From assembly GCF_903645325.1 (NCBI RefSeq), contig NZ_CAHJXQ010000001.1:372001-436000 (forward strand): a stretch of 64,000 bases of DNA. Reading direction: 5' to 3'. Positions 1-64,000 of this stretch are shown here, one piece after another. The position numbers were made by a program, and so were the translations under genes. Each line of letters begins with the position of its first letter. Position 1 is the first letter of the stretch. The notes under the pieces were generated by a model. The model ran no database searches, was not told the origin of the DNA, and saw only the letters and a program-made list of their open reading frames with translations. The stretch comes from Microbacterium tenebrionis (lineage in GTDB: Bacteria; Actinomycetota; Actinomycetes; Actinomycetales; Microbacteriaceae).

Positions 1-246
1 GTGACCGCGCAGCGCGCGGCAGGGGCGGCCGACGCGGCGGCGCTCGCCGCAGCGGATGCCGCCTCCGGAGCCGTGATCACGGACGCCGAGCCGTGCGCGC
101 TCGCCGCGCGCGTCGCCGCAGCGTCCGGAGCGGTGCTCGTCGAGTGCACGCTCGACGGACTCATGGCGACGGTGCGCGTGGAAGCGGCGTACGCTGGACT
201 TGCTGCCGTCTCCCGAGCCCGCGCAGGGCCGCCCGAGGGATTCTGA
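1..246 (+). CDS. TadE-like protein of the helicase/secretion neighbourhood, 3' part only
   Basis: The window opens inside or at the start of this reading frame, so the N-terminus (normally one membrane helix) is probably missing. What remains is an Ala-rich segment, then PCALAARVAAASGA and a C-terminal RARAGPP motif. This resembles the small TadE-like proteins found between the type II/tad secretion genes and topA in actinobacteria (the Rv3654c group). They are thought to be minor pilin-like components, but their function is not established. The position about 90 bp upstream of topA fits this family. The assignment rests on context and a short motif, so it is moderate. Confidence 0.55.
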   Translation: MTAQRAAGAADAAALAAADAASGAVITDAEPCALAARVAAASGAVLVECTLDGLMATVRVEAAYAGLAAVSRARAGPPEGF

Positions 247-335
247 CGGCATCGACCCGAGACCCGCTCACAGTTCTGCTGTGAACACGCCACGACAGTG
301 GTGTGTATGGTGTGCTTCGAAGAAAGGATGCACCC

Positions 336-3164
336 TTGGCTGAAGGCAAGAAGCTCGTCATCGTCGAGTCCCCGACGAAGATGCGGTCGATTCAGGGATA
401 CCTGGGCGACGACTACGAGGTGCTCAGCTCCGTCGGCCACATCCGCGACCTCGCTGATAAGAAGGACATCCCGGCCGCCGACAAGAAGGCCTACGGCAAG
501 TACTCGATCGACATCGAGAACGGCTTCGACCCCTACTACGTCGTCTCCGACCGCAAGACGAAGACCGTCGCCGAGCTCCGGCGCGCGCTGAAGAGCGCCG
601 ACGAGCTCCTGCTCGCCACGGATGAGGACCGCGAGGGCGAGGCCATCGCGTGGCACCTCCTCGAGACGCTCAAGCCCAAGGTCCCGGTCAAGCGCATGGT
701 GTTCCACGAGATCACCAAGGACGCGATCCAGGCGGCCGTCGGGAACACCCGCGAGCTCGACCTCGCACTCGTCGACGCCCAGGAGACCCGGCGCATCCTC
801 GACCGCCTCTACGGCTGGGACGTCTCGCCCGTGCTCTGGTACAAGGTCAAGACTGGCCTGTCGGCCGGACGCGTGCAGTCAGCGGCGACGCGCATGATCG
901 TCGAGCGCGAGCGCGAGCGCATGGCCTTCGTCTCGGCCGACTACTGGGACGTCGAGGCCTCGGCATCCAGCGGCAGCTCGTTCCGCGTGCGCCTCGTGCG
1001 CGTCGACGGTGGGCAGCTCGCTCGAGGAACCGACTTCGACGACACCGGAAAGCTCAAGAAGGCCGTCGTCGTCCTTTCCGAGAAGGACGCGACAGCCCTC
1101 GCGCACGCCGTTGACGCCGCCGGCGCCGGCACGGTCACCAAGGTCGAGGCCAAGCCGGGCACGCGCAGCCCGTACGCCCCGTTCACGACCTCCACCCTCC
1201 AGCAGGAGGCCGGTCGCAAGCTCTCGATGAGCGCCAAGCAGGCGATGAGCGTGGCCCAGCGCCTGTATGAGAAGGGCTTCATCACCTATATGCGAACCGA
1301 CTCGGTGGCGCTGAGCACCCAGGCGGTGCAGGCGGCGCGCAGCCAGGCGGTCGCGCTGTACGGCGACAGCGCCGTGCCGCTGAAGCCCCGGGTGTACAAG
1401 TCCAAGAGCAAGAACGCGCAGGAAGCGCACGAGGCGATCCGTCCGTCGGGCGAGAACTTCCGCAAGCCCGCTTCCGTGTCCGGCGAACTCGACCGCGAAG
1501 AGCTGCGCCTGTACGACCTGATCTGGAAGCGCACGGTCGCCAGCCAGATGGCCGACGCCAAGTACGAGACCACGACCGTCACGATCGCGGTCGATGCCGA
1601 CGGCCGCAACGCCGAGTTCACGGCATCCGGAACCGTGTACACGTTCAAGGGCTTCCTCGAGGCGTACGAGGAGGGCAAGGACGAGAAGCGCGGCGACGCC
1701 GACGCGGACTCGAACCAGTCTCTCCCTGCCGTCACCGTCGGCGACAAGCTCGCGATGTCGGATGCCGAGGCGAAGGGCCACAAGACGACGCCGAAGCCCC
1801 GCTATACGGAGGCCTCGCTCGTGAAGGCGCTCGAGGAGCACGGGATCGGCCGCCCGTCGACGTTCGCCAGCATCATCGGCACGGTCATCGACCGCGGCTA
1901 CGCCACCAAGCGCGGCCAGGCGCTCGTGCCGACCTGGATGGCGTTCAGCGTCGTCCGGCTGCTCGAGGAGCACTTCTCCGACCTCATCGACTACGACTTC
2001 ACCGCCGCCCTCGAGGACGACCTCGATGCGATCGCCCGCGGCGAGCAGAAGCGCGTCGAATGGCTGCACTCGTTCTACTTCGGCTCGGATGCCCACGTGG
2101 GTCTGCGTCAGGTCGTCGACAACCTCGGCGAGATCGACGCTCGCGCACTGAACTCGACGCGCATCACCGACAACGCCACGCTCCGCTTCGGCAAGTACGG
2201 CCCGTACCTCGAAGTGGTCGACCCGGCCAAGCCCGATGAGCGCGGACGCATCGTGAACGTCCCCGAGGACCTCGCGCCCGACGAGCTCACCGCCGAGAAG
2301 GCGCAGGAGCTCATCGACGCACCGGTCGCCGGCGACCGCGTCCTCGGCGAGAACCCCGAGAACGGGCGCGTCATCGTCGTCAAGGACGGCCGCTACGGAC
2401 CCTACGTGCAGGAGAACCTGCCCGAGGAGGACCCGCAGATCGACGAGGCCACCGGCGAGGTCGTCGAAGCGCCGAAGAAGAAGACGGCGAAGAAGGACGC
2501 ACCCAAGCCTCGGACCGGGTCGCTGTTCCGCTCGATGTCGGTCGACACGGTCGATCTCGACACCGCGCTGAAGCTGCTGAGCCTCCCGCGTGTCGTCGGC
2601 ACCGACCCCGAATCGGGCGACGAGATCACCGCGCAGAACGGCCGGTACGGTCCGTATCTGAAGAAAGGGACGGACTCGCGGTCGCTCGAGAACGAGCAGC
2701 AGATCTTCGACGTGACGCTCGATGAGGCACTGGCGATCTACGCGCAGCCGAAGTACGGCGCCGGCTCCCGCCGGGCGTCCAGCGCGCTCGCCGAGTTCGA
2801 CGCCGACCCGGTCAGCGGCAAGCCGATCCGCGTGCGCGATGGACGCTTCGGGCCGTACGTGACCGACGGTGAGACGAACGTGACGATCCCGCGCGGCCAG
2901 AAGCCCGAGGACGTCACCTTCGAGATCGCTGTCCAGATGCTCGCCGACAAGCGCGCCAAGGGCCCGGCCCCCAAGCGCGGGCCGAAGAAGGCCGCGGCCA
3001 AGGCCCCGGCCAAGAAGGCGGCGACCAAGAACACGGCGGCCAAGAACACGGCGGCCAAGAACACGGCGGCCAAGACGGATGCCGAGAAGGCGGCCGCCCG
3101 TTCGGCTGCGGCGAAGAAGGCCGCCGCGACCCGTGCGGCCAACGCCGCGAAGGCGAAGGCGTGA
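336..3164 (+). CDS. topA: DNA topoisomerase I
   Basis: Type IA topoisomerase (about 942 aa) that relaxes negative supercoils by cutting one strand through a 5'-phosphotyrosine. The TTG start at 336 is chosen because AGAAAGGA sits 7 nt upstream and gives the usual N-terminus MAEGKKLVIVESPTK; an in-frame GTG at 303 lacks such a site. The TOPRIM domain carries LVIVESPTK and acidic DEDRE (from D96). The catalytic Tyr is about residue 318 in GFITYMRTDS. C-terminal topo repeats with GRYGPY/GRFGPY motifs follow, then a Lys/Ala-rich basic tail with a short tandem repeat, as in mycobacterial TopA. The stop overlaps the tmk start, so the two are probably co-transcribed. Confidence 0.97.
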   Translation: MAEGKKLVIVESPTKMRSIQGYLGDDYEVLSSVGHIRDLADKKDIPAADKKAYGKYSIDIENGFDPYYVVSDRKTKTVAELRRALKSADELLLATDEDREGEAIAWHLLETLKPKVPVKRMVFHEITKDAIQAAVGNTRELDLALVDAQETRRILDRLYGWDVSPVLWYKVKTGLSAGRVQSAATRMIVERERERMAFVSADYWDVEASASSGSSFRVRLVRVDGGQLARGTDFDDTGKLKKAVVVLSEKDATALAHAVDAAGAGTVTKVEAKPGTRSPYAPFTTSTLQQEAGRKLSMSAKQAMSVAQRLYEKGFITYMRTDSVALSTQAVQAARSQAVALYGDSAVPLKPRVYKSKSKNAQEAHEAIRPSGENFRKPASVSGELDREELRLYDLIWKRTVASQMADAKYETTTVTIAVDADGRNAEFTASGTVYTFKGFLEAYEEGKDEKRGDADADSNQSLPAVTVGDKLAMSDAEAKGHKTTPKPRYTEASLVKALEEHGIGRPSTFASIIGTVIDRGYATKRGQALVPTWMAFSVVRLLEEHFSDLIDYDFTAALEDDLDAIARGEQKRVEWLHSFYFGSDAHVGLRQVVDNLGEIDARALNSTRITDNATLRFGKYGPYLEVVDPAKPDERGRIVNVPEDLAPDELTAEKAQELIDAPVAGDRVLGENPENGRVIVVKDGRYGPYVQENLPEEDPQIDEATGEVVEAPKKKTAKKDAPKPRTGSLFRSMSVDTVDLDTALKLLSLPRVVGTDPESGDEITAQNGRYGPYLKKGTDSRSLENEQQIFDVTLDEALAIYAQPKYGAGSRRASSALAEFDADPVSGKPIRVRDGRFGPYVTDGETNVTIPRGQKPEDVTFEIAVQMLADKRAKGPAPKRGPKKAAAKAPAKKAATKNTAAKNTAAKNTAAKTDAEKAAARSAAAKKAAATRAANAAKAKA
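3027..3071 (+). repeat. three 15-bp tandem repeats in the topA tail
   Basis: Three identical units AAGAACACGGCGGCC at 3027, 3042 and 3057 encode KNTAA three times in the lysine-rich C-terminal tail of TopA. Identical codons in each unit point to recent duplication by slippage, so copy number may vary between strains. Confidence 0.85.
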
Positions 3165-3799
3165 CGAGGCGCTCCGGCCTCTGGATCACGCTCGAGGGCG
3201 GCGACGGCTCGGGCAAGACGACGCAGGCGGAGCGCCTCGAGCACTGGCTCATCGAAGAAGGGCGCACCGTCGTGCGCACCCGCGAGCCGGGCGGCAGCGA
3301 GGTCGGGCAGCTGATCCGGGAGATCGTACTGCACCACCGCGGCGACATCGCCCCGCGCGCCGAGGCCCTGCTGTATGCCGCCGACCGAGCCCACCATGTC
3401 GCGACCGTTGTGCGACCCGCGCTCGAACGCGGCGAGATCGTACTGCAGGACCGCTACCTCGACTCGTCAGTCGCCTACCAGGGAGCGGGCCGTGTTCTCG
3501 ATGCCACCGAGGTCCGCGACCTGTCGCTGTGGGCCGCCGACGGTGCGCTTCCCGATCTCACGCTGCTGCTCGACCTCGATCCGGCGGCGGCGCGGGCGCG
3601 CCTCGATTCGGCCGACAAGCCGTTCGACCGCCTCGAGGCCGAGAAGGTCGACTTTCACACGCGCGTCCGCGCGGCGTACCTCGCGCTGGCGGATGCCGAG
3701 CCCGAGCGATTCCTCGTCGTGGATGCTGCGGCATCCCCCGACGAGATCGCCGAGGCGATCCGCGCCCGCGTCGCCGCGATCCTGCCTCCCGCCGCCTGA
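3161..3799 (+). CDS. tmk: thymidylate kinase
   Basis: Phosphorylates dTMP to dTDP with ATP in the dTTP pathway. The 212-aa product has the Walker A loop GGDGSGKT at residues 13-20, the dTMP-binding REPGG motif, and the DRYLDSSVAYQGAGR segment typical of bacterial Tmk. The GTG start overlaps the topA stop (GTGA), so translation is likely coupled. The length is normal for the family. holB follows 56 bp downstream, the usual actinobacterial topA-tmk-holB order. Confidence 0.96.
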   Translation: MTRRSGLWITLEGGDGSGKTTQAERLEHWLIEEGRTVVRTREPGGSEVGQLIREIVLHHRGDIAPRAEALLYAADRAHHVATVVRPALERGEIVLQDRYLDSSVAYQGAGRVLDATEVRDLSLWAADGALPDLTLLLDLDPAAARARLDSADKPFDRLEAEKVDFHTRVRAAYLALADAEPERFLVVDAAASPDEIAEAIRARVAAILPPAA

Positions 3800-3855
3800 C
3801 CGCGAGGGCGGGCGGACGCGCAGGTACTGTCGGCAGTGACGGATAGGCTGAGACC

Positions 3856-5010
3856 ATGACCGCGACCCTCGCCCCGTTCCCCTGGGCGGACGTGTGGGGG
3901 CAGGAGGATGCGGTCGACGCGCTGCGGTCGGCGGCAGCCGATCCTGCGGCGCTGTCGCACGCCTGGCTCATCACCGGTCCGCCCGGATCAGGCAGGTCGA
4001 CCCTCGCCTATGCGTTCGCCGCGGCGCTCATCGCCGACGGGCCCGAGGACGAGCAGACCATGCGGCAGGTCCTCGCCGGCACGCACCCCGATCTCACGGC
4101 GCTGCGCACCGACAAGGTCATCATCACGATCAAGGAGGCGCGCGCTCTCGTCGAACGGTCGTACTTCGCGCCATCCGCCGGCCGATATCGCGTGATCGTC
4201 GTCGAAGATGCCGATCGCATGGTCGAGCGCACCTCCAACGTTCTCCTCAAGGCGCTCGAAGAGCCTCCCGAGAAGACCGTCTGGGTGCTGTGCGCCCCGA
4301 GCGAGGCCGATCTGCTGCCGACCATCCGCTCCCGGGTGCGTCCGCTGCGGCTGCGCGAACCCGACGTCGCCGACGTCGCCCGACTCATCGTCGAACGCAC
4401 CGGAGCCTCTCCCGAGGTCGCTGAGCAGGCCGCCCGCCATTCGCAGCGCCACATCGGCATGGCCCAGCGGCTCGCGACCGACGACGCGGCCCGCCCCCGG
4501 CGCGACAGCACCCTGCGATCCGTGCTCTCGGTGCGCGGCGTCGGGACGGCGGTCGAGGTCGCCGGCGAGATCATCCAAGCCGCGACCGACGACGCCAAGG
4601 CGCTCACCGCCGAACGCGATGCGACAGAGCGAGCCTCGCTGCTGCGCACCGTGGGCATCGCAGAGGGGCATGAGGTTCCCCCTGCCGTTCGCGCACAGGT
4701 CTCAGCGCTGGAGGACGATCAGAAGAAGCGCGCGACGCGCAGCCTGCGCGACGGCATCGACCGGGTCCTCACGGACCTGCAGTCGATGTTCCGCGACGTG
4801 ATGATGCTGCAGTACGACCGCGGCGACGACCTCATCAACAGCGAGCTGCGCACCGAGCTCACCGCACTGGCGTCGGCCTGGCCCGTGGCCCGTACCCTGG
4901 TCGTGCTCGACCACCTTGCCGAGACCAGGGATTCCCTGGAGCGCAACGTCGCACCGACGCTGGCGCTGGAGAGTTTGCTCGTGACGATCGCGAGCGGGAG
5001 GAAACCGTGA
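3856..5010 (+). CDS. holB: DNA polymerase III delta' subunit
   Basis: Clamp-loader subunit of the replicative polymerase; helps load the beta sliding clamp. The 384-aa product has an AAA+ fold with GPPGSGRSTL at residues 41-50, where Arg replaces the Walker A Lys, consistent with a delta' subunit that does not hydrolyse ATP. VIVVEDADRMVERTSNVLLKALEEPP is the characteristic box VII region; it is followed by IRSRVRPLRL (SRC-like). Its final codons overlap the next gene (GTGA at 5007). The family call is firm. Confidence 0.94.
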   Translation: MTATLAPFPWADVWGQEDAVDALRSAAADPAALSHAWLITGPPGSGRSTLAYAFAAALIADGPEDEQTMRQVLAGTHPDLTALRTDKVIITIKEARALVERSYFAPSAGRYRVIVVEDADRMVERTSNVLLKALEEPPEKTVWVLCAPSEADLLPTIRSRVRPLRLREPDVADVARLIVERTGASPEVAEQAARHSQRHIGMAQRLATDDAARPRRDSTLRSVLSVRGVGTAVEVAGEIIQAATDDAKALTAERDATERASLLRTVGIAEGHEVPPAVRAQVSALEDDQKKRATRSLRDGIDRVLTDLQSMFRDVMMLQYDRGDDLINSELRTELTALASAWPVARTLVVLDHLAETRDSLERNVAPTLALESLLVTIASGRKP

Positions 5011-6572
5011 ACACTCGACAGACTTCTCGCCTGCGACGGCTCGCGACGATCACGGCCGGGCTGGTCGCGGCGTCCATGATGCTGAGCGGATGCCTGTACT
5101 CGATGATCCCCGAAGGGGCCCAGCCCCGCCCCTCGGTCACGAACACTCCCGACACCGAGGGCGTGCCGGCCGAACTGCTGCCGTTCTACGAGCAGACGCT
5201 GGAGTGGACGGCCTGCGACCGGGGAGGCGCGACCTTCGACTGCACGTACGTCACGGCGCCGCTCGACTGGGAGAACCCCGGCGACGGTGAGATCCGGTTG
5301 TCGGTCGTGCGCCATCAGGCCAGCGGCACGCCGGTCGGATCGCTGCTGACGAACCCGGGCGGACCGGGAGCCAGCGGCCGGGACTTCATCCTCGACAGCT
5401 TGAGCTACGCCGTCAGCGCCGACCTCGCCGACGCATACGACGTCATCGGATTCGACCCCCGCGGCGTCGGCGATTCCACCGCGGTGCGCTGCTTCGACGC
5501 CGCCGGCATGGACGCGTACCTCTACGACATCCCGGCGGCGCCGCGCGGCACGGACGAGTGGGAGGCCGAATTGACCGAGCGCAACAAGGCGTTCGCCGAA
5601 GCGTGCGACGCGAACAGCGACGGCATCCTGCCCTTCATCACCACTGTGAACTCCGCCCGCGAAATGGATCTCATCCGCGCGGTCCTCGGCGACAAGCAGC
5701 TCAACTACCTGGGCTATTCGTACGGCACGTTCCTCGGCGCGACGTACGCGAACCTCTATCCCGAGAAGGCGGGGCGACTCGTGCTGGACGGCGCGATCGA
5801 CCCGGCGGTCTCGGGCATCGAGGTCGGCACCACGCAGGCCCTCGGCTTCGAATCCGCGCTGCGCGCGTACATGCAGGACTGTCTAGACTCCGGGTCGTGC
5901 CCGTTCAATGGAACGCTCGACGAGGCGATGGCCGACCTCGGCGCTCTGCTCGCCGCCGTCGACCGCACCCCGCTCGAGAACGGCGACGGCCGGATGCTCG
6001 GCGCCGACTCCCTCATGACCGCGATCATCGCCGCGCTCTACTCCGCCGACAGCTGGCCGTACCTCACTCAGGCGCTCGACGAGGCTCTGCAGGGCGATCC
6101 GTACACGGCGTTCGTCCTCGCCGATTTCTACAACGCCCGCGAGGACGGCGCCTACCTCGACAATTCCAGCGAGGCGTTCCGCGCCTACAACTGCATGGAC
6201 TACCCGGTCGAGGACGACCAGGCCGCCCAGGACGCGGCGGACGCGAAGATCGCTGAGGGCGCCCCGACGATCGCGCCGTACTGGAGCGGCCCGGACCCCT
6301 GCGAGGTGTGGCCGTACCCGCCCACCGGAACCCGCGGAGAGATCCATGCCGCCGGCGCAGGCCCCATCCTCGTCGTCGGCACGACCAACGATCCCGCGAC
6401 CCCGTACGAGTGGTCGGTGTCGCTGGCGGACCAGCTGGAGGAGGGCGTGCTCATCACCCGAGTGGGCGAGGGGCACACCGGCTACAACAAGGGCAACAGC
6501 TGCGTGGATTCCGCGGTCGACGCGTACTTCCTGGACGACACCGTGCCCTCCGGCGACGTGAAGTGCGAGTGA
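5007..6572 (+). CDS. secreted alpha/beta-hydrolase, tripeptidyl aminopeptidase type (S33)
   Basis: 521-aa exported hydrolase. The N-terminus has basic residues, a hydrophobic stretch and a lipobox-like LSGC, so it is probably a membrane-anchored lipoprotein. The alpha/beta-hydrolase core has NPGGPG (oxyanion region), IGFDPRGVG, and the nucleophile elbow GYSYGTFLG with Ser at about residue 238. A C-terminal TAP-like domain contains GTTNDPATPY and the catalytic-His region GEGHTGYN. Relatives cleave N-terminal tripeptides or act on proline peptides; the substrate here is unknown. It starts within the holB stop. Confidence 0.85.
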   Translation: MNTRQTSRLRRLATITAGLVAASMMLSGCLYSMIPEGAQPRPSVTNTPDTEGVPAELLPFYEQTLEWTACDRGGATFDCTYVTAPLDWENPGDGEIRLSVVRHQASGTPVGSLLTNPGGPGASGRDFILDSLSYAVSADLADAYDVIGFDPRGVGDSTAVRCFDAAGMDAYLYDIPAAPRGTDEWEAELTERNKAFAEACDANSDGILPFITTVNSAREMDLIRAVLGDKQLNYLGYSYGTFLGATYANLYPEKAGRLVLDGAIDPAVSGIEVGTTQALGFESALRAYMQDCLDSGSCPFNGTLDEAMADLGALLAAVDRTPLENGDGRMLGADSLMTAIIAALYSADSWPYLTQALDEALQGDPYTAFVLADFYNAREDGAYLDNSSEAFRAYNCMDYPVEDDQAAQDAADAKIAEGAPTIAPYWSGPDPCEVWPYPPTGTRGEIHAAGAGPILVVGTTNDPATPYEWSVSLADQLEEGVLITRVGEGHTGYNKGNSCVDSAVDAYFLDDTVPSGDVKCE

Positions 6573-6663
6573 GCGCCCCTGGCGTGGCACGACGCATCGG
6601 GTGATTTCGCGGTGACGGTGCGGACAGGGTAAGATTCTTGATCGTGCCGCTTTCGCAGCGCAC

Positions 6664-6738
6664 GCCCCGATAGCTCAGTGGTAGAGCATTCCACTCGTAA
6701 TGGAAAGGCCGTCAGTTCAATCCTGACTCGGGGCTCCA
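6664..6738 (+). tRNA. tRNA-Thr (anticodon CGU)
   Basis: Complete cloverleaf. Acceptor GCCCCGA pairs with TCGGGGC; the D arm is GCTC/GAGC. The anticodon stem TTCCA/TGGAA encloses loop CTCGTAA, so the anticodon is CGT. The T loop is TTCAATC. The 3' CCA is encoded at 6736-6738. A -10-like TAAGAT lies about 30 bp upstream. Confidence 0.96.
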
Positions 6739-6740
6739 CA

Positions 6741-6771
6741 GGTCCCGTGACGCGTCCCGCGTCACGGGACC
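6741..6771 (+). terminator. hairpin terminator after tRNA-Thr
   Basis: Perfect 14-bp stem GGTCCCGTGACGCG / CGCGTCACGGGACC with a 3-nt loop, starting 2 bp after the CCA of the tRNA and followed by a weak TTCGCTTTC tract. Likely ends the tRNA transcript. Confidence 0.8.
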
Positions 6772-6807
6772 TTCGCTTTCGTCCGAGCGCCCGCGTACGC
6801 TCGAGAC

Positions 6808-7392
6808 ATGGGCAGAGCACTTCTCATCGTCGACGTGCAGAACGACTTCACCGAGGGCGGGGCGCTCGCGGTGACCGGAGGGGATGCCGTCGCATCCGCG
6901 GTCTCGGAGCTCCTCGCCGCGCACCGAGCCGAGTACGACGTCATCGTGGCGTCGCGCGACTGGCACGACCCGGCCGGCGACAACGGCGGGCACTTCGCCG
7001 ATGACCCCGACTACGTCGACACCTGGCCGGTGCACTGCGTCGCGGACACTGACGGCGCCGCCTACGATCCGCTGCTGGTGACCGAGGCCGTCACGCACCA
7101 TGTGCGCAAGGGGCAGGGCGCCCCGGCGTACTCGATGTTCGAGGGCGTGACGGACGACGGAGCGACGACGGCCACGATCCTGCAGGACCACGGCATCCTC
7201 AGCGCGGACGTCGTCGGCATCGCGACGGATCACTGCGTGCGCGCTACTGCACTCGACGCGATCGCGCACGGCGTGCACGTGCACATCCTCACCGACCTCG
7301 TCGCCGGAGTCGGGGCGGAGTCGAGCGCGGCGGCGCTGGGCGAGCTCGCACACGCCGGCGCGGAGCTCGTCGAGAGTGGTTCGCGGCGGTGA
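6808..7392 (+). CDS. pncA: nicotinamidase (isochorismatase family)
   Basis: Hydrolyses nicotinamide to nicotinate for NAD salvage; cytoplasmic. The 194-aa product has the catalytic triad of the family: Asp9 in LIVDVQNDF, Lys101 in HVRKGQG and the nucleophile Cys143 in GIATDHCVRAT. The metal-binding region SRDWHDP...HFADDPDY...WPVHC fits nicotinamidase rather than a general isochorismatase. Length is normal. The family would also include the target that activates pyrazinamide in mycobacteria. It is followed closely by the IMPACT-family gene. Confidence 0.9.
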   Translation: MGRALLIVDVQNDFTEGGALAVTGGDAVASAVSELLAAHRAEYDVIVASRDWHDPAGDNGGHFADDPDYVDTWPVHCVADTDGAAYDPLLVTEAVTHHVRKGQGAPAYSMFEGVTDDGATTATILQDHGILSADVVGIATDHCVRATALDAIAHGVHVHILTDLVAGVGAESSAAALGELAHAGAELVESGSRR

Positions 7393-7438
7393 CGGCACGC
7401 TTGGACAGCGGCGACCTGGCGTGGATGCCCGGGCAGGC

Positions 7439-8098
7439 ATGAGCGGGTCCCGCCCTTCCACGATCGCCCGCGTCGTTGATCACGAGCTCGTGATCAAGAA
7501 GTCGCGCTTCATCGCCCGGATCGCACCGGTGTCGTCGCCCGAGGATGCTGATGTCGTGATCGCCGCGGTCAGGAAGCAGTCGTGGGATGCTCGGCACCAC
7601 TGCTCGGCGCAGATCACGGGCCCGCTGGGCGAACGCGCGCGCTCATCGGACGACGGAGAGCCGTTGGGGACGGCGGGAGTACCGATGCTCGAGGTTCTGC
7701 GCCGACGGGAGCTGACCGACGTCGTGGCGGTCGTGACGCGCTACTTCGGCGGCGTGAAGCTCGGCGCCGGAGGGCTGGTGCGCGCATACTCGTCATCCGT
7801 GTCGGAGGCTCTCGACCTCGCGACCGTCCTCGACCGGCGGATGCTCACCGCCGTCGAGGTGAACGTTCCGCACGTCGACGCGGGACGCTTCGACAATCTG
7901 CTGCGCGAGTGGGTGCACAGGCGGGGTGGGGCTCTCGACGAGCCCGTCTATGCGGCGGCGGCGTCGTTCGTGGTGTGGGTGCGGCCGGAGGTGGTGCCAG
8001 AGCTGGCCGCGGCGATCGCGGAAGCCTCGGCGGGGGCGGGGACGGGCCCGCCGGCCGGTGTCGAGAAGCTCATCGACGTGCCCAGGGGTGCGTCATGA
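7439..8098 (+). CDS. IMPACT/YigZ family protein (UPF0029)
   Basis: About 219-aa protein with the UPF0029 N-terminal domain: KKSRFIARIAPV, HHCSAQI, SSDDGEPLGTAGVPML and TRYFGGVKLGAGGLVRAYS are diagnostic. A smaller C-terminal DUF1949-like segment follows. Eukaryotic IMPACT regulates Gcn2; the bacterial role is not settled. The ATG at 7439 gives MSGSRPSTIARVVDHELVIKKSRF, matching the family start; an in-frame GTG at 7376 would overlap pncA and add 21 residues without similarity. No strong RBS decides between them. Confidence 0.88.
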   Translation: MSGSRPSTIARVVDHELVIKKSRFIARIAPVSSPEDADVVIAAVRKQSWDARHHCSAQITGPLGERARSSDDGEPLGTAGVPMLEVLRRRELTDVVAVVTRYFGGVKLGAGGLVRAYSSSVSEALDLATVLDRRMLTAVEVNVPHVDAGRFDNLLREWVHRRGGALDEPVYAAAASFVVWVRPEVVPELAAAIAEASAGAGTGPPAGVEKLIDVPRGAS

Positions 8099-8102
8099 GC
8101 GG

Positions 8103-8402
8103 TCACGTCCCCGGCTGCACCGTGACGGTCAGGGCGATCGGCGGCAGCTGGGACGTCGGGCTCAGGTCGATGCGGCGAACGCCGCAGTCGGCGCAGACGA
8201 CGTAGAGGATCGTCCCCTCGCTCGTCGCGTGCCGGGACTCCACGTCCCAGCCGTGCTCGTGCGTGCCGTCATCGACGAGCGGCTCGAGATCGTCGACAAG
8301 ACGGACCCCGATGCGCGAGCCACGCTGCTGAACACGCGCCTTGCCGAATCGGCCGCGTACCCGCGGTTGACGAACCATGACGGGGAGGGATGGCACCTGC
8401 AC
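8103..8402 (-). CDS. small hypothetical protein, 5' end probably truncated
   Basis: The C-terminal two thirds look like a conserved small actinobacterial protein: HGWDVESRHATSEG, then YVVCADCGVRRIDL with a CxxC pair that could bind zinc. The upstream part (about 8271-8402) is Arg-rich, matches nothing I recognise, and lies antisense to the better-conserved CGNR remnant. The true start was therefore probably lost or lies within that region. The gene converges on the IMPACT-family gene with 4 bp between stops. Function unknown. Confidence 0.4.
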   Translation of the reverse strand: MQVPSLPVMVRQPRVRGRFGKARVQQRGSRIGVRLVDDLEPLVDDGTHEHGWDVESRHATSEGTILYVVCADCGVRRIDLSPTSQLPPIALTVTVQPGT

Positions 8403-8630
8403 TACCGCGACGATGTGTGCCGTCGATGCCGTTCGTTCTGCGAGCGATCATCAACCTCGGAACGGCGCTGCATCTCGTGACGCGGGGGATGGACAGGCAT
8501 CGGTCGATGCCAGGCTCCACCGTGCACCAACGTGGTCGCCGATGTGACGCGCAACGGCCGGCAGAGGTTCTGCTCCGTTCGCTGCGCGAACCGTGCGGCC
8601 GTGCGTCGTCACCGCGCGCGCGGCGTCTGA
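8253..8630 (+). pseudogene. remnant of a CGNR zinc-finger regulator, truncated and frameshifted
   Basis: Pieces of a CGNR-type DNA-binding protein can be read in two frames. Frame 1 from 8253 gives LVRAVIDERLEIVDK and then NHDGEGWHLHYRDDV. The next 80 bp fit the -1 frame (FVLRAIINLGTALHLVTRGM). From about 8500 the first frame resumes with the zinc finger CTNVVADVTRNGRQ, RFCSVRCANRAAVRRHRARG, and a stop at 8628. Staying in frame 1 meets a TGA at 8478. The 5' half of the gene is missing. These features make it a decayed copy, unless the two offsets are sequencing errors. Confidence 0.7.
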
Positions 8631-8664
8631 GCTCCGGGGCCGTCGACGCTGCCACCGAGCGCCA

Positions 8665-8736
8665 GTTCGCGCGAGACGACTTTCTGTTGAAGTCGGTCAA
8701 CGGCGTGACCTCCTGGCAGGTGCCGCATCTCTTCAT
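8665..8736 (-). pseudogene. N-terminal fragment of a CxxC-containing protein
   Basis: ATG at 8736 begins MKRCGTCQEVTPLTDFNRKS, which resembles the N-terminal zinc-binding block of small phage- or HNH-associated proteins (KRCxxC...L..F..). The expected second CxxC does not follow; similarity is lost after about 24 codons, where the sequence abuts the CGNR remnant. Probably a truncated relic next to the tRNA 3' end. Confidence 0.4.
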
Positions 8737-8772
8737 GCGCAGACGGTATCGCTGAGGTCTGACTTTGTGCGG

Positions 8773-9065
8773 TGGGCCCCATGGGGCTCGAACCCATGAC
8801 CCGCGGATTAACATGCCACTTCGGCTTTCGCCGCCGTCCCCATGGACGTTCGTGGTCTGGACTGTCCCTTCACCCTGGCTTGCGCTTTAGGTGCCACCCG
8901 TCCAGTCTCTACACCTTCCGGACTCGCGTCCGGCTTGGCTCGGGATTGCCATCTGGTCTCCCAGGAAGGGTTCCCCGACTTTGAGTGGTGTCATCCCCGG
9001 AGTTTCCCCCGAGGCGCTCCTATTTATGTTGAAGTCCGATGCTCTGCCAACTGAGCTAGAGGCCC
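8773..9065 (-). tRNA. tRNA-Lys (anticodon UUU) interrupted by a group I intron
   Basis: On the minus strand, exon 1 is 9065-9032 (34 nt) and exon 2 is 8811-8773 (39 nt). Joined, they form a 73-nt class I tRNA. Acceptor GGGCCTC pairs with GGGGCCC (one G-U); D arm GCTC/GAGC; T arm ATGGG/CCCAT with loop TTCGAGC; discriminator A. The spliced anticodon loop is CTTTTAA, giving UUU (Lys). Stem pair 27-43 is U/C, unpaired. The intron splits the anticodon after position 34. The genomic 3' end reads ACCG, so CCA is completed after transcription. The short variable loop excludes tRNA-Leu, the usual host of such introns in cyanobacteria. Confidence 0.93.
8812..9031 (-). ncRNA. group I self-splicing intron (IC3-like) in tRNA-Lys
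   Basis: 220-nt intron with no ORF. Core blocks in order on the minus strand: GGCAATCCCGAGCCAAGCC (8950-8932), AAGGTGTAGAGACTGGACGG (8917-8898, P7 5' region) and AAGGGACAGTCC (8870-8859, P7 3' strand). From memory these match the Anabaena tRNA-Leu group IC3 intron closely. The exon ends in U34, which can pair as U-G with an internal GAG guide (P1). The intron ends in G (position 8812), as the omega-G rule requires. A stem at 9014-8995 is capped by GAAA, and a GGC-GAAA-GCC hairpin lies near the 3' end. Splicing needs only guanosine and Mg2+ in this class. Confidence 0.92.
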
Positions 9066-9171
9066 GCGTATGCGAGTCTATCGGTTCTTCTCGTGACCGG
9101 GCCACGCACCGGCGGCGACGACGAGCGCAGCCGTCCCGGTCTCGAGGGTGGGTGCATCCGGTCGACCGGTA

Positions 9172-9255
9172 CGCGTCCATGTCGGCGCGGAGCAGCACTG
9201 TCGCGCCGTCGCCGTTCCTCAGGATGCCGACGACACCCGTGCCGCTCGGATGGAC
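9172..9255 (-). pseudogene. fragment of an M20 peptidase/amidohydrolase
   Basis: About 28 codons on the minus strand read VHPSGTGVVGILRNGDGA then TVLLRADMDA, the signature block of M20-family amidohydrolases (GTGVVG...GPTVLLRADMDALP). No start codon, upstream part or downstream metal-binding regions are present, and similarity ends at 9172. It sits just upstream of the tRNA-Lys gene and looks like a relic. The rest of 9066-9286 shows no gene. Confidence 0.6.
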
Positions 9256-9286
9256 TCGTAGCCGATCAAGATGCCGGTAGGACGGC

Positions 9287-9919
9287 TCACTCGGATGCCC
9301 TTCCTCGTCGAGGCTGACCCTTGGCGTGCGGGATGCGCCAGCGGAAGCGCAGCGAGAGCACTCGGAAGGCGAACACGACGGCCGCGGCGATCGTCACCGT
9401 GGCCAGGTTCGGAAGCGCCGTGAACCAGGCACCGGCCACGATCGTGGCTCCGATGAACGCCGGGACGGCGTACAGGTCGGAAGAATTGAACAGCTGCGGG
9501 TCGCGGTTCGCGACTACGTCGCGCAGGAGGCCGCCGCCGACACCGGTGGTGACGCCGAGCAGCGCCGCGGCGACCGGGTTCATGCCGGCTTCGAGCGCTT
9601 TCACCGTCCCGGTCGTGCAGAACAGCGCGAGCCCCGCCGCGTCGAAGATCAGCAGCGGCCGCGAATAGCGATCGATGCCGTGGGTGAGGAAGAACACCAG
9701 TGCGGCAGCGGCGACGGGCGCGGCCAGATGCACGGGTTCGGCGAACGCCGTCGGCGGCACCCCGATGATGAGGTCGCGGATCACGCCGCCGCCGAGCCCG
9801 GTGAGGCTGCCGAGCAGCAGCGACCCGACGATGTCGTACCCGCGTTGTGCGGCCAGTAGGGAGCCTGAGATCGCGAAGAAGAAGACGCCGACCAGGTCGA
9901 GAGTGAGTGCCCAGTTCAT
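9287..9919 (-). CDS. TRIC/YadS-type membrane channel (UPF0126)
   Basis: About 210-aa integral membrane protein with seven hydrophobic segments built as two repeats. Each repeat carries the family motif: TGLGGGVIRDLIIG in the first and TGVGGGLLRDVVA in the second. Prokaryotic TRIC proteins form trimeric monovalent-cation channels; the physiological role in bacteria is unclear. The ATG at 9919 (MNWALTLDLVGVF) is preferred because the upstream extension in the same frame is Arg-rich and unlike the family. Tandem hairpins separate it from the FAS1 gene. Confidence 0.88.
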   Translation of the reverse strand: MNWALTLDLVGVFFFAISGSLLAAQRGYDIVGSLLLGSLTGLGGGVIRDLIIGVPPTAFAEPVHLAAPVAAAALVFFLTHGIDRYSRPLLIFDAAGLALFCTTGTVKALEAGMNPVAAALLGVTTGVGGGLLRDVVANRDPQLFNSSDLYAVPAFIGATIVAGAWFTALPNLATVTIAAAVVFAFRVLSLRFRWRIPHAKGQPRRGRASE

Positions 9920-10000
9920 GAGGACGCGCCGAGTCCGGTCGATGAGCACATGAGGCCAGGATATGCGGCGCGGTGAGAGCTTCTGCACTTACACACGGAT

Positions 10001-10035
10001 GCGGCCGTCTGCAGCTCTTCGCCGCAGACGGCCGC
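10001..10035 (-). terminator. hairpin downstream of the FAS1 gene
   Basis: Perfect 12-bp stem GCGGCCGTCTGC / GCAGACGGCCGC with an 11-nt loop. With the hairpin at 10047-10066 it forms a tandem pair after the FAS1 stop. No clear T-tract, as is common in this GC range. Confidence 0.6.
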
Positions 10036-10046
10036 ACCGCGCCAAT

Positions 10047-10066
10047 GCCAGACTCCCCCGTCTGGC
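10047..10066 (-). terminator. short hairpin directly after the FAS1 stop
   Basis: Perfect 7-bp stem GCCAGAC / GTCTGGC around TCCCCC (GGGGGA on the transcribed strand), 9 bp beyond the FAS1 stop codon. Probably terminates FAS1 mRNA together with the next hairpin. Confidence 0.55.
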
Positions 10067-10074
10067 AGGTCCGC

Positions 10075-10737
10075 TCACTCAGCCGGCGGCATGAGGACCG
10101 AGTCGATCAGGTAAACGGTCGCGTTGGCGGTCTGCACCCCACCGCAGATGACGTTCGCGTCGTTCACCATCCACATGTCGCCCTCACCGGTGACCTCGAG
10201 GTCGGCACCCTGCACAGTCTTGTGCGTGCCGGCGATGTCAGCCGGCTCGATCTGACCGGGAACCACGTGGTACGTGAGGATCGACGTCAGGGCGTCCGAG
10301 TCGGTCTTGAGCGAATCGATCGTGGCCGCGTCGATCTTGGCGAACGCGTCGTCCACCGGGGCGAACACCGTGAACTCATCGCCGTTGAGCGTGTCGACCA
10401 GGTCGACGTCGGGGTTGAGCTGACCGCTCACCGCCGAGACGAGGGTCGTCAGCATCGGGTTGTTGGATGCCGCGACCGCGACGGGGTCCTGGGACATGCC
10501 CTGGATCGAGCCTGCTCCATCGGGAACCTCTTCCGCGTATGCCTCGCAGCCGGGGCCGACCAGGTTCGCAGCCGGGTCCATCGTCTCGGGCGCAGCCTCT
10601 TCCGACGATTCGGGCGCCGAAGACTCCATCGATTCGTCCGTCGAGTCGCCGCCGCTCATGGAACATCCCGCCAGCACGAGCACGCTGGCGAATCCGAGCG
10701 ACAGTGCTGCGGTCATCTTCTTCTTGGTGCTGAACAT
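10075..10737 (-). CDS. fasciclin (FAS1) domain lipoprotein, Mpt83-like
   Basis: 220-aa surface lipoprotein. The signal peptide ends in the lipobox VLAGC (Cys about residue 25), then a Ser/Glu/Asp-rich linker, then one FAS1 domain with [23 protein letters not shown] and a C-terminal [14 protein letters not shown]1 domains mediate adhesion. In mycobacteria the related Mpt70/Mpt83 are the main products of the SigK regulon, and here too the gene lies beside dipZ, sigK and rskA. It is divergent from dipZ and has a candidate SigK-type promoter. Confidence 0.92.
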
Positions 10738-10787
10738 CTCTCTACCTCCGGGTTCGGAGCCGCGACATCTCCGCGGCGTTGACTGGT

Positions 10788-10814
10788 GTTCGGAACCCGC
10801 GGCGCTTCGGATGG
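10788..10814 (-). promoter_or_regulatory. candidate SigK-type promoter of the FAS1 gene
   Basis: Minus strand: CCATCC (10814-10809), 15-nt spacer, CCGAAC (10793-10788), about 50 nt before the FAS1 start. The two boxes resemble the published mycobacterial SigK motifs CCATCC and CCGAAT. The spacer is shorter than I would expect, but the facing dipZ promoter has the same spacing. Confidence 0.5.
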
Positions 10815-10838
10815 GAAGAATCTCAGAATTTTTCTCAT

Positions 10839-10865
10839 CAATCCGAACGGGTCCCCACGCCGAAG
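10839..10865 (+). promoter_or_regulatory. candidate SigK-type promoter of dipZ
   Basis: CAATCC (10839-10844), 15-nt spacer, CCGAAG (10860-10865), 25 nt before the dipZ ATG. It has the same layout as the divergent FAS1 promoter, supporting co-regulation. Confidence 0.45.
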
Positions 10866-10890
10866 AACTCGCAACAGAAGCGAGGAGCTC

Positions 10891-12606
10891 ATGGACCTGG
10901 TACTCATCGGCCTGCTTGGAGGGCTCATCACCGGCATATCGCCGTGCATCCTGCCCGTCCTGCCGGTCATCTTCCTGACCGGAGGCGCGCAGTCCGCGAG
11001 CTTCGACGGCGACGGCGAGGTGATTCCAGCACGTCGCAGTCGCCCGTACCTCGTGATCGCCGGACTCGTTCTGAGCTTCACGCTCGTCACGCTCGTCGGA
11101 TCATTGATCCTGGGTCTGCTGGGACTCCCGCAGGACGTGCTGCGCTGGGCCGGCATCATCGTGCTGATCATCATCGGCGTCGGGCTCCTCATCCCGAAGT
11201 TCGAGCAGCTGCTCGAGAAGCCGTTCCAATGGCTGCCGCGCAAAGAGGTCAAGAATCAGGGGAGCGGCTTCGGAGTCGGGCTCGCTCTCGGAGCCGTATT
11301 CGTGCCGTGCGCCGGGCCTGTGCTCGCCGCGATCATCGTCGCCGGATCCACCGGCCAGATCGGCCCTGGAACCGTGCTGCTGACTGTATCGTTCTCGATC
11401 GGCGTCGCGATCCCGCTGCTGGCCTTCGCGCTCGCCGGACGCAGCGTTGTCAACCGCATCCGTGCTTTCCGCACCCGCGAGCGGGGGCTACGTATCGCCG
11501 CCGGCATTGCGATGATCGCGCTCGCCGTCGGGCTCGTCTTCAACGTGCCGCAGACGCTGCAGCGGCTGCTGCCCGACTACACCGCCCCGCTGCAGCAGGA
11601 GCTCACGGAGAACGACGCCGCAGAGGAGGCCCTAGGCCTCGGTGGCCTCGTGAACGCTGAGAACCGCGACCTCGACAAGTGCACGAACGGCGCGGACGAA
11701 CTCGAGTCCTGCGGCACGGCGCCGTCGATCCGCGGGATCGAGCAGTGGCTGAACACGCCGGAGGGCGAGGCGATCGACCTCGAGGACCTTCGCGGCCAGG
11801 TCGTGCTCATCGACTTCTGGGCGTACTCGTGCATCAACTGCCAGCGATCGATCCCGCACGTCGTCGGGTGGGACGAGACCTATCGTGACAGCGGGCTGCA
11901 GGTCATCGGCATCCACTCGCCGGAGTACGCGTTCGAGAAGGATGCGGGAAACGTCGCAGCCGGCATCCGCGATTTCGGGATCGAGTACCCCGTCGCGCTC
12001 GACAACAGTCTCTCGACCTGGACCAACTACCGTAACCGCTACTGGCCGGCGCACTACCTGATCGATGCCGAGGGCACAGTACGGCACATCTCGTTCGGCG
12101 AGGGCAACTACGAGGCGACCGAGAAGATGATCCGGGAGCTCCTCGTCGACGCGGATCCCGACGTCGAACTTCCGGCCGAATCCGGCGTTGCGGATGAGAC
12201 ACCAGCGCTCGGCTCGACCACGCCGGAGACCTTCCTCGGGTCGTCCAAGGACGTCAACTACGGCGGCGATGACAACTACAGCGCCGGAACGTCGGAGTTC
12301 GTTTTCCCCTCGGATCAGGCGGAGGACACATTCGCCCTCGATGGCACTTGGGAGATCGCCTCGCAGTACGCCGCCCCGGCAGGTTCGGGTGCCGAGGTGC
12401 GCCTCAACTATCGCGCCTCCGAGGTGCGGATGGTGCTCGCAGGCTCGGGAGAGGTCACCGTGACCACCGATGACGGCGAGAGCCGAGCGATCGACGTCTC
12501 GGGAACCCCGCGGTCGTATCGCCTGCTGCAGAGGGACGCGGGGGCCGGACAGCTGACGGTGAAGATTCCCGAGGGCATTCAGGCCTATTCGTTCACCTTC
12601 GGATGA
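10891..12606 (+). CDS. dipZ: cytochrome c biogenesis/thiol-disulfide transport protein DipZ
   Basis: 571-aa three-part membrane protein. The N-terminal CcdA/DsbD-beta-like domain (about 1-240) has six helices and the two redox cysteines in [10 protein letters not shown] (Cys19) and VPCAGPVL (Cys140). A TlpA-like thioredoxin domain follows, with the active site SCINC (Cys314, Cys317). The last 130 residues form the DipZ C-terminal beta domain ([12 protein letters not shown]). It carries electrons across the membrane to reduce extracytoplasmic disulfides. The ATG at 10891 follows GAGGAGCT and starts at the first helix; the frame stays open upstream but is not membrane-like. sigK lies 44 bp downstream. 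Confidence 0.92.
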
Positions 12607-12650
12607 GCCGACCAACGGTGAGTGGTCAGGATGAGGGGCGTTGATACGGC

Positions 12651-13250
12651 ATGCTTGTGGAGATGGTGATCGACGGCGTGGACGTGCCGGAGGACGGTTC
12701 GGCGGGAGATCCCGTCGCCGACCTTCTGGTCAGCGTCGCGCGCGGAGACCAGCGAGCATTCGCCGAACTCTACGATCTGCTGTCCTCTCGCGTCTTCGGG
12801 CTCATCCTCCGTGTGCTGGTCAACCGTGCGCAGAGCGAGGAGGTACTGCAGGAGGTCTTCCTGGAGATCTGGCAATCCGCCGGCCGCTTCGCTCCGAACA
12901 AGGGGCAAGGACGCACCTGGGTTCTCACGATCGCCCACCGCAGGGCGGTCGATCGTGTGAGGGCGTCGCAGTCCAGCTCGGATCGGGACGTCAGGGCAGG
13001 ATTCCGCGACGTTTCGGTCGCGCATGACAGCGTCGCCGAACAGGTGGAGCTGAGCATCGAGGGCGATCGCGTCGTCACGGCGCTGAGGACGTTGCCCGAA
13101 CCGCAGCGCGAGGCAATCGTGCTGTCGTACTACGGCGGTTACAGTCAGAGCGAGATCTCTGTGCTCATCGGAGCCCCGCTGGGAACGGTCAAGACGAGGA
13201 TGAGAGATGGACTCTCACGCCTGAGGAACGAGATGGGGGTGAACGCATGA
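12651..13250 (+). CDS. sigK: ECF RNA polymerase sigma factor SigK
   Basis: 199-aa group 4 sigma factor. Region 2 spans about 35-105 (FAELYDLLSSRVFGLI, AQSEEVLQEVFLEIW, GRTWVLTIAHRRAVDRVR). Region 4 spans about 140-195 with an HTH (LPEPQREAIVLSYYGGYSQ, LIGAPLGTVKTRMRDGL). It directs transcription when released from the anti-sigma factor encoded next (ATGA overlap). In mycobacteria SigK drives the FAS1 genes and dipZ, and the same genes adjoin it here. The start at 12651 has GAGGGG upstream; ATG 12663 is also possible. Confidence 0.9.
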   Translation: MLVEMVIDGVDVPEDGSAGDPVADLLVSVARGDQRAFAELYDLLSSRVFGLILRVLVNRAQSEEVLQEVFLEIWQSAGRFAPNKGQGRTWVLTIAHRRAVDRVRASQSSSDRDVRAGFRDVSVAHDSVAEQVELSIEGDRVVTALRTLPEPQREAIVLSYYGGYSQSEISVLIGAPLGTVKTRMRDGLSRLRNEMGVNA

Positions 13251-13996
13251 ACGAGAGCGAGTTCGCGGAGCTCGCGGCGGGCCGGGCCCTGCACGCGCTG
13301 TCGGATGCCGATGAGCGCCGATATGCGGACGCCCTCGCCGCGCACCCGGAGTGGGCCGCGATCGCCGAGCACGACGCGGAGACCGCCGCGCTGCTGGCCG
13401 ACGGTTCTCCTGCCGTTGCACCACCTGCCGGCGTCCGCGACGCGCTCCTCGCCCGGATCGCGGTGACCCCGCAGGGGGAGCCGACTTCACCGACCGGGGT
13501 TGCGCCCGATGCTGGGGGCGCTCCCGCAGCGCCGGCGAGCCGCTGGAGCCGTCCCCTGTTCGCGCTCGCCGCATCCGTCGTCCTGATCGTGGGGCTGGGC
13601 ATCACGGCCGCTGTCGCGATCGCGCAGCTCACCCAGCCGGCATCCGTCGTCGCGCTCGAGAAGATCGCAGCCGCCCCCGACGCTCAGCAGGCCACGGTCG
13701 AGATCGGATCCGGTGCGGAGGCGACCGCGCATTGGTCGGCATCGGTCGGCAGCGCCGTACTCGTCACGGACGGGCTCGCGGGGCTGGACGAGGAACAGAC
13801 CTATCAGCTCTGGCTCGTCCGGGGGGACGAGGCGCTGCCGGCCGGACTGTTCGAGACGGATGGCGGTACGGCGACGGCACTGCTTGACGGCGCCATGCAC
13901 GAGGGCGATGTCATCGCCGTGACCGTCGAGCAGGCGGGTGGATCGCCGACCGGGCAGCCCACGACGGATCCGATCATCGCGATCCCGACCGCCTGA
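13247..13996 (+). CDS. rskA: anti-sigma-K factor RskA
   Basis: 249-aa single-pass membrane protein. A cytoplasmic anti-sigma domain (about 1-75: FAELAAGRALHALSDADERRYADAL) comes first, then one transmembrane helix (about 105-125, PLFALAASVVLIVGLGITAA), then the extracytoplasmic RskA C-terminal domain with YQLWLVRGDEALPAGLF. It binds SigK and is released by regulated proteolysis in the studied relatives. The start overlaps the sigK stop by 4 bp, so the pair is translationally coupled. Confidence 0.9.
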   Translation: MNESEFAELAAGRALHALSDADERRYADALAAHPEWAAIAEHDAETAALLADGSPAVAPPAGVRDALLARIAVTPQGEPTSPTGVAPDAGGAPAAPASRWSRPLFALAASVVLIVGLGITAAVAIAQLTQPASVVALEKIAAAPDAQQATVEIGSGAEATAHWSASVGSAVLVTDGLAGLDEEQTYQLWLVRGDEALPAGLFETDGGTATALLDGAMHEGDVIAVTVEQAGGSPTGQPTTDPIIAIPTA

Positions 13997-14015
13997 GCAC
14001 GAGTACCCTGGACGG

Positions 14016-14645
14016 ATGCCCGAGCAGTTCCACCGCCCCGTCCGCAGGCCCTCCGCGGCCTTCGACAACCTGGTCGGTTCGCCCGATTCGGCCGAGACCA
14101 TCCGGGTCGCGCATGCCACGGCATCCGCTCTGCTCACGCGCGCACGCGAGGACTCCAGCGGCGAGAGCGCGGAGCGCCTGATCGCGTTCACCGCCCAGCA
14201 CGGCATCGACGACATCGCCGAGCTGTGGGCGCAGGCACCGGCCGTCTCGCTGCCGGGAGCGCTGTGGCGGCTGTACCTGCTTCAGCTCGCGATCCACACC
14301 GATCCGCAGACCTCTGCGCTGCTGTACGAGCGCGGCCGTGTCGAGCTGGGATCCGCGGATGCCGTCGTCGCCGGCGCGCCTGTGCCCGCGAGCCCGGAGG
14401 AGCTCGTCGCCCTGATCGACACGATCCTGCGCGGAGTCTTCCGCGGTGACTTCTCGATCGCGCTGGAGCGCGCGGCGGCATTCTGCCGTGTGCAGGTGTC
14501 GGGCGCCACGCACGTCGCGGACGACTACGAGGCGACCGAGCCCGACCGGGCGTCCGAGCTCACCGTACGGGCACGCCGGTTGAACAGCTACGCGGCCGAC
14601 CTGATGGCGGCCGCCGGGCTGTGGCGGTCCGGCGGCCTGACCTGA
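14016..14645 (+). CDS. conserved hypothetical protein
   Basis: 209-aa acidic, helix-rich protein I cannot assign to a named family. Visible features are FDNLVGSPDSAETIRVAHATASALL, a central WRLYLLQLAIHTDP helix and a C-terminal ELTVRARRLNSYAADL. No signal peptide, membrane segment or catalytic motif is apparent. I have the impression that similar proteins occur in Microbacteriaceae, sometimes labelled DNA-binding, but nothing in this sequence proves DNA binding. The ATG at 14016 is preferred over an upstream in-frame start that overlaps rskA. Confidence 0.75.
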   Translation: MPEQFHRPVRRPSAAFDNLVGSPDSAETIRVAHATASALLTRAREDSSGESAERLIAFTAQHGIDDIAELWAQAPAVSLPGALWRLYLLQLAIHTDPQTSALLYERGRVELGSADAVVAGAPVPASPEELVALIDTILRGVFRGDFSIALERAAAFCRVQVSGATHVADDYEATEPDRASELTVRARRLNSYAADLMAAAGLWRSGGLT

Positions 14646-14674
14646 CCGTCCGCCCCTCGCACCCGCCCCCGTGC

Positions 14675-14791
14675 GTGCACAGCTTCGGATGCCGGAGGCG
14701 ACACTGTGCACAGCTTCGGATGCCGGAGGCGACACGCCGTGCGACCGCCCGGGCCGGCGGCGCGTCGTCGTTCACATCCGAAGTCGTGCAC
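14675..14791. repeat. palindromic repeat, copy 1 (with doubled left arm)
   Basis: Left arm GTGCACAGCTTCGGATGCCG at 14675 is part of a 30-bp unit that is repeated exactly at 14706. The inverted right arm ACATCCGAAGTCGTGCAC is at 14774-14791. It is intergenic between the unknown gene and pabC. The same arms recur at 15880-15965 and 16909-16994. Confidence 0.85.
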
Positions 14792-14837
14792 GGCCAGGGC
14801 CGATGTGGGGATCGGCTGGGGGCAGGAAAGAGAAAGA

Positions 14838-14913
14838 CCGGGCCGCAAGAACGCCTCTCGGCGGAAGGCCGCTCTAAGCGGCAGAAGTTGGAGCCCGGGG
14901 TTATGCGGCCCGG
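14838..14913. other. unidentified structured intergenic segment upstream of pabC
   Basis: CCGGGCCGC (14838-14846) pairs perfectly with GCGGCCCGG (14905-14913), enclosing a local hairpin CCGCT-CTA-AGCGG (14869-14881) and purine-rich single strands. No reading frame here resembles a protein. It could be a leader RNA or small RNA on either strand, or a terminator; I do not recognise a known class. The pabC start lies 60 bp downstream. Confidence 0.35.
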
Positions 14914-14972
14914 CCACTCCAGTGTAACGTCCCCGCGCCCTGGGTATTCCTGAGTGGCCGTAGAGTCTTCTC

Positions 14973-15857
14973 ATGGCCCAGCGCTTCGCTCTGATTCTCG
15001 ACCCAGCCGATGCCGCTGAGGAGCGCGCCGACTTCTCCGGCACCTTCACGGTGGTGGATGCCGGAGCACCGGCGCTGAGCGTGAGCGAACTGAGCACCCA
15101 GCGAGGCGACGGCGTGTTCGAATCGATCGGCGTGATCGATGCGCACGCGCAGGAGGTCGTGCCGCACCTCGAGCGCCTGGCGAACTCCGCCCGGATCTGC
15201 GATCTGCCGGCGCCGAACCTGGAGCAGTGGCGTCAGGCGGTTGCCGTCGCCGCTGCGGAATGCCCCGCCGGCGAGTGGGTCATCAAGCTGATCCTCAGCA
15301 GGGGAGTGGAGCACGGACCGACACCGACCGCCTGGGTGACGGCCGCACCGGCATCCGACTTCTCGGAGGTGCGTAGGGCGGGAGTCTCCGTCGTGACGCT
15401 GGATCGCGGCTACCCGCTCGACGTCGCCGAACGCGCGCCGTGGTTGCTCCTGGGGGCCAAGACGCTGTCGTACGCCGTGAACATGGCGGCGCTCCGCGAA
15501 GCGCACCGCCGCGGCGCCGATGATGCGATCTTCCTCTCCAGCGACGGTTACGTGCTCGAAGCCCCCACGGCATCCCTCATCCTGCGGCTCGGCGACCGTT
15601 TCGTCACGCCGGCGCCGAGCGGCGGCATCCTGCAGGGCACGACGCAGCTCAGCGTGTACGAGTACTTGGAGGGTCGCGGTTTCGAGGCGGGGTACGAACA
15701 AGTGCCCGCGTCGCGGATCGCCGAGGCGGATGCCGCATGGCTCGTCTCGAGCGTCCGTCTGGCCGCACCCATCACGGCCGTCGACGGCCGGCCCCTGTCC
15801 GTCGACCACGCCCTCACGACGGACCTGAACCAGTACCTCCTCTCGCCCCGCGACTGA
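14973..15857 (+). CDS. pabC: aminodeoxychorismate lyase (class IV aminotransferase fold)
   Basis: 294-aa PLP enzyme of fold type IV. It would convert 4-amino-4-deoxychorismate to p-aminobenzoate plus pyruvate for folate synthesis. The PLP Lys is about residue 163 in LLGAKTLSYAVNM. The GDGVFES motif and the phosphate-binding PSGGILQGTTQ region are present. Branched-chain or D-amino-acid aminotransferases share the fold; length and motif wording favour pabC. It is a single gene between two copies of the palindromic repeat, with a structured segment just upstream. Confidence 0.8.
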   Translation: MAQRFALILDPADAAEERADFSGTFTVVDAGAPALSVSELSTQRGDGVFESIGVIDAHAQEVVPHLERLANSARICDLPAPNLEQWRQAVAVAAAECPAGEWVIKLILSRGVEHGPTPTAWVTAAPASDFSEVRRAGVSVVTLDRGYPLDVAERAPWLLLGAKTLSYAVNMAALREAHRRGADDAIFLSSDGYVLEAPTASLILRLGDRFVTPAPSGGILQGTTQLSVYEYLEGRGFEAGYEQVPASRIAEADAAWLVSSVRLAAPITAVDGRPLSVDHALTTDLNQYLLSPRD

Positions 15858-15879
15858 CGGCACCGTTCGCCTCCGGGGC

Positions 15880-15965
15880 GTGCACAACTTCGGATGCCGG
15901 GGGCGACATGCCGAGCCTCGCACGAGAGCCGCGGCGTGTCGAACGCCCGGTCCGAAGTTGTGCAC
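15880..15965. repeat. palindromic repeat, copy 2
   Basis: Left arm GTGCACAACTTCGGATGCCG (15880) and inverted right arm GGTCCGAAGTTGTGCAC ending at 15965. It lies between pabC and the DUF559-type gene, which ends 13 bp further on. Confidence 0.85.
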
Positions 15966-15977
15966 GGGGAGACGGGG

Positions 15978-16808
15978 TCAGACGGTGTGGCGAGTGGCCA
16001 TGGCAGCGAGGATCGCGCGTTCGACGGCATCCCAGTCGTGGACGATCATGGCGTAGTCGAAGCGCAGCGTCACGTAGCCCCAGGCGGCGGAGTTCGCGTC
16101 CCTGACGAGATCCTTGTGCCGATGGCCCTCGCTGTCGTGGTTCTCCTTGCCGTCGGCCTCGACGATCAGCCATCCGTCGATGAGGAAGTCGACCTTGCCG
16201 GTGCCGAAGACCCATACCTGGCATTGCAGGTCCCAGCCGTGATGCCGTATTCGCAGCCGGATCAGCGATTCCAGACCGCTGTCCGCGTCGTCGCGGGAGA
16301 ACGTGATCAGATCCTGGCCCCGACGATCGATCAGGCGGTGCAAGCGTCGCAGAGCCGGCGCGGAGATGAGACCCTTCCTGCGTGCCGACTCCAGCGCGAC
16401 GAAGAAGCTGTCTGCGCCGCGGCATCCGTAGACCTGCAGGAGCACTCGTTCGACTGCGGGCAGGCCGAAAGCGGACGGGGCGTCGGCGTGATCCCAGTGC
16501 GGTGTGCAATCGCACTCGGCCTTCTCGCCGTGCCCGTACTGATGGCGGTCTCCGCGCATCCACACGTGCACGCCGTCGACATCGTCGAGTACCCAGAGGC
16601 CGAGATGACGGGCTGCGGTCTCACACGCGAGCGAACCGCCGTGCGCGGCAGCATCCACCGCATCCGTGCACGCGTCCAAGCCGGCGTAGACGCCTCGGCG
16701 CACCCGACGGAGGAGTCCGACGGAGTGCTGCGACTCTATCTCGCGACGCTTGAAGTCAGCGCGCAGTTCGGCATAGGTCCAGATCGCCGGAGCCGAGGTC
16801 TCGCACAT
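15978..16808 (-). CDS. AbiEi-like/DUF559 endonuclease-domain protein
   Basis: About 276 aa. The N-terminal half resembles the AbiEi antitoxin winged-helix type (FKRREIESQHSVGLLRRVRRGVYAG) with a following beta region. The C-terminal half is a DUF559/Vsr-like PD-(D/E)xK nuclease fold: VDFLIDGWLIVEADGKENH, HRHKDLVRDANSAAWGYVTL. Such proteins are frequent and variable in actinobacteria; most have no tested function. The start at 16808 (MCETSAPAIW) is chosen because upstream codons run into repeat copy 3. The gene lies between repeat copies 2 and 3, which may matter for its spread. Confidence 0.75.
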   Translation of the reverse strand: MCETSAPAIWTYAELRADFKRREIESQHSVGLLRRVRRGVYAGLDACTDAVDAAAHGGSLACETAARHLGLWVLDDVDGVHVWMRGDRHQYGHGEKAECDCTPHWDHADAPSAFGLPAVERVLLQVYGCRGADSFFVALESARRKGLISAPALRRLHRLIDRRGQDLITFSRDDADSGLESLIRLRIRHHGWDLQCQVWVFGTGKVDFLIDGWLIVEADGKENHDSEGHRHKDLVRDANSAAWGYVTLRFDYAMIVHDWDAVERAILAAMATRHTV

Positions 16809-16908
16809 GAGGTCGAGCCTGCGGCATCCGTCCGTTTCTCTGCGTCGTGATTTGCGCGTTCCGTGGAGCATCCGCCCGCTCGCCACGCTGTGCAGAACAA
16901 CTCCCCCC

Positions 16909-16994
16909 GGGCACAACTTCGGATCTGAACGGCGACACGCCGCCGATCAGAGCGATCGTGCGGCGTGTCGTATGCGGCATCCGAACTTGTGCAC
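16909..16994. repeat. palindromic repeat, copy 3
   Basis: Outer arms GCACAACTTCGGAT (from 16911) and GCATCCGAACTTGTGCAC (16977-16994) flank a second inner inverted repeat CGACACGCCG (16933-16942) / CGGCGTGTCG (16961-16970). The whole can fold as a long hairpin between the DUF559-type gene and pstB. Confidence 0.85.
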
Positions 16995-17037
16995 GGATAC
17001 GGATGCGGATGCGGATGCGGCGGTGAAACGGCCCGGC

Positions 17038-17817
<780 letters not shown>

Positions 17818-17848
17818 TGGAATCCTTCTTGTCGGGTCGGAGGGCCGC

Positions 17849-18937
17849 TCAGCGGCCGGTCTTGGGCGCGAACACCTTCGCGATGATTCGGGCGACGAGG
17901 TTGAGGACCATGACGACCAGGATGAGCGCCAGAGCAGACGCCCAGGCCCGATCGATGAACGCCTCGGCGGGGATGCCGGGATACTTGGCCTGCATGTACG
18001 TGAAGACGGGGAGCGTGGCCATCTGGCCGCTGAACAGGTTCGTGTTCAGGCTCTGGACCATGCCGACCGTGAGCAGCAGTGGCGCGGTCTCGCCGATGAC
18101 GCGGGCGATCGCGAGCACGATGCTCGTGGTGATGCCGGCGATGGCCGTGGGCAGGACGACCTTGAGGATCGTCAGCCACTTCGGCACACCCAGGGCGTAG
18201 GCGGCCTCACGGAGCTCGTTGGGGACGATGCGCAGCAGCTCTTCGGAGCCGCGCACGACCACGGGGATCATGAGCACGGACAGCGCCAGCGAGCCCATGA
18301 TGCCCATGCGGGTACCGGGGCCGATGAGGAGGGCGAACACCGAGTAGATGAACAGACCAGCGACGATCGACGGGATGCCGGTCATGACGTCGACGAGGAA
18401 CGTGATGCCGCGCGCGAGCTTCTTGCCCGCGCCGTACTCGACCAGATAGATCGAGGTCATCAGACCGATCGGCACCGAGATGATCGTGGCGGCGAGCGTG
18501 ATGAGCAGCGTTCCCCACAGGGCGTGGACGGCGCCGCCTCCCGCGCCGACGACGTTGCGCATCGACATGCTGAAGAAGTCGGCGTCGAAGCGCACGAGAC
18601 CGTTGACGACCACGGTGTACAGCAGCGAGACCAGCGGCAGGAGGGCCACGACGAACGCGGCGGACACCAGGGCGGTCATCAGGCGGTCGGTGGCGTGGCG
18701 ACGGCTCTCTGCCACGGTGGAGACGATGAAGATCAGCACCATGTAGAGCAGCAGACCGACCACGAGTGTCATGGCGATGTTGAAGTCGGCGGGGTCTCCG
18801 CCGCTGTTCGCGAATGCGAAGATCGTGGCCGCGATGGCGAGGCAGACGACCAGCAGCGCCCATGGCGCCCACTTGGGCAGGTGGCCTGCGGTGTTCGAGG
18901 AGGTGACGGAGGCGGGGGCGACGGCAGTGGTGCTCAT
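17849..18937 (-). CDS. pstA: phosphate ABC transporter permease PstA
   Basis: 362-aa inner-membrane permease, longer at the N-terminus than many PstA proteins. A cytoplasmic segment and two or three extra hydrophobic stretches precede the usual core. The binding-protein-dependent transport domain contains the EAA-like loop [26 protein letters not shown]. It pairs with PstC to form the channel. It is adjacent to pstC (1 bp between coding ends). Confidence 0.95.
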
Positions 18938-18938
18938 G

Positions 18939-19907
18939 TCAGTTGGCTCCCGAGAACTCGGCGCGCCGCGAGACGATCCAGCGTGCGATGAAGTTGACCG
19001 CGAAGGTCACGATGAACAGGATCAGACCCGCGGCGATCAGGGTGTTGACGCCTTCGTCGTGCGCCTCGGGGAACCGCAGGGCGATGATCGCGGGGATCGT
19101 CGTCGGGTTCTCGGGGTTCAGGAGGTTGAAGGTCACGATGCCGAGCGGGGAGAGCACCAGGGTCACGGCCATGGTCTCGCCGAGGGCGCGGCCCAGGCCC
19201 AGCATGGCGCCCGAGACCATGCCGCTGCGTGCGAACGGCAGCACCGCCATGCGGATCATCTCCCAGCGCGTCGCGCCGAGCGCGAGGGCGGCCTCTTCGT
19301 GGAGGCGCGGCGTCTGCAGGAAGACCTCGCGGCAGATCGCGGTCATGATCGGGAGGATCATCACGGCGAGCACGAGGGATGCCGTGAGGATCGTCTTGCC
19401 GGTTCCCGACGGGGTCCCACCGAAGATCGGGATCCAGCCGAGGTTCGTGTTGAGCCACTTGTAGAACGGCACGAGCATCGGGGCGAAGGTGAGCGCGCCC
19501 CAGAGGCCGAAGACGACCGAGGGGACGGCGGCGAGCAGGTCGATGATGTAGCCGAGGACACCGGCGATCTTGCGCGGCGCATAGTGCGAGATGAACAGCG
19601 CGATGCCGATCGCGAGCGGCGCGGCGACGATGAGTGCGATGGCGCTCGCGTACAGCGTGCCGAAGACGAAGGGCCAGACCCAGGTGATGAAGGACTGGCC
19701 TTCGAGGATGTGGTTGTTCGAGGTGTCGGCCTTGAAGGCGGGAATCGACTGGACGATCAGGAACACCGCCACGGCGGCGAGGGTGACGAGGATGATGATT
19801 CCGGCCGCGAGCGCCGTGCCGGAGAAGACGCGGTCACCCACGCGCTTCACGGATCGGGGCGCCGCAGACGGGCGGGTGGTGTCGGGTCCCGTCGTTGTGG
19901 TTGTCAT
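18939..19907 (-). CDS. pstC: phosphate ABC transporter permease PstC
   Basis: 322-aa permease with six or more membrane segments. The EAA-like coupling loop is EVFLQTPRLHEEAALALGATRWEMIRM, and the core contains ALGETMAVTLVLSP, both typical of PstC. The start ATG 19907 gives MTTTTTGPDTTRPSA, a hydrophilic leader before the first helix. It follows pstS after 136 bp containing a stable hairpin, a common arrangement that lets the binding protein be made in excess. Confidence 0.95.
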   Translation of the reverse strand: MTTTTTGPDTTRPSAAPRSVKRVGDRVFSGTALAAGIIILVTLAAVAVFLIVQSIPAFKADTSNNHILEGQSFITWVWPFVFGTLYASAIALIVAAPLAIGIALFISHYAPRKIAGVLGYIIDLLAAVPSVVFGLWGALTFAPMLVPFYKWLNTNLGWIPIFGGTPSGTGKTILTASLVLAVMILPIMTAICREVFLQTPRLHEEAALALGATRWEMIRMAVLPFARSGMVSGAMLGLGRALGETMAVTLVLSPLGIVTFNLLNPENPTTIPAIIALRFPEAHDEGVNTLIAAGLILFIVTFAVNFIARWIVSRRAEFSGAN

Positions 19908-19963
19908 CTGAGCGGCTCCACGGTTTCAGAGAGAAGAGCTGGTGTTCGGGTCTTCATGCGGGT

Positions 19964-20008
19964 GCCCCCGCGGCGCTTGTCGATCCGTTCGATGAGCGCC
20001 ACGGGGGC
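19964..20008 (-). terminator. intercistronic hairpin between pstS and pstC
   Basis: Arms GCCCCCGCGGCGCTTGTCGA (19964-19983) and TCGATGAGCGCCACGGGGGC (19989-20008) pair over about 18 of 20 positions with a 5-nt loop. Probably partial termination or mRNA stabilisation that raises pstS over the downstream genes. Confidence 0.65.
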
Positions 20009-20043
20009 GTGTGACTGTCTCAGTGCGAGCTGAGAGTCGGGTC

Positions 20044-21147
20044 TTACTCTGCGACGATCGCGTCGATCGCGGCGTTGACCTTCTCGCGGAGGTCGTCCGA
20101 GATCGGGGCACTGCCGGCGGCCTCGGCCGAGACGTCCTGGCCCTCGGCCGACGCGACGTACTGGAAGTAGGCCTTGACGAGCGAGGCGACCTCGGCGTCC
20201 TCGTAGTTGACGCAGCCGATCAGGTACGAGACCAGGGCGATCGGGTACGAGCCGGCGGGCGCTGCGGCCGGGTCGACGGCGAAGGCGAGGTCGTGAGCCG
20301 AGCGGCCTTCCTCGATCGGCGAAGCGGCGACGAGAGCCGAAGCGGCCTCGGCGGAGTACGAGACGTACTCGCCCTCGACCTCGATCGCGACCTGGCCGAG
20401 GCCGGAAGCCTGCGAAGCGTCGGCGAAGCCGATGTAGCCCACGCCGTTGGTGATCGCGTTGACGACACCGGAGGTGCCGTCGGCTGCCTCACCGGTCGAG
20501 AGCGGCCACTCGTCGCTGGCCTCGTTCGTCCACACGTCGGGTGCGACGGCCTCGAGGTAGGTGGTGAAGGTCTCCTGCGTGCCCGAAGCGTCGGCGCGGT
20601 GGACCGGGACGATCGCCTGGTCGGGCAGCTCGACGCCCTCGTTCTGCGAGGCGATGGCCGCGTCGTTCCAGTTGGTGATGTTGCCGGCGAAGATGCCCGC
20701 GATGGTCGCACCGTCGAGGTTCAGGGTGTCGATGCCGTCGAGGTTGAAGGCGACGGCGACGGGCGAGATGTAGACCGGGACCTCGACGATCTCGTCATCG
20801 GTGCAGGCGCCGAAGCCACCGGCGGCGATCTCGTCGGCGCTGTACGCGCGGTCAGAGCCGATGAAGTTCGAGGAGCCGGCGATGAAGTTCTCGCGACCCG
20901 TGCCGGAGCCGGTCGAGGTGTAGTTGACGGTGGCGTCGGGGTTGGCGGTCTGGAACGCGGCGACCCAGGCCTGCTGAGCGGCCTCCTGCGAGGAAGCGCC
21001 GGTGGCCTCGATGGTGCCGGAGACGGTGGACTCGGGAGCATCCGAGCTGCCGCCTTCGGGGGTGGCCTCGTTCGCGGCGCAGCCGGCGAGTGCGAGAGCG
21101 GCGACGGCGCCGATGGCGCCGATGCGAGCGATTCGGGAGATCTTCAC
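20044..21147 (-). CDS. pstS: phosphate ABC transporter substrate-binding lipoprotein
   Basis: About 367-aa extracytoplasmic phosphate receptor. The GTG start at 21147 gives VKISRIARIGAIGAVAALALAGC: basic n-region, hydrophobic core and lipobox ALAGC. Conserved binding segments include TSTGSGTGRENFIAGSSNFIGSDRAYS and VPVHRADASGTQETF. It is first gene of the pst operon, about 70-110 bp downstream of a PHO-box-like repeat. The upstream in-frame ATG (21195) would put an odd sequence before the signal peptide. Confidence 0.95.
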   Translation of the reverse strand: MKISRIARIGAIGAVAALALAGCAANEATPEGGSSDAPESTVSGTIEATGASSQEAAQQAWVAAFQTANPDATVNYTSTGSGTGRENFIAGSSNFIGSDRAYSADEIAAGGFGACTDDEIVEVPVYISPVAVAFNLDGIDTLNLDGATIAGIFAGNITNWNDAAIASQNEGVELPDQAIVPVHRADASGTQETFTTYLEAVAPDVWTNEASDEWPLSTGEAADGTSGVVNAITNGVGYIGFADASQASGLGQVAIEVEGEYVSYSAEAASALVAASPIEEGRSAHDLAFAVDPAAAPAGSYPIALVSYLIGCVNYEDAEVASLVKAYFQYVASAEGQDVSAEAAGSAPISDDLREKVNAAIDAIVAE

Positions 21148-21215
21148 TGTGGGATCCGTTCGATCGTGGATGGGTTGAGGCCCGGTGCAGGGCACACAGT
21201 GACGCTAGGCGCGGC

Positions 21216-21256
21216 GGTTAACGAGAATCGACCCCGCGGGTAAACGGGAGGTGAAC
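21216..21256 (-). promoter_or_regulatory. PHO-box-like direct repeats upstream of pstS
   Basis: Minus strand: GTTCACCTCCC and GTTTACCCGCG are adjacent 11-nt units (21256-21235), and a third GTTAACC follows at 21222-21216. This matches the streptomycete PhoP box built of 11-nt GTTCACC units. A TAGCGT -10-like hexamer lies just downstream. The likely binder is the RegX3/PhoP-type regulator at 31236-31919. Confidence 0.7.
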
Positions 21257-21285
21257 GGAATCGGGCCCGTTGGGGCGGATGCCGG

Positions 21286-22244
21286 TCACGCCTTGGGGAC
21301 GTGGGTCTCGATCGAGATGATGCCCGAACCGGGGTTCGTGGCCGACAGATGCGCGACGGAGAACGCGGCGACTTCGAGGGCCGACGCGCTGCCGACGTAC
21401 GACCCGTGCATCGTCCCGGTGGCGAGGGCGAGCTCGGAGAGGATGTCGGGGAGCACCGGCCCGTGGCTGCAGATCACGGCGGGCTTGCCCGAGCGCACGC
21501 GCTTGCCGATGACGGTGCGGACGTCCGAGACGCCGTCCTCCCACGCATCCTGGCTGATGAGCTGGGTCTCCACCGGGCGCCGGTCGAGTGCTCGGGCCAG
21601 CGGCGTGACGGTCTGAACGCAGCGGACCGCGTCGCTGGTGACGATCTTGCGGATCCCGAATGCGCGCAGCGGCGCGACGATCGCCTCGGCCTGTTCCTTG
21701 CCCCGGGCGGTGAGCGGCCGTGCGGCATCCGGTCCGTCCCAGTCCGACCTCGACGCCGCCTTCGCGTGCCGCAGCGCGATGATCGGGAACGTGCGCAGCG
21801 CGCCGTCCGACACCAACCGTTCGAACTCGTCCAGGATCTCGAGGTCCACCGGATAGCTGAGGTTCTTGCGCGCCTTCTTCAGGCTCACCCACTCGAGCGC
21901 GGCGATCTCGCGGTTGGGGACGAAGGTGGACTTGCGGATCGCGTCGTCCGTCGCCTCCGCGGCCCAGTAGTGGACGACCTTCTGTCGCTTCGGGCGCATG
22001 AAGTAGCGGCTGACACCCACCGGAACGCCGAGGTGCACCCGGATGCCGGTCTCCTCGTGCACCTCGCGCACGGCCGTCTGCGCGAGCATCTCGCCGGGGT
22101 CGACCTTTCCCTTGGGCAGGGTGACGTCGCGGTACTTGGTGCGGTGGATCAGCAGGATCCGGAGCTTGCCCTCGGTCTGGCGCCACACGACCGCACCGGC
22201 GGCGTACACCGCCTTGTCGTCGCGGACGACCTGCACCGTCTGCG

Positions 22245-22248
<4 letters not shown>
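21286..22248 (-). CDS. Nudix hydrolase fused to a histidine-phosphatase domain (MutT1-like)
   Basis: 320 aa. The N-terminal Nudix domain has the full box [23 protein letters not shown] in two overlapping parts (G...E...REVHEETG). The C-terminal RHG/SixA-like phosphatase domain contains [15 protein letters not shown] and a second conserved His in [10 protein letters not shown]. This is the architecture of mycobacterial MutT1, which hydrolyses 8-oxo-GTP/dGTP and diadenosine polyphosphates. Its ATG overlaps the ppk stop (ATGA), so the two are coupled. The actual substrate here is inferred. Confidence 0.88.
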
Positions 22249-24410
<2,162 letters not shown>

Positions 24411-24465
24411 GGACTACATCTTCGCACCGCCAGGTGACGTGCGTGTGAACGAGTCGCCCGCCGCG

Positions 24466-25149
24466 TCAGGATGCGGATGCGCTGACTGCCTCGTCGTCAT
24501 GCACGTTGAACCGGTAGCCGACGTTGCGGACGGTGCCGATGATCTGCTCCTGGTCGCCGAGCTTGGCGCGCAGGCGCCGCACGTGCACGTCGACCGTGCG
24601 CGTGCCGCCGAAGTAGTCGTAGCCCCACACCTCGCTGAGCAGCTGCTCGCGCGTGAAGACGCGGGACGGGTGCGTGGCGAGGAAGTGCAGCAGCTGGAAC
24701 TCCTTGAACGTGAGATCCAGCGGGCGTCCGCGCAGCTTCGCCGAGTAGGACTGCTCGTCGATCGTGACACCCGAGGCCTGGACCCTTGTGGGAGCGGCCG
24801 TGGATTGCGCCTTCGCGATCGCCAGGCGGATCCGCGCGTCGGTCTCGGCGGGGCCGGCGTCGAAGAGCAGGACGTCGTCGATGCCCCAGTCGTCGGACAG
24901 CGCCGTCATGCCCCCCTCCGTGACGACGAGCAGCAGCGGTGCGTCCTGCCCGGTCGCGCGCAGCAGGCGGCACAGGGACTTGGCTCCTGCGAGGTCGGTC
25001 CGCGCGTCGACGACGACCACGTCGCTGTCGGGGGCGTCGACGAGCTGAGCCGGCTCGGCGGGGATCCTGCGCACCTGATGGGCGAGCAGTTCGAGCGCGG
25101 GCAGGACCTCTCCGGAGGGGACCGAAGACAGAACCAGGATCGAAGCCAC
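24466..25149 (-). CDS. glnR: GlnR-type orphan OmpR-family regulator
   Basis: 227-aa regulator of nitrogen metabolism in actinobacteria. The receiver-like domain is atypical ([47 protein letters not shown]). The C-terminal winged helix is almost canonical Gln[68 protein letters not shown]. The GTG at 25149 is chosen because AAAGGA precedes it by 6-7 nt. There is no kinase neighbour, as usual for GlnR. Position next to ppk suggests, but does not prove, crosstalk with phosphate control. Confidence 0.9.
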
Positions 25150-25240
25150 GCGTATTCCTTTCGGGTGACGGGACCGCCACCCAGACCGGCGGCCTGCACG
25201 GCGCCGTGCGCCCATGATACCGATGCGTCACAATGGAGGC

Positions 25241-25531
25241 ATGTCCGAACCCGCCCTCGCGCCCCGCAACGCCCTCGTCGGAGTCGTCATCGTCTGGGCC
25301 GTGGCGCTCGTCGCGGCGGTCGTGATCGGCATCGCCGTTCCCGAGGAATGGCGCGTGCCGTGGCTGCTCATCGGGTTCGGCGGAGCCGTGCTCCTCTCGT
25401 TCGCGCTGCAGCTGTGGTACGGCCAGACGAAGGGGTTCATCTTCCGGGTCGCGGCCAGCACGATCGGCGCGATGCTGCTTCTCGGCGTCGTCTCGGCCGG
25501 ATTCGGTCTCGCAGCGCTGATCCCCGCGTGA
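25241..25531 (+). CDS. small membrane protein, unknown function
   Basis: 96 aa with three predicted hydrophobic helices (NALVGVVIVWAVALVAAVV, WLLIGFGGAVLLSFAL, VAASTIGAMLLLGVV). The ATG at 25241 follows GGAGGC closely. It is divergent from glnR and followed after 23 bp by a tiny membrane ORF. I recognise no family; comparable proteins are common beside glnR in this group only as far as I can recall. Confidence 0.7.
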   Translation: MSEPALAPRNALVGVVIVWAVALVAAVVIGIAVPEEWRVPWLLIGFGGAVLLSFALQLWYGQTKGFIFRVAASTIGAMLLLGVVSAGFGLAALIPA

Positions 25532-25554
25532 GCGCTGCGCGGTAGAGTGGTGCC

Positions 25555-25668
25555 ATGGATCTCGTCGCCCTCGAATTCTTCTTCATCGGACTCCTCGGTC
25601 TCGCGAGCCTCGCGATCGTGTTCGTCGCCGGCGTCGTGCTGCGGAACCTGTTCCGCGGCCAGCGCTGA
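25555..25668 (+). CDS. very small membrane protein (37 aa)
   Basis: ATG at 25555 encodes a 37-residue peptide: acidic start MDLVALEFF, a single hydrophobic helix of about 22 residues, then a basic end RNLFRGQR. Topology would be N-out, C-in. The coding pattern (third-position GC, no rare codons) agrees with a real gene. It sits between two convincing genes with short spacers. No function can be assigned. Confidence 0.5.
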   Translation: MDLVALEFFFIGLLGLASLAIVFVAGVVLRNLFRGQR

Positions 25669-25690
25669 GCCCGGCTGACTCCGAGTCGTC

Positions 25691-26293
25691 ATGCTCGAGC
25701 TGCCGACCGATCTCCCCGCCGATCTCGCACCGCTGAGTTGGCTCATCGGCGTCTGGGAGGGCACCGGTGTCATCGAGTACACCGCGGGCGAGCATCATTT
25801 CCAGGGCGAGTTCACGCACCGGGTGAGTTTCAGCCACGACGGAACCGGCCATCTGAACTACTCCGCCACGGGCTGGATGAACGATCAGCAGGGCGACGCG
25901 CATGCGCCCCTGGTCGCCGAGACCGGTTTCTGGCGTCTGTCGCGTGCGGCGACGGAGGCGGATGCCGGGCCGGCACTTCTTCCGCCGATGCGCGAGGCGC
26001 CCGCGCGCACCGTCGACGACGTCGAACAGTTGCGTGCGGCGTCCGGCGGGTTCCCGATCGAGGTGTCGCTCGCCCACTCGGACGGCGTCCTGGAGCTCTA
26101 CCTCGGCGAGATCAACGGCCCGCGCATCGACATCGCGACAGATGCGATCGTGCGCCCCGCCGGCGCCAAGGAGTACGGCGCGGCCAGCCGCATGTACGGC
26201 CTCGTCGATGGACACCTGCTCTGGGCCTGGGATATTGCGGCGCTCGGCGCCGGGATGTCCTCGCACGCCTCGGCGCGCCTGGCCAAAGTATGA
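25691..26293 (+). CDS. FABP-like beta-barrel protein (nitrobindin family, DUF1794)
   Basis: 200-aa cytoplasmic protein. The N-terminal LSWLIGVWEGTGVIEY contains the family hallmark GxWxGxG, and the C-terminal part includes SHASARLAKV, the region bearing the His expected to bind ferric haem in nitrobindins. The barrel binds haem-NO in characterised relatives (mycobacterial Rv2717c, human THAP4). Its stop overlaps the start of the YgfZ gene (ATGA), a conserved actinobacterial pairing. Confidence 0.88.
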   Translation: MLELPTDLPADLAPLSWLIGVWEGTGVIEYTAGEHHFQGEFTHRVSFSHDGTGHLNYSATGWMNDQQGDAHAPLVAETGFWRLSRAATEADAGPALLPPMREAPARTVDDVEQLRAASGGFPIEVSLAHSDGVLELYLGEINGPRIDIATDAIVRPAGAKEYGAASRMYGLVDGHLLWAWDIAALGAGMSSHASARLAKV

Positions 26294-27417
26294 TCGTGTC
26301 CCTTCTGCACGACGCGCTCGCCGCGCGAGACGGAGCCGTCGAAGAGGATGGCGTGATCACGCACTTCGGCGATCCGATGCGCGAGCAGCGCCGTCTCGTC
26401 GACGGTTCGGCGGTCGCGCTGCTCGACGACCGCGTCGTCATCGAGGTGGCGGGTGAGGACCGTCTGACGTGGCTGGACTCGATCACCTCGCAGGCGCTCA
26501 CGCGGCTGGGAGCGGGGGAGAGCACCGAACTCCTCGTGCTCGACCCGCAGGGGCGCGTCGAGCATGCGGCCGGTGTGCTCGAGGACGGCGCGACGGCGTG
26601 GCTCATCGCCGATGCCGCAGACGCCGCGCCGCTCGCGACGTGGCTGCAGCGCATGGTGTTCCGCTCGCGGGTGACCGTGACCGTCCGCACGGACCTCGAG
26701 CTGCTCGGCTTCTTCGCCGGCGGTGCGGCCGAGGCTGCGGTGGCCGGGATCGCGGCGTCCCCGAACTCCACACCACTGGTGTGGGCCGATCCGTGGAGCG
26801 TCCTCCAGCCGGGCGGCTATCAGTACGCGCAGGTGGCGGAGCATCCGTCGGCCGAATATGCCTGGCGGGTCGCAATCGCTGACGCGGATGCCGCGGCATC
26901 CGCCCTGCCCTCGCTCGAAGCCGCAGGTGTGCTCGCGGCCGACGCGCTCCGCGTCGCCGCGTGGCGTCCTCGGTGGTCGGCCGAGGTCGACGAGCGATCG
27001 CTCCCGCACGAGTCCGACTGGATCCGCAGCGCCGTGCACCTGAGCAAGGGGTGCTACCGGGGGCAGGAGACGGTCGCGAAGGTGCACAACCTCGGGCACC
27101 CGCCGCGCAGACTCGTCGCCCTGCACCTCGACGGCAGCGACGATCTGCTGCCTGCCCGCGGCGACGCCGTCGTCGCAGGCGACGATGAGGTCGGCACGAT
27201 CACGTCGGTCGCCCGCCACTTCGAGGACGGACCCATCGCGCTGGCGATCCTCTCCCGTCGTGCGCCCCTCGGCGACCTCGTCGTGCGGACGGACGGCGGC
27301 GACATCGCCGCAGCGCAGCAGGTGATCGTGCCGGCCGACGCCGGCGCCACCGCCGACGTCCCCCGGCTGACGCGCCTGTCCCGGAGGCCAGCAGGTCAGG
27401 ATCCGCGCAGGGCCTGA
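26290..27417 (+). CDS. ygfZ: folate-binding protein YgfZ
   Basis: 375-aa GcvT-like protein that uses tetrahydrofolate in the assembly or repair of some Fe-S enzymes. The signature KGCYRGQETVAKVHNLG with its conserved Cys is present at about residue 255. DRLTWLDSITSQAL and LLVLDPQGRVEHAA are typical GcvT-fold blocks. The start overlaps the previous stop by 4 bp. The 3' end overlaps the convergent methyltransferase gene by 22 bp. Confidence 0.92.
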   Translation: MIVSLLHDALAARDGAVEEDGVITHFGDPMREQRRLVDGSAVALLDDRVVIEVAGEDRLTWLDSITSQALTRLGAGESTELLVLDPQGRVEHAAGVLEDGATAWLIADAADAAPLATWLQRMVFRSRVTVTVRTDLELLGFFAGGAAEAAVAGIAASPNSTPLVWADPWSVLQPGGYQYAQVAEHPSAEYAWRVAIADADAAASALPSLEAAGVLAADALRVAAWRPRWSAEVDERSLPHESDWIRSAVHLSKGCYRGQETVAKVHNLGHPPRRLVALHLDGSDDLLPARGDAVVAGDDEVGTITSVARHFEDGPIALAILSRRAPLGDLVVRTDGGDIAAAQQVIVPADAGATADVPRLTRLSRRPAGQDPRRA

Positions 27418-28238
27418 TCGATCGGAGCCACGGAGCTCCACGCGACGGTGAGTTCGCCGAGCCTCCAGCGTGCGCGTCCGCCGAGCACCGCCCACCCCTG
27501 GTCCTTCAGCGCTTCGACGGCAGCGATGAAGCGCTGCGTGGCGCCGAACGTCGACATCGGGGAGGCTCGGTCCCATTCGCGATCCAGGGCCACGAGCAGA
27601 TCGTGGATGCGCTCACCGGGAACATTGCGGTGGATCAGAGCCTTCGGCAGACGCTCGGCGACGATTCCCGGATGCTCCAGCTCGGCCAGTCGCAGCGAGA
27701 TCGTGAAGCTGGACGGTGCGCCGCTGCCGTCGACGTCCACCCAGCTGGCGATACGGCCGATCTCGTCGCAGGTTCCCTCGATCAGCACACCGCCGGGGGA
27801 CAGCCGGTCGCTCATGGTCTGCCAGGCGGAGCGGACGTCGGCCTCGTCGTACTGGCGCAGCACGTTCATCGCGCGGATGATCGCCGGTCGTCTGCCTCCG
27901 AGGATCGGCACCTCGAAACCGCCGCGTGCGAACGACACCGGCAGGTCCGCCGCGAACGGCGTGACGCCCGCTCGCACCTCGGCGAGCTGATCGCGCGCCG
28001 TCGCGACGCGCGCGGGGGCGAGCTCGAAGCCGACGACCTCGACGTCGGGGCGCACTTTCCGCAGCCGCGTGGCCAGCTCGAACGCGGTCACACCGCTGGC
28101 CCCGTACCCGAGATCGACGACCAGTGGATCAGCGGCACGCCGCAAGGCGGCGCTCGCCGCGATCGCGCGGTCGTTGCGCCGCAGCCGGTTCGTTCCGGTC
28201 GTGCCGCGCGTAGGGCGACCGAGCGGAGAAGGGGCCAT
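27396..28238 (-). CDS. SAM-dependent methyltransferase-like protein
   Basis: About 280 aa, class I methyltransferase fold: motif I VVDLGYGASGVTAFELA, acidic strand 2 VEVVGFELAPARVATA, then FEVPILGGRRPAIIRAMNVLRQY. It belongs to an actinobacterial group without a known substrate. The start at 28238 (MAPSPLGRPTRGTTGTNRLRR) gives a basic N-terminus; the longer frame upstream would overlap the gpmA promoter. Convergent overlap with ygfZ. Confidence 0.78.
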   Translation of the reverse strand: MAPSPLGRPTRGTTGTNRLRRNDRAIAASAALRRAADPLVVDLGYGASGVTAFELATRLRKVRPDVEVVGFELAPARVATARDQLAEVRAGVTPFAADLPVSFARGGFEVPILGGRRPAIIRAMNVLRQYDEADVRSAWQTMSDRLSPGGVLIEGTCDEIGRIASWVDVDGSGAPSSFTISLRLAELEHPGIVAERLPKALIHRNVPGERIHDLLVALDREWDRASPMSTFGATQRFIAAVEALKDQGWAVLGGRARWRLGELTVAWSSVAPIDQALRGS

Positions 28239-28271
28239 GAAGCCATTCTCCCAGAGCCATAGACTGGAGCC

Positions 28272-29015
28272 ATGACCCGCACCCTCATCCTGCTCCGCCA
28301 CGGCCAGAGCGAGTGGAACGAACTGAATCTGTTCACCGGCTGGGTGGACGTCCGCCTCACCGAACAGGGCAAGGAAGAGGCCCGCCGCGGCGGCGAACTC
28401 CTCGCCGAGTCGGGGCTGCTCCCCGACATGCTGTACACCTCGGTTCTCAGCCGCGCGATCCAGACCGCGAACATCGCACTGGACTCGGCCGACCGGCTGT
28501 GGATCCCGGTCAAGCGCTCATGGCGGCTCAACGAGCGCCACTACGGTGCGCTCCAGGGCAAGGACAAGGCGCAGACCCTCGAGGAGTTCGGTCCCGAGCA
28601 GTTCCAGCTGTGGCGCCGTTCGTTCGATGTGCCGCCGCCCCCGCTCGACGACGACAGCGAGTTCAGCCAGGTCGGAGACGCGCGCTACGCCGGCATCGAC
28701 GGCGAGGTCCCGCGCACCGAGTCGCTCAAGATCGTCATCGACCGTCTTCTGCCGTACTGGCACGACGAGATCGTCCCCGACCTCGAAGCGGGCAAGACCG
28801 TGCTGGTCACCGCGCACGGCAACTCGCTGCGCGGGCTCGTCAAGCACCTCGAGGGCATCAGCGACGACGACATCGCCGAGCTGAACATCCCCACCGGCAT
28901 CCCGCTGGTCTACGAGCTCGACGACCAGAACGTGCCCGCCGGTCCCGGTCGCTACCTCGACCCGGAGGCCGCTGCCGCAGGCGCAGCCGCCGTCGCGGCG
29001 CAGGGCAAGAAGTAG
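28272..29015 (+). CDS. gpmA: 2,3-bisphosphoglycerate-dependent phosphoglycerate mutase
   Basis: 247-aa glycolytic enzyme interconverting 3- and 2-phosphoglycerate. The phospho-accepting His10 is in [20 protein letters not shown]; the second catalytic His is in [11 protein letters not shown]; the specificity segment [13 protein letters not shown] is typical of cofactor-dependent mutases. Length is standard. It is divergent from the methyltransferase (33 bp) and followed by a perfect 50-bp palindrome. Confidence 0.95.
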
Positions 29016-29048
29016 CCCGACGCCCGCACAACGACGAGACCCCGCGTG

Positions 29049-29098
29049 AACGACGAGACCTCCTCCTGCTGACGTCAGCAGGAGGAGGTCTCGTCGTT
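29049..29098. terminator. 50-bp perfect palindrome between gpmA and phoU
   Basis: Arms AACGACGAGACCTCC... and its exact complement meet at GACGTC (centre 29073/29074). An outer GAGACCCCG (29036) / CGGGGTCTC (29103-29111) extends the dyad after short mismatches. It sits between convergent stops and can end both transcripts. Confidence 0.8.
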
Positions 29099-29109
29099 AG
29101 GACGGGGTC

Positions 29110-29808
29110 TCAGGCCTCTGCGGCGGGCGCGTGCGCCTCGGCGGCGGCGGTGATGTCGTCGTCGCCGACGGCCCAGTCGCCGGTGGCGAGGTAGACGACC
29201 TTCTTGGCGACCGCGACGGCGTGGTCGGCGAAGCGCTCGTGGTAGCGGCTGGCCAGGGTCGCGTCGACCGTCGCCGTGGGCTCGCCCTTCCAATTGTCGC
29301 TGAGGACCTTCTCGAACACGCGCGCGTGCAGCTCGTCGACCTCGTCGTCGGCGTTGCGGATGACGTCAGCAAGGCGCAGGTCCTGCGTGCGCAGCAGTTC
29401 GGACAGCGTGCGCGAGATCTCCACGTCGCGCTCGCCCATCTTCGTGAAGGTGCCCTTCAGGCCCTTCGGGATCGCGCGCTCGGGGAAGCGGAGGCGTGCG
29501 AGCTGAGCGATGTGCTCGGCCATGTCGCCCATGCGCTCGAGCGACGCGCTCACGCGCAGCGCGAACACGACGATGCGGAGGTCGCGGGCGACCGGCTGCT
29601 GACGAGCGAGGATCTCGATGGCCAGTTCATCGAGGCTGACGGCCAGTTCGTCGATCTGCGCATCGTCCGCGATGACCTCCTCGGCCATCGCCACGTCGCT
29701 GTTCGCGAACGCCCGGGTGGCCTTGTCGATCGCGATCGTGACGAGGTCGGTGATCTCCACGAGGCGGGACTGGATCTCCTCGAGGGACTGGTGGAAGACT
29801 TCGCGCAT
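29110..29808 (-). CDS. phoU: phosphate signalling protein PhoU
   Basis: 232-aa two-repeat helical protein that keeps the phosphate response off when phosphate is plentiful, working between the Pst transporter and the sensor kinase. MREVFHQSLEEIQSRLVEITDL, ARQQPVARDLRIVVFALRVS and LERMGDMAEHIAQLARL are PhoU hallmarks. The start ATG 29808 is the family start. It is divergent from the sensor kinase gene, with PHO-box-like units between. An Ala-rich tail ends the protein. Confidence 0.94.
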   Translation of the reverse strand: MREVFHQSLEEIQSRLVEITDLVTIAIDKATRAFANSDVAMAEEVIADDAQIDELAVSLDELAIEILARQQPVARDLRIVVFALRVSASLERMGDMAEHIAQLARLRFPERAIPKGLKGTFTKMGERDVEISRTLSELLRTQDLRLADVIRNADDEVDELHARVFEKVLSDNWKGEPTATVDATLASRYHERFADHAVAVAKKVVYLATGDWAVGDDDITAAAEAHAPAAEA

Positions 29809-29901
29809 GAGCGGCGCAACCTTTCGTTCGGAAATCGGGCGGTTCGGCCCGCCGATGGACGGGCGAGGCGGCATCCGCACCCGCTCAGCGATTCTGTGCG
29901 C

Positions 29902-29934
29902 CGAAGGTTAACGAACGGTGCCCGTTATGTGAAT
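29902..29934 (-). promoter_or_regulatory. PHO-box-like repeats in the phoU/senX3 intergenic region
   Basis: Minus strand, three adjacent 11-nt units: ATTCACATAAC, GGGCACCGTTC, GTTAACCTTCG (29934-29902). Each fits the GTTCACC-type half site loosely. The location between divergent phoU and the sensor kinase suggests autoregulation. Confidence 0.5.
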
Positions 29935-30006
29935 ACTACTTCTCGGCTGCTTCAGGTGGCGCGGAATCATGCGGAAGCGGAGGTGAACGGGCCCTACGCT
30001 TGAGGC

Positions 30007-31239
30007 ATGACCACGGGAAGCATCGCGCTGATCGCGCTGGCCGCCGGCCTGCTGATCGGCGTCGGGCTTTCGGCGATCATCGTGTGGGCCTACCGGGCCA
30101 GGGCGCAGGTCGTCGAGGCCGCTTCGACTCTCGTGCCGCAGGGGACGGAGGACGTCCTCGACAGCATGGACGATGCCGCCTGCGTCGTGGACGCATCGGG
30201 ACTCGTCCTGGCCACCTCCCACCCGGCTGCCCGTTTCGGGATCGACGTGGGCGCAGTCCTCGAGAACACCGAACTGCGCCAGCTCGCCCGGGCCGTGCGG
30301 TCCAGCGGCGTCGCAGCGACCGAGACGATGCGCATCACCCGCTCAGGCGTCGGTCTCGATCCTCGCCTGGTGTCCGTCCGCGCGAGCACCCTCGGCGGAC
30401 AGCTCACCCTTCTCATGATCCGCGACGTCACCGAGCAGGAGCGCCTCGACCAGATGCGTCGCGACTTCGTCGCCAACACGAGCCATGAACTGAAGACGCC
30501 GGTCGGCGCGGTCAGTCTGCTCGCCGAGGCCATCGAGTCCGCCGCGGACGATCCTGCACAGGTGCGCATCTTCGCGTCGCGGATCTCGGCTGAGGCGACC
30601 CGCCTGGCCCAGCTGACCGGACGCATCATGAGCCTGTCGCGGCTGCAGGCATCCGACGGGGTCGCGGATTTCAGCGTCGTCGCGTTGGACGAAGTGATCA
30701 CGGCATCCATCGAGGGCCACGCCGTCCAGGCCGATTCGGCCGGCGTCGAGCTCGTCAGGGGCGGCGATCGCGGAGCGCATGTGCGCGGCGACGCGCAGAT
30801 CCTCATCGAGGCCGTCGGCAACCTCGTGGCGAACGCGATCCTCTACTCGCCCCGGGGATCGCGGGTCGGGGTGGGGGTGACGATCGAGGGGGAGACCGTC
30901 GAGATCGCCGTCTCGGACCAGGGCATCGGCATCACCGAATCCGACCGGGAGCGCGTCTTCGAGCGCTTCTACCGTGCCGACGAGGCGCGGTCGCGGCGCA
31001 CCGGAGGGACGGGACTCGGCCTGTCGATCGTCAAGCACGCGACGCAGCGGCACGGCGGGGAGGTGCGGCTGTGGTCGCGCCCCGGCCGCGGCTCGACGTT
31101 CACGATGGTGCTGCCGCGCATCGATGCGACCGCACCGGATGCCGAGAAGAAGACCAAGAAGAAGAAGAAAAAGAAGAAGCGTGCGCGCACGGCTCTGGGG
31201 ACCGAAGCCGCGCGCATCCGAAACGGAGAGAACGCATGA
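30007..31239 (+). CDS. senX3: sensor histidine kinase, SenX3/PhoR type
   Basis: 410 aa. One N-terminal transmembrane helix (about 5-28), a PAS-like domain (DSMDDAACVVDASGLVLATS), then HisKA with His160 in FVANTSHELKTPVGAVSLLAEA. The HATPase domain has ANAILYSP (N box), VSDQGIGI (G1) and GGTGLGLSIVKHATQRHGG (G2). This is the layout of mycobacterial SenX3, which senses phosphate starvation through Pst/PhoU. The C-terminus is unusually basic, with a run of lysines at about 378-392. Its stop overlaps the regulator start (ATGA). Confidence 0.9.
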   Translation: MTTGSIALIALAAGLLIGVGLSAIIVWAYRARAQVVEAASTLVPQGTEDVLDSMDDAACVVDASGLVLATSHPAARFGIDVGAVLENTELRQLARAVRSSGVAATETMRITRSGVGLDPRLVSVRASTLGGQLTLLMIRDVTEQERLDQMRRDFVANTSHELKTPVGAVSLLAEAIESAADDPAQVRIFASRISAEATRLAQLTGRIMSLSRLQASDGVADFSVVALDEVITASIEGHAVQADSAGVELVRGGDRGAHVRGDAQILIEAVGNLVANAILYSPRGSRVGVGVTIEGETVEIAVSDQGIGITESDRERVFERFYRADEARSRRTGGTGLGLSIVKHATQRHGGEVRLWSRPGRGSTFTMVLPRIDATAPDAEKKTKKKKKKKKRARTALGTEAARIRNGENA

Positions 31240-31919
31240 CCCGCATCCTTCTCGTCGAGGACGAGCCAGACCTCGCCGACCCTCTCGCCTATCTGCTGCG
31301 CCGCGAGGGCTATGAGGTCGAGATCGCCGAGGACGGTCCGGGCGCGCTCGGCGCTTTCCGTGAGCGGGGAGCCGACATCGTCCTGCTGGATCTCATGCTG
31401 CCGGGGATGCCGGGCACCGAGGTGTGCCGGCAGATCCGCTCCACCTCCGCCGTGCCGATCATCATGCTCACGGCGAAGGACTCCGAGGTCGACATCGTCG
31501 TAGGACTCGAGCTCGGCGCGGACGACTACATCACCAAGCCCTACTCCTCCCGGGAGCTGCTCGCGCGCATGCGGGCCGTGCTGCGCCGGGTCGTCCAGGC
31601 CGAGAGCGATCTGGACGAGCGCGTGCTCGACGGCGGCCGCGTCTCACTCGACATCGACCGCCACACGGTGACGGTCGCCGGCTCCGAGATCAACATGCCG
31701 CTCAAGGAATTCGAGCTGCTCGAGGTCCTCATGCGCAACTCCGGCCGCGTGCTCACCCGCGGTCAGCTCATCGACCGGGTGTGGGGCAGCGACTACTTCG
31801 GCGACACGAAGACGCTCGACGTGCACATCAAGCGCATCCGCTCACGCATCGAGGAGAACCCCGGCGAACCGGTCATGCTCGTGACCGTCCGCGGTCTGGG
31901 CTATCGCTTCGAGGGCTGA
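31236..31919 (+). CDS. regX3: response regulator RegX3/PhoP type
   Basis: 227-aa OmpR-family regulator. Receiver domain: acidic pocket EDE near residue 8, phospho-acceptor Asp52 in IVLLDLMLPGMPG, and Lys in YITKPYSSREL. Winged-helix domain: INMPLKEFELLEVLMRNSGR, LIDRVWGSDYFGDTKTLDVHIKRIRSRIE, VTVRGLGYRFEG. It is co-translated with the kinase and is the likely binder of the PHO boxes at pstS and phoU. A strong hairpin terminator follows after 11 bp. Confidence 0.92.
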   Translation: MTRILLVEDEPDLADPLAYLLRREGYEVEIAEDGPGALGAFRERGADIVLLDLMLPGMPGTEVCRQIRSTSAVPIIMLTAKDSEVDIVVGLELGADDYITKPYSSRELLARMRAVLRRVVQAESDLDERVLDGGRVSLDIDRHTVTVAGSEINMPLKEFELLEVLMRNSGRVLTRGQLIDRVWGSDYFGDTKTLDVHIKRIRSRIEENPGEPVMLVTVRGLGYRFEG

Positions 31920-31930
31920 GCCCGACACGG

Positions 31931-31964
31931 AAGAGGCCGCCACCCGGATGGGTGGCGGCCTCTT
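31931..31964. terminator. hairpin between regX3 and the lipoprotein gene
   Basis: Perfect 15-bp stem AAGAGGCCGCCACCC / GGGTGGCGGCCTCTT with loop GGAT. It lies between convergent genes and is flanked by A/T on both sides, so it can work in both directions. Confidence 0.85.
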
Positions 31965-31983
31965 CTCGGTCTTCGATCCGAGG

Positions 31984-32454
31984 TCAGTCGGTCGGCACGA
32001 GGTCCGCGTAGTAGGGGAGGGTTCCGTCGAGCACCGGGACCTCTGCGGTCGCGCCGGTCGCGTCTCCGGACTGGAAGTACATTTCAACGGTCGCACCCGG
32101 CTTGACGCCGAGGTCGTCGATGCGCAGCGGCTCGGCGTCCGCGCCCAGGCTCAGCGTGTCTCCGGCGCCCACGCGCACCGTGAGCGGGGCGAGCCCCTCG
32201 GCCTCGATCGTCAGGACCTCATTCTGGTCGGTGTCGTTGACGATGGCGGCGACGAGGTTGCCGACGGAGCCGTCCTCGTTGGCGATGATCATCGCGTTGC
32301 GGATCTGCAGCGGGCCGTCCGAGTCGGGGATGTTGATCCCGTCGGAGGCCGAATACTGGATCTCGGTGGACTGCGGGGTGATGAACGTGCACCCGGTCGC
32401 GCCGAGCAGAACGAGGGCGCTGAGGGCGGCAGACGCTACAAGGCGCGATTTCAC
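31984..32454 (-). CDS. hypothetical lipoprotein
   Basis: 156 aa. The GTG at 32454 follows AGGAGGA and gives the signal VKSRLVASAALSALVLLGATGC with a lipobox. The mature part is a beta-rich domain (DGPLQIRNAMIIANEDGSVGNLVAAIVND, LTVRVGAGDTLSL, PGATVEMYFQSGD). Similar lipoproteins of unknown function are found upstream of carD in related genomes as far as I recall. It resembles copper-chaperone-like (PCuAC-type) folds only in outline, and I would not assign that role. Confidence 0.8.
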   Translation of the reverse strand: MKSRLVASAALSALVLLGATGCTFITPQSTEIQYSASDGINIPDSDGPLQIRNAMIIANEDGSVGNLVAAIVNDTDQNEVLTIEAEGLAPLTVRVGAGDTLSLGADAEPLRIDDLGVKPGATVEMYFQSGDATGATAEVPVLDGTLPYYADLVPTD

Positions 32455-32586
32455 GGATCCTCCTGGAGCTGTGGGATATCCCGTCCATTCTACGGGTATC
32501 GCCACGGGCAGCAGGGACGCCGCGGGGGCAAACCTTAGCGCATGTCGCCTGTGGTATTCTGGAGGTTGCCGAAAGGACACGATTTT

Positions 32587-33069
32587 ATGCTTTTTGAGGT
32601 TGGCGAGACGGTCGTCTATCCGCACCATGGGGCCGCGACGATCATCGAGGTCAAGGATCGCGTCATCAAGGGCGAGACGAAGAAGTATCTGAAGCTCAAC
32701 GTCACCCAGGGCGACCTGATCATCGAGGTTCCCGCAGAGAACGTCGACCTCGTCGGCGTGCGCGATGTGATCGGCCAGGAGGGCCTCGACCACGTGTTCG
32801 AGGTTCTGCGCGCCCCGTTCACCGAGGAGCCGACGAACTGGTCCCGCCGCTACAAGGCGAACCTGGAGAAGCTCGCATCGGGCGACGTGATCAAGGTCAG
32901 CGAGGTCGTGCGCGACCTGTGGCGCCGCGATCAGGACCGCGGACTGTCCGCGGGCGAGAAGCGGATGCTGGCGAAGGCCCGTCAGATCCTCATCTCCGAA
33001 CTCGCACTCGCTGAGAAGTGCGACGAGGACAAGGCCGGCACTCTGCTCGACGAGGTCCTCGCGTCGTAG
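32587..33069 (+). CDS. carD: CarD-family RNA polymerase-binding regulator
   Basis: 160-aa essential transcription factor in mycobacteria that binds the RNA polymerase beta subunit and stabilises open complexes, chiefly at rRNA promoters. The RNAP-interaction domain [22 protein letters not shown] is followed by the helical DNA-binding domain with [29 protein letters not shown]. The ATG at 32587 follows GAAAGGA. Length matches the family. An extended -10-like TGTGGTATTCT lies about 30 bp upstream. ispDF follows, the normal actinobacterial order. Confidence 0.96.
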
Positions 33070-33078
33070 TCTGAGAGC

Positions 33079-34275
33079 GTGACTCTCCTTCCTGCGCCGA
33101 CGACGGCGATCATCGTCGTCGCGGCCGGTTCCGGCACGCGCCTGGGGGCTTCGGCGCCCAAGGCGTTCGTCGGCATCGATGAACGATCCGTACTGCGTCA
33201 CGCGCTCGACGGCGTGTTCGCCGCGTCTCCGGCGCAGGTGATCGTCGTCGCCCCGGCGGGGCACGAGGGGGATGCCGAGAGCGAGCTGCGCGCAGCGGCC
33301 GGCGATCGCGTCGACCTCGGCCGCGTCGTCGTCGGCGGCCGGACCCGTCAGGAATCGGTCGCCGCGGGTCTGGGCGCGCTGTGGGGCGACATCACCACCG
33401 TGCTGGTCCAGGACGCCGCCCGCGCACTGACGCCTCCGGAGCAGATCGACGCGGTCGCTGATGCCGTGACGGCGACCACTGGGGTCATACCGGCGCTGCC
33501 CGTCGTGAACACGCTCAAGCGGGTCTCGGGCGACGACGTCGTCGAGGCGGTCGACCGTGCAGAGCTCGTGGCGGCGCAGACACCGCAGGGCTTCCCGCGG
33601 GATCTGCTCGAATCGGCGTATGCCGCGGCGCTCGCGGCGGGTGGGGAGTACACCGATGACGCAGCCGTGTTCGCGGCGGCCGGGCATCCGGTCACCCACA
33701 TCGCAGGATCACCTCTCGCCTTCAAGATCACCCTGACCGCCGACCTCGACCGTGCACGGCAGCTCGTGGCGCCGGCCCAGCAGGCTCCCGCGATCCCGCG
33801 CGTCGGCGTCGGCACGGACGTGCACGCGTACGGCGGCGGCGGCGATCTGTGGCTGGCAGGTCTCGAGTGGCCGGGGGAGCCGGCTCTCTCCGGCCATTCC
33901 GACGGAGACGCCGTCGCCCACGCCATCGTCGACGCGCTGCTCGGAGCCGCCGGACTCGGCGACATCGGCGAGCATTTCGGCACGTCCCATCCCGAGTACG
34001 CAGGAGCGCACGGAAGCGTATTCCTCGCCCGGACGCGCGAGATCCTCGAGCGCGCAGGGTTCACGATCGGCAACGTCTCGGTGCAGATGCAGGCGAACAG
34101 GCCGCGCTTCAGCGGTCGCCGTCTCGAGGCGCAGAACGCCCTGTCGGCAGCGCTCGGGGGAGCGCCCGTGTCGATCACCGCCACGACGACCGACGCGCTC
34201 GGCTTCGCAGGCAGGGGAGAAGGCGTCGCCGTCACAGCGGTCGCGCTGGTGCTGCCCGGTACGCTGGAGCAGTGA
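33079..34275 (+). CDS. ispDF: bifunctional IspD-IspF of the MEP isoprenoid pathway
   Basis: 398-aa fusion. Residues about 1-230 are 2-C-methyl-D-erythritol 4-phosphate cytidylyltransferase ([42 protein letters not shown]). Residues about 235-398 are 2-C-methyl-D-erythritol 2,4-cyclodiphosphate synthase (GTDVHAY metal site, [20 protein letters not shown], and [21 protein letters not shown]). The GTG start follows carD by 9 bp. The fusion is known in several actinobacteria and in alphaproteobacteria. Its stop overlaps the cysS GTG. Confidence 0.95.
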
Positions 34276-35675
34276 CAATCCGCCTCTACGACACCCGCGC
34301 GCAGCAGCTGCGCGACTTCGTGCCTCTCGACCCCGAGAACATCACGATGTACGTGTGCGGACCCACAGTCCAGTCCGGCCCGCACATCGGGCACGTGCGC
34401 GCGGCGCTGAGCTTCGACATCCTGCGCCGTTGGCTGTCGCACCGGTACGGACGGGTGACCTTCGTGCGCAACGTCACAGACATCGACGACAAGGTCATCG
34501 CCAACGCGACCGATGCAGAGCCCTGGTGGGCGCTCGCCTACCGGATGGAGCAGGAGTTCGCGGCCGCATATGCCGGCGTCGGCATCCAGCCCCCGACGTA
34601 CGAGCCGCGCGCGACGGCATCCGTGCCGCAGATGCAGGAGCTGATCCAGGTGCTCATCGAGCGCGGGCACGCCTATCCGGCGCCCGACGGTTCGGGCGAT
34701 GTGTACTTCGACGTGCGCTCCTGGTCGTCGTACGGAGAGCTGACGAATCAGTCGGTCGAGGCCATGGAGGCCGCGCAGGATGCGGACCCGCGCGGCAAGC
34801 GCAACCCGCAGGACTTCGCCCTCTGGAAGGGCGCCAAGCAGGGCGAGCCCGCGGATGCCACATGGGCGTCCCCGTGGGGTGCCGGTCGCCCCGGGTGGCA
34901 CATCGAATGCTCGGCGATGGCGAAGCGCTACCTCGGCTCCGACTTCGACATCCACGGCGGCGGACTCGACCTGCGCTTCCCCCACCACGAGAACGAGCTC
35001 GCGCAGTCGACGGCGGCAGGCGACGGCTTCGCCCGCTACTGGGTGCACAACGGGCTCGTGACCGTCGACGGGCAGAAGATGTCGAAGTCGCTCGGCAACT
35101 TCACCCTCGCAGCCGATGTGCTCGCCGAGCACGAGCCGCTCGTGGTGCGGTATGCGCTCGCGGCGGCGCACTACCGTTCGACCCTGGACCTCTCCGCGGC
35201 GTCGTACGCCGAGGCCGAGGCGGCACTCGGCCGCATCGAGACCTTCCGCCAGCGCGTGCTGCGCGTTTCCGACGCGGACCCCGTGGCCGCCGCGCCGGGT
35301 GCGCTCCCGGGGGCCTTCGCCGCCGCGATGGACGACGACCTCGGAGTGCCGCAGGCGCTCGCCGTCGTGCACGACACCGTGCGTGCGGGCAACGCTGCTC
35401 TGGATGCCGGTGACACGGCAACGGCGGTCGAATCCGCGCGCTCGCTCACGGCGATGCTCGCGGTCCTCGGGTTCGACGGGCCCGGCGCGTCCATCGCAGG
35501 GGGCACCGAGGCATCCGCCCTGGACGCGCTGGTGCAGGAGATGATCGCCCAGCGCGCACAGGCGCGCGCCGACAAGGACTGGGCTGCGGCCGATCGCATC
35601 CGCGATGCGATCGCCGCGGCAGGAATCACGCTGGAGGACACTCCGGCCGGAACTCATTGGAGCATCGATGGCTAA
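34272..35675 (+). CDS. cysS: cysteinyl-tRNA synthetase
   Basis: 467-aa class I synthetase charging tRNA-Cys. HIGH motif [10 protein letters not shown] at residues 37-46; zinc ligands include Cys in YVCGPTVQ and [10 protein letters not shown] plus His in [19 protein letters not shown] starts at Lys269. A DALR-type helical region follows. The GTG start overlaps the ispDF stop; the alternative upstream starts lie inside ispDF. The stop overlaps the rlmB start by 8 bp, so ispDF-cysS-rlmB is one operon. Confidence 0.96.
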
Positions 35676-36675
35676 GCCAGGAAACCCCTCAGCGGGCAAG
35701 GGCAAGAAGAAGGGTCCCACCAAGGGCACCGGAGGACTCGGTCGCAAGGCGCTGGAAGGCCGCGGACCGACGCCGAAGGCGGAGGACCGCGCGTGGCACG
35801 TCGCCGGCAAGCGCAAGGCTGCGGCCGAACGCTATGCCGCCGCGGGCGGACGCGGCCGGCCAGGGCGGCAGACGTCCGGCGGCAACCCGAACCGCACCGC
35901 CCGCGCCAAGGACAACACGTCCGACACCGAGACGGTCACCGGGCGCAACTCCGTACTCGAGGCGCTGCGCACGCGCATCCCCGCGACCGCGATGTACATC
36001 GCTCAGCGCGTCGAGATGGACGACCGCGTCAAGGAGATGCTCTCGATCGCGACGCACCGCGGCATCCCCGTCCTCGAGGTCACCCGCCAGGAGCTCGACC
36101 GCATGGCCGGATTCGACGGCGTGCACCAGGGCGTCGCGCTGAAGGTTCCGCCCTACGAGTACGCGCACCCGCAGGATCTGCTCGAGAAGGTGATCGATCG
36201 CGGCGAGGTCCCGCTGTTCGTGGCGCTGGACGGCATCACCGACCCGCGCAACCTCGGGGCGATCATCCGCTCGACCGCGGCTTTCGGCGGGCACGGGGTC
36301 ATCCTCCCGCAGCGCCGCTCAGCCGGCGTGAACTCGGCCGCGTGGAAGACGAGCGCCGGGGCCGCTGCCCGCATCCCGGTGGCCATGGCGACCAACCTCA
36401 CCACCCAGCTCAAGGAGTTCAAGAAGCAGGGCGTGTTCGTGCTCGGTCTCGACGGCGACGGCGACGTGTCGCTCCCGGCGCTCGAGCTGGCCGACCGGCC
36501 GGTGGTCGTGGTCATCGGCTCCGAGGGCAAGGGGCTGTCGCGCCTCGTCACCGAGAACTGCGACCAGATCGTCTCGATCCCGATCTCGGCGGCCACAGAG
36601 TCGCTGAACGCCGGCATCGCGGCCTCGGTCGCGCTGTACCAGATCTCCACTTTCCGGGCGGCCGGGCGGAACTGA
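35668..36675 (+). CDS. rlmB: 23S rRNA (guanosine-2'-O-)-methyltransferase RlmB-type (SpoU/TrmH)
   Basis: 335-aa SPOUT methyltransferase. The N-terminal 90 residues are basic and low-complexity ([20 protein letters not shown]), then a substrate-binding domain ([13 protein letters not shown]), then the knotted catalytic domain: motif 1 [20 protein letters not shown], motif 2 [15 protein letters not shown], motif 3 [21 protein letters not shown]. RlmB modifies G2251 in E. coli 23S rRNA; the exact target here is inferred. Confidence 0.92.
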
Positions 36676-36756
36676 TCCGCAGACCGCGGAATACTTGCCA
36701 CGGCAGGTTGTTGCTCCCGGGGAGCGCAATCGCGCCCCATCCACGAAGGGAAAACC

Positions 36757-37395
36757 ATGGCACGCATCGCCGTCATCGGAGGAACCGGCTACGCCGGATC
36801 GAACATCGTTGCAGAGGCGGTGTCGCGCGGACACTCCGTGGTCTCCGTCGCACGGTCCGTCCCGAGCGAGCGCGTCGAGGGCGCCGTGTACCTCGAGGGC
36901 AACATCCTCGACGTCCCGGGACTGCTCGCGCAGCTCGGCGAGGTCGACGTCGTGATCCAGGCGCTCTCGCCGCGTGGCGACATGACCGGCAAGGTCCGCG
37001 CGGCGACCGCTGAGCTCTATGCGGCCCTCCCCGAGAACGTGCGCCTCGGCGTCGTCGGCGGTGCGGGCGGAAGCCTCGTCGCCCCCGGTGGCCCCCGCGT
37101 GATCGACGCGGGCTTCCCGGAGGAGTTCAAGCCCGAGGCTCAGGAGGCCATCGGCATCCTGGAGGATCTCCAGGCGAATGCCGACGGCAACGACTGGTTC
37201 TTCGTCCATCCCGCCGCCGGCTTCGGCAATTGGGCGCCGGGAGAGCGCACCGGGACCTACCGCGACGGCGGACAGGTTCTCGTGACCGACGAGAAGGGCG
37301 AGTCCTTCATCTCCGGCGCCGACCTGGGCGTCGCATTCGTCGACGAGATCGAGAACCCGAAGCACCACCGCGAGAACTTCGCCGTCGGCTACTGA
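36757..37395 (+). CDS. NAD(P)-binding oxidoreductase, atypical SDR
   Basis: 212 aa with an N-terminal Rossmann motif IAVIGGTGYAGSNIVAEAVSRGH and the later segment LGVVGGAGGSL. This is the NAD(P)H-binding (PF13460-like) group, which includes NmrA-like and quinone-reductase-like proteins; the substrate is not evident. The ATG at 36757 follows GAAGGGAAAA. It stands alone between rlmB and the convergent DUF4032 gene. Confidence 0.85.
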   Translation: MARIAVIGGTGYAGSNIVAEAVSRGHSVVSVARSVPSERVEGAVYLEGNILDVPGLLAQLGEVDVVIQALSPRGDMTGKVRAATAELYAALPENVRLGVVGGAGGSLVAPGGPRVIDAGFPEEFKPEAQEAIGILEDLQANADGNDWFFVHPAAGFGNWAPGERTGTYRDGGQVLVTDEKGESFISGADLGVAFVDEIENPKHHRENFAVGY

Positions 37396-37416
37396 CTGCG
37401 AGTTTCACCACCGCTC

Positions 37417-38730
37417 TCAGACCAGGTCGCGCCAGTCGACCTCGTCGTCCTCGTCGTCCTCGTCGGGCACAGGAACCGCTCCGGTGACCACGGGGATCGA
37501 CACGGTCTCGGTCGGCGGCCCCATGATGGTCGCCTCGTCGCGCCGGTGCCGCAGCACGTCGTTGATGTACGAGGTGAGCACTTCGGCGAGCGGGATCGAG
37601 CGCCCGTGGCCCTGGGAGAGGTACCACCGGTGCTCGAGCACCTGGTGGAACACCTCGGCGGGTTCGAGCTTCGCCCGCAGCTCGTAGGGGATCGCCCGCA
37701 CGACCGGCTCGAACACGCGCGTGAGCCACTCGTGCGCGTACATCTCCTCGTCGGCCCACTCCTTGGTCGAGCGGGCGCGGAACTCGTCGAGGTCGTTGAG
37801 CAGGCGCCGGGCCTGGTTCTCCTCGACGTCGAGACCGGTCAGCCGGATGAGGCGGCGCTGATGGTGGCCGGCATCGACGACTTTGGGCTGGATGTGCACG
37901 ACCGTGCCGTCCGTGGTCGTCGCCATCGACATCTCGTCGATGTCGAACCCGAGGGCGTTGAGGCGTTCGACACGCTCGGTGATGCGCCAGGTCTCGTTCG
38001 CCGAGAACGATTCCTCGGCGGTCAGTGCTGCCCACAGCGAGTGGTAGGCCGAGACGATGCCGTCGGCGATCGCGACGGCATCCACGCCGTGCTCGAGGCG
38101 CCCGCCGGCGGCGAGGTCCATGATCTCGCCGGCGATGTTCGTGCGGGCGAGGTCCAGGTCGTAGAGACGCTGGCCTTCGGTCAGACCCTCCTCGTGCAGC
38201 TCGCCGGTCTCGGCATCAACGAGGTAGGCGGCGAACGCGCCCGCATCGCGACGGAACAGCGTGTTCGACAGCGACACGTCGCCCCAGTAGAAGCCGACGT
38301 TGTGCAGGCGGACCAGCAGCAGCGCCAGCGCGTCGACGAGACGCGTCGCGGTGTCCGGGCGCAGCACGCGGGTGAACAGGGCGCGGTACGGCATCGAGAA
38401 GCGCAGGTGCGAGGTCACCAGAGCTGCAGGCAGGGCATCTCCTGCGGAATCGGTGCGTCCGTCGATCACGGCTACACGGTCGACGCACGGCACGTCGAGC
38501 CGTGCGAGGCTGCCGAGCATCTCGTACTCGCGCTTGGCCATCTCGGCCGTGGTCTCCTTCACCGCGACGACACGGCCGGAGAGATCGGCGAAGCGCACCA
38601 GGTGGCGGGAGAGCCCTTTGGGCAGCGAGACGATGTGTTCGCTCGGCCATTTTCCGAGCGGCACCGACCAGGGAAGCCCCAGCAGCCCGGGGTCGACCGT
38701 GCTGGCGGTGATCCGCAAAGCGTCTTGCAT
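37417..38730 (-). CDS. DUF4032 kinase-like protein
   Basis: 437-aa conserved actinobacterial protein. The N-terminal part resembles a lipopolysaccharide-kinase/protein-kinase fold: VVAVKETTAEMAKREYEML (possible ATP Lys), LHNVGFYWGDVSLSNTLFRRD (catalytic-loop-like D-x-S-x-x-N) and AYLVDAETGE. The C-terminal half is the DUF4032 region. Activity is untested to my knowledge. It has a strongly acidic C-terminus (DEDDEDDEVD). Convergent with the oxidoreductase gene; downstream of the ugpC terminator. Confidence 0.85.
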   Translation of the reverse strand: MQDALRITASTVDPGLLGLPWSVPLGKWPSEHIVSLPKGLSRHLVRFADLSGRVVAVKETTAEMAKREYEMLGSLARLDVPCVDRVAVIDGRTDSAGDALPAALVTSHLRFSMPYRALFTRVLRPDTATRLVDALALLLVRLHNVGFYWGDVSLSNTLFRRDAGAFAAYLVDAETGELHEEGLTEGQRLYDLDLARTNIAGEIMDLAAGGRLEHGVDAVAIADGIVSAYHSLWAALTAEESFSANETWRITERVERLNALGFDIDEMSMATTTDGTVVHIQPKVVDAGHHQRRLIRLTGLDVEENQARRLLNDLDEFRARSTKEWADEEMYAHEWLTRVFEPVVRAIPYELRAKLEPAEVFHQVLEHRWYLSQGHGRSIPLAEVLTSYINDVLRHRRDEATIMGPPTETVSIPVVTGAVPVPDEDDEDDEVDWRDLV

Positions 38731-38758
38731 GGCCCTCCTGGATGCCGGGGAAGACGAC

Positions 38759-38793
38759 GCGGCGCGGGTGACCTGCTGGTCAGCCCGCGCCGC
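38759..38793 (-). terminator. hairpin terminator after ugpC
   Basis: GCGGCGCGGG and CCCGCGCCGC, then an inner TGACC/GGTCA with loop TGCT, give a 15-bp stem with one bulged G. It lies 14 bp beyond the ugpC stop on the minus strand. Confidence 0.75.
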
Positions 38794-38806
38794 GCGTGTG
38801 ACGAGG

Positions 38807-39913
<1,107 letters not shown>

Positions 39914-40146
39914 GATGTTTCTCCTTCACCGGCAGGTACGTGCCGGACGATCCGTTGTGATGGAAGCGGTGGAGAGACCCCACCGTGGCCCGTCGTCGGG
40001 CCGGTTTCAGTATGGCACGAAGCGCCCCGTCTGGGTATTTCCCAGCCTGGCTGGATACCATCGAACACGGTCCGGAGCACACACGCAGGCCGTGTGTCCG
40101 ACGGGTGCCGGGGAACCCGTCCCCGCCCAGATCTTCAAGAGGAACG

Positions 40147-41103
40147 ATGTCGAGCGACGAAACGCCGAACGTCCCCACCCCTCGCACGTCCCGTGAGGCG
40201 GTCCGGGAGAAGGCCCAGCAGGTGCACGCCAAGCAGTCGCGTGCCCGCATCATGCGACGCATCATCATCGGTGCCATCGCGATCGTGGCCGTCGGAGCCA
40301 TCGGCACCGCCGTCACGATGGCGATCAGCTCGAGCGTCTCGAAGCCCGTCCTGAGCCCGAAGGGCCTCGACGGCGACGGCATCGTCGTCGGCAGCGTCAG
40401 CGACATGTCGGCGGAGACCGTCCCGACCACACCCGTGCCGGAGGAGAGCGGTGCGGGCGAAGCGACCTCGGAGCCGGCGCCCACGGCGACGCCCACCACG
40501 GCCCCCGTCGACGTGCACATCTATGTCGACTACCTCTCGCCGGGCGCGGGAGACTTCGAGCTCGCCAACACCCGCCAGCTCGCCGGGTGGATCAACGAGG
40601 GCGCCGTGACGGTGACCTACCACCCGGTGGCGATGCTCACGGCCAGTTCCAACGGCACGAAGTATTCGCTTCGCGCGGCTGCCGCTGCAGCCTGCGTCGC
40701 GACGCATTCGCCCGACAAGTTCTACGCGTTCAACCACGAGCTCCTCGTGGACCAGCCCGAGGTCGACAGCCCCGGCGGCACCGACGCCGAGCTCGCCGAC
40801 TTGGCCGTCGCGGTCGGCGTCGACAGCGCCAAGGTCGTGCGCGCCTGCATCGAGGATCAGGACTACATCACCTGGGCCAAGAACGCGACCTCGCGTGCTC
40901 TCGAGGGTCCGCTGGACGGATCCGACGACCTCGTCCTCACCAGTGCGCCGATGATCGTCGTGAACGGCGAGGCCTATGTCGGGTCGCTCAAGGACCCGGC
41001 CGAGTTCTCGCAGTTCGTGCTCACCGTCGCCAGCGAGACCGAGCCGACGCCGGAGCCGACGACGACGTCGTCGCCCACGCCCACCGAGGCCCCTGCGTCG
41101 TAG
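40147..41103 (+). CDS. DsbA-like thioredoxin-fold membrane protein lacking the CxxC
   Basis: 318 aa. A cytoplasmic basic segment, one transmembrane helix (about 40-62), a Pro/Thr/Glu-rich spacer, a DsbA-like domain (about 120-295), and a Thr/Pro-rich tail. The strand VHIYVDYLSPGAGDFE aligns with the DsbA active site (FxDYxCPxCxxF), but Ser and Gly replace the two cysteines. The cis-Pro region TSAPMIVVNG is kept. It is therefore unlikely to be a disulfide oxidoreductase; a chaperone-like or binding role is possible. ATG 40147 has AAGAGGAAC upstream. Confidence 0.85.
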   Translation: MSSDETPNVPTPRTSREAVREKAQQVHAKQSRARIMRRIIIGAIAIVAVGAIGTAVTMAISSSVSKPVLSPKGLDGDGIVVGSVSDMSAETVPTTPVPEESGAGEATSEPAPTATPTTAPVDVHIYVDYLSPGAGDFELANTRQLAGWINEGAVTVTYHPVAMLTASSNGTKYSLRAAAAAACVATHSPDKFYAFNHELLVDQPEVDSPGGTDAELADLAVAVGVDSAKVVRACIEDQDYITWAKNATSRALEGPLDGSDDLVLTSAPMIVVNGEAYVGSLKDPAEFSQFVLTVASETEPTPEPTTTSSPTPTEAPAS

Positions 41104-41145
41104 TTACCGACTCGCGCGTCCGGCTCGCTAAGCTGGACGCCGTTC

Positions 41146-41218
41146 GCCGACTTAGCTCAGCTGGTAGAGCACCTGTCTTGTAAACAGGCGGTCGCGGGTT
41201 CGAGTCCCGCAGTCGGCT
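41146..41218 (+). tRNA. tRNA-Thr (anticodon UGU)
   Basis: Acceptor GCCGACT pairs with AGTCGGC; D arm GCTC/GAGC; anticodon stem CCTGT/ACAGG encloses CTTGTAA, anticodon TGT; T loop TTCGAGT; discriminator T. The genome continues CCG, so CCA is not fully encoded. Confidence 0.96.
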
Positions 41219-41235
41219 CCGTAGTTCTCCCGGCG

Positions 41236-41541
41236 TCAGCGCTCGCTGTTCGGCCGGCGTCCGCGCCGCGGGCGATCGTGCCAGGCCGCGATGGCCTCCG
41301 GCGTCAGGTCATCGCGATCCCAGAGGTATCCCGAGACGTTCCCGATCGGGTCGATGAACGCATCGCTCGCGGGCGAGGCCTCACCGGCGTCCCGGCGTCG
41401 CATCGTCTGCCGCAGCGACACCGGCGTCACGCCCAGGAGCTCGGCTACCTCTTCGATGGTCGCGTAGCGCGCCGCGAAGCGCGGTTCCGTCGTCCCGTCG
41501 CGCAGTGCGCGGGGACGCGGGCGGTCGTCTTCGGACCCCAT
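41236..41541 (-). CDS. small HTH-like hypothetical protein
   Basis: 101 aa with a probable helix-turn-helix of the MerR/excisionase sort: RYATIEEVAELLGVTPVSLRQTMRRR. The C-terminus (FIDPIGNVSGYLWDRDDLTPEAIAAWHDRP) resembles the DNA-contact wing plus the GYLWDRDDL motif of small DNA-binding proteins. It lies just after tRNA-Thr, oriented toward it, and is divergent from the phosphatase gene. Function unknown. Confidence 0.7.
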   Translation of the reverse strand: MGSEDDRPRPRALRDGTTEPRFAARYATIEEVAELLGVTPVSLRQTMRRRDAGEASPASDAFIDPIGNVSGYLWDRDDLTPEAIAAWHDRPRRGRRPNSER

Positions 41542-41596
41542 GATCTCTCCCGATCTGTGCAGTCAGACCACGATAGCCGACCACTACGATGGCGCC

Positions 41597-42337
41597 ATGG
41601 GCGATGCCGTCTCCCGTCTCGATGTGCCAGGGACGTACAACTTCCGCGAGGTCGCGCCCGGGGTACTGGCGCCCGGCGTGCTCTATCGTTCGGATGCGCT
41701 GCACCGGCTCGACCGAGCAGGCCGGCGACGCATCCGCGAATTCGGCATCGGGACCGTGCTCGATCTGCGATCGACCATCGACCGCGGTGTGAGCGGTCGT
41801 GATCGTCTGCGCGGCACGGGCGCCGTCCGGGTCGGCATCCCGATCGACGGCACACCCCGGCGGATCGATCTCGACACGATCAGCCTCTCCGGTGTATATC
41901 GGACGATCGTCTCCCGCCATCGCTCTGCGCTGGGGCGCATCGTCCGAGAGATCGCGGCGTCCGACGGCGCCGTCGTCGTGCACTGCACCGCGGGCAAGGA
42001 TCGCACGGGTCTGGTCGTCGCGCTCGTGCTGGAGGCGATCGGCATCGACCGCGCGGTGACGCTTGCCGACTACGCCGCGACGGCGGCGAACCTCGAGGGG
42101 GAGTGGACGGAGCGGATGCTGCGCAAGGCGCGCACGTTCCGTGTACGGATCACCGACGAGGTCGTCGCGGTGCTCACCGGGTCGCCGTCCCAGGTCCTCG
42201 CCGACGCCCTCGACTGGATAAACGACGAGTACGGCGGCGTGTCCGCGTATCTGGCCGGCGCCGGCGTCGACGACAGTGTGCTGACGGCGCTGAGGGACAA
42301 GCTCCTCAGCGCTCGTCCGCCCGCGGCGCAGCGCTGA
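41597..42337 (+). CDS. protein-tyrosine phosphatase, PtpB-like
   Basis: 246-aa phosphatase with the P-loop VVHCTAGKDRTGLV (Cys130 nucleophile, Arg136). The HCxxGKDR form is that of the PtpB/dual-specificity group. N-terminal TYNFREV...GVLYRSDALHRL, then VLDLRS, agree. It may act on phosphotyrosine proteins or phosphoinositides; no substrate can be read from the sequence. The C-terminus overlaps the convergent SRAP gene by 32 bp. Confidence 0.88.
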   Translation: MGDAVSRLDVPGTYNFREVAPGVLAPGVLYRSDALHRLDRAGRRRIREFGIGTVLDLRSTIDRGVSGRDRLRGTGAVRVGIPIDGTPRRIDLDTISLSGVYRTIVSRHRSALGRIVREIAASDGAVVVHCTAGKDRTGLVVALVLEAIGIDRAVTLADYAATAANLEGEWTERMLRKARTFRVRITDEVVAVLTGSPSQVLADALDWINDEYGGVSAYLAGAGVDDSVLTALRDKLLSARPPAAQR

Positions 42338-42944
42338 CCCTGCCGGCGACGTCGGCGGACGCGATCAGCGCCTCGTCGATGAGTTCTCGACTCGGGGCTC
42401 CGGTGAGCCAGTCCGCACTCATGGCCGGCGGGATGAGCACCGGCATCCGGTCGTGGATCTCGACGAGGTGATCGGGCGCCGGAGCCATGACGATCGAATA
42501 GCAGGTGACCCACTCGCCGTCCGGGGTCCGCCCGCGCTGCGTGACCGCGGCCATGCCGAACAGGGCGCCCTCGTCCACGCGGAACTCGTGCCAGACCCGC
42601 TCGGGCTTGCGCATCTCGAACCACCCGGTCGTGGGCACGATCGCGCGGCCGCGCATCTTGCCCGGCTGATCCTGCAGACGCTCGGAGCGGGTGTTGATCG
42701 AGGGGAACTTCGACGGCTGTCCGCCCACGAGGAACCCCCACCACGCCGTCTCGAGCGCGGCGGGCCCGTCGTCCGCCGGCACGATGAGCGGGTTGAGGTT
42801 GCGCAGATTCCTCCCGGTCGGTCGCAGCGTCTCGCCATCGTTCGCCTGCGCCCACGAGCGCAGTCCTTCGAGAATGTCGGCGTCGGCCTCGGCCAGGAGC
42901 TCGACATCGGTGAAGCGTGGATCCAGCCCATAGCTCGCGCACAT
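42306..42944 (-). CDS. SOS response-associated peptidase (SRAP/YedK/HMCES family)
   Basis: 212 aa. MCASYGLDPRF places the catalytic Cys at position 2. Other family residues are NLNPLIVPADDGP, AWWGFLV, INTRSERL, and TTGWFEMRKPE with the conserved Glu; HDRMPVLIPP carries the active His. SRAP proteins form a thiazolidine crosslink to abasic sites in single-stranded DNA and so shield them. The start at 42944 is fixed by the need for Cys2. Confidence 0.92.
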   Translation of the reverse strand: MCASYGLDPRFTDVELLAEADADILEGLRSWAQANDGETLRPTGRNLRNLNPLIVPADDGPAALETAWWGFLVGGQPSKFPSINTRSERLQDQPGKMRGRAIVPTTGWFEMRKPERVWHEFRVDEGALFGMAAVTQRGRTPDGEWVTCYSIVMAPAPDHLVEIHDRMPVLIPPAMSADWLTGAPSRELIDEALIASADVAGRVSAAPRADER

Positions 42945-43006
42945 GCCCGTCAGCGTACCCGCCGCCGCAGACATCGGCGCCGCGCATCCTCGGGTACTGT
43001 GCTGAG

Positions 43007-43945
43007 GTGACCCCGAACCGCCGACTGCCCGCCCCGGTCGCACTCGGCGGGGCCGTCGCCATCGGGGTGATGACCGCTATCCAGGCGCGGGTCAACGGCG
43101 TCCTGGGCGTGCGCCTCGGCGACGGCATCGTGGCCGGGCTCGTCTCGTTCACGGCGGGGCTGATCATCCTCGTCGCCGTCACGGTCGCAGTCCCGTCGTC
43201 GCGAGCAGGCGCCGCACGCCTGTGGAACGGTCTGCGCACCCGGCACGTGCCCATCTGGATGCTGTGCGGCGGCGCGTGCGGCGCACTCACCGTCTCCACG
43301 CAGGGGCTCACCGCCGGTGTCCTCGGCGTCTCGCTCTTCACCGTCGGCGTCGTCGCGGGGCAGACCGTGAACGGACTGATCCTCGATCGCCTCGGCGTCG
43401 GCCCCTCAGGCGTCGTCGCCGTCACACCGGGCCGCGTGCTGGGCGGGCTGTTCGCGCTCGCAGCGGTCGGGATCTCCCTCAGCGGCGACGCTCTCGCACG
43501 CGCACCCTGGTGGCTGCTCGTGCTTCCGTTCGCGGCCGGCGTCGGGATCGCCTGGCAGTCGGCGGCGAACGGTCGGCTCGCGCAGCGGGTGGCGTCGCCG
43601 GTGACGGCGACGCTCGTGAGCTTCGCGGGCGGCACAGCCGTCCTGGCACTCGCCGCCGCGCTCAGCGTGGCGTTCACCGGGATGCCGCAGGCCCTGCCCG
43701 CTGAGCCGTGGCTGTACCTCGGCGGGGTGCTGGGCTTCGCCTACATCTTCCTCGGCGCGACGATCGTCGCTCACACCGGTGTGCTGCTGCTCGGCCTGGG
43801 TTCCGTGCTCGGGCAGCTCGTCACCTCGGTGATCATCGACCTGCTGTGGCCGGCCTCCGCGGGCCCTGCACTGTGGCAGCTCCTGGCGATGATCGGCGTC
43901 GCGGTGGCATCGGTGATCGCGGCGCTCCCGTGGCGGCGCCGCTGA
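43007..43945 (+). CDS. DMT-superfamily transporter (DUF606/YdcZ)
   Basis: 312-aa membrane protein of two homologous halves with about ten helices. Repeated motifs are AIQARVNGVLGVRLGDGIVAGLVSF in the first half and AWQSAANGRLAQRVASPVTATLVSFAGG in the second, which are the DUF606 signature. GTG start at 43007 with GCTGAG upstream. Substrate unknown. Confidence 0.88.
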   Translation: MTPNRRLPAPVALGGAVAIGVMTAIQARVNGVLGVRLGDGIVAGLVSFTAGLIILVAVTVAVPSSRAGAARLWNGLRTRHVPIWMLCGGACGALTVSTQGLTAGVLGVSLFTVGVVAGQTVNGLILDRLGVGPSGVVAVTPGRVLGGLFALAAVGISLSGDALARAPWWLLVLPFAAGVGIAWQSAANGRLAQRVASPVTATLVSFAGGTAVLALAAALSVAFTGMPQALPAEPWLYLGGVLGFAYIFLGATIVAHTGVLLLGLGSVLGQLVTSVIIDLLWPASAGPALWQLLAMIGVAVASVIAALPWRRR

Positions 43946-43948
43946 ACG

Positions 43949-44527
43949 CTAGCCCTTCGGGCGCTTCTTCGGCGCGTCCGGCTTCTTCGACTTCTTCGAC
44001 GGCATCCGCGTCAGGAACGCCTCGGCGTCGATCGTCTTGCGCCGTTCGGGCCGGGAGCGCTCCGGTTTGCCGCCGACATAGAGCCAGCCGAGCAGTTCCT
44101 CGTTCTTCTCGAGGCCGTGCGCCTTCGCGACCGCGCGGGAGCGCGTGTAGTGCCCCGTGCGCCACAGCACGCCCCAGCCGGCTTCGTCCAGGAGCAGACT
44201 GAGCGTGTGCGCGACGCCCGCGGCGACGGCCTCCTGCTCCCAGCGCGGAACCTTGGAGCTCTTGCGGAAGCTCGCCACCACGGCGATCAGCAGCGGCGCC
44301 CGCAGCGGCTTCGTAGACGGGCGCGAGCGCTCGGCCTTGCCGATCGCCTTGCCGAGCCGGTGGCGGTCATCCCCGCGCAGCTCGATCAGGCGCCACGGCC
44401 GCAGCGACGAGTGGTCCGCCACCCGGCCCGCCGCGGAGATCAAGCGGACGAGATCCTCGTGCGATGGCGCATCATCGGTGACCTTCGACCAGGATCGCCT
44501 GGTCAGCGCCGCATCGAACGCGCTCAA
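43949..44527 (-). CDS. nitroreductase family protein
   Basis: About 192 aa. The N-terminal TRRSWSKVTDDAPSHEDLVRLISAAGRVADHSSLRPWRLIEL is a nitroreductase FMN-binding pattern; AGVAHTLSLLLDEAGWGVLWRTG and LLGWLYVGGKP are further blocks. It uses FMN and NAD(P)H; the substrate is unknown. The TTG at 44527 is proposed because it overlaps the msrB stop (TTGA) and fits the family start. The C-terminus is very basic (SKKSKKPDAPKKRPKG). Confidence 0.8.
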   Translation of the reverse strand: MSAFDAALTRRSWSKVTDDAPSHEDLVRLISAAGRVADHSSLRPWRLIELRGDDRHRLGKAIGKAERSRPSTKPLRAPLLIAVVASFRKSSKVPRWEQEAVAAGVAHTLSLLLDEAGWGVLWRTGHYTRSRAVAKAHGLEKNEELLGWLYVGGKPERSRPERRKTIDAEAFLTRMPSKKSKKPDAPKKRPKG

Positions 44528-44934
44528 GCTTCGGGAGTCTCGGGGCTGAAGTTCAGAGCCAGGGAGTTCATGCAGTACCGGTCGCCGGTGGGCGTGCCGA
44601 ACCCGTCGGGGAACACGTGGCCGAGGTGCGAGCCGCAGCTCGCGCAGCGGACCTCGGTGCGCTGCATCCCCAGGGTGTTGTCCTCGAGCAGCTGTACCGC
44701 GTCGGGTCGGATCGACTCGTAGAAGCTCGGCCAGCCGCATCCGGAGTCGAACTTCGTGCCGCTCTTGAACAGTTCGGCGCCGCACGCGCCGCAGGTGTAC
44801 AGCCCGGCGCGGGACTCGTCCAGGAGCTCGCCGGTCCAGGCGCGCTCGGTGGCGGCTTCGCGCAGAACCGCGTACTGATCGTCGCCGAGCTCTTCGCGCC
44901 ATTCGGCGTCGGTCTTCTTCACGCTGTAGTCCAT
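44524..44934 (-). CDS. msrB: peptide-methionine (R)-S-oxide reductase
   Basis: 136-aa repair enzyme reducing methionine-R-sulfoxide. Zinc cysteines are in TCGACGAELF and RCASCGSHLGHVF; GCGWPSFYESI is the substrate pocket; the nucleophilic Cys is in RYCMNSLALNF. The ATG at 44934 follows AGGAGG. It is co-transcribed with the nitroreductase gene. Normal length. Confidence 0.96.
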   Translation of the reverse strand: MDYSVKKTDAEWREELGDDQYAVLREAATERAWTGELLDESRAGLYTCGACGAELFKSGTKFDSGCGWPSFYESIRPDAVQLLEDNTLGMQRTEVRCASCGSHLGHVFPDGFGTPTGDRYCMNSLALNFSPETPEA

Positions 44935-45028
44935 ACGTCCTCCTGAGTCGCTTCCATTGTCCCCCGTCCACGAGGCAGGAGGGCCATCATGACGAGAGGT
45001 GACGACGGCGGAGGGAGAGAATGGAGCC

Positions 45029-46021
45029 ATGACGGATGCTGTTCGCGAACGCTACGAGCGCTTCGCGCGCGACGAGGCGCCGGGCCGGTCGGACCTCTAC
45101 ACGGAATGGGCGCGGGGTGCGGCATCCGATCCCGAGGTGCGAGCGATCCTCGCGCGCATCCCTGAGAACCGGCGCCAGCCGCCCCTCGTCTTCGCCGTCA
45201 CCCGGATGCTGGGCGCACCGCTCGACGGATACCCGGTCTGGCGCGCCTTCGTGCGGGCGAATGCGGACGCCGTCGTCGCGGAGTGCGCCGCGCGCAGTGT
45301 GCAGACCAACGAGCCGCTTCGTCTCGCCCCGCTGCTGCCCGTTCTCTCGGAGATCGACGGCCCCATCGCGCTGCTCGAGCTCGGAGCGTCGGCCGGCCTG
45401 TGCCTGTACCCCGACCGCTACTCCTACCGCTTCGTCGACGAGGACGGACTGCTGCGGGCGAGCCTCGACCCGTCGGGCGGCGTCTCGTCGGTCGTGCTCA
45501 CCAGCGAGGTCCGCGGTGCCATGATGCCGGCCCTGCGGATGCCCGAGGTCGTGTGGCGCGCAGGCATCGACCTCGCACCCCTCGACGCCGGGGATCCGCG
45601 CGATCGCGCCTGGCTGCAGGGTCTCGTCTGGCCCGGCGAGACCGGGCGCGAGGAGCGGATCGCCGCGGCGCTCGACATCGCGGCATCCGATCCTCCGTCG
45701 ATCGTGAAAGGGGATGCATCGCAGGTCGCAGCGGTGGCGGCATCCGCCCCGCCGGACGCGACACTCGTGATCACCACGCCCGGCGTGCTCGCGCACATTC
45801 CGCGTGCGCAGAGGCTGGCGCTGATCGACCGCGTGCGCGGTCTGCCCGCCCGCTGGATCACGATCGACGCGCCCGCGCTGCACGAGGCATGGAACCCGCC
45901 CGTGGACGCCTCGACCTGGCCGGGCTTCGTCGTCGCTCTCGACGGCGACGTGCGCGCCGCGGCGGATCCGCTCGGCGGCTGGTGGGAGTGGCGCGCGAGC
46001 GCAGGGCCGTCGCGCGCCTAA
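45029..46021 (+). CDS. DUF2332 family protein
   Basis: 330 aa, a conserved actinobacterial family without known function. Hallmarks are the N-terminal RYERFARDEAPGRSDLYTEWARG, QTNEPLRLAPLLPVLSEI, LLELGASAGLCLYPDRYSY (resembles a methyltransferase motif I but the fold is unproven), and TTPGVLAHIPRAQR. ATG 45029 is preceded by GGAG. It precedes DUF3263 and LytR_C genes in one direction. Confidence 0.85.
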   Translation: MTDAVRERYERFARDEAPGRSDLYTEWARGAASDPEVRAILARIPENRRQPPLVFAVTRMLGAPLDGYPVWRAFVRANADAVVAECAARSVQTNEPLRLAPLLPVLSEIDGPIALLELGASAGLCLYPDRYSYRFVDEDGLLRASLDPSGGVSSVVLTSEVRGAMMPALRMPEVVWRAGIDLAPLDAGDPRDRAWLQGLVWPGETGREERIAAALDIAASDPPSIVKGDASQVAAVAASAPPDATLVITTPGVLAHIPRAQRLALIDRVRGLPARWITIDAPALHEAWNPPVDASTWPGFVVALDGDVRAAADPLGGWWEWRASAGPSRA

Positions 46022-46030
46022 CCTGGACCC

Positions 46031-46288
46031 ATGCTCGGAGACCTCACCGATCGCGATCGCGCGATCCTCGCCCTGGAGGCGGCCTGGCCGCGCCACGGCG
46101 GGAGCAAGGAGGAGGCGATCCGCAGCACGCTCGGCATGAGCCCCGCACGCTACTACCAGCTGCTGGGCCGGCTCATCGACACCGAGCAGGCGCTCGAGCA
46201 CGACCCGCTCCTGGTCCGGCGGCTGCGCCGGTTGCGCGAGCATCGCGCAGATCAGCGCAGTGCGCGGATGCGCGGTTTCGCCGGGTAA
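46031..46288 (+). CDS. DUF3263 protein
   Basis: 85-aa basic protein. LTDRDRAILALEAAWPRHGGSKEEAIRSTLGMSPARYYQLLGRLID is the DUF3263 domain, which looks like a small HTH and occurs across actinobacteria. It adjoins the LytR_C gene 9 bp downstream, a recurrent pairing. Confidence 0.88.
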   Translation: MLGDLTDRDRAILALEAAWPRHGGSKEEAIRSTLGMSPARYYQLLGRLIDTEQALEHDPLLVRRLRRLREHRADQRSARMRGFAG

Positions 46289-46297
46289 CATCAACGG

Positions 46298-46873
46298 GTG
46301 CCCCAGCCCGTGAGAGACCGCTTCGACGACATTTCCCGAACCTCAGGACGTGTGGGGGCGCATCGCGCCGAGGCACCGGGCATGAACGGCTGGATCGTGC
46401 TGCTGTGGTCGGTCGTCGCAGCACTCGTCCTCATCGTCGCCGGCATCTTCGTCGCTCTCGTGATGATGGGGCGGATCACGCTGTTCCCGGTCGCCGAGGA
46501 TTCCGCGGCGCCTCTCCCGGAGGAGACCGGGGTTGTCGACACGAGCTACTCCGTCCTCATCCTCAACGCCACCGCCGAGGAGGGGCTCGAAGAGCAGGTG
46601 CGCGAGACCCTTATCAACGCGCAGTGGCCGGATGAGCTCATCAGCTACGGCCCCGCGGGGCAGCAGGACTTCGCCGAGACCACCGTGTACTGCGTCGCCG
46701 ACGACGAGCGCGAGGCGGCGCTGGGCCTCGCCGATCTCATCGGGGGAGCCCTGGTCGACCAGAGCGACATCTACGCCGATCCCAATGACCCGGAGCAGAA
46801 GCAGCTCGTCGTCGTGATCGGTCTGGACCGCTCGAGCACTCAGCCGGAATCCACCCAGACGCCCGCCGAGTAG
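46298..46873 (+). CDS. LytR C-terminal domain membrane protein
   Basis: 191 aa. A short cytoplasmic N-terminus, one transmembrane helix (WIVLLWSVVAALVLIVAGIF), then an extracytoplasmic LytR_C-type domain (TSYSVLILNATAEEGLEEQVRETL, ISYGPAGQQDFAETTVYCV). These proteins are linked with cell-wall polymer metabolism but lack the LCP catalytic domain. GTG start at 46298. The tail is polar and acidic. groL follows after a promoter with CIRCE. Confidence 0.85.
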   Translation: MPQPVRDRFDDISRTSGRVGAHRAEAPGMNGWIVLLWSVVAALVLIVAGIFVALVMMGRITLFPVAEDSAAPLPEETGVVDTSYSVLILNATAEEGLEEQVRETLINAQWPDELISYGPAGQQDFAETTVYCVADDEREAALGLADLIGGALVDQSDIYADPNDPEQKQLVVVIGLDRSSTQPESTQTPAE

Positions 46874-46889
46874 ACGCCGCCCTCACGGC

Positions 46890-46918
46890 TTGCACTCGAT
46901 GGGGTCGAGTGCCAGAAT
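46890..46918 (+). promoter_or_regulatory. groL promoter
   Basis: TTGCAC (46890-46895), 17-nt spacer, CAGAAT (46913-46918): a good housekeeping-sigma promoter placed 6 bp before CIRCE. Confidence 0.75.
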
Positions 46919-46923
46919 GGGCG

Positions 46924-46950
46924 TTAGCACTCTCTTCCTCTGAGTGCTAA
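46924..46950 (+). promoter_or_regulatory. CIRCE operator (HrcA site)
   Basis: Perfect TTAGCACTC-N9-GAGTGCTAA, the consensus CIRCE element, 37 bp before the groL ATG. HrcA should repress here at normal temperature. Confidence 0.97.
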
Positions 46951-48606
<1,656 letters not shown>

Positions 48607-48621
48607 TAAGCCCAGTCCGTA

Positions 48622-48657
48622 CAGAAGCGCCCCGGCCGTCACGCCGGGGCGCTTCTG
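48622..48657. terminator. terminator between groL and the WXG100 gene
   Basis: Perfect 15-bp stem CAGAAGCGCCCCGGC / GCCGGGGCGCTTCTG with a 6-nt loop, between convergent genes. Confidence 0.85.
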
Positions 48658-48673
48658 CGTTCCGTCGGGGCGG

Positions 48674-48964
48674 TCAGTGCCGGAACAGGCTCGCGGAGTA
48701 CTGATCGGCGTCGGAGTACTGCGTCGCCGCGGATCCGAGCGCTGTGCCGATCGAGTCGAGGACCTGCTCGACGTGCAGCTGGGCGGCCGCCCACTGGTCG
48801 CTGCATCCCTGGAAGGCGGCCGATGCCGCACCGGTCCAGGACGACTGCAGCTGGGTGAGCTGCGCCTTCAGTGCCTGTGATTCGCTGCGCAGTCGCTCCA
48901 TCGTGGCTCGTGTCTGGCCGTGCGCTGCGAAGACCGCCTCGGTGTCGACTGTGAAGACGGACAT
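48674..48964 (-). CDS. WXG100/ESAT-6-like protein
   Basis: 96-aa helical-hairpin protein with the turn SSWTGAA (Trp43-Gly45) near mid-length and C-terminal YSDADQYSASLF. It belongs to the family secreted by type VII (ESX) systems. No EccC or other ESX gene is in the window, so it is either exported by a system elsewhere or is one of the stand-alone copies common in Microbacteriaceae. The C-terminal signal YxxxD/E is approximately met by YSDAD. Confidence 0.85.
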   Translation of the reverse strand: MSVFTVDTEAVFAAHGQTRATMERLRSESQALKAQLTQLQSSWTGAASAAFQGCSDQWAAAQLHVEQVLDSIGTALGSAATQYSDADQYSASLFRH

Positions 48965-49076
48965 GAGAACTCCTCTCGTAGGGAGCTCTCACGCTAGAGG
49001 AGCGGTCGTCCGGGCGTTCTGCGCGAACGCGGGACCCGTGGACGGACGGCCGCGGCGCGGGTATGTGCAGAACGGG

Positions 49077-50780
49077 TCAGACGTCGTCAGGAGACAGCCG
49101 CTCGATCGGCTGGGTGTCTTCGAGCAGATGCTCGGGCGTCGCCTGCGCAGGCGCGAGCGGGAGGGTCACGGTGAACGTGGCACCGCCGCCGGGCGTCTCA
49201 TCGACGCGGACGCTTCCCTTCAGAGCCGACATGATCGACGCGACGATCGCGAGCCCGAGGCCCGATCCACCGGTCTCCCTCGCCCGGGAGGTATCTGCGC
49301 GCCAGAAGCGCTCGAAGATCTGCTCGCGGATCTGGGGCGGGATGCCTTCGCCGTGGTCGACGATCGAGATACTGGCCGTGCCGGCGACGCGGTCGGCGTC
49401 GACGACGAGCTCGATCGGCGCATCCTCGGGTGAGAACCGGCGGGCGTTGCCGAGCAGGTTCGCGATCACCTGGCGCACCTTGTTCTCCTCGCCGAGCACG
49501 ATCGGGGGCGTCGGCACCGGGACATCCTCCGCCTCGGTGAAGTCGATCTGCGGCATCGGCTCGGCGGTGCGCGGGCGCCGCCGCAGACGCGCGAGCGCGC
49601 CGGCGCGCGGCTTCGGAGCCGGCGGGTGCAGTTTCGGCAGTGCGGGCCGGGTGCGAGCAGGTGCCGCCGTGCGCGCATCCGCGGTCCTGTCGACGACGGT
49701 GATCGTCCTGTTCGGCGCGGCGGCGCGGACGTCGAGAGCGGCATCCCTGGCGATCGGGCGCAGGTCGAGCGGGTCGAGCTGGAGCTCTGGCTGTTCGTCG
49801 AGCCGGGCAAGGTCCAGCAGGTCCTCGACGAGGACGCCCATCCGGATGGCCTCCTTCTCGATGCGCTCCATCGCCCTGGCGGTGTCCTCCTCGCCGCGGA
49901 TGGCGCCCATCCGGTAGAGCTCCGCGTAACCGCGGACGCTCACGAGGGGTGTGCGCAGCTCGTGACTCGCATCGCCGATGAACCGTCGCATGTGCTGGAC
50001 GGTGCGGTCGCGCTGGGCGAGCGAGCGGTCGATGCGCTCGAGCATGGTATTGATCGCGAAGTTCAGGCGCCCGACCTCGGTGCTGGGCTCGAGGTCCGTG
50101 AGCCGCTGGCTGAAATCGCCCGAGGCGATGAGCATGGCCGCCGATTCGACCTGTCCGAGCCGGCGGAACGTGAGCGTGACGAGTCCGCGGGTGAGGAGCG
50201 CGGCGAGCAGGATCGTCACCAGCGCGACCGTCGTGTACACGCCGAAGTACTGCGCGATGATGGAGTCCGCCTCCGCGAGGGGGAGGGCGACGAACTGCAC
50301 GTACAGGGTGCCGTCGGCGCCCGGCACCACCCCGACGGCGCCGCGGAACTCGTGGCCGTCGGCACTGCGCAGCGGGATCTTCTCGCCGTCCAGCGCGTGC
50401 GCCTGCTCGAGTGCGAGCGATGCGTAGAAGGCGGGGGCGGCGTCGCCGGTCGCCCCGCCGGCCCTCGCGAGGAACGTGCCGTCGGCTGCGTACACCGTGA
50501 AGGTGTAGTCGGCTGATCGGGGCGCGTTCTCGGAGAGCACGAGCTTCTGCTCGCCGTCGACCGTCTCGACGTCGAACCACCGGCTGACGAGGTCGCTCGC
50601 GGCGAGCGAGGGCAGCTGGGACTCGATGTTCTGGATGAGCGAGCTGCGCAGCAGCGGCACGGTGCCGATCCCGGCGATCACGAGACCCAGGGCGAGGACC
50701 GCCACGGTGACACCGGTGACCTTGGCGCGCAGGCTGATGCGTCGCCACCAGCTGGTGATCGCGTCAGGTTTGTGCGCCAT
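49077..50780 (-). CDS. sensor histidine kinase with HAMP domain
   Basis: 567 aa. Two transmembrane helices (about 15-40 and 180-205) bracket an extracytoplasmic sensor domain; HAMP (TFRRLGQVESAAMLIASGDFSQRL); HisKA with FIGDASHELRTPLVSVRGYAELY; HATPase with NLLGNARRFSP, DHGEGIPPQ and GGSGLGLAIVASIM. An unusual Pro/Arg-rich insert of about 60 residues lies between HisKA and the ATPase N box. It resembles the TcrY/MprB kinases. It forms an operon with the regulator upstream; stimulus unknown. Confidence 0.9.
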   Translation of the reverse strand: MAHKPDAITSWWRRISLRAKVTGVTVAVLALGLVIAGIGTVPLLRSSLIQNIESQLPSLAASDLVSRWFDVETVDGEQKLVLSENAPRSADYTFTVYAADGTFLARAGGATGDAAPAFYASLALEQAHALDGEKIPLRSADGHEFRGAVGVVPGADGTLYVQFVALPLAEADSIIAQYFGVYTTVALVTILLAALLTRGLVTLTFRRLGQVESAAMLIASGDFSQRLTDLEPSTEVGRLNFAINTMLERIDRSLAQRDRTVQHMRRFIGDASHELRTPLVSVRGYAELYRMGAIRGEEDTARAMERIEKEAIRMGVLVEDLLDLARLDEQPELQLDPLDLRPIARDAALDVRAAAPNRTITVVDRTADARTAAPARTRPALPKLHPPAPKPRAGALARLRRRPRTAEPMPQIDFTEAEDVPVPTPPIVLGEENKVRQVIANLLGNARRFSPEDAPIELVVDADRVAGTASISIVDHGEGIPPQIREQIFERFWRADTSRARETGGSGLGLAIVASIMSALKGSVRVDETPGGGATFTVTLPLAPAQATPEHLLEDTQPIERLSPDDV

Positions 50781-50798
50781 GCGCGCTCCCTTCGCGGT

Positions 50799-51485
50799 CT
50801 ACTTGCCCACCTTGAGCATGTAGCCGAAGCCGCGCTTGGTCTGGATGACGGACTCCTCGGTGTGCGGGTCGATCTTGCGCCGGAGGTATGAGATGTAGCT
50901 CTCGACGATGCCCGCATCGCCGTTGAAGTCGTACTCCCACACGTGGTCGAGGATCTGCGCCTTGGACAGCACGCGGTTGGGGTTGAGCATGAGATAGCGC
51001 AGCAGCTTGAACTCGGTGGGGCTGAGCTCGATCTGCTCCTTGCCGACGAAGACATCGTGGGTGTCCTGATCCATCGACAGCTCGCCGGCGCGGATGATCG
51101 ACTCCTCGTCGGCCTGCATCGTGCGGCGCAGGATCGCCTGCACGCGGGCGACGATCTCGTCGAGAGCGAACGGCTTGGTCACGTAGTCGTCGCCGCCGGC
51201 GTTGAGGCCCTCGATCTTGTCCTGCGTGTCGTCCTTGGCGGTGAGGAACAGGATCGGCGCGGTGAACCCGGCTCCCCGCAGGCGCTTGGTGACGCTGAAT
51301 CCGTTCATGTCGGGGAGCATGACGTCGAGGATGATGAGGTCGGGCTCCTCCTCGAGGACGGCCGAGATCGTCGCGGCGCCGTTGGCCACCGTCTTGACCT
51401 GATAACCGGCGAAGTTCAGACCGGTGGACAGCAGGTCTCGGATGTTCGGCTCGTCGTCGACGACCAGGATGCGTGCATCAGTCAT
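50799..51485 (-). CDS. OmpR-family response regulator
   Basis: 228 aa. Receiver: DDE pocket (VVDDEPNIR), phospho-Asp in LIILDVMLPDMNG, Lys in YVTKPFALDEIVARV. DNA-binding winged helix: IELSPTEFKLLRYLMLNPNR, ILDHVWEYDFNGDAGIVESYISYLRRKID, IQTKRGFGYMLKVGK. It closely follows the TcrX/MprA/TcrA pattern. The cognate kinase is 18 bp downstream. Confidence 0.92.
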   Translation of the reverse strand: MTDARILVVDDEPNIRDLLSTGLNFAGYQVKTVANGAATISAVLEEEPDLIILDVMLPDMNGFSVTKRLRGAGFTAPILFLTAKDDTQDKIEGLNAGGDDYVTKPFALDEIVARVQAILRRTMQADEESIIRAGELSMDQDTHDVFVGKEQIELSPTEFKLLRYLMLNPNRVLSKAQILDHVWEYDFNGDAGIVESYISYLRRKIDPHTEESVIQTKRGFGYMLKVGK

Positions 51486-51633
51486 GCCCCCATTATGGTG
51501 ACTTCAGCCATGCGGGGGCTGATTGTCTTGCGGAGCGCCCGTATTGTCGTGTTGTCGTGGACGGTCATGCGGACCGCGAGAGCGATGGATGCCACCCCCG
51601 GGGCGCCAGGGTCGACGGTGAGCCGGTGCGGAT

Positions 51634-51717
51634 ATGCGGGTTCCCGCCGTCGGCCCGCTCCTGTTCGTGGTCTACTTCGGCTCTCTCGGCGTCGCGATCG
51701 CCGCGTCGATCGTGTGA
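51634..51717 (+). CDS. possible 27-aa membrane peptide
   Basis: ATG at 51634 opens MRVPAVGPLLFVVYFGSLGV..., a single hydrophobic helix ending SIV. An in-frame stop lies just upstream, so it cannot be longer. There is only a weak GGTGCGG upstream. It overlaps the convergent helicase stop (51718) end to end. Could be a chance frame; the remaining 51486-51633 region shows no gene. Confidence 0.25.
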   Translation: MRVPAVGPLLFVVYFGSLGVAIAASIV

Positions 51718-53361
51718 TCAGGCCGCGGCCAGCGCGTCCGCATCGAGGATCGTGTAGCTGTAGCCCTGCTCGGCGAGGAAGCGCTGGCGGTTCTGCGCGT
51801 AGTCCTGGTCGACGGTGTCGCGGGCGATGAGCGTGTAGAAGCTCGCCGTGTGCCCGGACTCCTTCGGGCGCAGCAGGCGACCGAGACGCTGGGCCTCCTC
51901 CTGACGTGACCCGAACGAGCCCGAGACCTGGATCGCGACGGACGCCTCGGGAAGGTCGATGGAGAAGTTCGCGACCTTCGACACGACCAGCAGCTCGATC
52001 TCACCCTCGCGGAACTGCCGGTACAGCTCCTCGCGCTCGTCCACCGGTGTGGCCCCGGTGATCTGCGGCGCGTTCAACGCCTCGGAAAGCGTCTCGAGCT
52101 GGTCGAGGTACTGGCCGATCACGAGGATGCGCTCGCCGGGGTGCTTCGCGATCAACTCGCGAACGGCGTCGATCTTCGCCGGGGCGGATGCCGCGAGGCG
52201 GTAGCGCTCGTCATCCGTCGCCGCCGCGTACTCGAGCCGGTCGTCGGCGGGCAGGTCGACGCGCACCTCGTAGCAGGCCGCGGGCGAGATGAAGCCCTGC
52301 GCCTCGATCTGCTTCCACGGCGCATCGAAGCGCTTGGGTCCGATGAGGCTGAACACGTCGCCCTCGCGGCCGTCCTCGCGCACGAGCGTCGCCGTCAGGC
52401 CGATGCGCCGCCGCGCCTGGAGGTCGGCGGTCAGCTTGAAGACCGGCGCGGGCAGCAGGTGCACCTCGTCGTAGACGATGAGGCCCCAGTCCATCTCATC
52501 GAGCAGAGACAGGTGCGCGTACTGGCCCTTCCGCTTCGCCGTGAGGATCTGGTACGTCGCGATCGTGACCGGCTTGACCTCTTTCGCCTGCCCCGAGTAC
52601 TCGCCGATCTCCTCCGGGGTGAGGCTCGTGCGCTTGAGCAGCTCGTCGCGCCACTGTCGGGCAGAGACGGTGTTGGTCACGAGGATCAGCGTGGTCGTCT
52701 TCGTCGCGGCCATGGCGCCGGCGCCGACGATCGTCTTGCCCGCGCCGCAGGGGAGCACGACGACGCCCGAGCCGTCCTTCGAGAACGCGTCGACGGCATC
52801 CTGCTGGTAAGGGCGGATCTGCCAGCCGCTCTCGTCGAGCTCGATCTCGTGCGGGGTGCCGGGTGTATAACCGGCGAGGTCCTCGGCGGGCCAGCCGATC
52901 TTCAGCAGCTCCTGCTTGATCTGGCCGCGCGCCCAGGCGTCGACGACGAAGGTGTCGGCGGAGGGGTGGGAGATCAGCAGGGGCTGGATGCGCTTGTTGT
53001 TCGCGACCTGGGCGAGGACAGCCGGGTCCGTCGACCGCAGGATCAGGGTGCCCTCGTCGTCGCGCTCGATCACGAGACGCCCGTAGCGGTTCACGGTCTC
53101 GCGCAGATCGACCGACACGGAGGGCGGCACGGGGAACCGCGACCAGCGATCGAGGACCTCGAGCATCTCTTCGGCGGTGTGCCCGGCGGCACGAGCGTTC
53201 CACAGGCCGAGCCGGGTGATCCGGTAGGTGTGGATGTGCTCGGGCGCGCGCTCGAGCTCGGCGAAGATCGCCAGTTCGTGGCGGGCCGCCTCGGCGTCGG
53301 CGTGCGCGACCTCGAGGAGCACGGTGCGATCGCTCTGGACGATCAGGGGGCCATCGGACAT
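51718..53361 (-). CDS. DNA repair helicase, XPB/Ssl2 family
   Basis: 547-aa superfamily 2 helicase related to eukaryotic XPB. N-terminal damage-recognition-like domain (PLIVQSDRTVLLEV, HIHTYRITRLGLWNARAAG), Walker A VLPCGAGKTIVGAGAMA, DEVH in GLIVYDEVHLLPAPVF, motif III GLTATLVREDGRE, RED-like loop, and motif VI QRLGRLLRPK. Bacterial XPB has 3'-5' helicase activity. The ATG at 53361 (MSDGPLIVQSDRTV) is the conserved start. The helicase-associated gene lies immediately upstream. Confidence 0.93.
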   Translation of the reverse strand: MSDGPLIVQSDRTVLLEVAHADAEAARHELAIFAELERAPEHIHTYRITRLGLWNARAAGHTAEEMLEVLDRWSRFPVPPSVSVDLRETVNRYGRLVIERDDEGTLILRSTDPAVLAQVANNKRIQPLLISHPSADTFVVDAWARGQIKQELLKIGWPAEDLAGYTPGTPHEIELDESGWQIRPYQQDAVDAFSKDGSGVVVLPCGAGKTIVGAGAMAATKTTTLILVTNTVSARQWRDELLKRTSLTPEEIGEYSGQAKEVKPVTIATYQILTAKRKGQYAHLSLLDEMDWGLIVYDEVHLLPAPVFKLTADLQARRRIGLTATLVREDGREGDVFSLIGPKRFDAPWKQIEAQGFISPAACYEVRVDLPADDRLEYAAATDDERYRLAASAPAKIDAVRELIAKHPGERILVIGQYLDQLETLSEALNAPQITGATPVDEREELYRQFREGEIELLVVSKVANFSIDLPEASVAIQVSGSFGSRQEEAQRLGRLLRPKESGHTASFYTLIARDTVDQDYAQNRQRFLAEQGYSYTILDADALAAA

Positions 53362-53372
53362 AGCTTTCGAGT

Positions 53373-55105
53373 CTACCGTTCCCCGGTCGCCGTGGCCCCT
53401 GATCCTGCCGAAGGGTCGATCACGCGGGCAGAGCGGATGCTGCGCACGGGCAGGGTGCGCTCCACGTCCGCCGCCCGATCGCGTCCGCGCAGGCGGCCGC
53501 CGCCGAGCCCGCTGGCCTCCAGCTGCAGTTCCCGCGCCGTGCCGTCGGGCATCTCGATCTCGACGAGCAGGACGGCCTTGGAGCGCACGGCCGCCTCGAG
53601 CTCGCGGTCGAGCCATGCGGCATCCGCATCGGGTCCCTGGCGCTCGCGGAGCCGGGCGATCAGCGGCAGGTAGTCCGGGGCGGCCGGAGGAGCGTGGCCG
53701 GGGGCGGGGTTGCGGTCCACGACGAGGGGCGTCCGTCGTCGCCGACGATCATCGCGGGGTAACGGGCATCGGTCAGGGTCCAGTACACGGTGTCCCTGCC
53801 GGCCCTCGAGGTGAGGCCGTCGGCATCCCTGGCGAGCGCCAGCGGGCGCAGCGCCTGGTCGACGCCCATCGCGTCCAGCAGGGTCGCGTCGACGCTGGCG
53901 ACGCGTGTGCGGCCCGACGCATCCGTGAACACCCGCACCAGGCCGTGGCGCTGATCGGTCTGGGTGACGAGGTACTCCAGTGGCTGAGGGATGCCGGTCA
54001 GAGAGATCTCCGCGAGGAAGTCGAGGATCGAGGCGGCCGTCTCGCCGGAGGTCAGCGCCTGCGCGACGGAATCCGCGGTGAACCGGTACGACGATGCCTG
54101 CGCGGCCGACTCGCGCACAGCGATCCGGCGCAACCGCACATCGAGGGCGGGTTGCAGCGGCCCCGGCGCGATCGCCGTGAGGTCGTTCTGCAGGAAGATA
54201 CGGTCGACCTCGGTGGGGAGCATCCGCTGGAGGGATGCCGGGTCCGCCGGTGCTCCTTCGCGCAGCGGAACGGCCCACTCGGGCTCGGAACCGTCGTCGG
54301 CGATGAGTCCCAGCAGTCGAGCCCGCTCCGCGATCGCGGAGCACTGCTCGGGCCACGCGGTGCTCCAGGGGTACTGAGCAGCCCAGGCCGTGGTCGGGAG
54401 CCACCCGTCCCCGTCGCGCAGACCTCGGGGGAGCGCCGCGCGGAACGCCTGGACGAGTCCGGTCCATCGCGCAGACGCGGACTCACGCAACCAGGAGTCG
54501 GCCGACTCGGTTGCGACGAGGCGCCGGTCGAGCGCCGCGAGGAGTCCGGCATCCACGGCGATCGCGGCGAGGTCGTCGAGGGTCTCCGGTGCCGTGCCCG
54601 TCGCGGCGATGCGGCGCTTCTCGCCCGACGCGAGTGCCCCTCCGGTCAGGAGGGCGAGCGGCGTATCGGAGGCGAGGAGCACGAGGTCGGCGAGCGCGGC
54701 CACCGTCGTGAACGCGCGCTCCGCGGCGCGCGCCGCCGCGCTCTCATCCGACGGCTCAGGGGGCGGGGTCTCGGATGCCGTGGGATCCTGCCGTGCCGTG
54801 ACGGCCTCCGCCACCGGAGGGGCGGGCGTTCCGTCGGGGCGCAGCAGCGCCAGCGCGATCAGCGGTCCGGCGTCGTCGCCGGCGTCGTCACCGTTCACCG
54901 ACCGGCGCAGAGCGACGGCCTCGGTCAGGGGCAGCCGGGGAAGGGCGCGCTCGATCGATGCCGGCTCGAGCAGAGCCTCGGCGGCATCGAAGAAGTCCGA
55001 CCAGGCGACGTCCGCCCGCACGCCGCGCGCCTCGAACAGGGCGGCCAGCTGCGCGTCGGGCGCTTGGGCCAGCCACACGGCGAGCGGGCGTGCGTGCGTG
55101 CTCAT
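53373..55105 (-). pseudogene. helicase-associated (XPB partner) protein, single frameshift
   Basis: ATG 55105 opens MSTHARPLAVWLAQAPDAQL, a conserved helicase C-terminal/associated-domain protein. The frame is intact to MIVGDDGRP (about 53735), then reads SSWTATPP and stops at 53660. In the next frame the sequence continues naturally: LVVDRNPAPGHAPPAAPDYL, ALVEIEMPDG-type residues and a stop at 53373. One missing C in the run at 53726-53729 explains this. Corrected length would be about 577 aa. Either a true frameshift mutation or a base error in a homopolymer; the domain itself has no known enzymatic activity. Confidence 0.8.
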
Positions 55106-55106
55106 G

Positions 55107-55382
55107 TCACGAGCGCCTCGCGGCCCGTCCCTTCCGCACGAAGCTCATCACGAGCAGTGCGATGATCATCACGAACGCGAGCGGGAGACCCCAGAGCGGG
55201 ATCGCCGCGACGACCGGCCAGACGCCCTCGCTGAACGAGGCCTGGTCCATTCCGGTGGCGCTGCCGATGATGATGGCGAAGAAGCAGATCACCGAGAGCG
55301 CGGCCAGCGTCAGCGCCGTGAACGCCAGGATGCGATCGATTCGACCGACGGGAGCCTCCGGCCCGGATTTCTGCGTGCTCAT
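55107..55382 (-). CDS. small two-helix membrane protein
   Basis: 91 aa with two transmembrane helices (RILAFTALTLAALSVICFFA and PLWGLPLAFVMIIALLVMSF) and a basic C-terminus RKGRAARRS. Relatives are often labelled multidrug transporter ATPase by error; no ATPase motif is present. Its stop and the start of the helicase-associated gene are adjacent. Confidence 0.8.
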   Translation of the reverse strand: MSTQKSGPEAPVGRIDRILAFTALTLAALSVICFFAIIIGSATGMDQASFSEGVWPVVAAIPLWGLPLAFVMIIALLVMSFVRKGRAARRS

Positions 55383-55478
55383 CCGTCTCAGCCTAGCCCC
55401 TGGAACACCGGTAGGCTGGGGTGTGGCCGCGCATGAGCGGGCCTTTATATCGGCACCATCACCCAGCGAGGTTCTCCT

Positions 55479-55859
55479 ATGCCCACCGGCAAGGTCAGGT
55501 TCTACGACGACGAGAAGGGTTTCGGCTTCATCGCCACAGATGACGGCCAGGACGTCTTCCTCCACGCCTCAGCCCTGCCCGCCGGCGCCACCGTCAAGTC
55601 GGGCGCCCGCGTGGAGTTCGGCGTCGCCGACGGCAAGCGCGGCCTGCAGGCGCTCTCGGTGCGCGTGCTCGAGGCTCCGGTGAGTCTGTCGAAGGCCAAG
55701 CGCAAGCCCGCCGACGACATGGCCATCATCGTCGAGGACCTCGTGAAGCTCCTCGACGGCATCGGCGGCGACCTGCGGCGCGGCCGCTACCCTTCCAGCA
55801 GTCACGGTCGGAAGATCGCGGCGGTTCTGCGCAAGGTGGCCGATGACCTCGACGCCTGA
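55479..55859 (+). CDS. cold-shock domain protein with C-terminal extension
   Basis: 126 aa. Cold-shock domain (1-66): GKVRFYDDEKGFGFIATDDG holds RNP1 (KGFGFI) and QDVFLHASAL holds RNP2 (DVFLH). Residues 67-126 are an actinobacterial extension (KPADDMAIIVEDLVKLLDGI...GRKIAAVLRKVADDLD). It likely binds single-stranded RNA/DNA. Its 3' end overlaps the DUF3027 start by 17 bp. Promoter region 55383-55478 has no obvious operator. Confidence 0.9.
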   Translation: MPTGKVRFYDDEKGFGFIATDDGQDVFLHASALPAGATVKSGARVEFGVADGKRGLQALSVRVLEAPVSLSKAKRKPADDMAIIVEDLVKLLDGIGGDLRRGRYPSSSHGRKIAAVLRKVADDLDA

Positions 55860-56445
55860 ACCCCCTGCCGAAGAGTCCTCTGCCGAGGTGGATGACCGCC
55901 TGATCGGCGCGCACGCCCTCGCCCTCGCGGCTCTGCAGGAGATCACGCCCGCCTCGACGATCGGTCCGGCCGCCGGATACGTCGCCGAGGAGGACGGCTC
56001 GGTCTCGCTGCGGTTCGAGAACCGCCTGCCGGGCTACCCGGGCTGGTACTGGACGGTCACGGTCGCCCGTGTCGACGACGCCGAGCCCACCGTGCTCGAG
56101 GTCGAGCTGCTCCCGAACGAGGGTGCGCTGCTCGCACCGGAGTGGGTGCCGTGGGCGGAGCGTCTCGCGGAGTACCGAGCGCACCAGGCCGAGCTCGCCG
56201 AGCAGGCAGCGGCGGCAGCCGAGGGCGGAGACGCGGATGCCTCGGATGACGACGCCGCCGCGGACGACGACCTCGACGAGCTCGATGAGGACGACGACGC
56301 GGACGAGCCCGACATCCTGCATGCGGGCGACCTCGACGGCGTCGACATCGACGAACTGGACGAGTCCGGCGCGGACGACGCCGACTCCGACGAAGTCGAC
56401 GACGCCGATGACGTGGACGACGCCGACTCCGACGAAGAGGAGTGA
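55843..56445 (+). CDS. DUF3027 protein with acidic repeat tail
   Basis: 200 aa. The first 120 residues are a DUF3027-like domain (RLIGAHALALAALQEITP, LRFENRLPGYPGWYWTVTVARV, LLPNEGALLAPEWVPWAERL). The rest is almost wholly Asp/Glu/Ala with loose DDAD repeats. Function unknown; conserved next to the cold-shock gene in actinobacteria, overlapping it here. Convergent with serC. Confidence 0.88.
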   Translation: MTSTPEPPAEESSAEVDDRLIGAHALALAALQEITPASTIGPAAGYVAEEDGSVSLRFENRLPGYPGWYWTVTVARVDDAEPTVLEVELLPNEGALLAPEWVPWAERLAEYRAHQAELAEQAAAAAEGGDADASDDDAAADDDLDELDEDDDADEPDILHAGDLDGVDIDELDESGADDADSDEVDDADDVDDADSDEEE

Positions 56446-56453
56446 GCGCCGGA

Positions 56454-57573
<1,120 letters not shown>

Positions 57574-57633
57574 CTAGGTGCGCGTGCGGAGTGCCGATCG
57601 CCGTGTGACCTCGTCCGACCTCGCGCGAGGAAT

Positions 57634-57648
57634 GTAGGCTTGCCTAAG
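57634..57648 (-). promoter_or_regulatory. candidate DtxR/IdeR iron box
   Basis: Minus strand CTTAGGCAAGCCTAC (57648-57634) resembles the consensus TTAGGTTAGSCTAACCTAA in its core TTAGGC...GCCTA. It lies 17 bp before the dtxR ATG, which suggests autoregulation. Confidence 0.5.
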
Positions 57649-57665
57649 AAGACCCGGAGGGCCAG

Positions 57666-58367
57666 ATGACGGACTTGATCGACACCACGGAGATGTATCT
57701 CCGCACCATCCTCGAGCTCGAGGAGGAGAACATCGTTCCGCTGCGCGCTCGCATCTCCGAGCGCCTCGGGCACTCCGGGCCCACCGTCTCGCAGACGGTC
57801 GGCCGCATGGAGCGCGACGGCCTCGTCGTCGTCTCGGAGGACCGCACGCTCGAGTTGACGGATGCCGGGCGCCGCAAGGCCGTCGATGTCATGCGCAAGC
57901 ACCGCCTGGCCGAGCGCCTCCTCTCCGACGTCATCGGTCTGGACTGGGCGTTCGTCCACGATGAGGCCTGCCGCTGGGAGCACGTCATGAGCGAGCAGGT
58001 CGAGCGCCGCCTCGTCGAGCTGCTCGGCCACCCCACCGAGTCGCCGTACGGCAATCCGATCCCCGGCCTCGACCAGCTCGGCGATGCGCCGGCGCGTCAG
58101 TTCGAAGAGGGCGTCATCGGGCTCGTGCAGAAGCTCAACGCCGCCGGAGAGCCCGTCGAGGGCACCGTCCGCCGGCTTGCGGAGCCCGCCCAGGTCGACC
58201 CTGAACTGCTGCAGCAGTTGCGCGACGCGGGCGTCGTCCCCGGTGCTCGCGGCAACTACCGCTACAGCGAGGGCTACGTGCTCATCGAGATGGAGGGGGC
58301 CGAAGAGGGCCTCGAACTTCCCGTCGAGCTGGCCTCGCACATCTTCCTCGTGGGTGAACCCGCCTGA
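57666..58367 (+). CDS. metal-dependent repressor, DtxR/IdeR family
   Basis: 233 aa. N-terminal winged helix (TEMYLRTILELEEENIVPLRARI, HSGPTVSQTVGRMERDGLVVV), dimerisation/metal-binding helices with HKHRLAERLLSDVIGLDW-type residues, DEACRWEHVMSEQVERRLVELL and the metal site GNPIPGLDQLGD, and a C-terminal SH3-like domain. It is the IdeR type by length, so Fe(II) is the likely co-repressor, though Mn-responsive relatives exist. Confidence 0.92.
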   Translation: MTDLIDTTEMYLRTILELEEENIVPLRARISERLGHSGPTVSQTVGRMERDGLVVVSEDRTLELTDAGRRKAVDVMRKHRLAERLLSDVIGLDWAFVHDEACRWEHVMSEQVERRLVELLGHPTESPYGNPIPGLDQLGDAPARQFEEGVIGLVQKLNAAGEPVEGTVRRLAEPAQVDPELLQQLRDAGVVPGARGNYRYSEGYVLIEMEGAEEGLELPVELASHIFLVGEPA

Positions 58368-58594
58368 CCGCTCTCGGAAGATTGCCAGCCCTGCAGGGGT
58401 GACACGATCGTTATCTTCCGGTAACCTCGGACAGGTCGTCGGCGGAGAAGCCCGCCGATGACAGCCCCCGCGAGGATCGCCTTCCCGGCTCGTCGTCCTC
58501 GCGGTCACATCGCACGAAGTACCCGAGCTAGTGCCACGAGAGCAGAGTGCTGACGAGCCAGCGCACCCGAGCGCTGAGGCGCAGGAGGACACCT
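58368..58594 (+). promoter_or_regulatory. long structured 5' leader of the M23 peptidase gene
   Basis: 227 bp without a gene. It holds two strong hairpins: TCGGCGG/CCGCCGA (58439-58445, 58452-58458) and CCGCGAGGA/TCCTCGCGG (58468-58476, 58496-58504). Cell-wall peptidase genes in actinobacteria often carry c-di-AMP (ydaO-type) riboswitches in such leaders. I could not match the conserved core by eye, so this identity is only a suggestion. Confidence 0.4.
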
Positions 58595-59437
58595 TTGGCC
58601 GAAGTCATCGAACCGATCACGACATCTGAACAGAGCCTGAAGCGCCGGCGCACCGTCGCGCCGCGCGAGGCCGCCCGCAAGATGGTCGCCCCGATGCGTT
58701 CGATCGCGATCTTCGGCGCCGTCGGTGCGCTGGTCGCCGCCGGCGCGCTCCCCGCCTACGCCGCGTCGTCCGGGTCTGGATCCGCTGACGCCACAGCCAC
58801 GCTGCAGCAGGTCGCGGTCGGCGACGCGCAGTCGCTCGTCGTGGCATCCCAGGCGACGGCATCGCCGCTTGACCGCTCGACCTACTCCGCGACCACCCCC
58901 GAGGAGATCGCCGAGAAGAAGGCCGAAGAGGCTGCGAAGGCCCGCGCGGCAGCCGCCGCGGCAGCGGCGTCCGCGTCCGCGTCCGCATCCGCCGGGGCGC
59001 GGACGTTCGACGTCGGCAACTATGCGCTCGTCTCCCCGGGATCCGGTGAAGTGCGCTACCCGCTCCCTCGCGGTTCGTACACCGAGGGTCGCACGATCGG
59101 CGGCGGGCACAACGGCGTCGACATGCTCGCGCCTCAGGGCACGCCCATCTACGCCGCAGCGGCGGGCGTCGTCCGCGCCTCGGCCGAGAGCATCGGCGGC
59201 TACGGCGTCGCCGTGATGATCGACTCGGTCGTCGGCGGGCAGAGCCTCGCGACCACCTACGGTCACATGACCTACGGGTCCCGTCAGGTGCAGGCAGGCC
59301 AGACGGTCGTGGCCGGGCAGCTCATCGGCTTCGTCGGCAGCACTGGTCGTTCGACGGCGACCCCCCTGCACTTCGAGGTGTGGGTCAACGGCAGCCTGTA
59401 CGAGCCGTACGCCTGGCTCGCCGCCAACGCCGGCTGA
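58595..59437 (+). CDS. secreted M23-family metallopeptidase
   Basis: 280 aa. The TTG at 58595 follows AGGAGG by 6 nt. A long n-region precedes the signal peptide (about 45-65, AIFGAVGALVAAGALPAYA). An Ala/Ser-rich coiled or linker segment follows, then the LytM domain (about 170-280) with zinc ligands and catalytic residues in GGGHNGVDMLAPQGTP, TTYGHM and LHFEVW. It should cut peptidoglycan cross-bridges or be a LytM-like regulator; the HxxxD, HxH-type ligands appear intact. Confidence 0.9.
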   Translation: MAEVIEPITTSEQSLKRRRTVAPREAARKMVAPMRSIAIFGAVGALVAAGALPAYAASSGSGSADATATLQQVAVGDAQSLVVASQATASPLDRSTYSATTPEEIAEKKAEEAAKARAAAAAAAASASASASAGARTFDVGNYALVSPGSGEVRYPLPRGSYTEGRTIGGGHNGVDMLAPQGTPIYAAAAGVVRASAESIGGYGVAVMIDSVVGGQSLATTYGHMTYGSRQVQAGQTVVAGQLIGFVGSTGRSTATPLHFEVWVNGSLYEPYAWLAANAG

Positions 59438-59553
59438 GTCTCCGGCTCGCTTTCCGCCTGGGCGACACGCGCCCGAGTGTTCACCGACCGTTTCGTCATC
59501 TCGCGGCCTGATGGGCTAGCCTGTTCCCGTCGTCGCACGGACGGGAGAAGCTG

Positions 59554-59664
59554 ATGGAAGGAACTCCGGGCATCCGCACCATGGATGCACTCGGTCGTCA
59601 CGTCCTTCGGCATTGCCCGCAGGGATGCACCGAGCTTGTCGTGTGCGCGAGGCGTCGTCCATAG
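59554..59664 (+). CDS. small ORF (36 aa) overlapping a terminator
   Basis: ATG 59554 is preceded by GGGAGAAG at good distance. The peptide reads MEGTPGIRTMDALGRHVLRH then CPQGCTELVVCARRRP. The stop TAG (59662-59664) lies at the loop of the intrinsic terminator, so ribosomes would disrupt the hairpin. This layout suits a leader peptide controlling the HNH gene downstream or a free small mRNA. No family recognised. The flanking 59438-59553 and 59680-59764 show no other gene; a -10-like TAGCCT sits at 59516. Confidence 0.4.
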   Translation: MEGTPGIRTMDALGRHVLRHCPQGCTELVVCARRRP

Positions 59665-59679
59665 GACGGCGCCTTTTTT
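59650..59679 (+). terminator. strong intrinsic terminator before the HNH gene
   Basis: Stem AGGCGTCGTCC / GGACGGCGCCT (one G-U) with loop ATA and a run of six T. It is one of only two hairpins in the window with a real T-tract. Confidence 0.9.
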
Positions 59680-59764
59680 CGTCTCTGCGTGTCGTCTGTC
59701 GCCCTCGCGGCGTCATTGGTTCGAGAGTGCCGGGAAGCCGTCCCGGCGGATCGAGAGGATGACG

Positions 59765-60262
59765 ATGCGCACACTAGTTCTGAACGCGGGCTACGAGCCG
59801 CTGGCTGTGGTCTCGTTCAAGCGAGCACTCGTGCTCGTGATGAATCACAAGGCGACCGTGATCGAGCGGGTGGAGGACGATCCCGTCCGGGCGTCGGGCG
59901 GGCCATACGACAGACCAGCCGTCATCATCCTGTCCCGATACGTCCGCGTTCCGATGAGCCGGCGCGTGCCGGTCACGCGGCGGGGAGTGCTCCGCCGTGA
60001 CAATCACCGGTGCGGATACTGCGGCAAGGCGGCATCCACGATCGATCATGTCCTGCCGCGCTCGCGCGGGGGAGCGGACTCGTGGGAGAACCTCGTCGCC
60101 TGCTGCCTGCGCTGCAACAACGTCAAGAGCGATCGCACGCCCCAGGAGATGCACTGGGAACTGCGATTCACGCCTCGCCAGCCGAACGGCAACAGCTGGA
60201 CCGTCCGCGGAACCGAGCGCAGCGACCCGTGCTGGGAGCCGTACCTCGCGCTCGCCGCGTGA
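59765..60262 (+). CDS. HNH endonuclease
   Basis: 165 aa. The N-terminal MRTLVLNAGYEPLAVVSFKRALVLV is the hallmark of the stand-alone actinobacterial HNH proteins. The HNH/zinc core is DNHRCGYCGKAASTIDHVLP, then GGADSWENLVACCLRCNNVKSDRT, with two CxxC pairs and catalytic His. The ATG at 59765 is preferred over 59759 because GAGAGG is 6 nt before it. The role is not known; such genes are chromosomal and conserved rather than mobile. Confidence 0.9.
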   Translation: MRTLVLNAGYEPLAVVSFKRALVLVMNHKATVIERVEDDPVRASGGPYDRPAVIILSRYVRVPMSRRVPVTRRGVLRRDNHRCGYCGKAASTIDHVLPRSRGGADSWENLVACCLRCNNVKSDRTPQEMHWELRFTPRQPNGNSWTVRGTERSDPCWEPYLALAA

Positions 60263-60273
60263 CGCCACGCGCG

Positions 60274-60576
60274 TCAGTATCGAGGCGGATGGTGAGCGAT
60301 CCGTGTCGGGCGGTCGGCTCGTGAAGCGCTGCCGCCCGAGACCGCCTCGTCGAGCTCGGCGAGGAGTTCGTTCAGCGTGCGGTAGCGCGACCGCGACGGG
60401 CACGGGCTGCGGAGCCACAGCACGTCGTAGGTGCCGATATCCGTGCGGTCGACGTAGGCGATCAGCCGCGAGGCATCTGACACACTCCGCGCGGGATCGC
60501 AGATGCGCCAGGACTTGCGGCTGATCGCGATCACCTCCCACTCGGCGCCGCGGTGGGGGAGATCATCGGTGGTCAT
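60274..60576 (-). CDS. hypothetical protein
   Basis: 100 aa. MTTDDLPHRGAEWEVIAISRKSWRICDP and IGTYDVLWLRSPCPSRSRYRTLNELLAELD; no recognisable domain. The latter phrase recalls short proteins in Microbacterium that pair a beta sheet with a C-terminal helix. The ATG 60576 gives the first conserved-looking residue. Convergent with the HNH gene (11 bp). Confidence 0.6.
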   Translation of the reverse strand: MTTDDLPHRGAEWEVIAISRKSWRICDPARSVSDASRLIAYVDRTDIGTYDVLWLRSPCPSRSRYRTLNELLAELDEAVSGGSASRADRPTRIAHHPPRY

Positions 60577-60759
60577 CGTCACAGGATCTCCTCGGGCGGC
60601 TCGGTCGTTCCTCATGATTCTTGCTTCAGGCGGTACGTCGGCCAAGGGGGTTGACAGCGCAGGGACCGTCCGGGGCGCACAACTCGTCGTCGGCGTCAAC
60701 CCCTCGCGGAGGTGCATCGACTGTGGAAACGTGGGCATTCCGAACGAGGAGGACCGCAC

Positions 60760-61281
60760 ATGAACTCTCGCAACGAGCGCCAGCCCTATCAGCCCACGAC
60801 GACGCACGCCGGGTGGGGCGAAGGCGACCCCCATCTGACCGTGACTCGAGAGGATGATCGCTTCGTCTTCGCGCTGACGGCCGACCTCGTACGGATCGGA
60901 TCGGCGGCTGACAACGAGCTCCGTCTCGATGAGACGGATCCCGTGCACGCCGAGATCGCGCACGACGATCGGGACGAGTACGTGCTCACGATGCGCGGCG
61001 AAGGAGAGACGAGTGCACGCACGGACGTCGCGGCCACCGGCACAGACGACGATTCGATGATCCTCCGGACCGGAGCGAGATTCACGGCGGGGCCGTGGAC
61101 TCTGGTCTTCGGTCGAGCGGAGTCCTCCGATCACGGACGACCCTACGGTGGACGCGTCGGCGGGGAGTTCTCCGACCAGCGCGAACAGCCCTCGCGCCCG
61201 GACTACGCGCAGGGCGCTCATCAAGCGTCGGACGACGACCGTCCCCCGCAGGGCGGCGCCGACGAAGTCAAGGACGGATGA
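60760..61281 (+). CDS. FHA-domain protein
   Basis: 173 aa. The middle part fits a forkhead-associated fold: VRIGSAADNELRLDETDPVHAEI with the R-G-S...H pattern that reads phosphothreonine. The C-terminus is polar and low-complexity. The ATG at 60760 follows GGAGGACC. In 60577-60759 there is a 9-bp inverted repeat GGGGTTGAC/GTCAACCCC (60647, 60695) near a TTGACA. Partner kinase not in the window. Confidence 0.75.
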   Translation: MNSRNERQPYQPTTTHAGWGEGDPHLTVTREDDRFVFALTADLVRIGSAADNELRLDETDPVHAEIAHDDRDEYVLTMRGEGETSARTDVAATGTDDDSMILRTGARFTAGPWTLVFGRAESSDHGRPYGGRVGGEFSDQREQPSRPDYAQGAHQASDDDRPPQGGADEVKDG

Positions 61282-61293
61282 GAGGAGAAGCGG

Positions 61294-61566
61294 ATGCCAC
61301 GCGGAGCGAACTCACGATTGAAGGATCCCGAGCTCTATGAGGAGCTTCGAGACGACGGCGCATCGAAGGAGAAGGCTGCCCGGATCTCGAATGCGACGGG
61401 CGGCACCAAGAAGGGACGCTCGGAGGTCGGACGGCGCGGGGGCAAGGCCGGCGACTACGAGGACTGGACCGTCGACGAGTTGCGCAAACGGGCGAAAGAG
61501 CTTGGGCTGACCGGTTACTCCGGCAAGCGCAAGGCTGAGCTGATCAGCGCCCTGCGCAATCACTGA
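61294..61566 (+). CDS. Rho-N/SAP-like domain small protein
   Basis: 90 aa. A basic N-terminal motif MPRGANSRLKDPELYEELRDDGASKEKAARISNA (common in small stress-related proteins) leads to a Rho N-terminal-type helix-loop-helix WTVDELRKRAKELGLTGYSGKRKAELISAL, which binds nucleic acid. It follows the FHA gene by 12 bp with GAGGAGAAG as RBS, so the two may be co-expressed. Confidence 0.85.
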   Translation: MPRGANSRLKDPELYEELRDDGASKEKAARISNATGGTKKGRSEVGRRGGKAGDYEDWTVDELRKRAKELGLTGYSGKRKAELISALRNH

Positions 61567-61758
61567 CACCCAGCACAGGAACGATCCATACGGTGGCGCG
61601 GACAGCGTGATCCATCGACGAGGATGCAGACTGCCCGGGACGGACGTCAGTTGCCGTTGCCCGCCGCCGGGGCCGAGGCGCCGCCGAGCAGACGTATGAT
61701 CGCGATCTCGGCGCTGGTGATCTCGGGACTCCCGCCTACGGGGTGGGGATGAGTCGCG

Positions 61759-62103
61759 TCAGCGGGTGGCTAACGAATCGGCAGCGGGTGTCCGTGGAGC
61801 GCCGGAATCCGCGGGTTCCGGCACGACGTGCAGTCCAGTGGGGGAGTTGGCCGTGAAGGCCAGCGCGTCGACCCATGCACGGTTGATGGCTGGTCGCCGG
61901 CTGCCGTAGTACTTGAAGACCAGGGCGCTGCCCGCGTGCAGCCAGACCGTGGTTCGACCGCCGCCGATGCTCACGTCTTCGCGCCAACTGAACGGGAAAG
62001 GCTCGCCACGACGCAACTTCGCGCTGATCACGAGCTGCACGTGCGCGAGTGCCCTATCTTCCAACTCGTGCTTGACGTTGCCCTCGTAGATGAACTGACC
62101 CAT
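61759..62103 (-). CDS. DUF7882-type small protein
   Basis: 114 aa. MGQFIYEGNVKHELEDRALAHVQLVISAKLRRGEPFPFSWRED and TTVWLHAGSALVFKYYGSRRPAINRAWVDALAFTANSPTGLHVVPEP match a family frequent in Microbacteriaceae and of unknown function. The C-terminal 18 residues are low-complexity. Downstream, 61567-61758 has no gene, but a +1 frame reads GGSPEITSAEIAIIRLLGG and stops at 61649 or so, which might be a shifted extension. Confidence 0.85.
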   Translation of the reverse strand: MGQFIYEGNVKHELEDRALAHVQLVISAKLRRGEPFPFSWREDVSIGGGRTTVWLHAGSALVFKYYGSRRPAINRAWVDALAFTANSPTGLHVVPEPADSGAPRTPAADSLATR

Positions 62104-62248
62104 GCGAACGCGCTCCCTGGTTGCGCACGATTCGTCGTGCACCGCTGGCGCTTCGCGCTCAGACGGACTTGTGCCTCCTCGACAGCATAGGTGCGTTTCG
62201 CCGAGCATCGGCTCGTTCGGATCGTCCGGCCACGAGCCGATCGGAGGC

Positions 62249-62470
62249 TCAGGAGTCCGTCGCCGCATCAGGCTCGGTCAGGGGTCGCCCGATGACGCCG
62301 ATCCCCACGGCTTCATGGCTCGGCTCCGCGTCGTCATCCACGGGCTGGCGGGGTTCGTCGCCCGGCTCCTTCTCCGTGCTCGGCTCCTGCATCTTATCCG
62401 TGGTGGGCTCGGTCACCGGCTTCTCGCCATCGCTCCCGGCGCCCTCGCTGTCTGCGCGCTGGTCAGTCAT
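62249..62470 (-). CDS. small acidic hypothetical protein
   Basis: 73 aa, rich in Glu, Asp and Pro (KPVTEPTTDKMQEPSTEKEP), likely disordered. ATG 62470 follows a strong GGAGGAGCTG. Similar short acidic proteins occur in actinobacteria without known role. The 462 bp to its right (62471-62932) hold no gene; they contain the att-like site, a palindrome and a terminator. Confidence 0.6.
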   Translation of the reverse strand: MTDQRADSEGAGSDGEKPVTEPTTDKMQEPSTEKEPGDEPRQPVDDDAEPSHEAVGIGVIGRPLTEPDAATDS

Positions 62471-62601
62471 CAGCTCCTCCTTGATCGCGTTGTCCTGGTG
62501 AGGCCATCGTCCCGCGCTGGCGCGCAAAGGGGTACCCCCGTTGACAGCGACGCCAGGAGCGGGGTAGCGGCGAGCATCACGCTCGCGGTGCCGAAGCGGA
62601 G

Positions 62602-62622
62602 AGTGCCCCTGGAGGGACTCGA
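62602..62622 (-). mobile_element. probable attachment site: tRNA 3'-end remnant
   Basis: On the minus strand the sequence runs from T loop TTCGAGT, T-stem strand CCCTC, acceptor strand CAGGGGC, discriminator A and one C: exactly the 3' third of a tRNA, with no 5' part nearby. Such remnants are left when an integrative element recombines with a tRNA gene. To the right the sequence looks less GC-rich with element-type genes. The intact tRNA partner is outside the window. Confidence 0.65.
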
Positions 62623-62664
62623 ATGCGAATCGAGCAATTCGCATCCCGGCATAGACCGACAGAC

Positions 62665-62682
62665 TCCGCGTAATTACGCGGA
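62665..62682. other. 18-bp perfect palindrome
   Basis: TCCGCGTAATTACGCGGA followed by TTTT, in the AT-rich stretch right of the att-like site. It could be a protein-binding site or a terminator; nothing decides. Confidence 0.5.
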
Positions 62683-62831
62683 TTTTGGAAGTCGCGACGA
62701 CATCAAACTACGTCCGAAAACCGCTAGTTGGAAACAGGATGCGGCCAAAAGGCGGCCACGCCGCGGCTCTGAAGACCTGTCCTGAAGGGGCGCTCAGATG
62801 TATGCCGAAATGGGATGCGTTCAGACGCGAG

Positions 62832-62859
62832 ATGGCCGAATTGTCGAAGGCCATTTTTT
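62832..62859 (+). terminator. intrinsic terminator in the element edge
   Basis: ATGGCC (62832-62837) / GGCCAT (62849-62854) with a T-run to 62859. No upstream gene is recognisable on the plus strand, so it may end a transcript of unknown nature. Confidence 0.6.
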
Positions 62860-62932
62860 GAGCAGTTTGTCGCTGATTGCTTGCCATGGGTGAGCAACTC
62901 GCACATTTGACGTTTCGCGCGGCGCGTTGCTG

Positions 62933-63544
62933 TTACCGGTCGATCGATGGGCCGGAAGGTGATCCTGGAGGCTGGTGGGGCCGCATCTGTTCGTCGTTGT
63001 CGGCGCGCATCCTGTTGTGTGTCTCGCGGGTGATCAGGTCGACGGCGAGGCCGGCTTCGCGCGCCCGGGCCATCATGCGCGTGGCGGTGCTGACGCTTAC
63101 GCCGAGCTGCTCCGAGACGAGCTTGAGGGGCGCCAGGTTCACCGTCGCCGCGATCCGGTACAGCGTCACCGCGTCGCGCACCGTCTCCTCGTAGGTGCGA
63201 TCGGTGCGTGACTTCACCTCTGCCAGGTACTCGCGGAGAGGTTCGCTCTTGCTCTGCGCTCGGGTCACTTCGACCACGCGCATCGATGAGACCGCGACGA
63301 GGTACTGCACCCGTACGTCACGGAGGGCGGCCGCTGTCACCTCCGCGCCCTCCTCCGCGCGATCGAGGCGGACCGATGACGCGACGGTGCGGCGCAGCTG
63401 CTCGTCGAACACCACGCGGAGATGGATGGCTCCAGCGACGTTCGGCTCGCCGGTGGCGACGACATCCCATGCTTTCGGGATGCTCACGCCGTCGCTGACA
63501 TCGATTCGCTCGTTGTCGGTCACCTCGACTGCCACGTCACTCAT
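62933..63544 (-). CDS. unknown protein with C-terminal HTH-like region, element-associated
   Basis: 203 aa. No known family recognised. An N-terminal beta-rich part (IPKAWDVVATGEPNVAGAIHLRVVF), then a C-terminal helix-turn-helix candidate in two parts: EYLAEVKSRTDRTYEETVRDAVTLYRIA and LKLVSEQLGVSVSTATRMMARAREAGL. The latter resembles the HTH of recruited or plasmid-type DNA-binding proteins. It is divergent from the excisionase-like gene across repeated boxes. It probably regulates its element. Confidence 0.6.
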   Translation of the reverse strand: MSDVAVEVTDNERIDVSDGVSIPKAWDVVATGEPNVAGAIHLRVVFDEQLRRTVASSVRLDRAEEGAEVTAAALRDVRVQYLVAVSSMRVVEVTRAQSKSEPLREYLAEVKSRTDRTYEETVRDAVTLYRIAATVNLAPLKLVSEQLGVSVSTATRMMARAREAGLAVDLITRETHNRMRADNDEQMRPHQPPGSPSGPSIDR

Positions 63545-63573
63545 GCCGTGAGCCTTTCACGAATAAGGCCGGA

Positions 63574-63652
63574 TGAGCAATACATGTCGCGGATTGCTCA
63601 CGACAGGAGTACGGTGTGGGCAAGTGCTGACATGCATTGCTCACGATAGGAG
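63574..63652. promoter_or_regulatory. operator-like boxes in a divergent promoter
   Basis: TGAGCAAT (63574-63581) and ATTGCTCA (63593-63600) form an inverted repeat. A longer direct repeat ATTGCTCACGA(C/T)AGGAG occurs at 63593-63609 and 63636-63652; the latter includes the RBS of the small excisionase-like gene. Three boxes in one divergent region suggest a repressor site. Confidence 0.6.
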
Positions 63653-63658
63653 AAGGAC

Positions 63659-63841
63659 ATGAACAAGACAGACACTTCACTCGCCCTGACGATGAAGGAT
63701 GCTGCCAAGCTCGTCGGCGTCGACTACCGCACCATCAAGCTCGGCATCGAGAACGGCACCATCCCCACGGTCCAGCTCGGGCCCCGCCGGATGATCCCGC
63801 GTGTCCCGCTGCTGCGCGCGTTTGGCGTCGACGTCAGGTAG
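63659..63841 (+). CDS. excisionase-like HTH protein
   Basis: 60 aa. The core MKDAAKLVGVDYRTIKLGIENGTIP is an AlpA/MerR-type helix-turn-helix followed by a wing PTVQLGPRRMIPR. AGGAGAAGG precedes ATG 63659. Length and fold are those of excisionases and small helix-turn-helix proteins from integrative elements. The integrase, if any, is beyond the window. Confidence 0.75.
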   Translation: MNKTDTSLALTMKDAAKLVGVDYRTIKLGIENGTIPTVQLGPRRMIPRVPLLRAFGVDVR

Positions 63842-64000
63842 TCGCGCGACAACAGTGCTGCCTGCCGCCCGGTAGCCAGCGGTACAGCGCGATCCCCGAA
63901 CGGGCAACGCCCGGAAGTGGGTCCCGCTTGTGCGTCGGAACCCCTACAAGTCAGAGCGCGTTTATCGCCGCAAATATGGCATAGACGGCTGCAGCCAGTA
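63842..64000. other. no gene recognised at the right edge
   Basis: 159 bp after the excisionase-like gene. Open frames exist but none shows a family motif, RBS or clear start before the window ends. Confidence 0.5.

What the first reader, a model, noticed from the sequence alone, without database searches (positions are those of the whole stretch)
8773..9065. Group I intron inside a tRNA-Lys(UUU) anticodon in an actinobacterium
Seen: a 73-nt class I tRNA is split after position 34 by a 220-nt, ORF-free insert with IC3-like core blocks, U before the insert, G at its end, and GAAA-capped stems. Known: described bacterial tRNA group I introns sit in tRNA-Leu(UAA) of cyanobacteria, tRNA-Ile(CAU) of Azoarcus and tRNA-Arg(CCU) of Agrobacterium relatives. 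I know of no description in tRNA-Lys(UUU) of actinobacteria. Inference: if this is the only gene decoding AAA, the cell depends on RNA self-splicing to read that codon.
Basis: partly seen in the sequence, partly recalled or inferred. Interest (0 to 1): 0.9.

Follow-up and report, generated by a model that had tools for sequence, protein, structure and literature searches.

The report
Self-splicing intron in lysine tRNA gene
A bacterium's only tRNA gene for the lysine codon AAA is interrupted by a ribozyme-type intron, and in its relatives this tRNA gene repeatedly sits beside a DNA-cutting enzyme gene, suggesting a selfish element that cuts an essential gene while protecting its own copy.

Summary
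Minus strand 9065-8773 is tRNA-Lys(UUU), split after U34 by a 220-nt group I intron (RF00028 E 1.6e-7, below Rfam's cut-off; P7 covaries across 34 introns). No other tRNA-Lys(UUU) was found in the genome, and 24 of 34 same-genus relatives show the exact empty site. The genus is Microbacterium, judged by matching named records; 48 of 366 genomes gave an intron hit, one more turned up later, and every host gene read is tRNA-Lys(UUU). An HNH endonuclease gene adjoins intron-bearing tRNA-Lys in 33 genomes; in 10 more it adjoins a recoded, intronless tRNA-Lys(UUU) in place of the native gene. All 43 homologues below E 1e-20 in 366 genomes lie there; none was found beside 25 intact intronless genes. 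In the window the endonuclease has lost about 350 nt and is a relic. Best reading: a homing cassette in which the HNH enzyme cuts native tRNA-Lys and its own tRNA copy is protected by an intron or by recoding. Splicing and cutting are inferred, not shown. Bacterial tRNA introns and intron-protected free-standing endonucleases (phage F-CphI) are known separately; I found no report of the combination.

The parts
9032..9065 (-). tRNA-Lys(UUU) 5' exon, positions 1-34
   Evidence: 94-100% identical to 5' halves of intact tRNA-Lys(ttt) genes of same-genus genomes
8812..9031 (-). 220-nt group I intron, starts CAAC, ends in omega-G
   Evidence: RF00028 36 bits E 1.6e-7; exact empty sites in relatives; covariation
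8773..8811 (-). tRNA-Lys(UUU) 3' exon, positions 35-73
   Evidence: 82-100% identical to 3' halves of tRNA-Lys(ttt) genes of same-genus genomes
9017..9020 (-). internal guide sequence GGAG pairing exon CUU and intron C1 (P1, U34.G wobble at the 5' splice site)
   Evidence: P1 paired in 33 of 33 and 34 of 34 introns aligned, but invariant; role from established group I biochemistry
8860..8907 (-). P7 (8907-8903 with 8864-8860), guanosine-binding helix, enclosing P3' and P8
   Evidence: GACTG/CAGTC 15, GACTA/TAGTC 16, GGCCA/TGGTC 3 of 34 rows, all paired, one G-U in the last type
8983..8988 (-). P3 5' strand (pairs with 8899-8894)
   Evidence: paired in 33 of 33 class-A introns but invariant, so no covariation; in class B it pairs one column shifted, read by eye
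8656..8736 (-). relic of an HNH endonuclease gene just downstream of the tRNA: N-terminal codons kept, catalytic part deleted (net about 350 nt lost against the open homologue of G058)
   Evidence: tblastn E 1.2e-6, 8757-8656; alignment to L097 jumps from 107 to 493 there and 104 to 141 here, with only short scattered blocks between, then stays colinear

Best explanation
[quoted passage not shown] External guanosine should attack after U34, exon 1 then attacks after the terminal G, and the joined 73-nt tRNA reads AAA (inferred from structure). The locus is one allele of a homing cassette at the tRNA-Lys(UUU) locus. A free-standing HNH endonuclease is inferred to cut the uninterrupted native tRNA-Lys gene near its anticodon; repair copies in the cassette (endonuclease plus protected tRNA). 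The cassette's own tRNA escapes cutting because the intron splits the target or because its sequence is recoded. In the window the endonuclease has decayed and the intron persists because the cell needs the tRNA. Shown here: intron structure, empty sites, sole gene, HNH adjacency and purifying selection, replacement at the native locus, two remnants of the native gene. Inferred: splicing, cutting, homing, protection.
For: Intron. Sole Lys(UUU). Host gene: tRNA-Lys(UUU), break after U34, terminal G in 30 of 30 same-genus loci read and 52 of 53 pattern loci (no 3' exon found for L145, Demequina; the pattern itself contains the exon end). HNH family: PHROG 2255 HNH endonuclease E 4.9e-36 and 1.8e-32. 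Adjacency: in 366 genus genomes 57 have a match at E<=1e-12; in the 43 below 1e-20 (a cut set after seeing the list; at most 8 candidates scored per genome) the match lies beside tRNA-Lys(UUU): 32 by comparing coordinates by reading the loci (10 recoded, 1 intron). At equal 1.5-kb flanks HNH is beside 20 of 29 intron loci (query's own locus left out) and 0 of 25 intact intronless loci. Median dN/dS 0.12 (0.05-0.61) over 97 of 103 pairs at 72% identity or more, intact copies only. In-place replacement: of six recoded loci, five match native flanks on at least one side, three on both (e.g. L287). Remnants: 27 nt exact native 3' end about 40 bp past the class-B tRNA (foreign GCCCC-type tRNA-Lys with a longer intron) in Agromyces terreus L149, and 34 nt at 85% past the recoded tRNA in G129. 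Precedent: F-CphI (PMC6083498, passages).
Against: No splicing or cutting was measured. The Rfam score is under the gathering cut-off. In 16 of 49 intron genomes no HNH homologue below 1e-20 was found, the window's included; introns of Nesterenkonia, Phytoactinopolyspora and Solirubrobacterales showed none at 1e-4 within the stretch held. The remnant search met its threshold in 1 of 38 class-B loci (some genomes twice). ARAGORN does not call the four recoded tRNAs of the second sequence type (L291, L303, L304, L306), which rest on the Rfam tRNA model at 43.5-51.3 bits. Pfam gives no HNH match; the predicted fold (pLDDT 87) has no PDB match at E<=0.001, the top rows being axonemal proteins and the nearest nucleases Cap5 and Hpy99I (E 1.3 or worse). 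On the all-class alignment one of five covariation measures, further pair types, is not above shuffles (405 of 500). The counts are of related genomes and are not independent.
Confidence: 0.77

Rival explanations
1. A vertically inherited, immobile self-splicing intron in tRNA-Lys(UUU); the HNH gene is an unrelated neighbour that tends to land next to tRNA genes.
For: No endonuclease inside the intron; 16 of 49 intron genomes lack a strong HNH homologue; tRNA genes are known hot spots for insertions (recalled).
Against: Patchy presence (48 of 366) with exact empty sites; in the 43 genomes with a homologue below 1e-20 it sits at tRNA-Lys(UUU) and nowhere else at that level; HNH lies on different sides (downstream in class A, mostly upstream and divergent in class B and the recoded class), which argues against one inherited linkage.
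Confidence: 0.15
2. The intron-tRNA is cargo that lets integrative elements disrupt tRNA-Lys(UUU): a recombinase-bearing element inserts in the anticodon stem and supplies a replacement tRNA whose intron hides the attachment site.
For: In G002 and G094 the native gene is split by about 22 and 35 kb carrying two Phage_integrase recombinases, a DUF6262 gene and a class-B intron tRNA.
Against: Only these 2 of 366 genomes hold a close homologue (56% or more) of the 722-aa recombinase; the next is 34% identical. Class A introns, the window's type, sit in the native gene at orthologous loci.
Confidence: 0.06
3. The gene is a pseudogene, or an intron that no longer splices, and AAA is read some other way.
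For: Sub-threshold Rfam score; ARAGORN does not call it without introns allowed.
Against: Exon ends and catalytic helices conserved in 33 class-A introns, the window's included; no substitute Lys(UUU) found; AAA codons used.
Confidence: 0.02

Closest known systems
[quoted passage not shown] Azoarcus tRNA-Ile(CAU); Agrobacterium tRNA-Arg(CCU); details of the last two partly recalled)
   Same: small intron without an endonuclease ORF in the anticodon loop, U before and G at the end, P1-P9 core
   Different: host tRNA-Lys(UUU), phylum Actinomycetota, between positions 34 and 35; linked to a neighbouring HNH gene. PMC4033280 (passages) lists only cyanobacteria, alpha- and beta-proteobacteria
F-CphI of cyanophage S-PM2 (collaborative homing; PMC6083498, passages)
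   Same: free-standing endonuclease associated with an intron-bearing target gene; the intron prevents self-cleavage
   Different: phage psbA gene there; here a bacterial chromosome and an essential tRNA gene, an HNH-type protein, and a recoded intronless alternative
Endonuclease encoded in the tRNA-fMet intron (Bonocora and Shub 2001; only the title seen in a reference list; cyanobacterial host recalled)
   Different: encoded inside the intron; here outside it
T4 SegB (PMC2988022, passages)
   Same: free-standing homing endonuclease in a tRNA region
   Different: GIY-YIG family, phage, target listed as a tRNA intergenic region
Cleave-and-rescue gene drives (synthetic; recalled)
   Same: nuclease against an essential gene plus a resistant copy
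   Different: engineered, in insects; here only the arrangement is similar and cutting is untested
Cyanobacterial tRNA-Lys 'group I introns' of 22-49 nt (PMC5733544, passages)
   Same: tRNA-Lys, anticodon loop
   Different: far too short to hold a group I core (my judgement)

Membership tests
Group I intron | conserved P3-P8 catalytic core with P7 and the P3/P7 pseudoknot | tested here: met
   RF00028 over model 1-253, E 1.6e-7; P7 varies and stays paired in 34 of 34 rows; P3 paired but invariant in class A
Group I intron | score above the curated Rfam cut-off | tested here: not met
   36 against 50 bits; 15 of the 48 genomes with a hit in the genus have one above it
Group I intron | U.G pair at the 5' splice site and terminal G | tested here: met
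   33 of 33 and 34 of 34 rows
Group I intron | guanosine-dependent self-splicing | not testable with these tools
   needs in vitro transcription
Subgroup IC3 | match to a subgroup model | not tested
   no subgroup model at hand; inferred from host, size and short P1
HNH homing endonuclease | HNH domain | tested here: met
   PHROG 2255 E 4.9e-36; D-F-D-H and N invariant in 24 rows, a second H nearly. Pfam no match; PDB sequence and fold searches inconclusive
HNH homing endonuclease | site-specific cleavage of the intronless allele | not testable with these tools
   needs protein
Collaborative homing (F-CphI type) | free-standing endonuclease beside the intron-bearing gene, absent beside the empty allele | tested here: met
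   20 of 29 against 0 of 25 loci; met for the family, in part of its members
Collaborative homing (F-CphI type) | endonuclease intact in the locus described | tested here: not met
   in the window only a relic
Cleave-and-rescue-like element | resistant copy replaces the essential target | tested here: inconclusive
   replacement at the native locus and two remnants seen; resistance untested
Tn554-like element | two tyrosine recombinases plus a small third gene | tested here: met
   G002 and G094 only, not the window; the Tn554 label is recalled

The most novel reading that the evidence does not exclude
A natural cleave-and-rescue element in bacterial chromosomes: an HNH endonuclease destroys the essential tRNA-Lys(UUU) gene and rides with a cleavage-proof tRNA-Lys(UUU), made safe either by a self-splicing intron or by recoding, so that this tRNA gene has been repeatedly replaced across Microbacterium and Agromyces. 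The intron's biological role would then be immunity of an essential gene.
Probability: 0.45. Interest if true: 0.87.

Novelty: new variant of a known kind. Interest (0 to 1): 0.73.

Why it matters
It adds a host gene and a phylum to bacterial tRNA introns, in a cell that appears to depend on RNA splicing to read AAA. It also offers a reason why such introns persist in essential tRNA genes: they may be the protective half of an endonuclease-driven cassette. The four natural alleles of one locus (native, intron in the native tRNA, intron in a foreign tRNA, recoded without intron) make this testable with one enzyme and a few DNA substrates.

Tried and rejected
tRNA-Asn(GUU) reading by ARAGORN: rejected, the intron would not end in G and Asn is present elsewhere. 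Integrative-element origin of all introns: rejected as general, the recombinase is close in only two genomes. Phage or plasmid carriage of the intron tRNA: no match in phages, one 40-nt partial match in plasmids. HNH relatives outside: below 60% identity in 141 phage records and 7 enterobacterial plasmids, 32-35% in 4 viral contigs. PDB sequence and fold searches gave nothing firm. The order-level scan (297 genomes) found only two intron genomes, both same-genus (the window's genome among them), so frequency outside Microbacterium is not well estimated; the genus scan used strict filters and missed at least G203. The first flank clustering over-linked and was replaced by distance-aware comparison.

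Backup genes: of the 48 intron genomes, an intact Lys(UUU) was seen in two (G199, a 26-tRNA array; G158, contig 75); the other full-length hits read were Lys(CTT), Thr or His. In the 12 genomes (10 recoded, G013, G203) the full-length hits read were Lys(CTT), Thr or Arg, and one 57-nt match lay in a tRNA-Met gene. The query was a native tRNA-Lys, so a strongly recoded Lys(UUU) could escape it. The 26 loci include L029, the split gene of G002, which is not an intact gene; three of the remaining 25 are of other families of the order and L028 has flank on one side only. Counts of 30, 33, 34 and 38 introns or loci include the window's or repeated genomes where so said.

Full report
WHAT IS THERE. 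Minus strand 9065-8773 reads as a 73-nt tRNA-Lys(UUU) interrupted after position 34 by 220 nt. Rfam's group I model matches 9041-8839 over its full length at 36 bits, E 1.6e-7, under the curated cut-off of 50; the default scan and ARAGORN without introns miss it. A DNA search of 58 genomes (the window's and 57 relatives) found intron copies in three other same-genus genomes (91-94% identical), and in 24 of 34 same-genus relatives the two exons directly abut, i.e. the empty site. Of 26 such loci fetched, ARAGORN names tRNA-Lys(ttt) in 25; the other, L029, is the split gene of G002. Same-genus contigs equal named Microbacterium records in length (63,878 and 518,535 bases), hence the genus.

ONLY GENE FOR AAA. 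The genome (2.95 Mb, 24 contigs, completeness 100) gave 45 tRNA-model matches; all were fetched or lie in the window and ARAGORN called 44 tRNAs, with Lys(CTT) the only other Lys. In 44 non-overlapping, crudely picked ORFs of the window AAA is 19 and AAG 378 of 16,383 codons.

STRUCTURE. P1 pairs exon CUU and intron C1 with GGAG, giving U.G at the splice site. On 33 distinct class-A introns, the window's included, the structure I wrote pairs in 97.4% of 2,108 cells, with 11 pairs changed on both sides, reached by 0 of 500 shuffles; slid versions pair in 30-47%. The structure was derived from the window sequence, which favours it over slid versions. P1, P3, P4, P6, P7 and P9 do not vary within class A. 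Across 34 introns of all classes (41 pairs, P3, P5 and some outer helices left out) 91.9% of cells pair and P7 shows three versions that all pair (15, 16 and 3 rows); one of five measures, further pair types, is not above shuffles there. P3 was left out because class B pairs one column shifted.

DISTRIBUTION. RF00028 hits 48 of 366 genus genomes; G203 was found later, so at least 49. All 30 loci read are tRNA-Lys(UUU) split after U34. A pattern scan of named genomes returned 53 stretches: mainly Microbacterium and Agromyces, also Nesterenkonia, Demequina, Phytoactinopolyspora, Svornostia and Solirubrobacteraceae; 52 of 53 gave a full exon-intron-exon reading. The pattern contained the exon end, so it could only find tRNA of this kind. 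Class A: native GGGCC-type tRNA, 214-220-nt intron. Class B: foreign GCCCC-type tRNA, 245-269 nt. A third host is GGGTC-type tRNA in Solirubrobacterales. Class A flanks are orthologous to intronless loci (L148 upstream 95.7% identical to L032, starting 1-2 nt from the tRNA).

THE NEIGHBOUR. tblastn with two HNH-like ORFs (from G028 and Agromyces terreus) showed the family beside intron-bearing tRNA-Lys: the match starts 11-270 bp downstream on the same strand in class A, and lies mostly 60-225 bp upstream and divergent in class B. At E 1e-4 it was absent from 25 intact intronless loci and from L029. At equal 1.5-kb flanks it is beside 21 of 30 intron loci, or 20 of 29 without the query's own locus, against 0 of 25 (Fisher p 4.7e-8, related genomes not independent). 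The 21 include two short remnants (L083 and the window's own locus L103).

GENUS-WIDE. In 366 genomes 57 match at E<=1e-12, at most 8 candidates being scored in each; 43 are below 1e-20, a cut I set after seeing the list. Of these 43, 32 are intron genomes with the HNH at the intron locus (coordinates). The other 11 were fetched: one is an intron that the filter missed, and ten carry the HNH beside a recoded, intronless tRNA-Lys(UUU), here class D. Six of the ten tRNAs are called by ARAGORN; the four of a second sequence type are not, but reach 43.5-51.3 bits with Rfam's tRNA model, G276 lowest. The remaining 14 genomes have only weaker matches: G013 is a decayed class-D case, the others are HNH proteins not at this locus or not examined. 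No other Lys(UUU) was seen in the class-D genomes with a native query. Of six class-D loci compared, five match native flanks on at least one side and three on both. Native 3' remnants lie beyond the replacement tRNA in A. terreus (27 nt exact; the one of 38 class-B loci over the threshold) and in G129 (34 nt, 85%).

THE ENZYME. The HNH matches PHROG 2255 at 4.9e-36. Among intact copies the median dN/dS is 0.12 (97 of 103 pairs; broken copies were left out). In a 38-row tree the three classes need 7 label changes where 2 is the minimum, with class D in both halves; 11 of 35 inner branches are well supported. The predicted fold (pLDDT 87) found no PDB match at E<=0.001.

THE WINDOW'S HNH is a relic: N-terminal codons at 8736-8656 (E 1.2e-6), then a net loss of about 350 nt against the open copy of G058, then colinear sequence. 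The window therefore shows a late stage: intron kept, endonuclease lost.

MECHANISM. Established group I chemistry predicts two transesterifications giving the mature tRNA. [quoted passage not shown] I infer the same here, with recoding as an alternative to the intron. Neither cutting nor protection is shown.

LITERATURE. Ten searches of the held open-access library gave no title or abstract start that reports an actinobacterial tRNA group I intron or this cassette. Several lists were cut (for instance 15 of 99) and most listed papers were not opened; subscription journals and preprints are not held. Papers seen in passages only: PMC3984707, PMC4033280, PMC5733544, PMC6083498, PMC2988022.

VERDICT.

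Noticed in passing
L071 (G002:C1:737000-745000) and L219 (G094:C1:899700-917000): Native tRNA-Lys(UUU) split by about 22 and 35 kb; the element carries two tyrosine recombinases, a DUF6262 gene and a class-B intron tRNA-Lys next to them.
   Followed up: partly
   Followed up: partly
L253, L254, L258: tRNA inserts of about 545 nt with a stop-to-stop open frame of 114-134 codons that matches the HNH family at 31-37% identity.
   Followed up: partly
phage records MT889395, NC_013650, NC_023696: Mycobacteriophage relatives of the HNH (37% identity) overlap or adjoin annotated tRNA-Trp genes: possibly the same tRNA-linked habit in phages.
   Followed up: no
L212 (G199:C2:211000-216500): Array of 26 tRNA genes including an intact Lys(UUU), in a genome that also has the class-B intron tRNA.
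   Followed up: no
L280, L281, L284, L286, L287, L291: Recoded tRNA-Lys(UUU) with an unusual T-loop, identical in five of the six.
   Followed up: no
L166 (contig titled Bifidobacterium breve MAG): Intron tRNA very like the Solirubrobacterales copies; the contig is probably mis-binned.
   Followed up: no
L145 (Demequina oxidasica): 5' exon and intron start present but no TTAATC 3' exon found within 420 nt.
   Followed up: no
window 39914-39972 (-): msiK cis-regulatory RNA, 62.6 bits.
   Followed up: no
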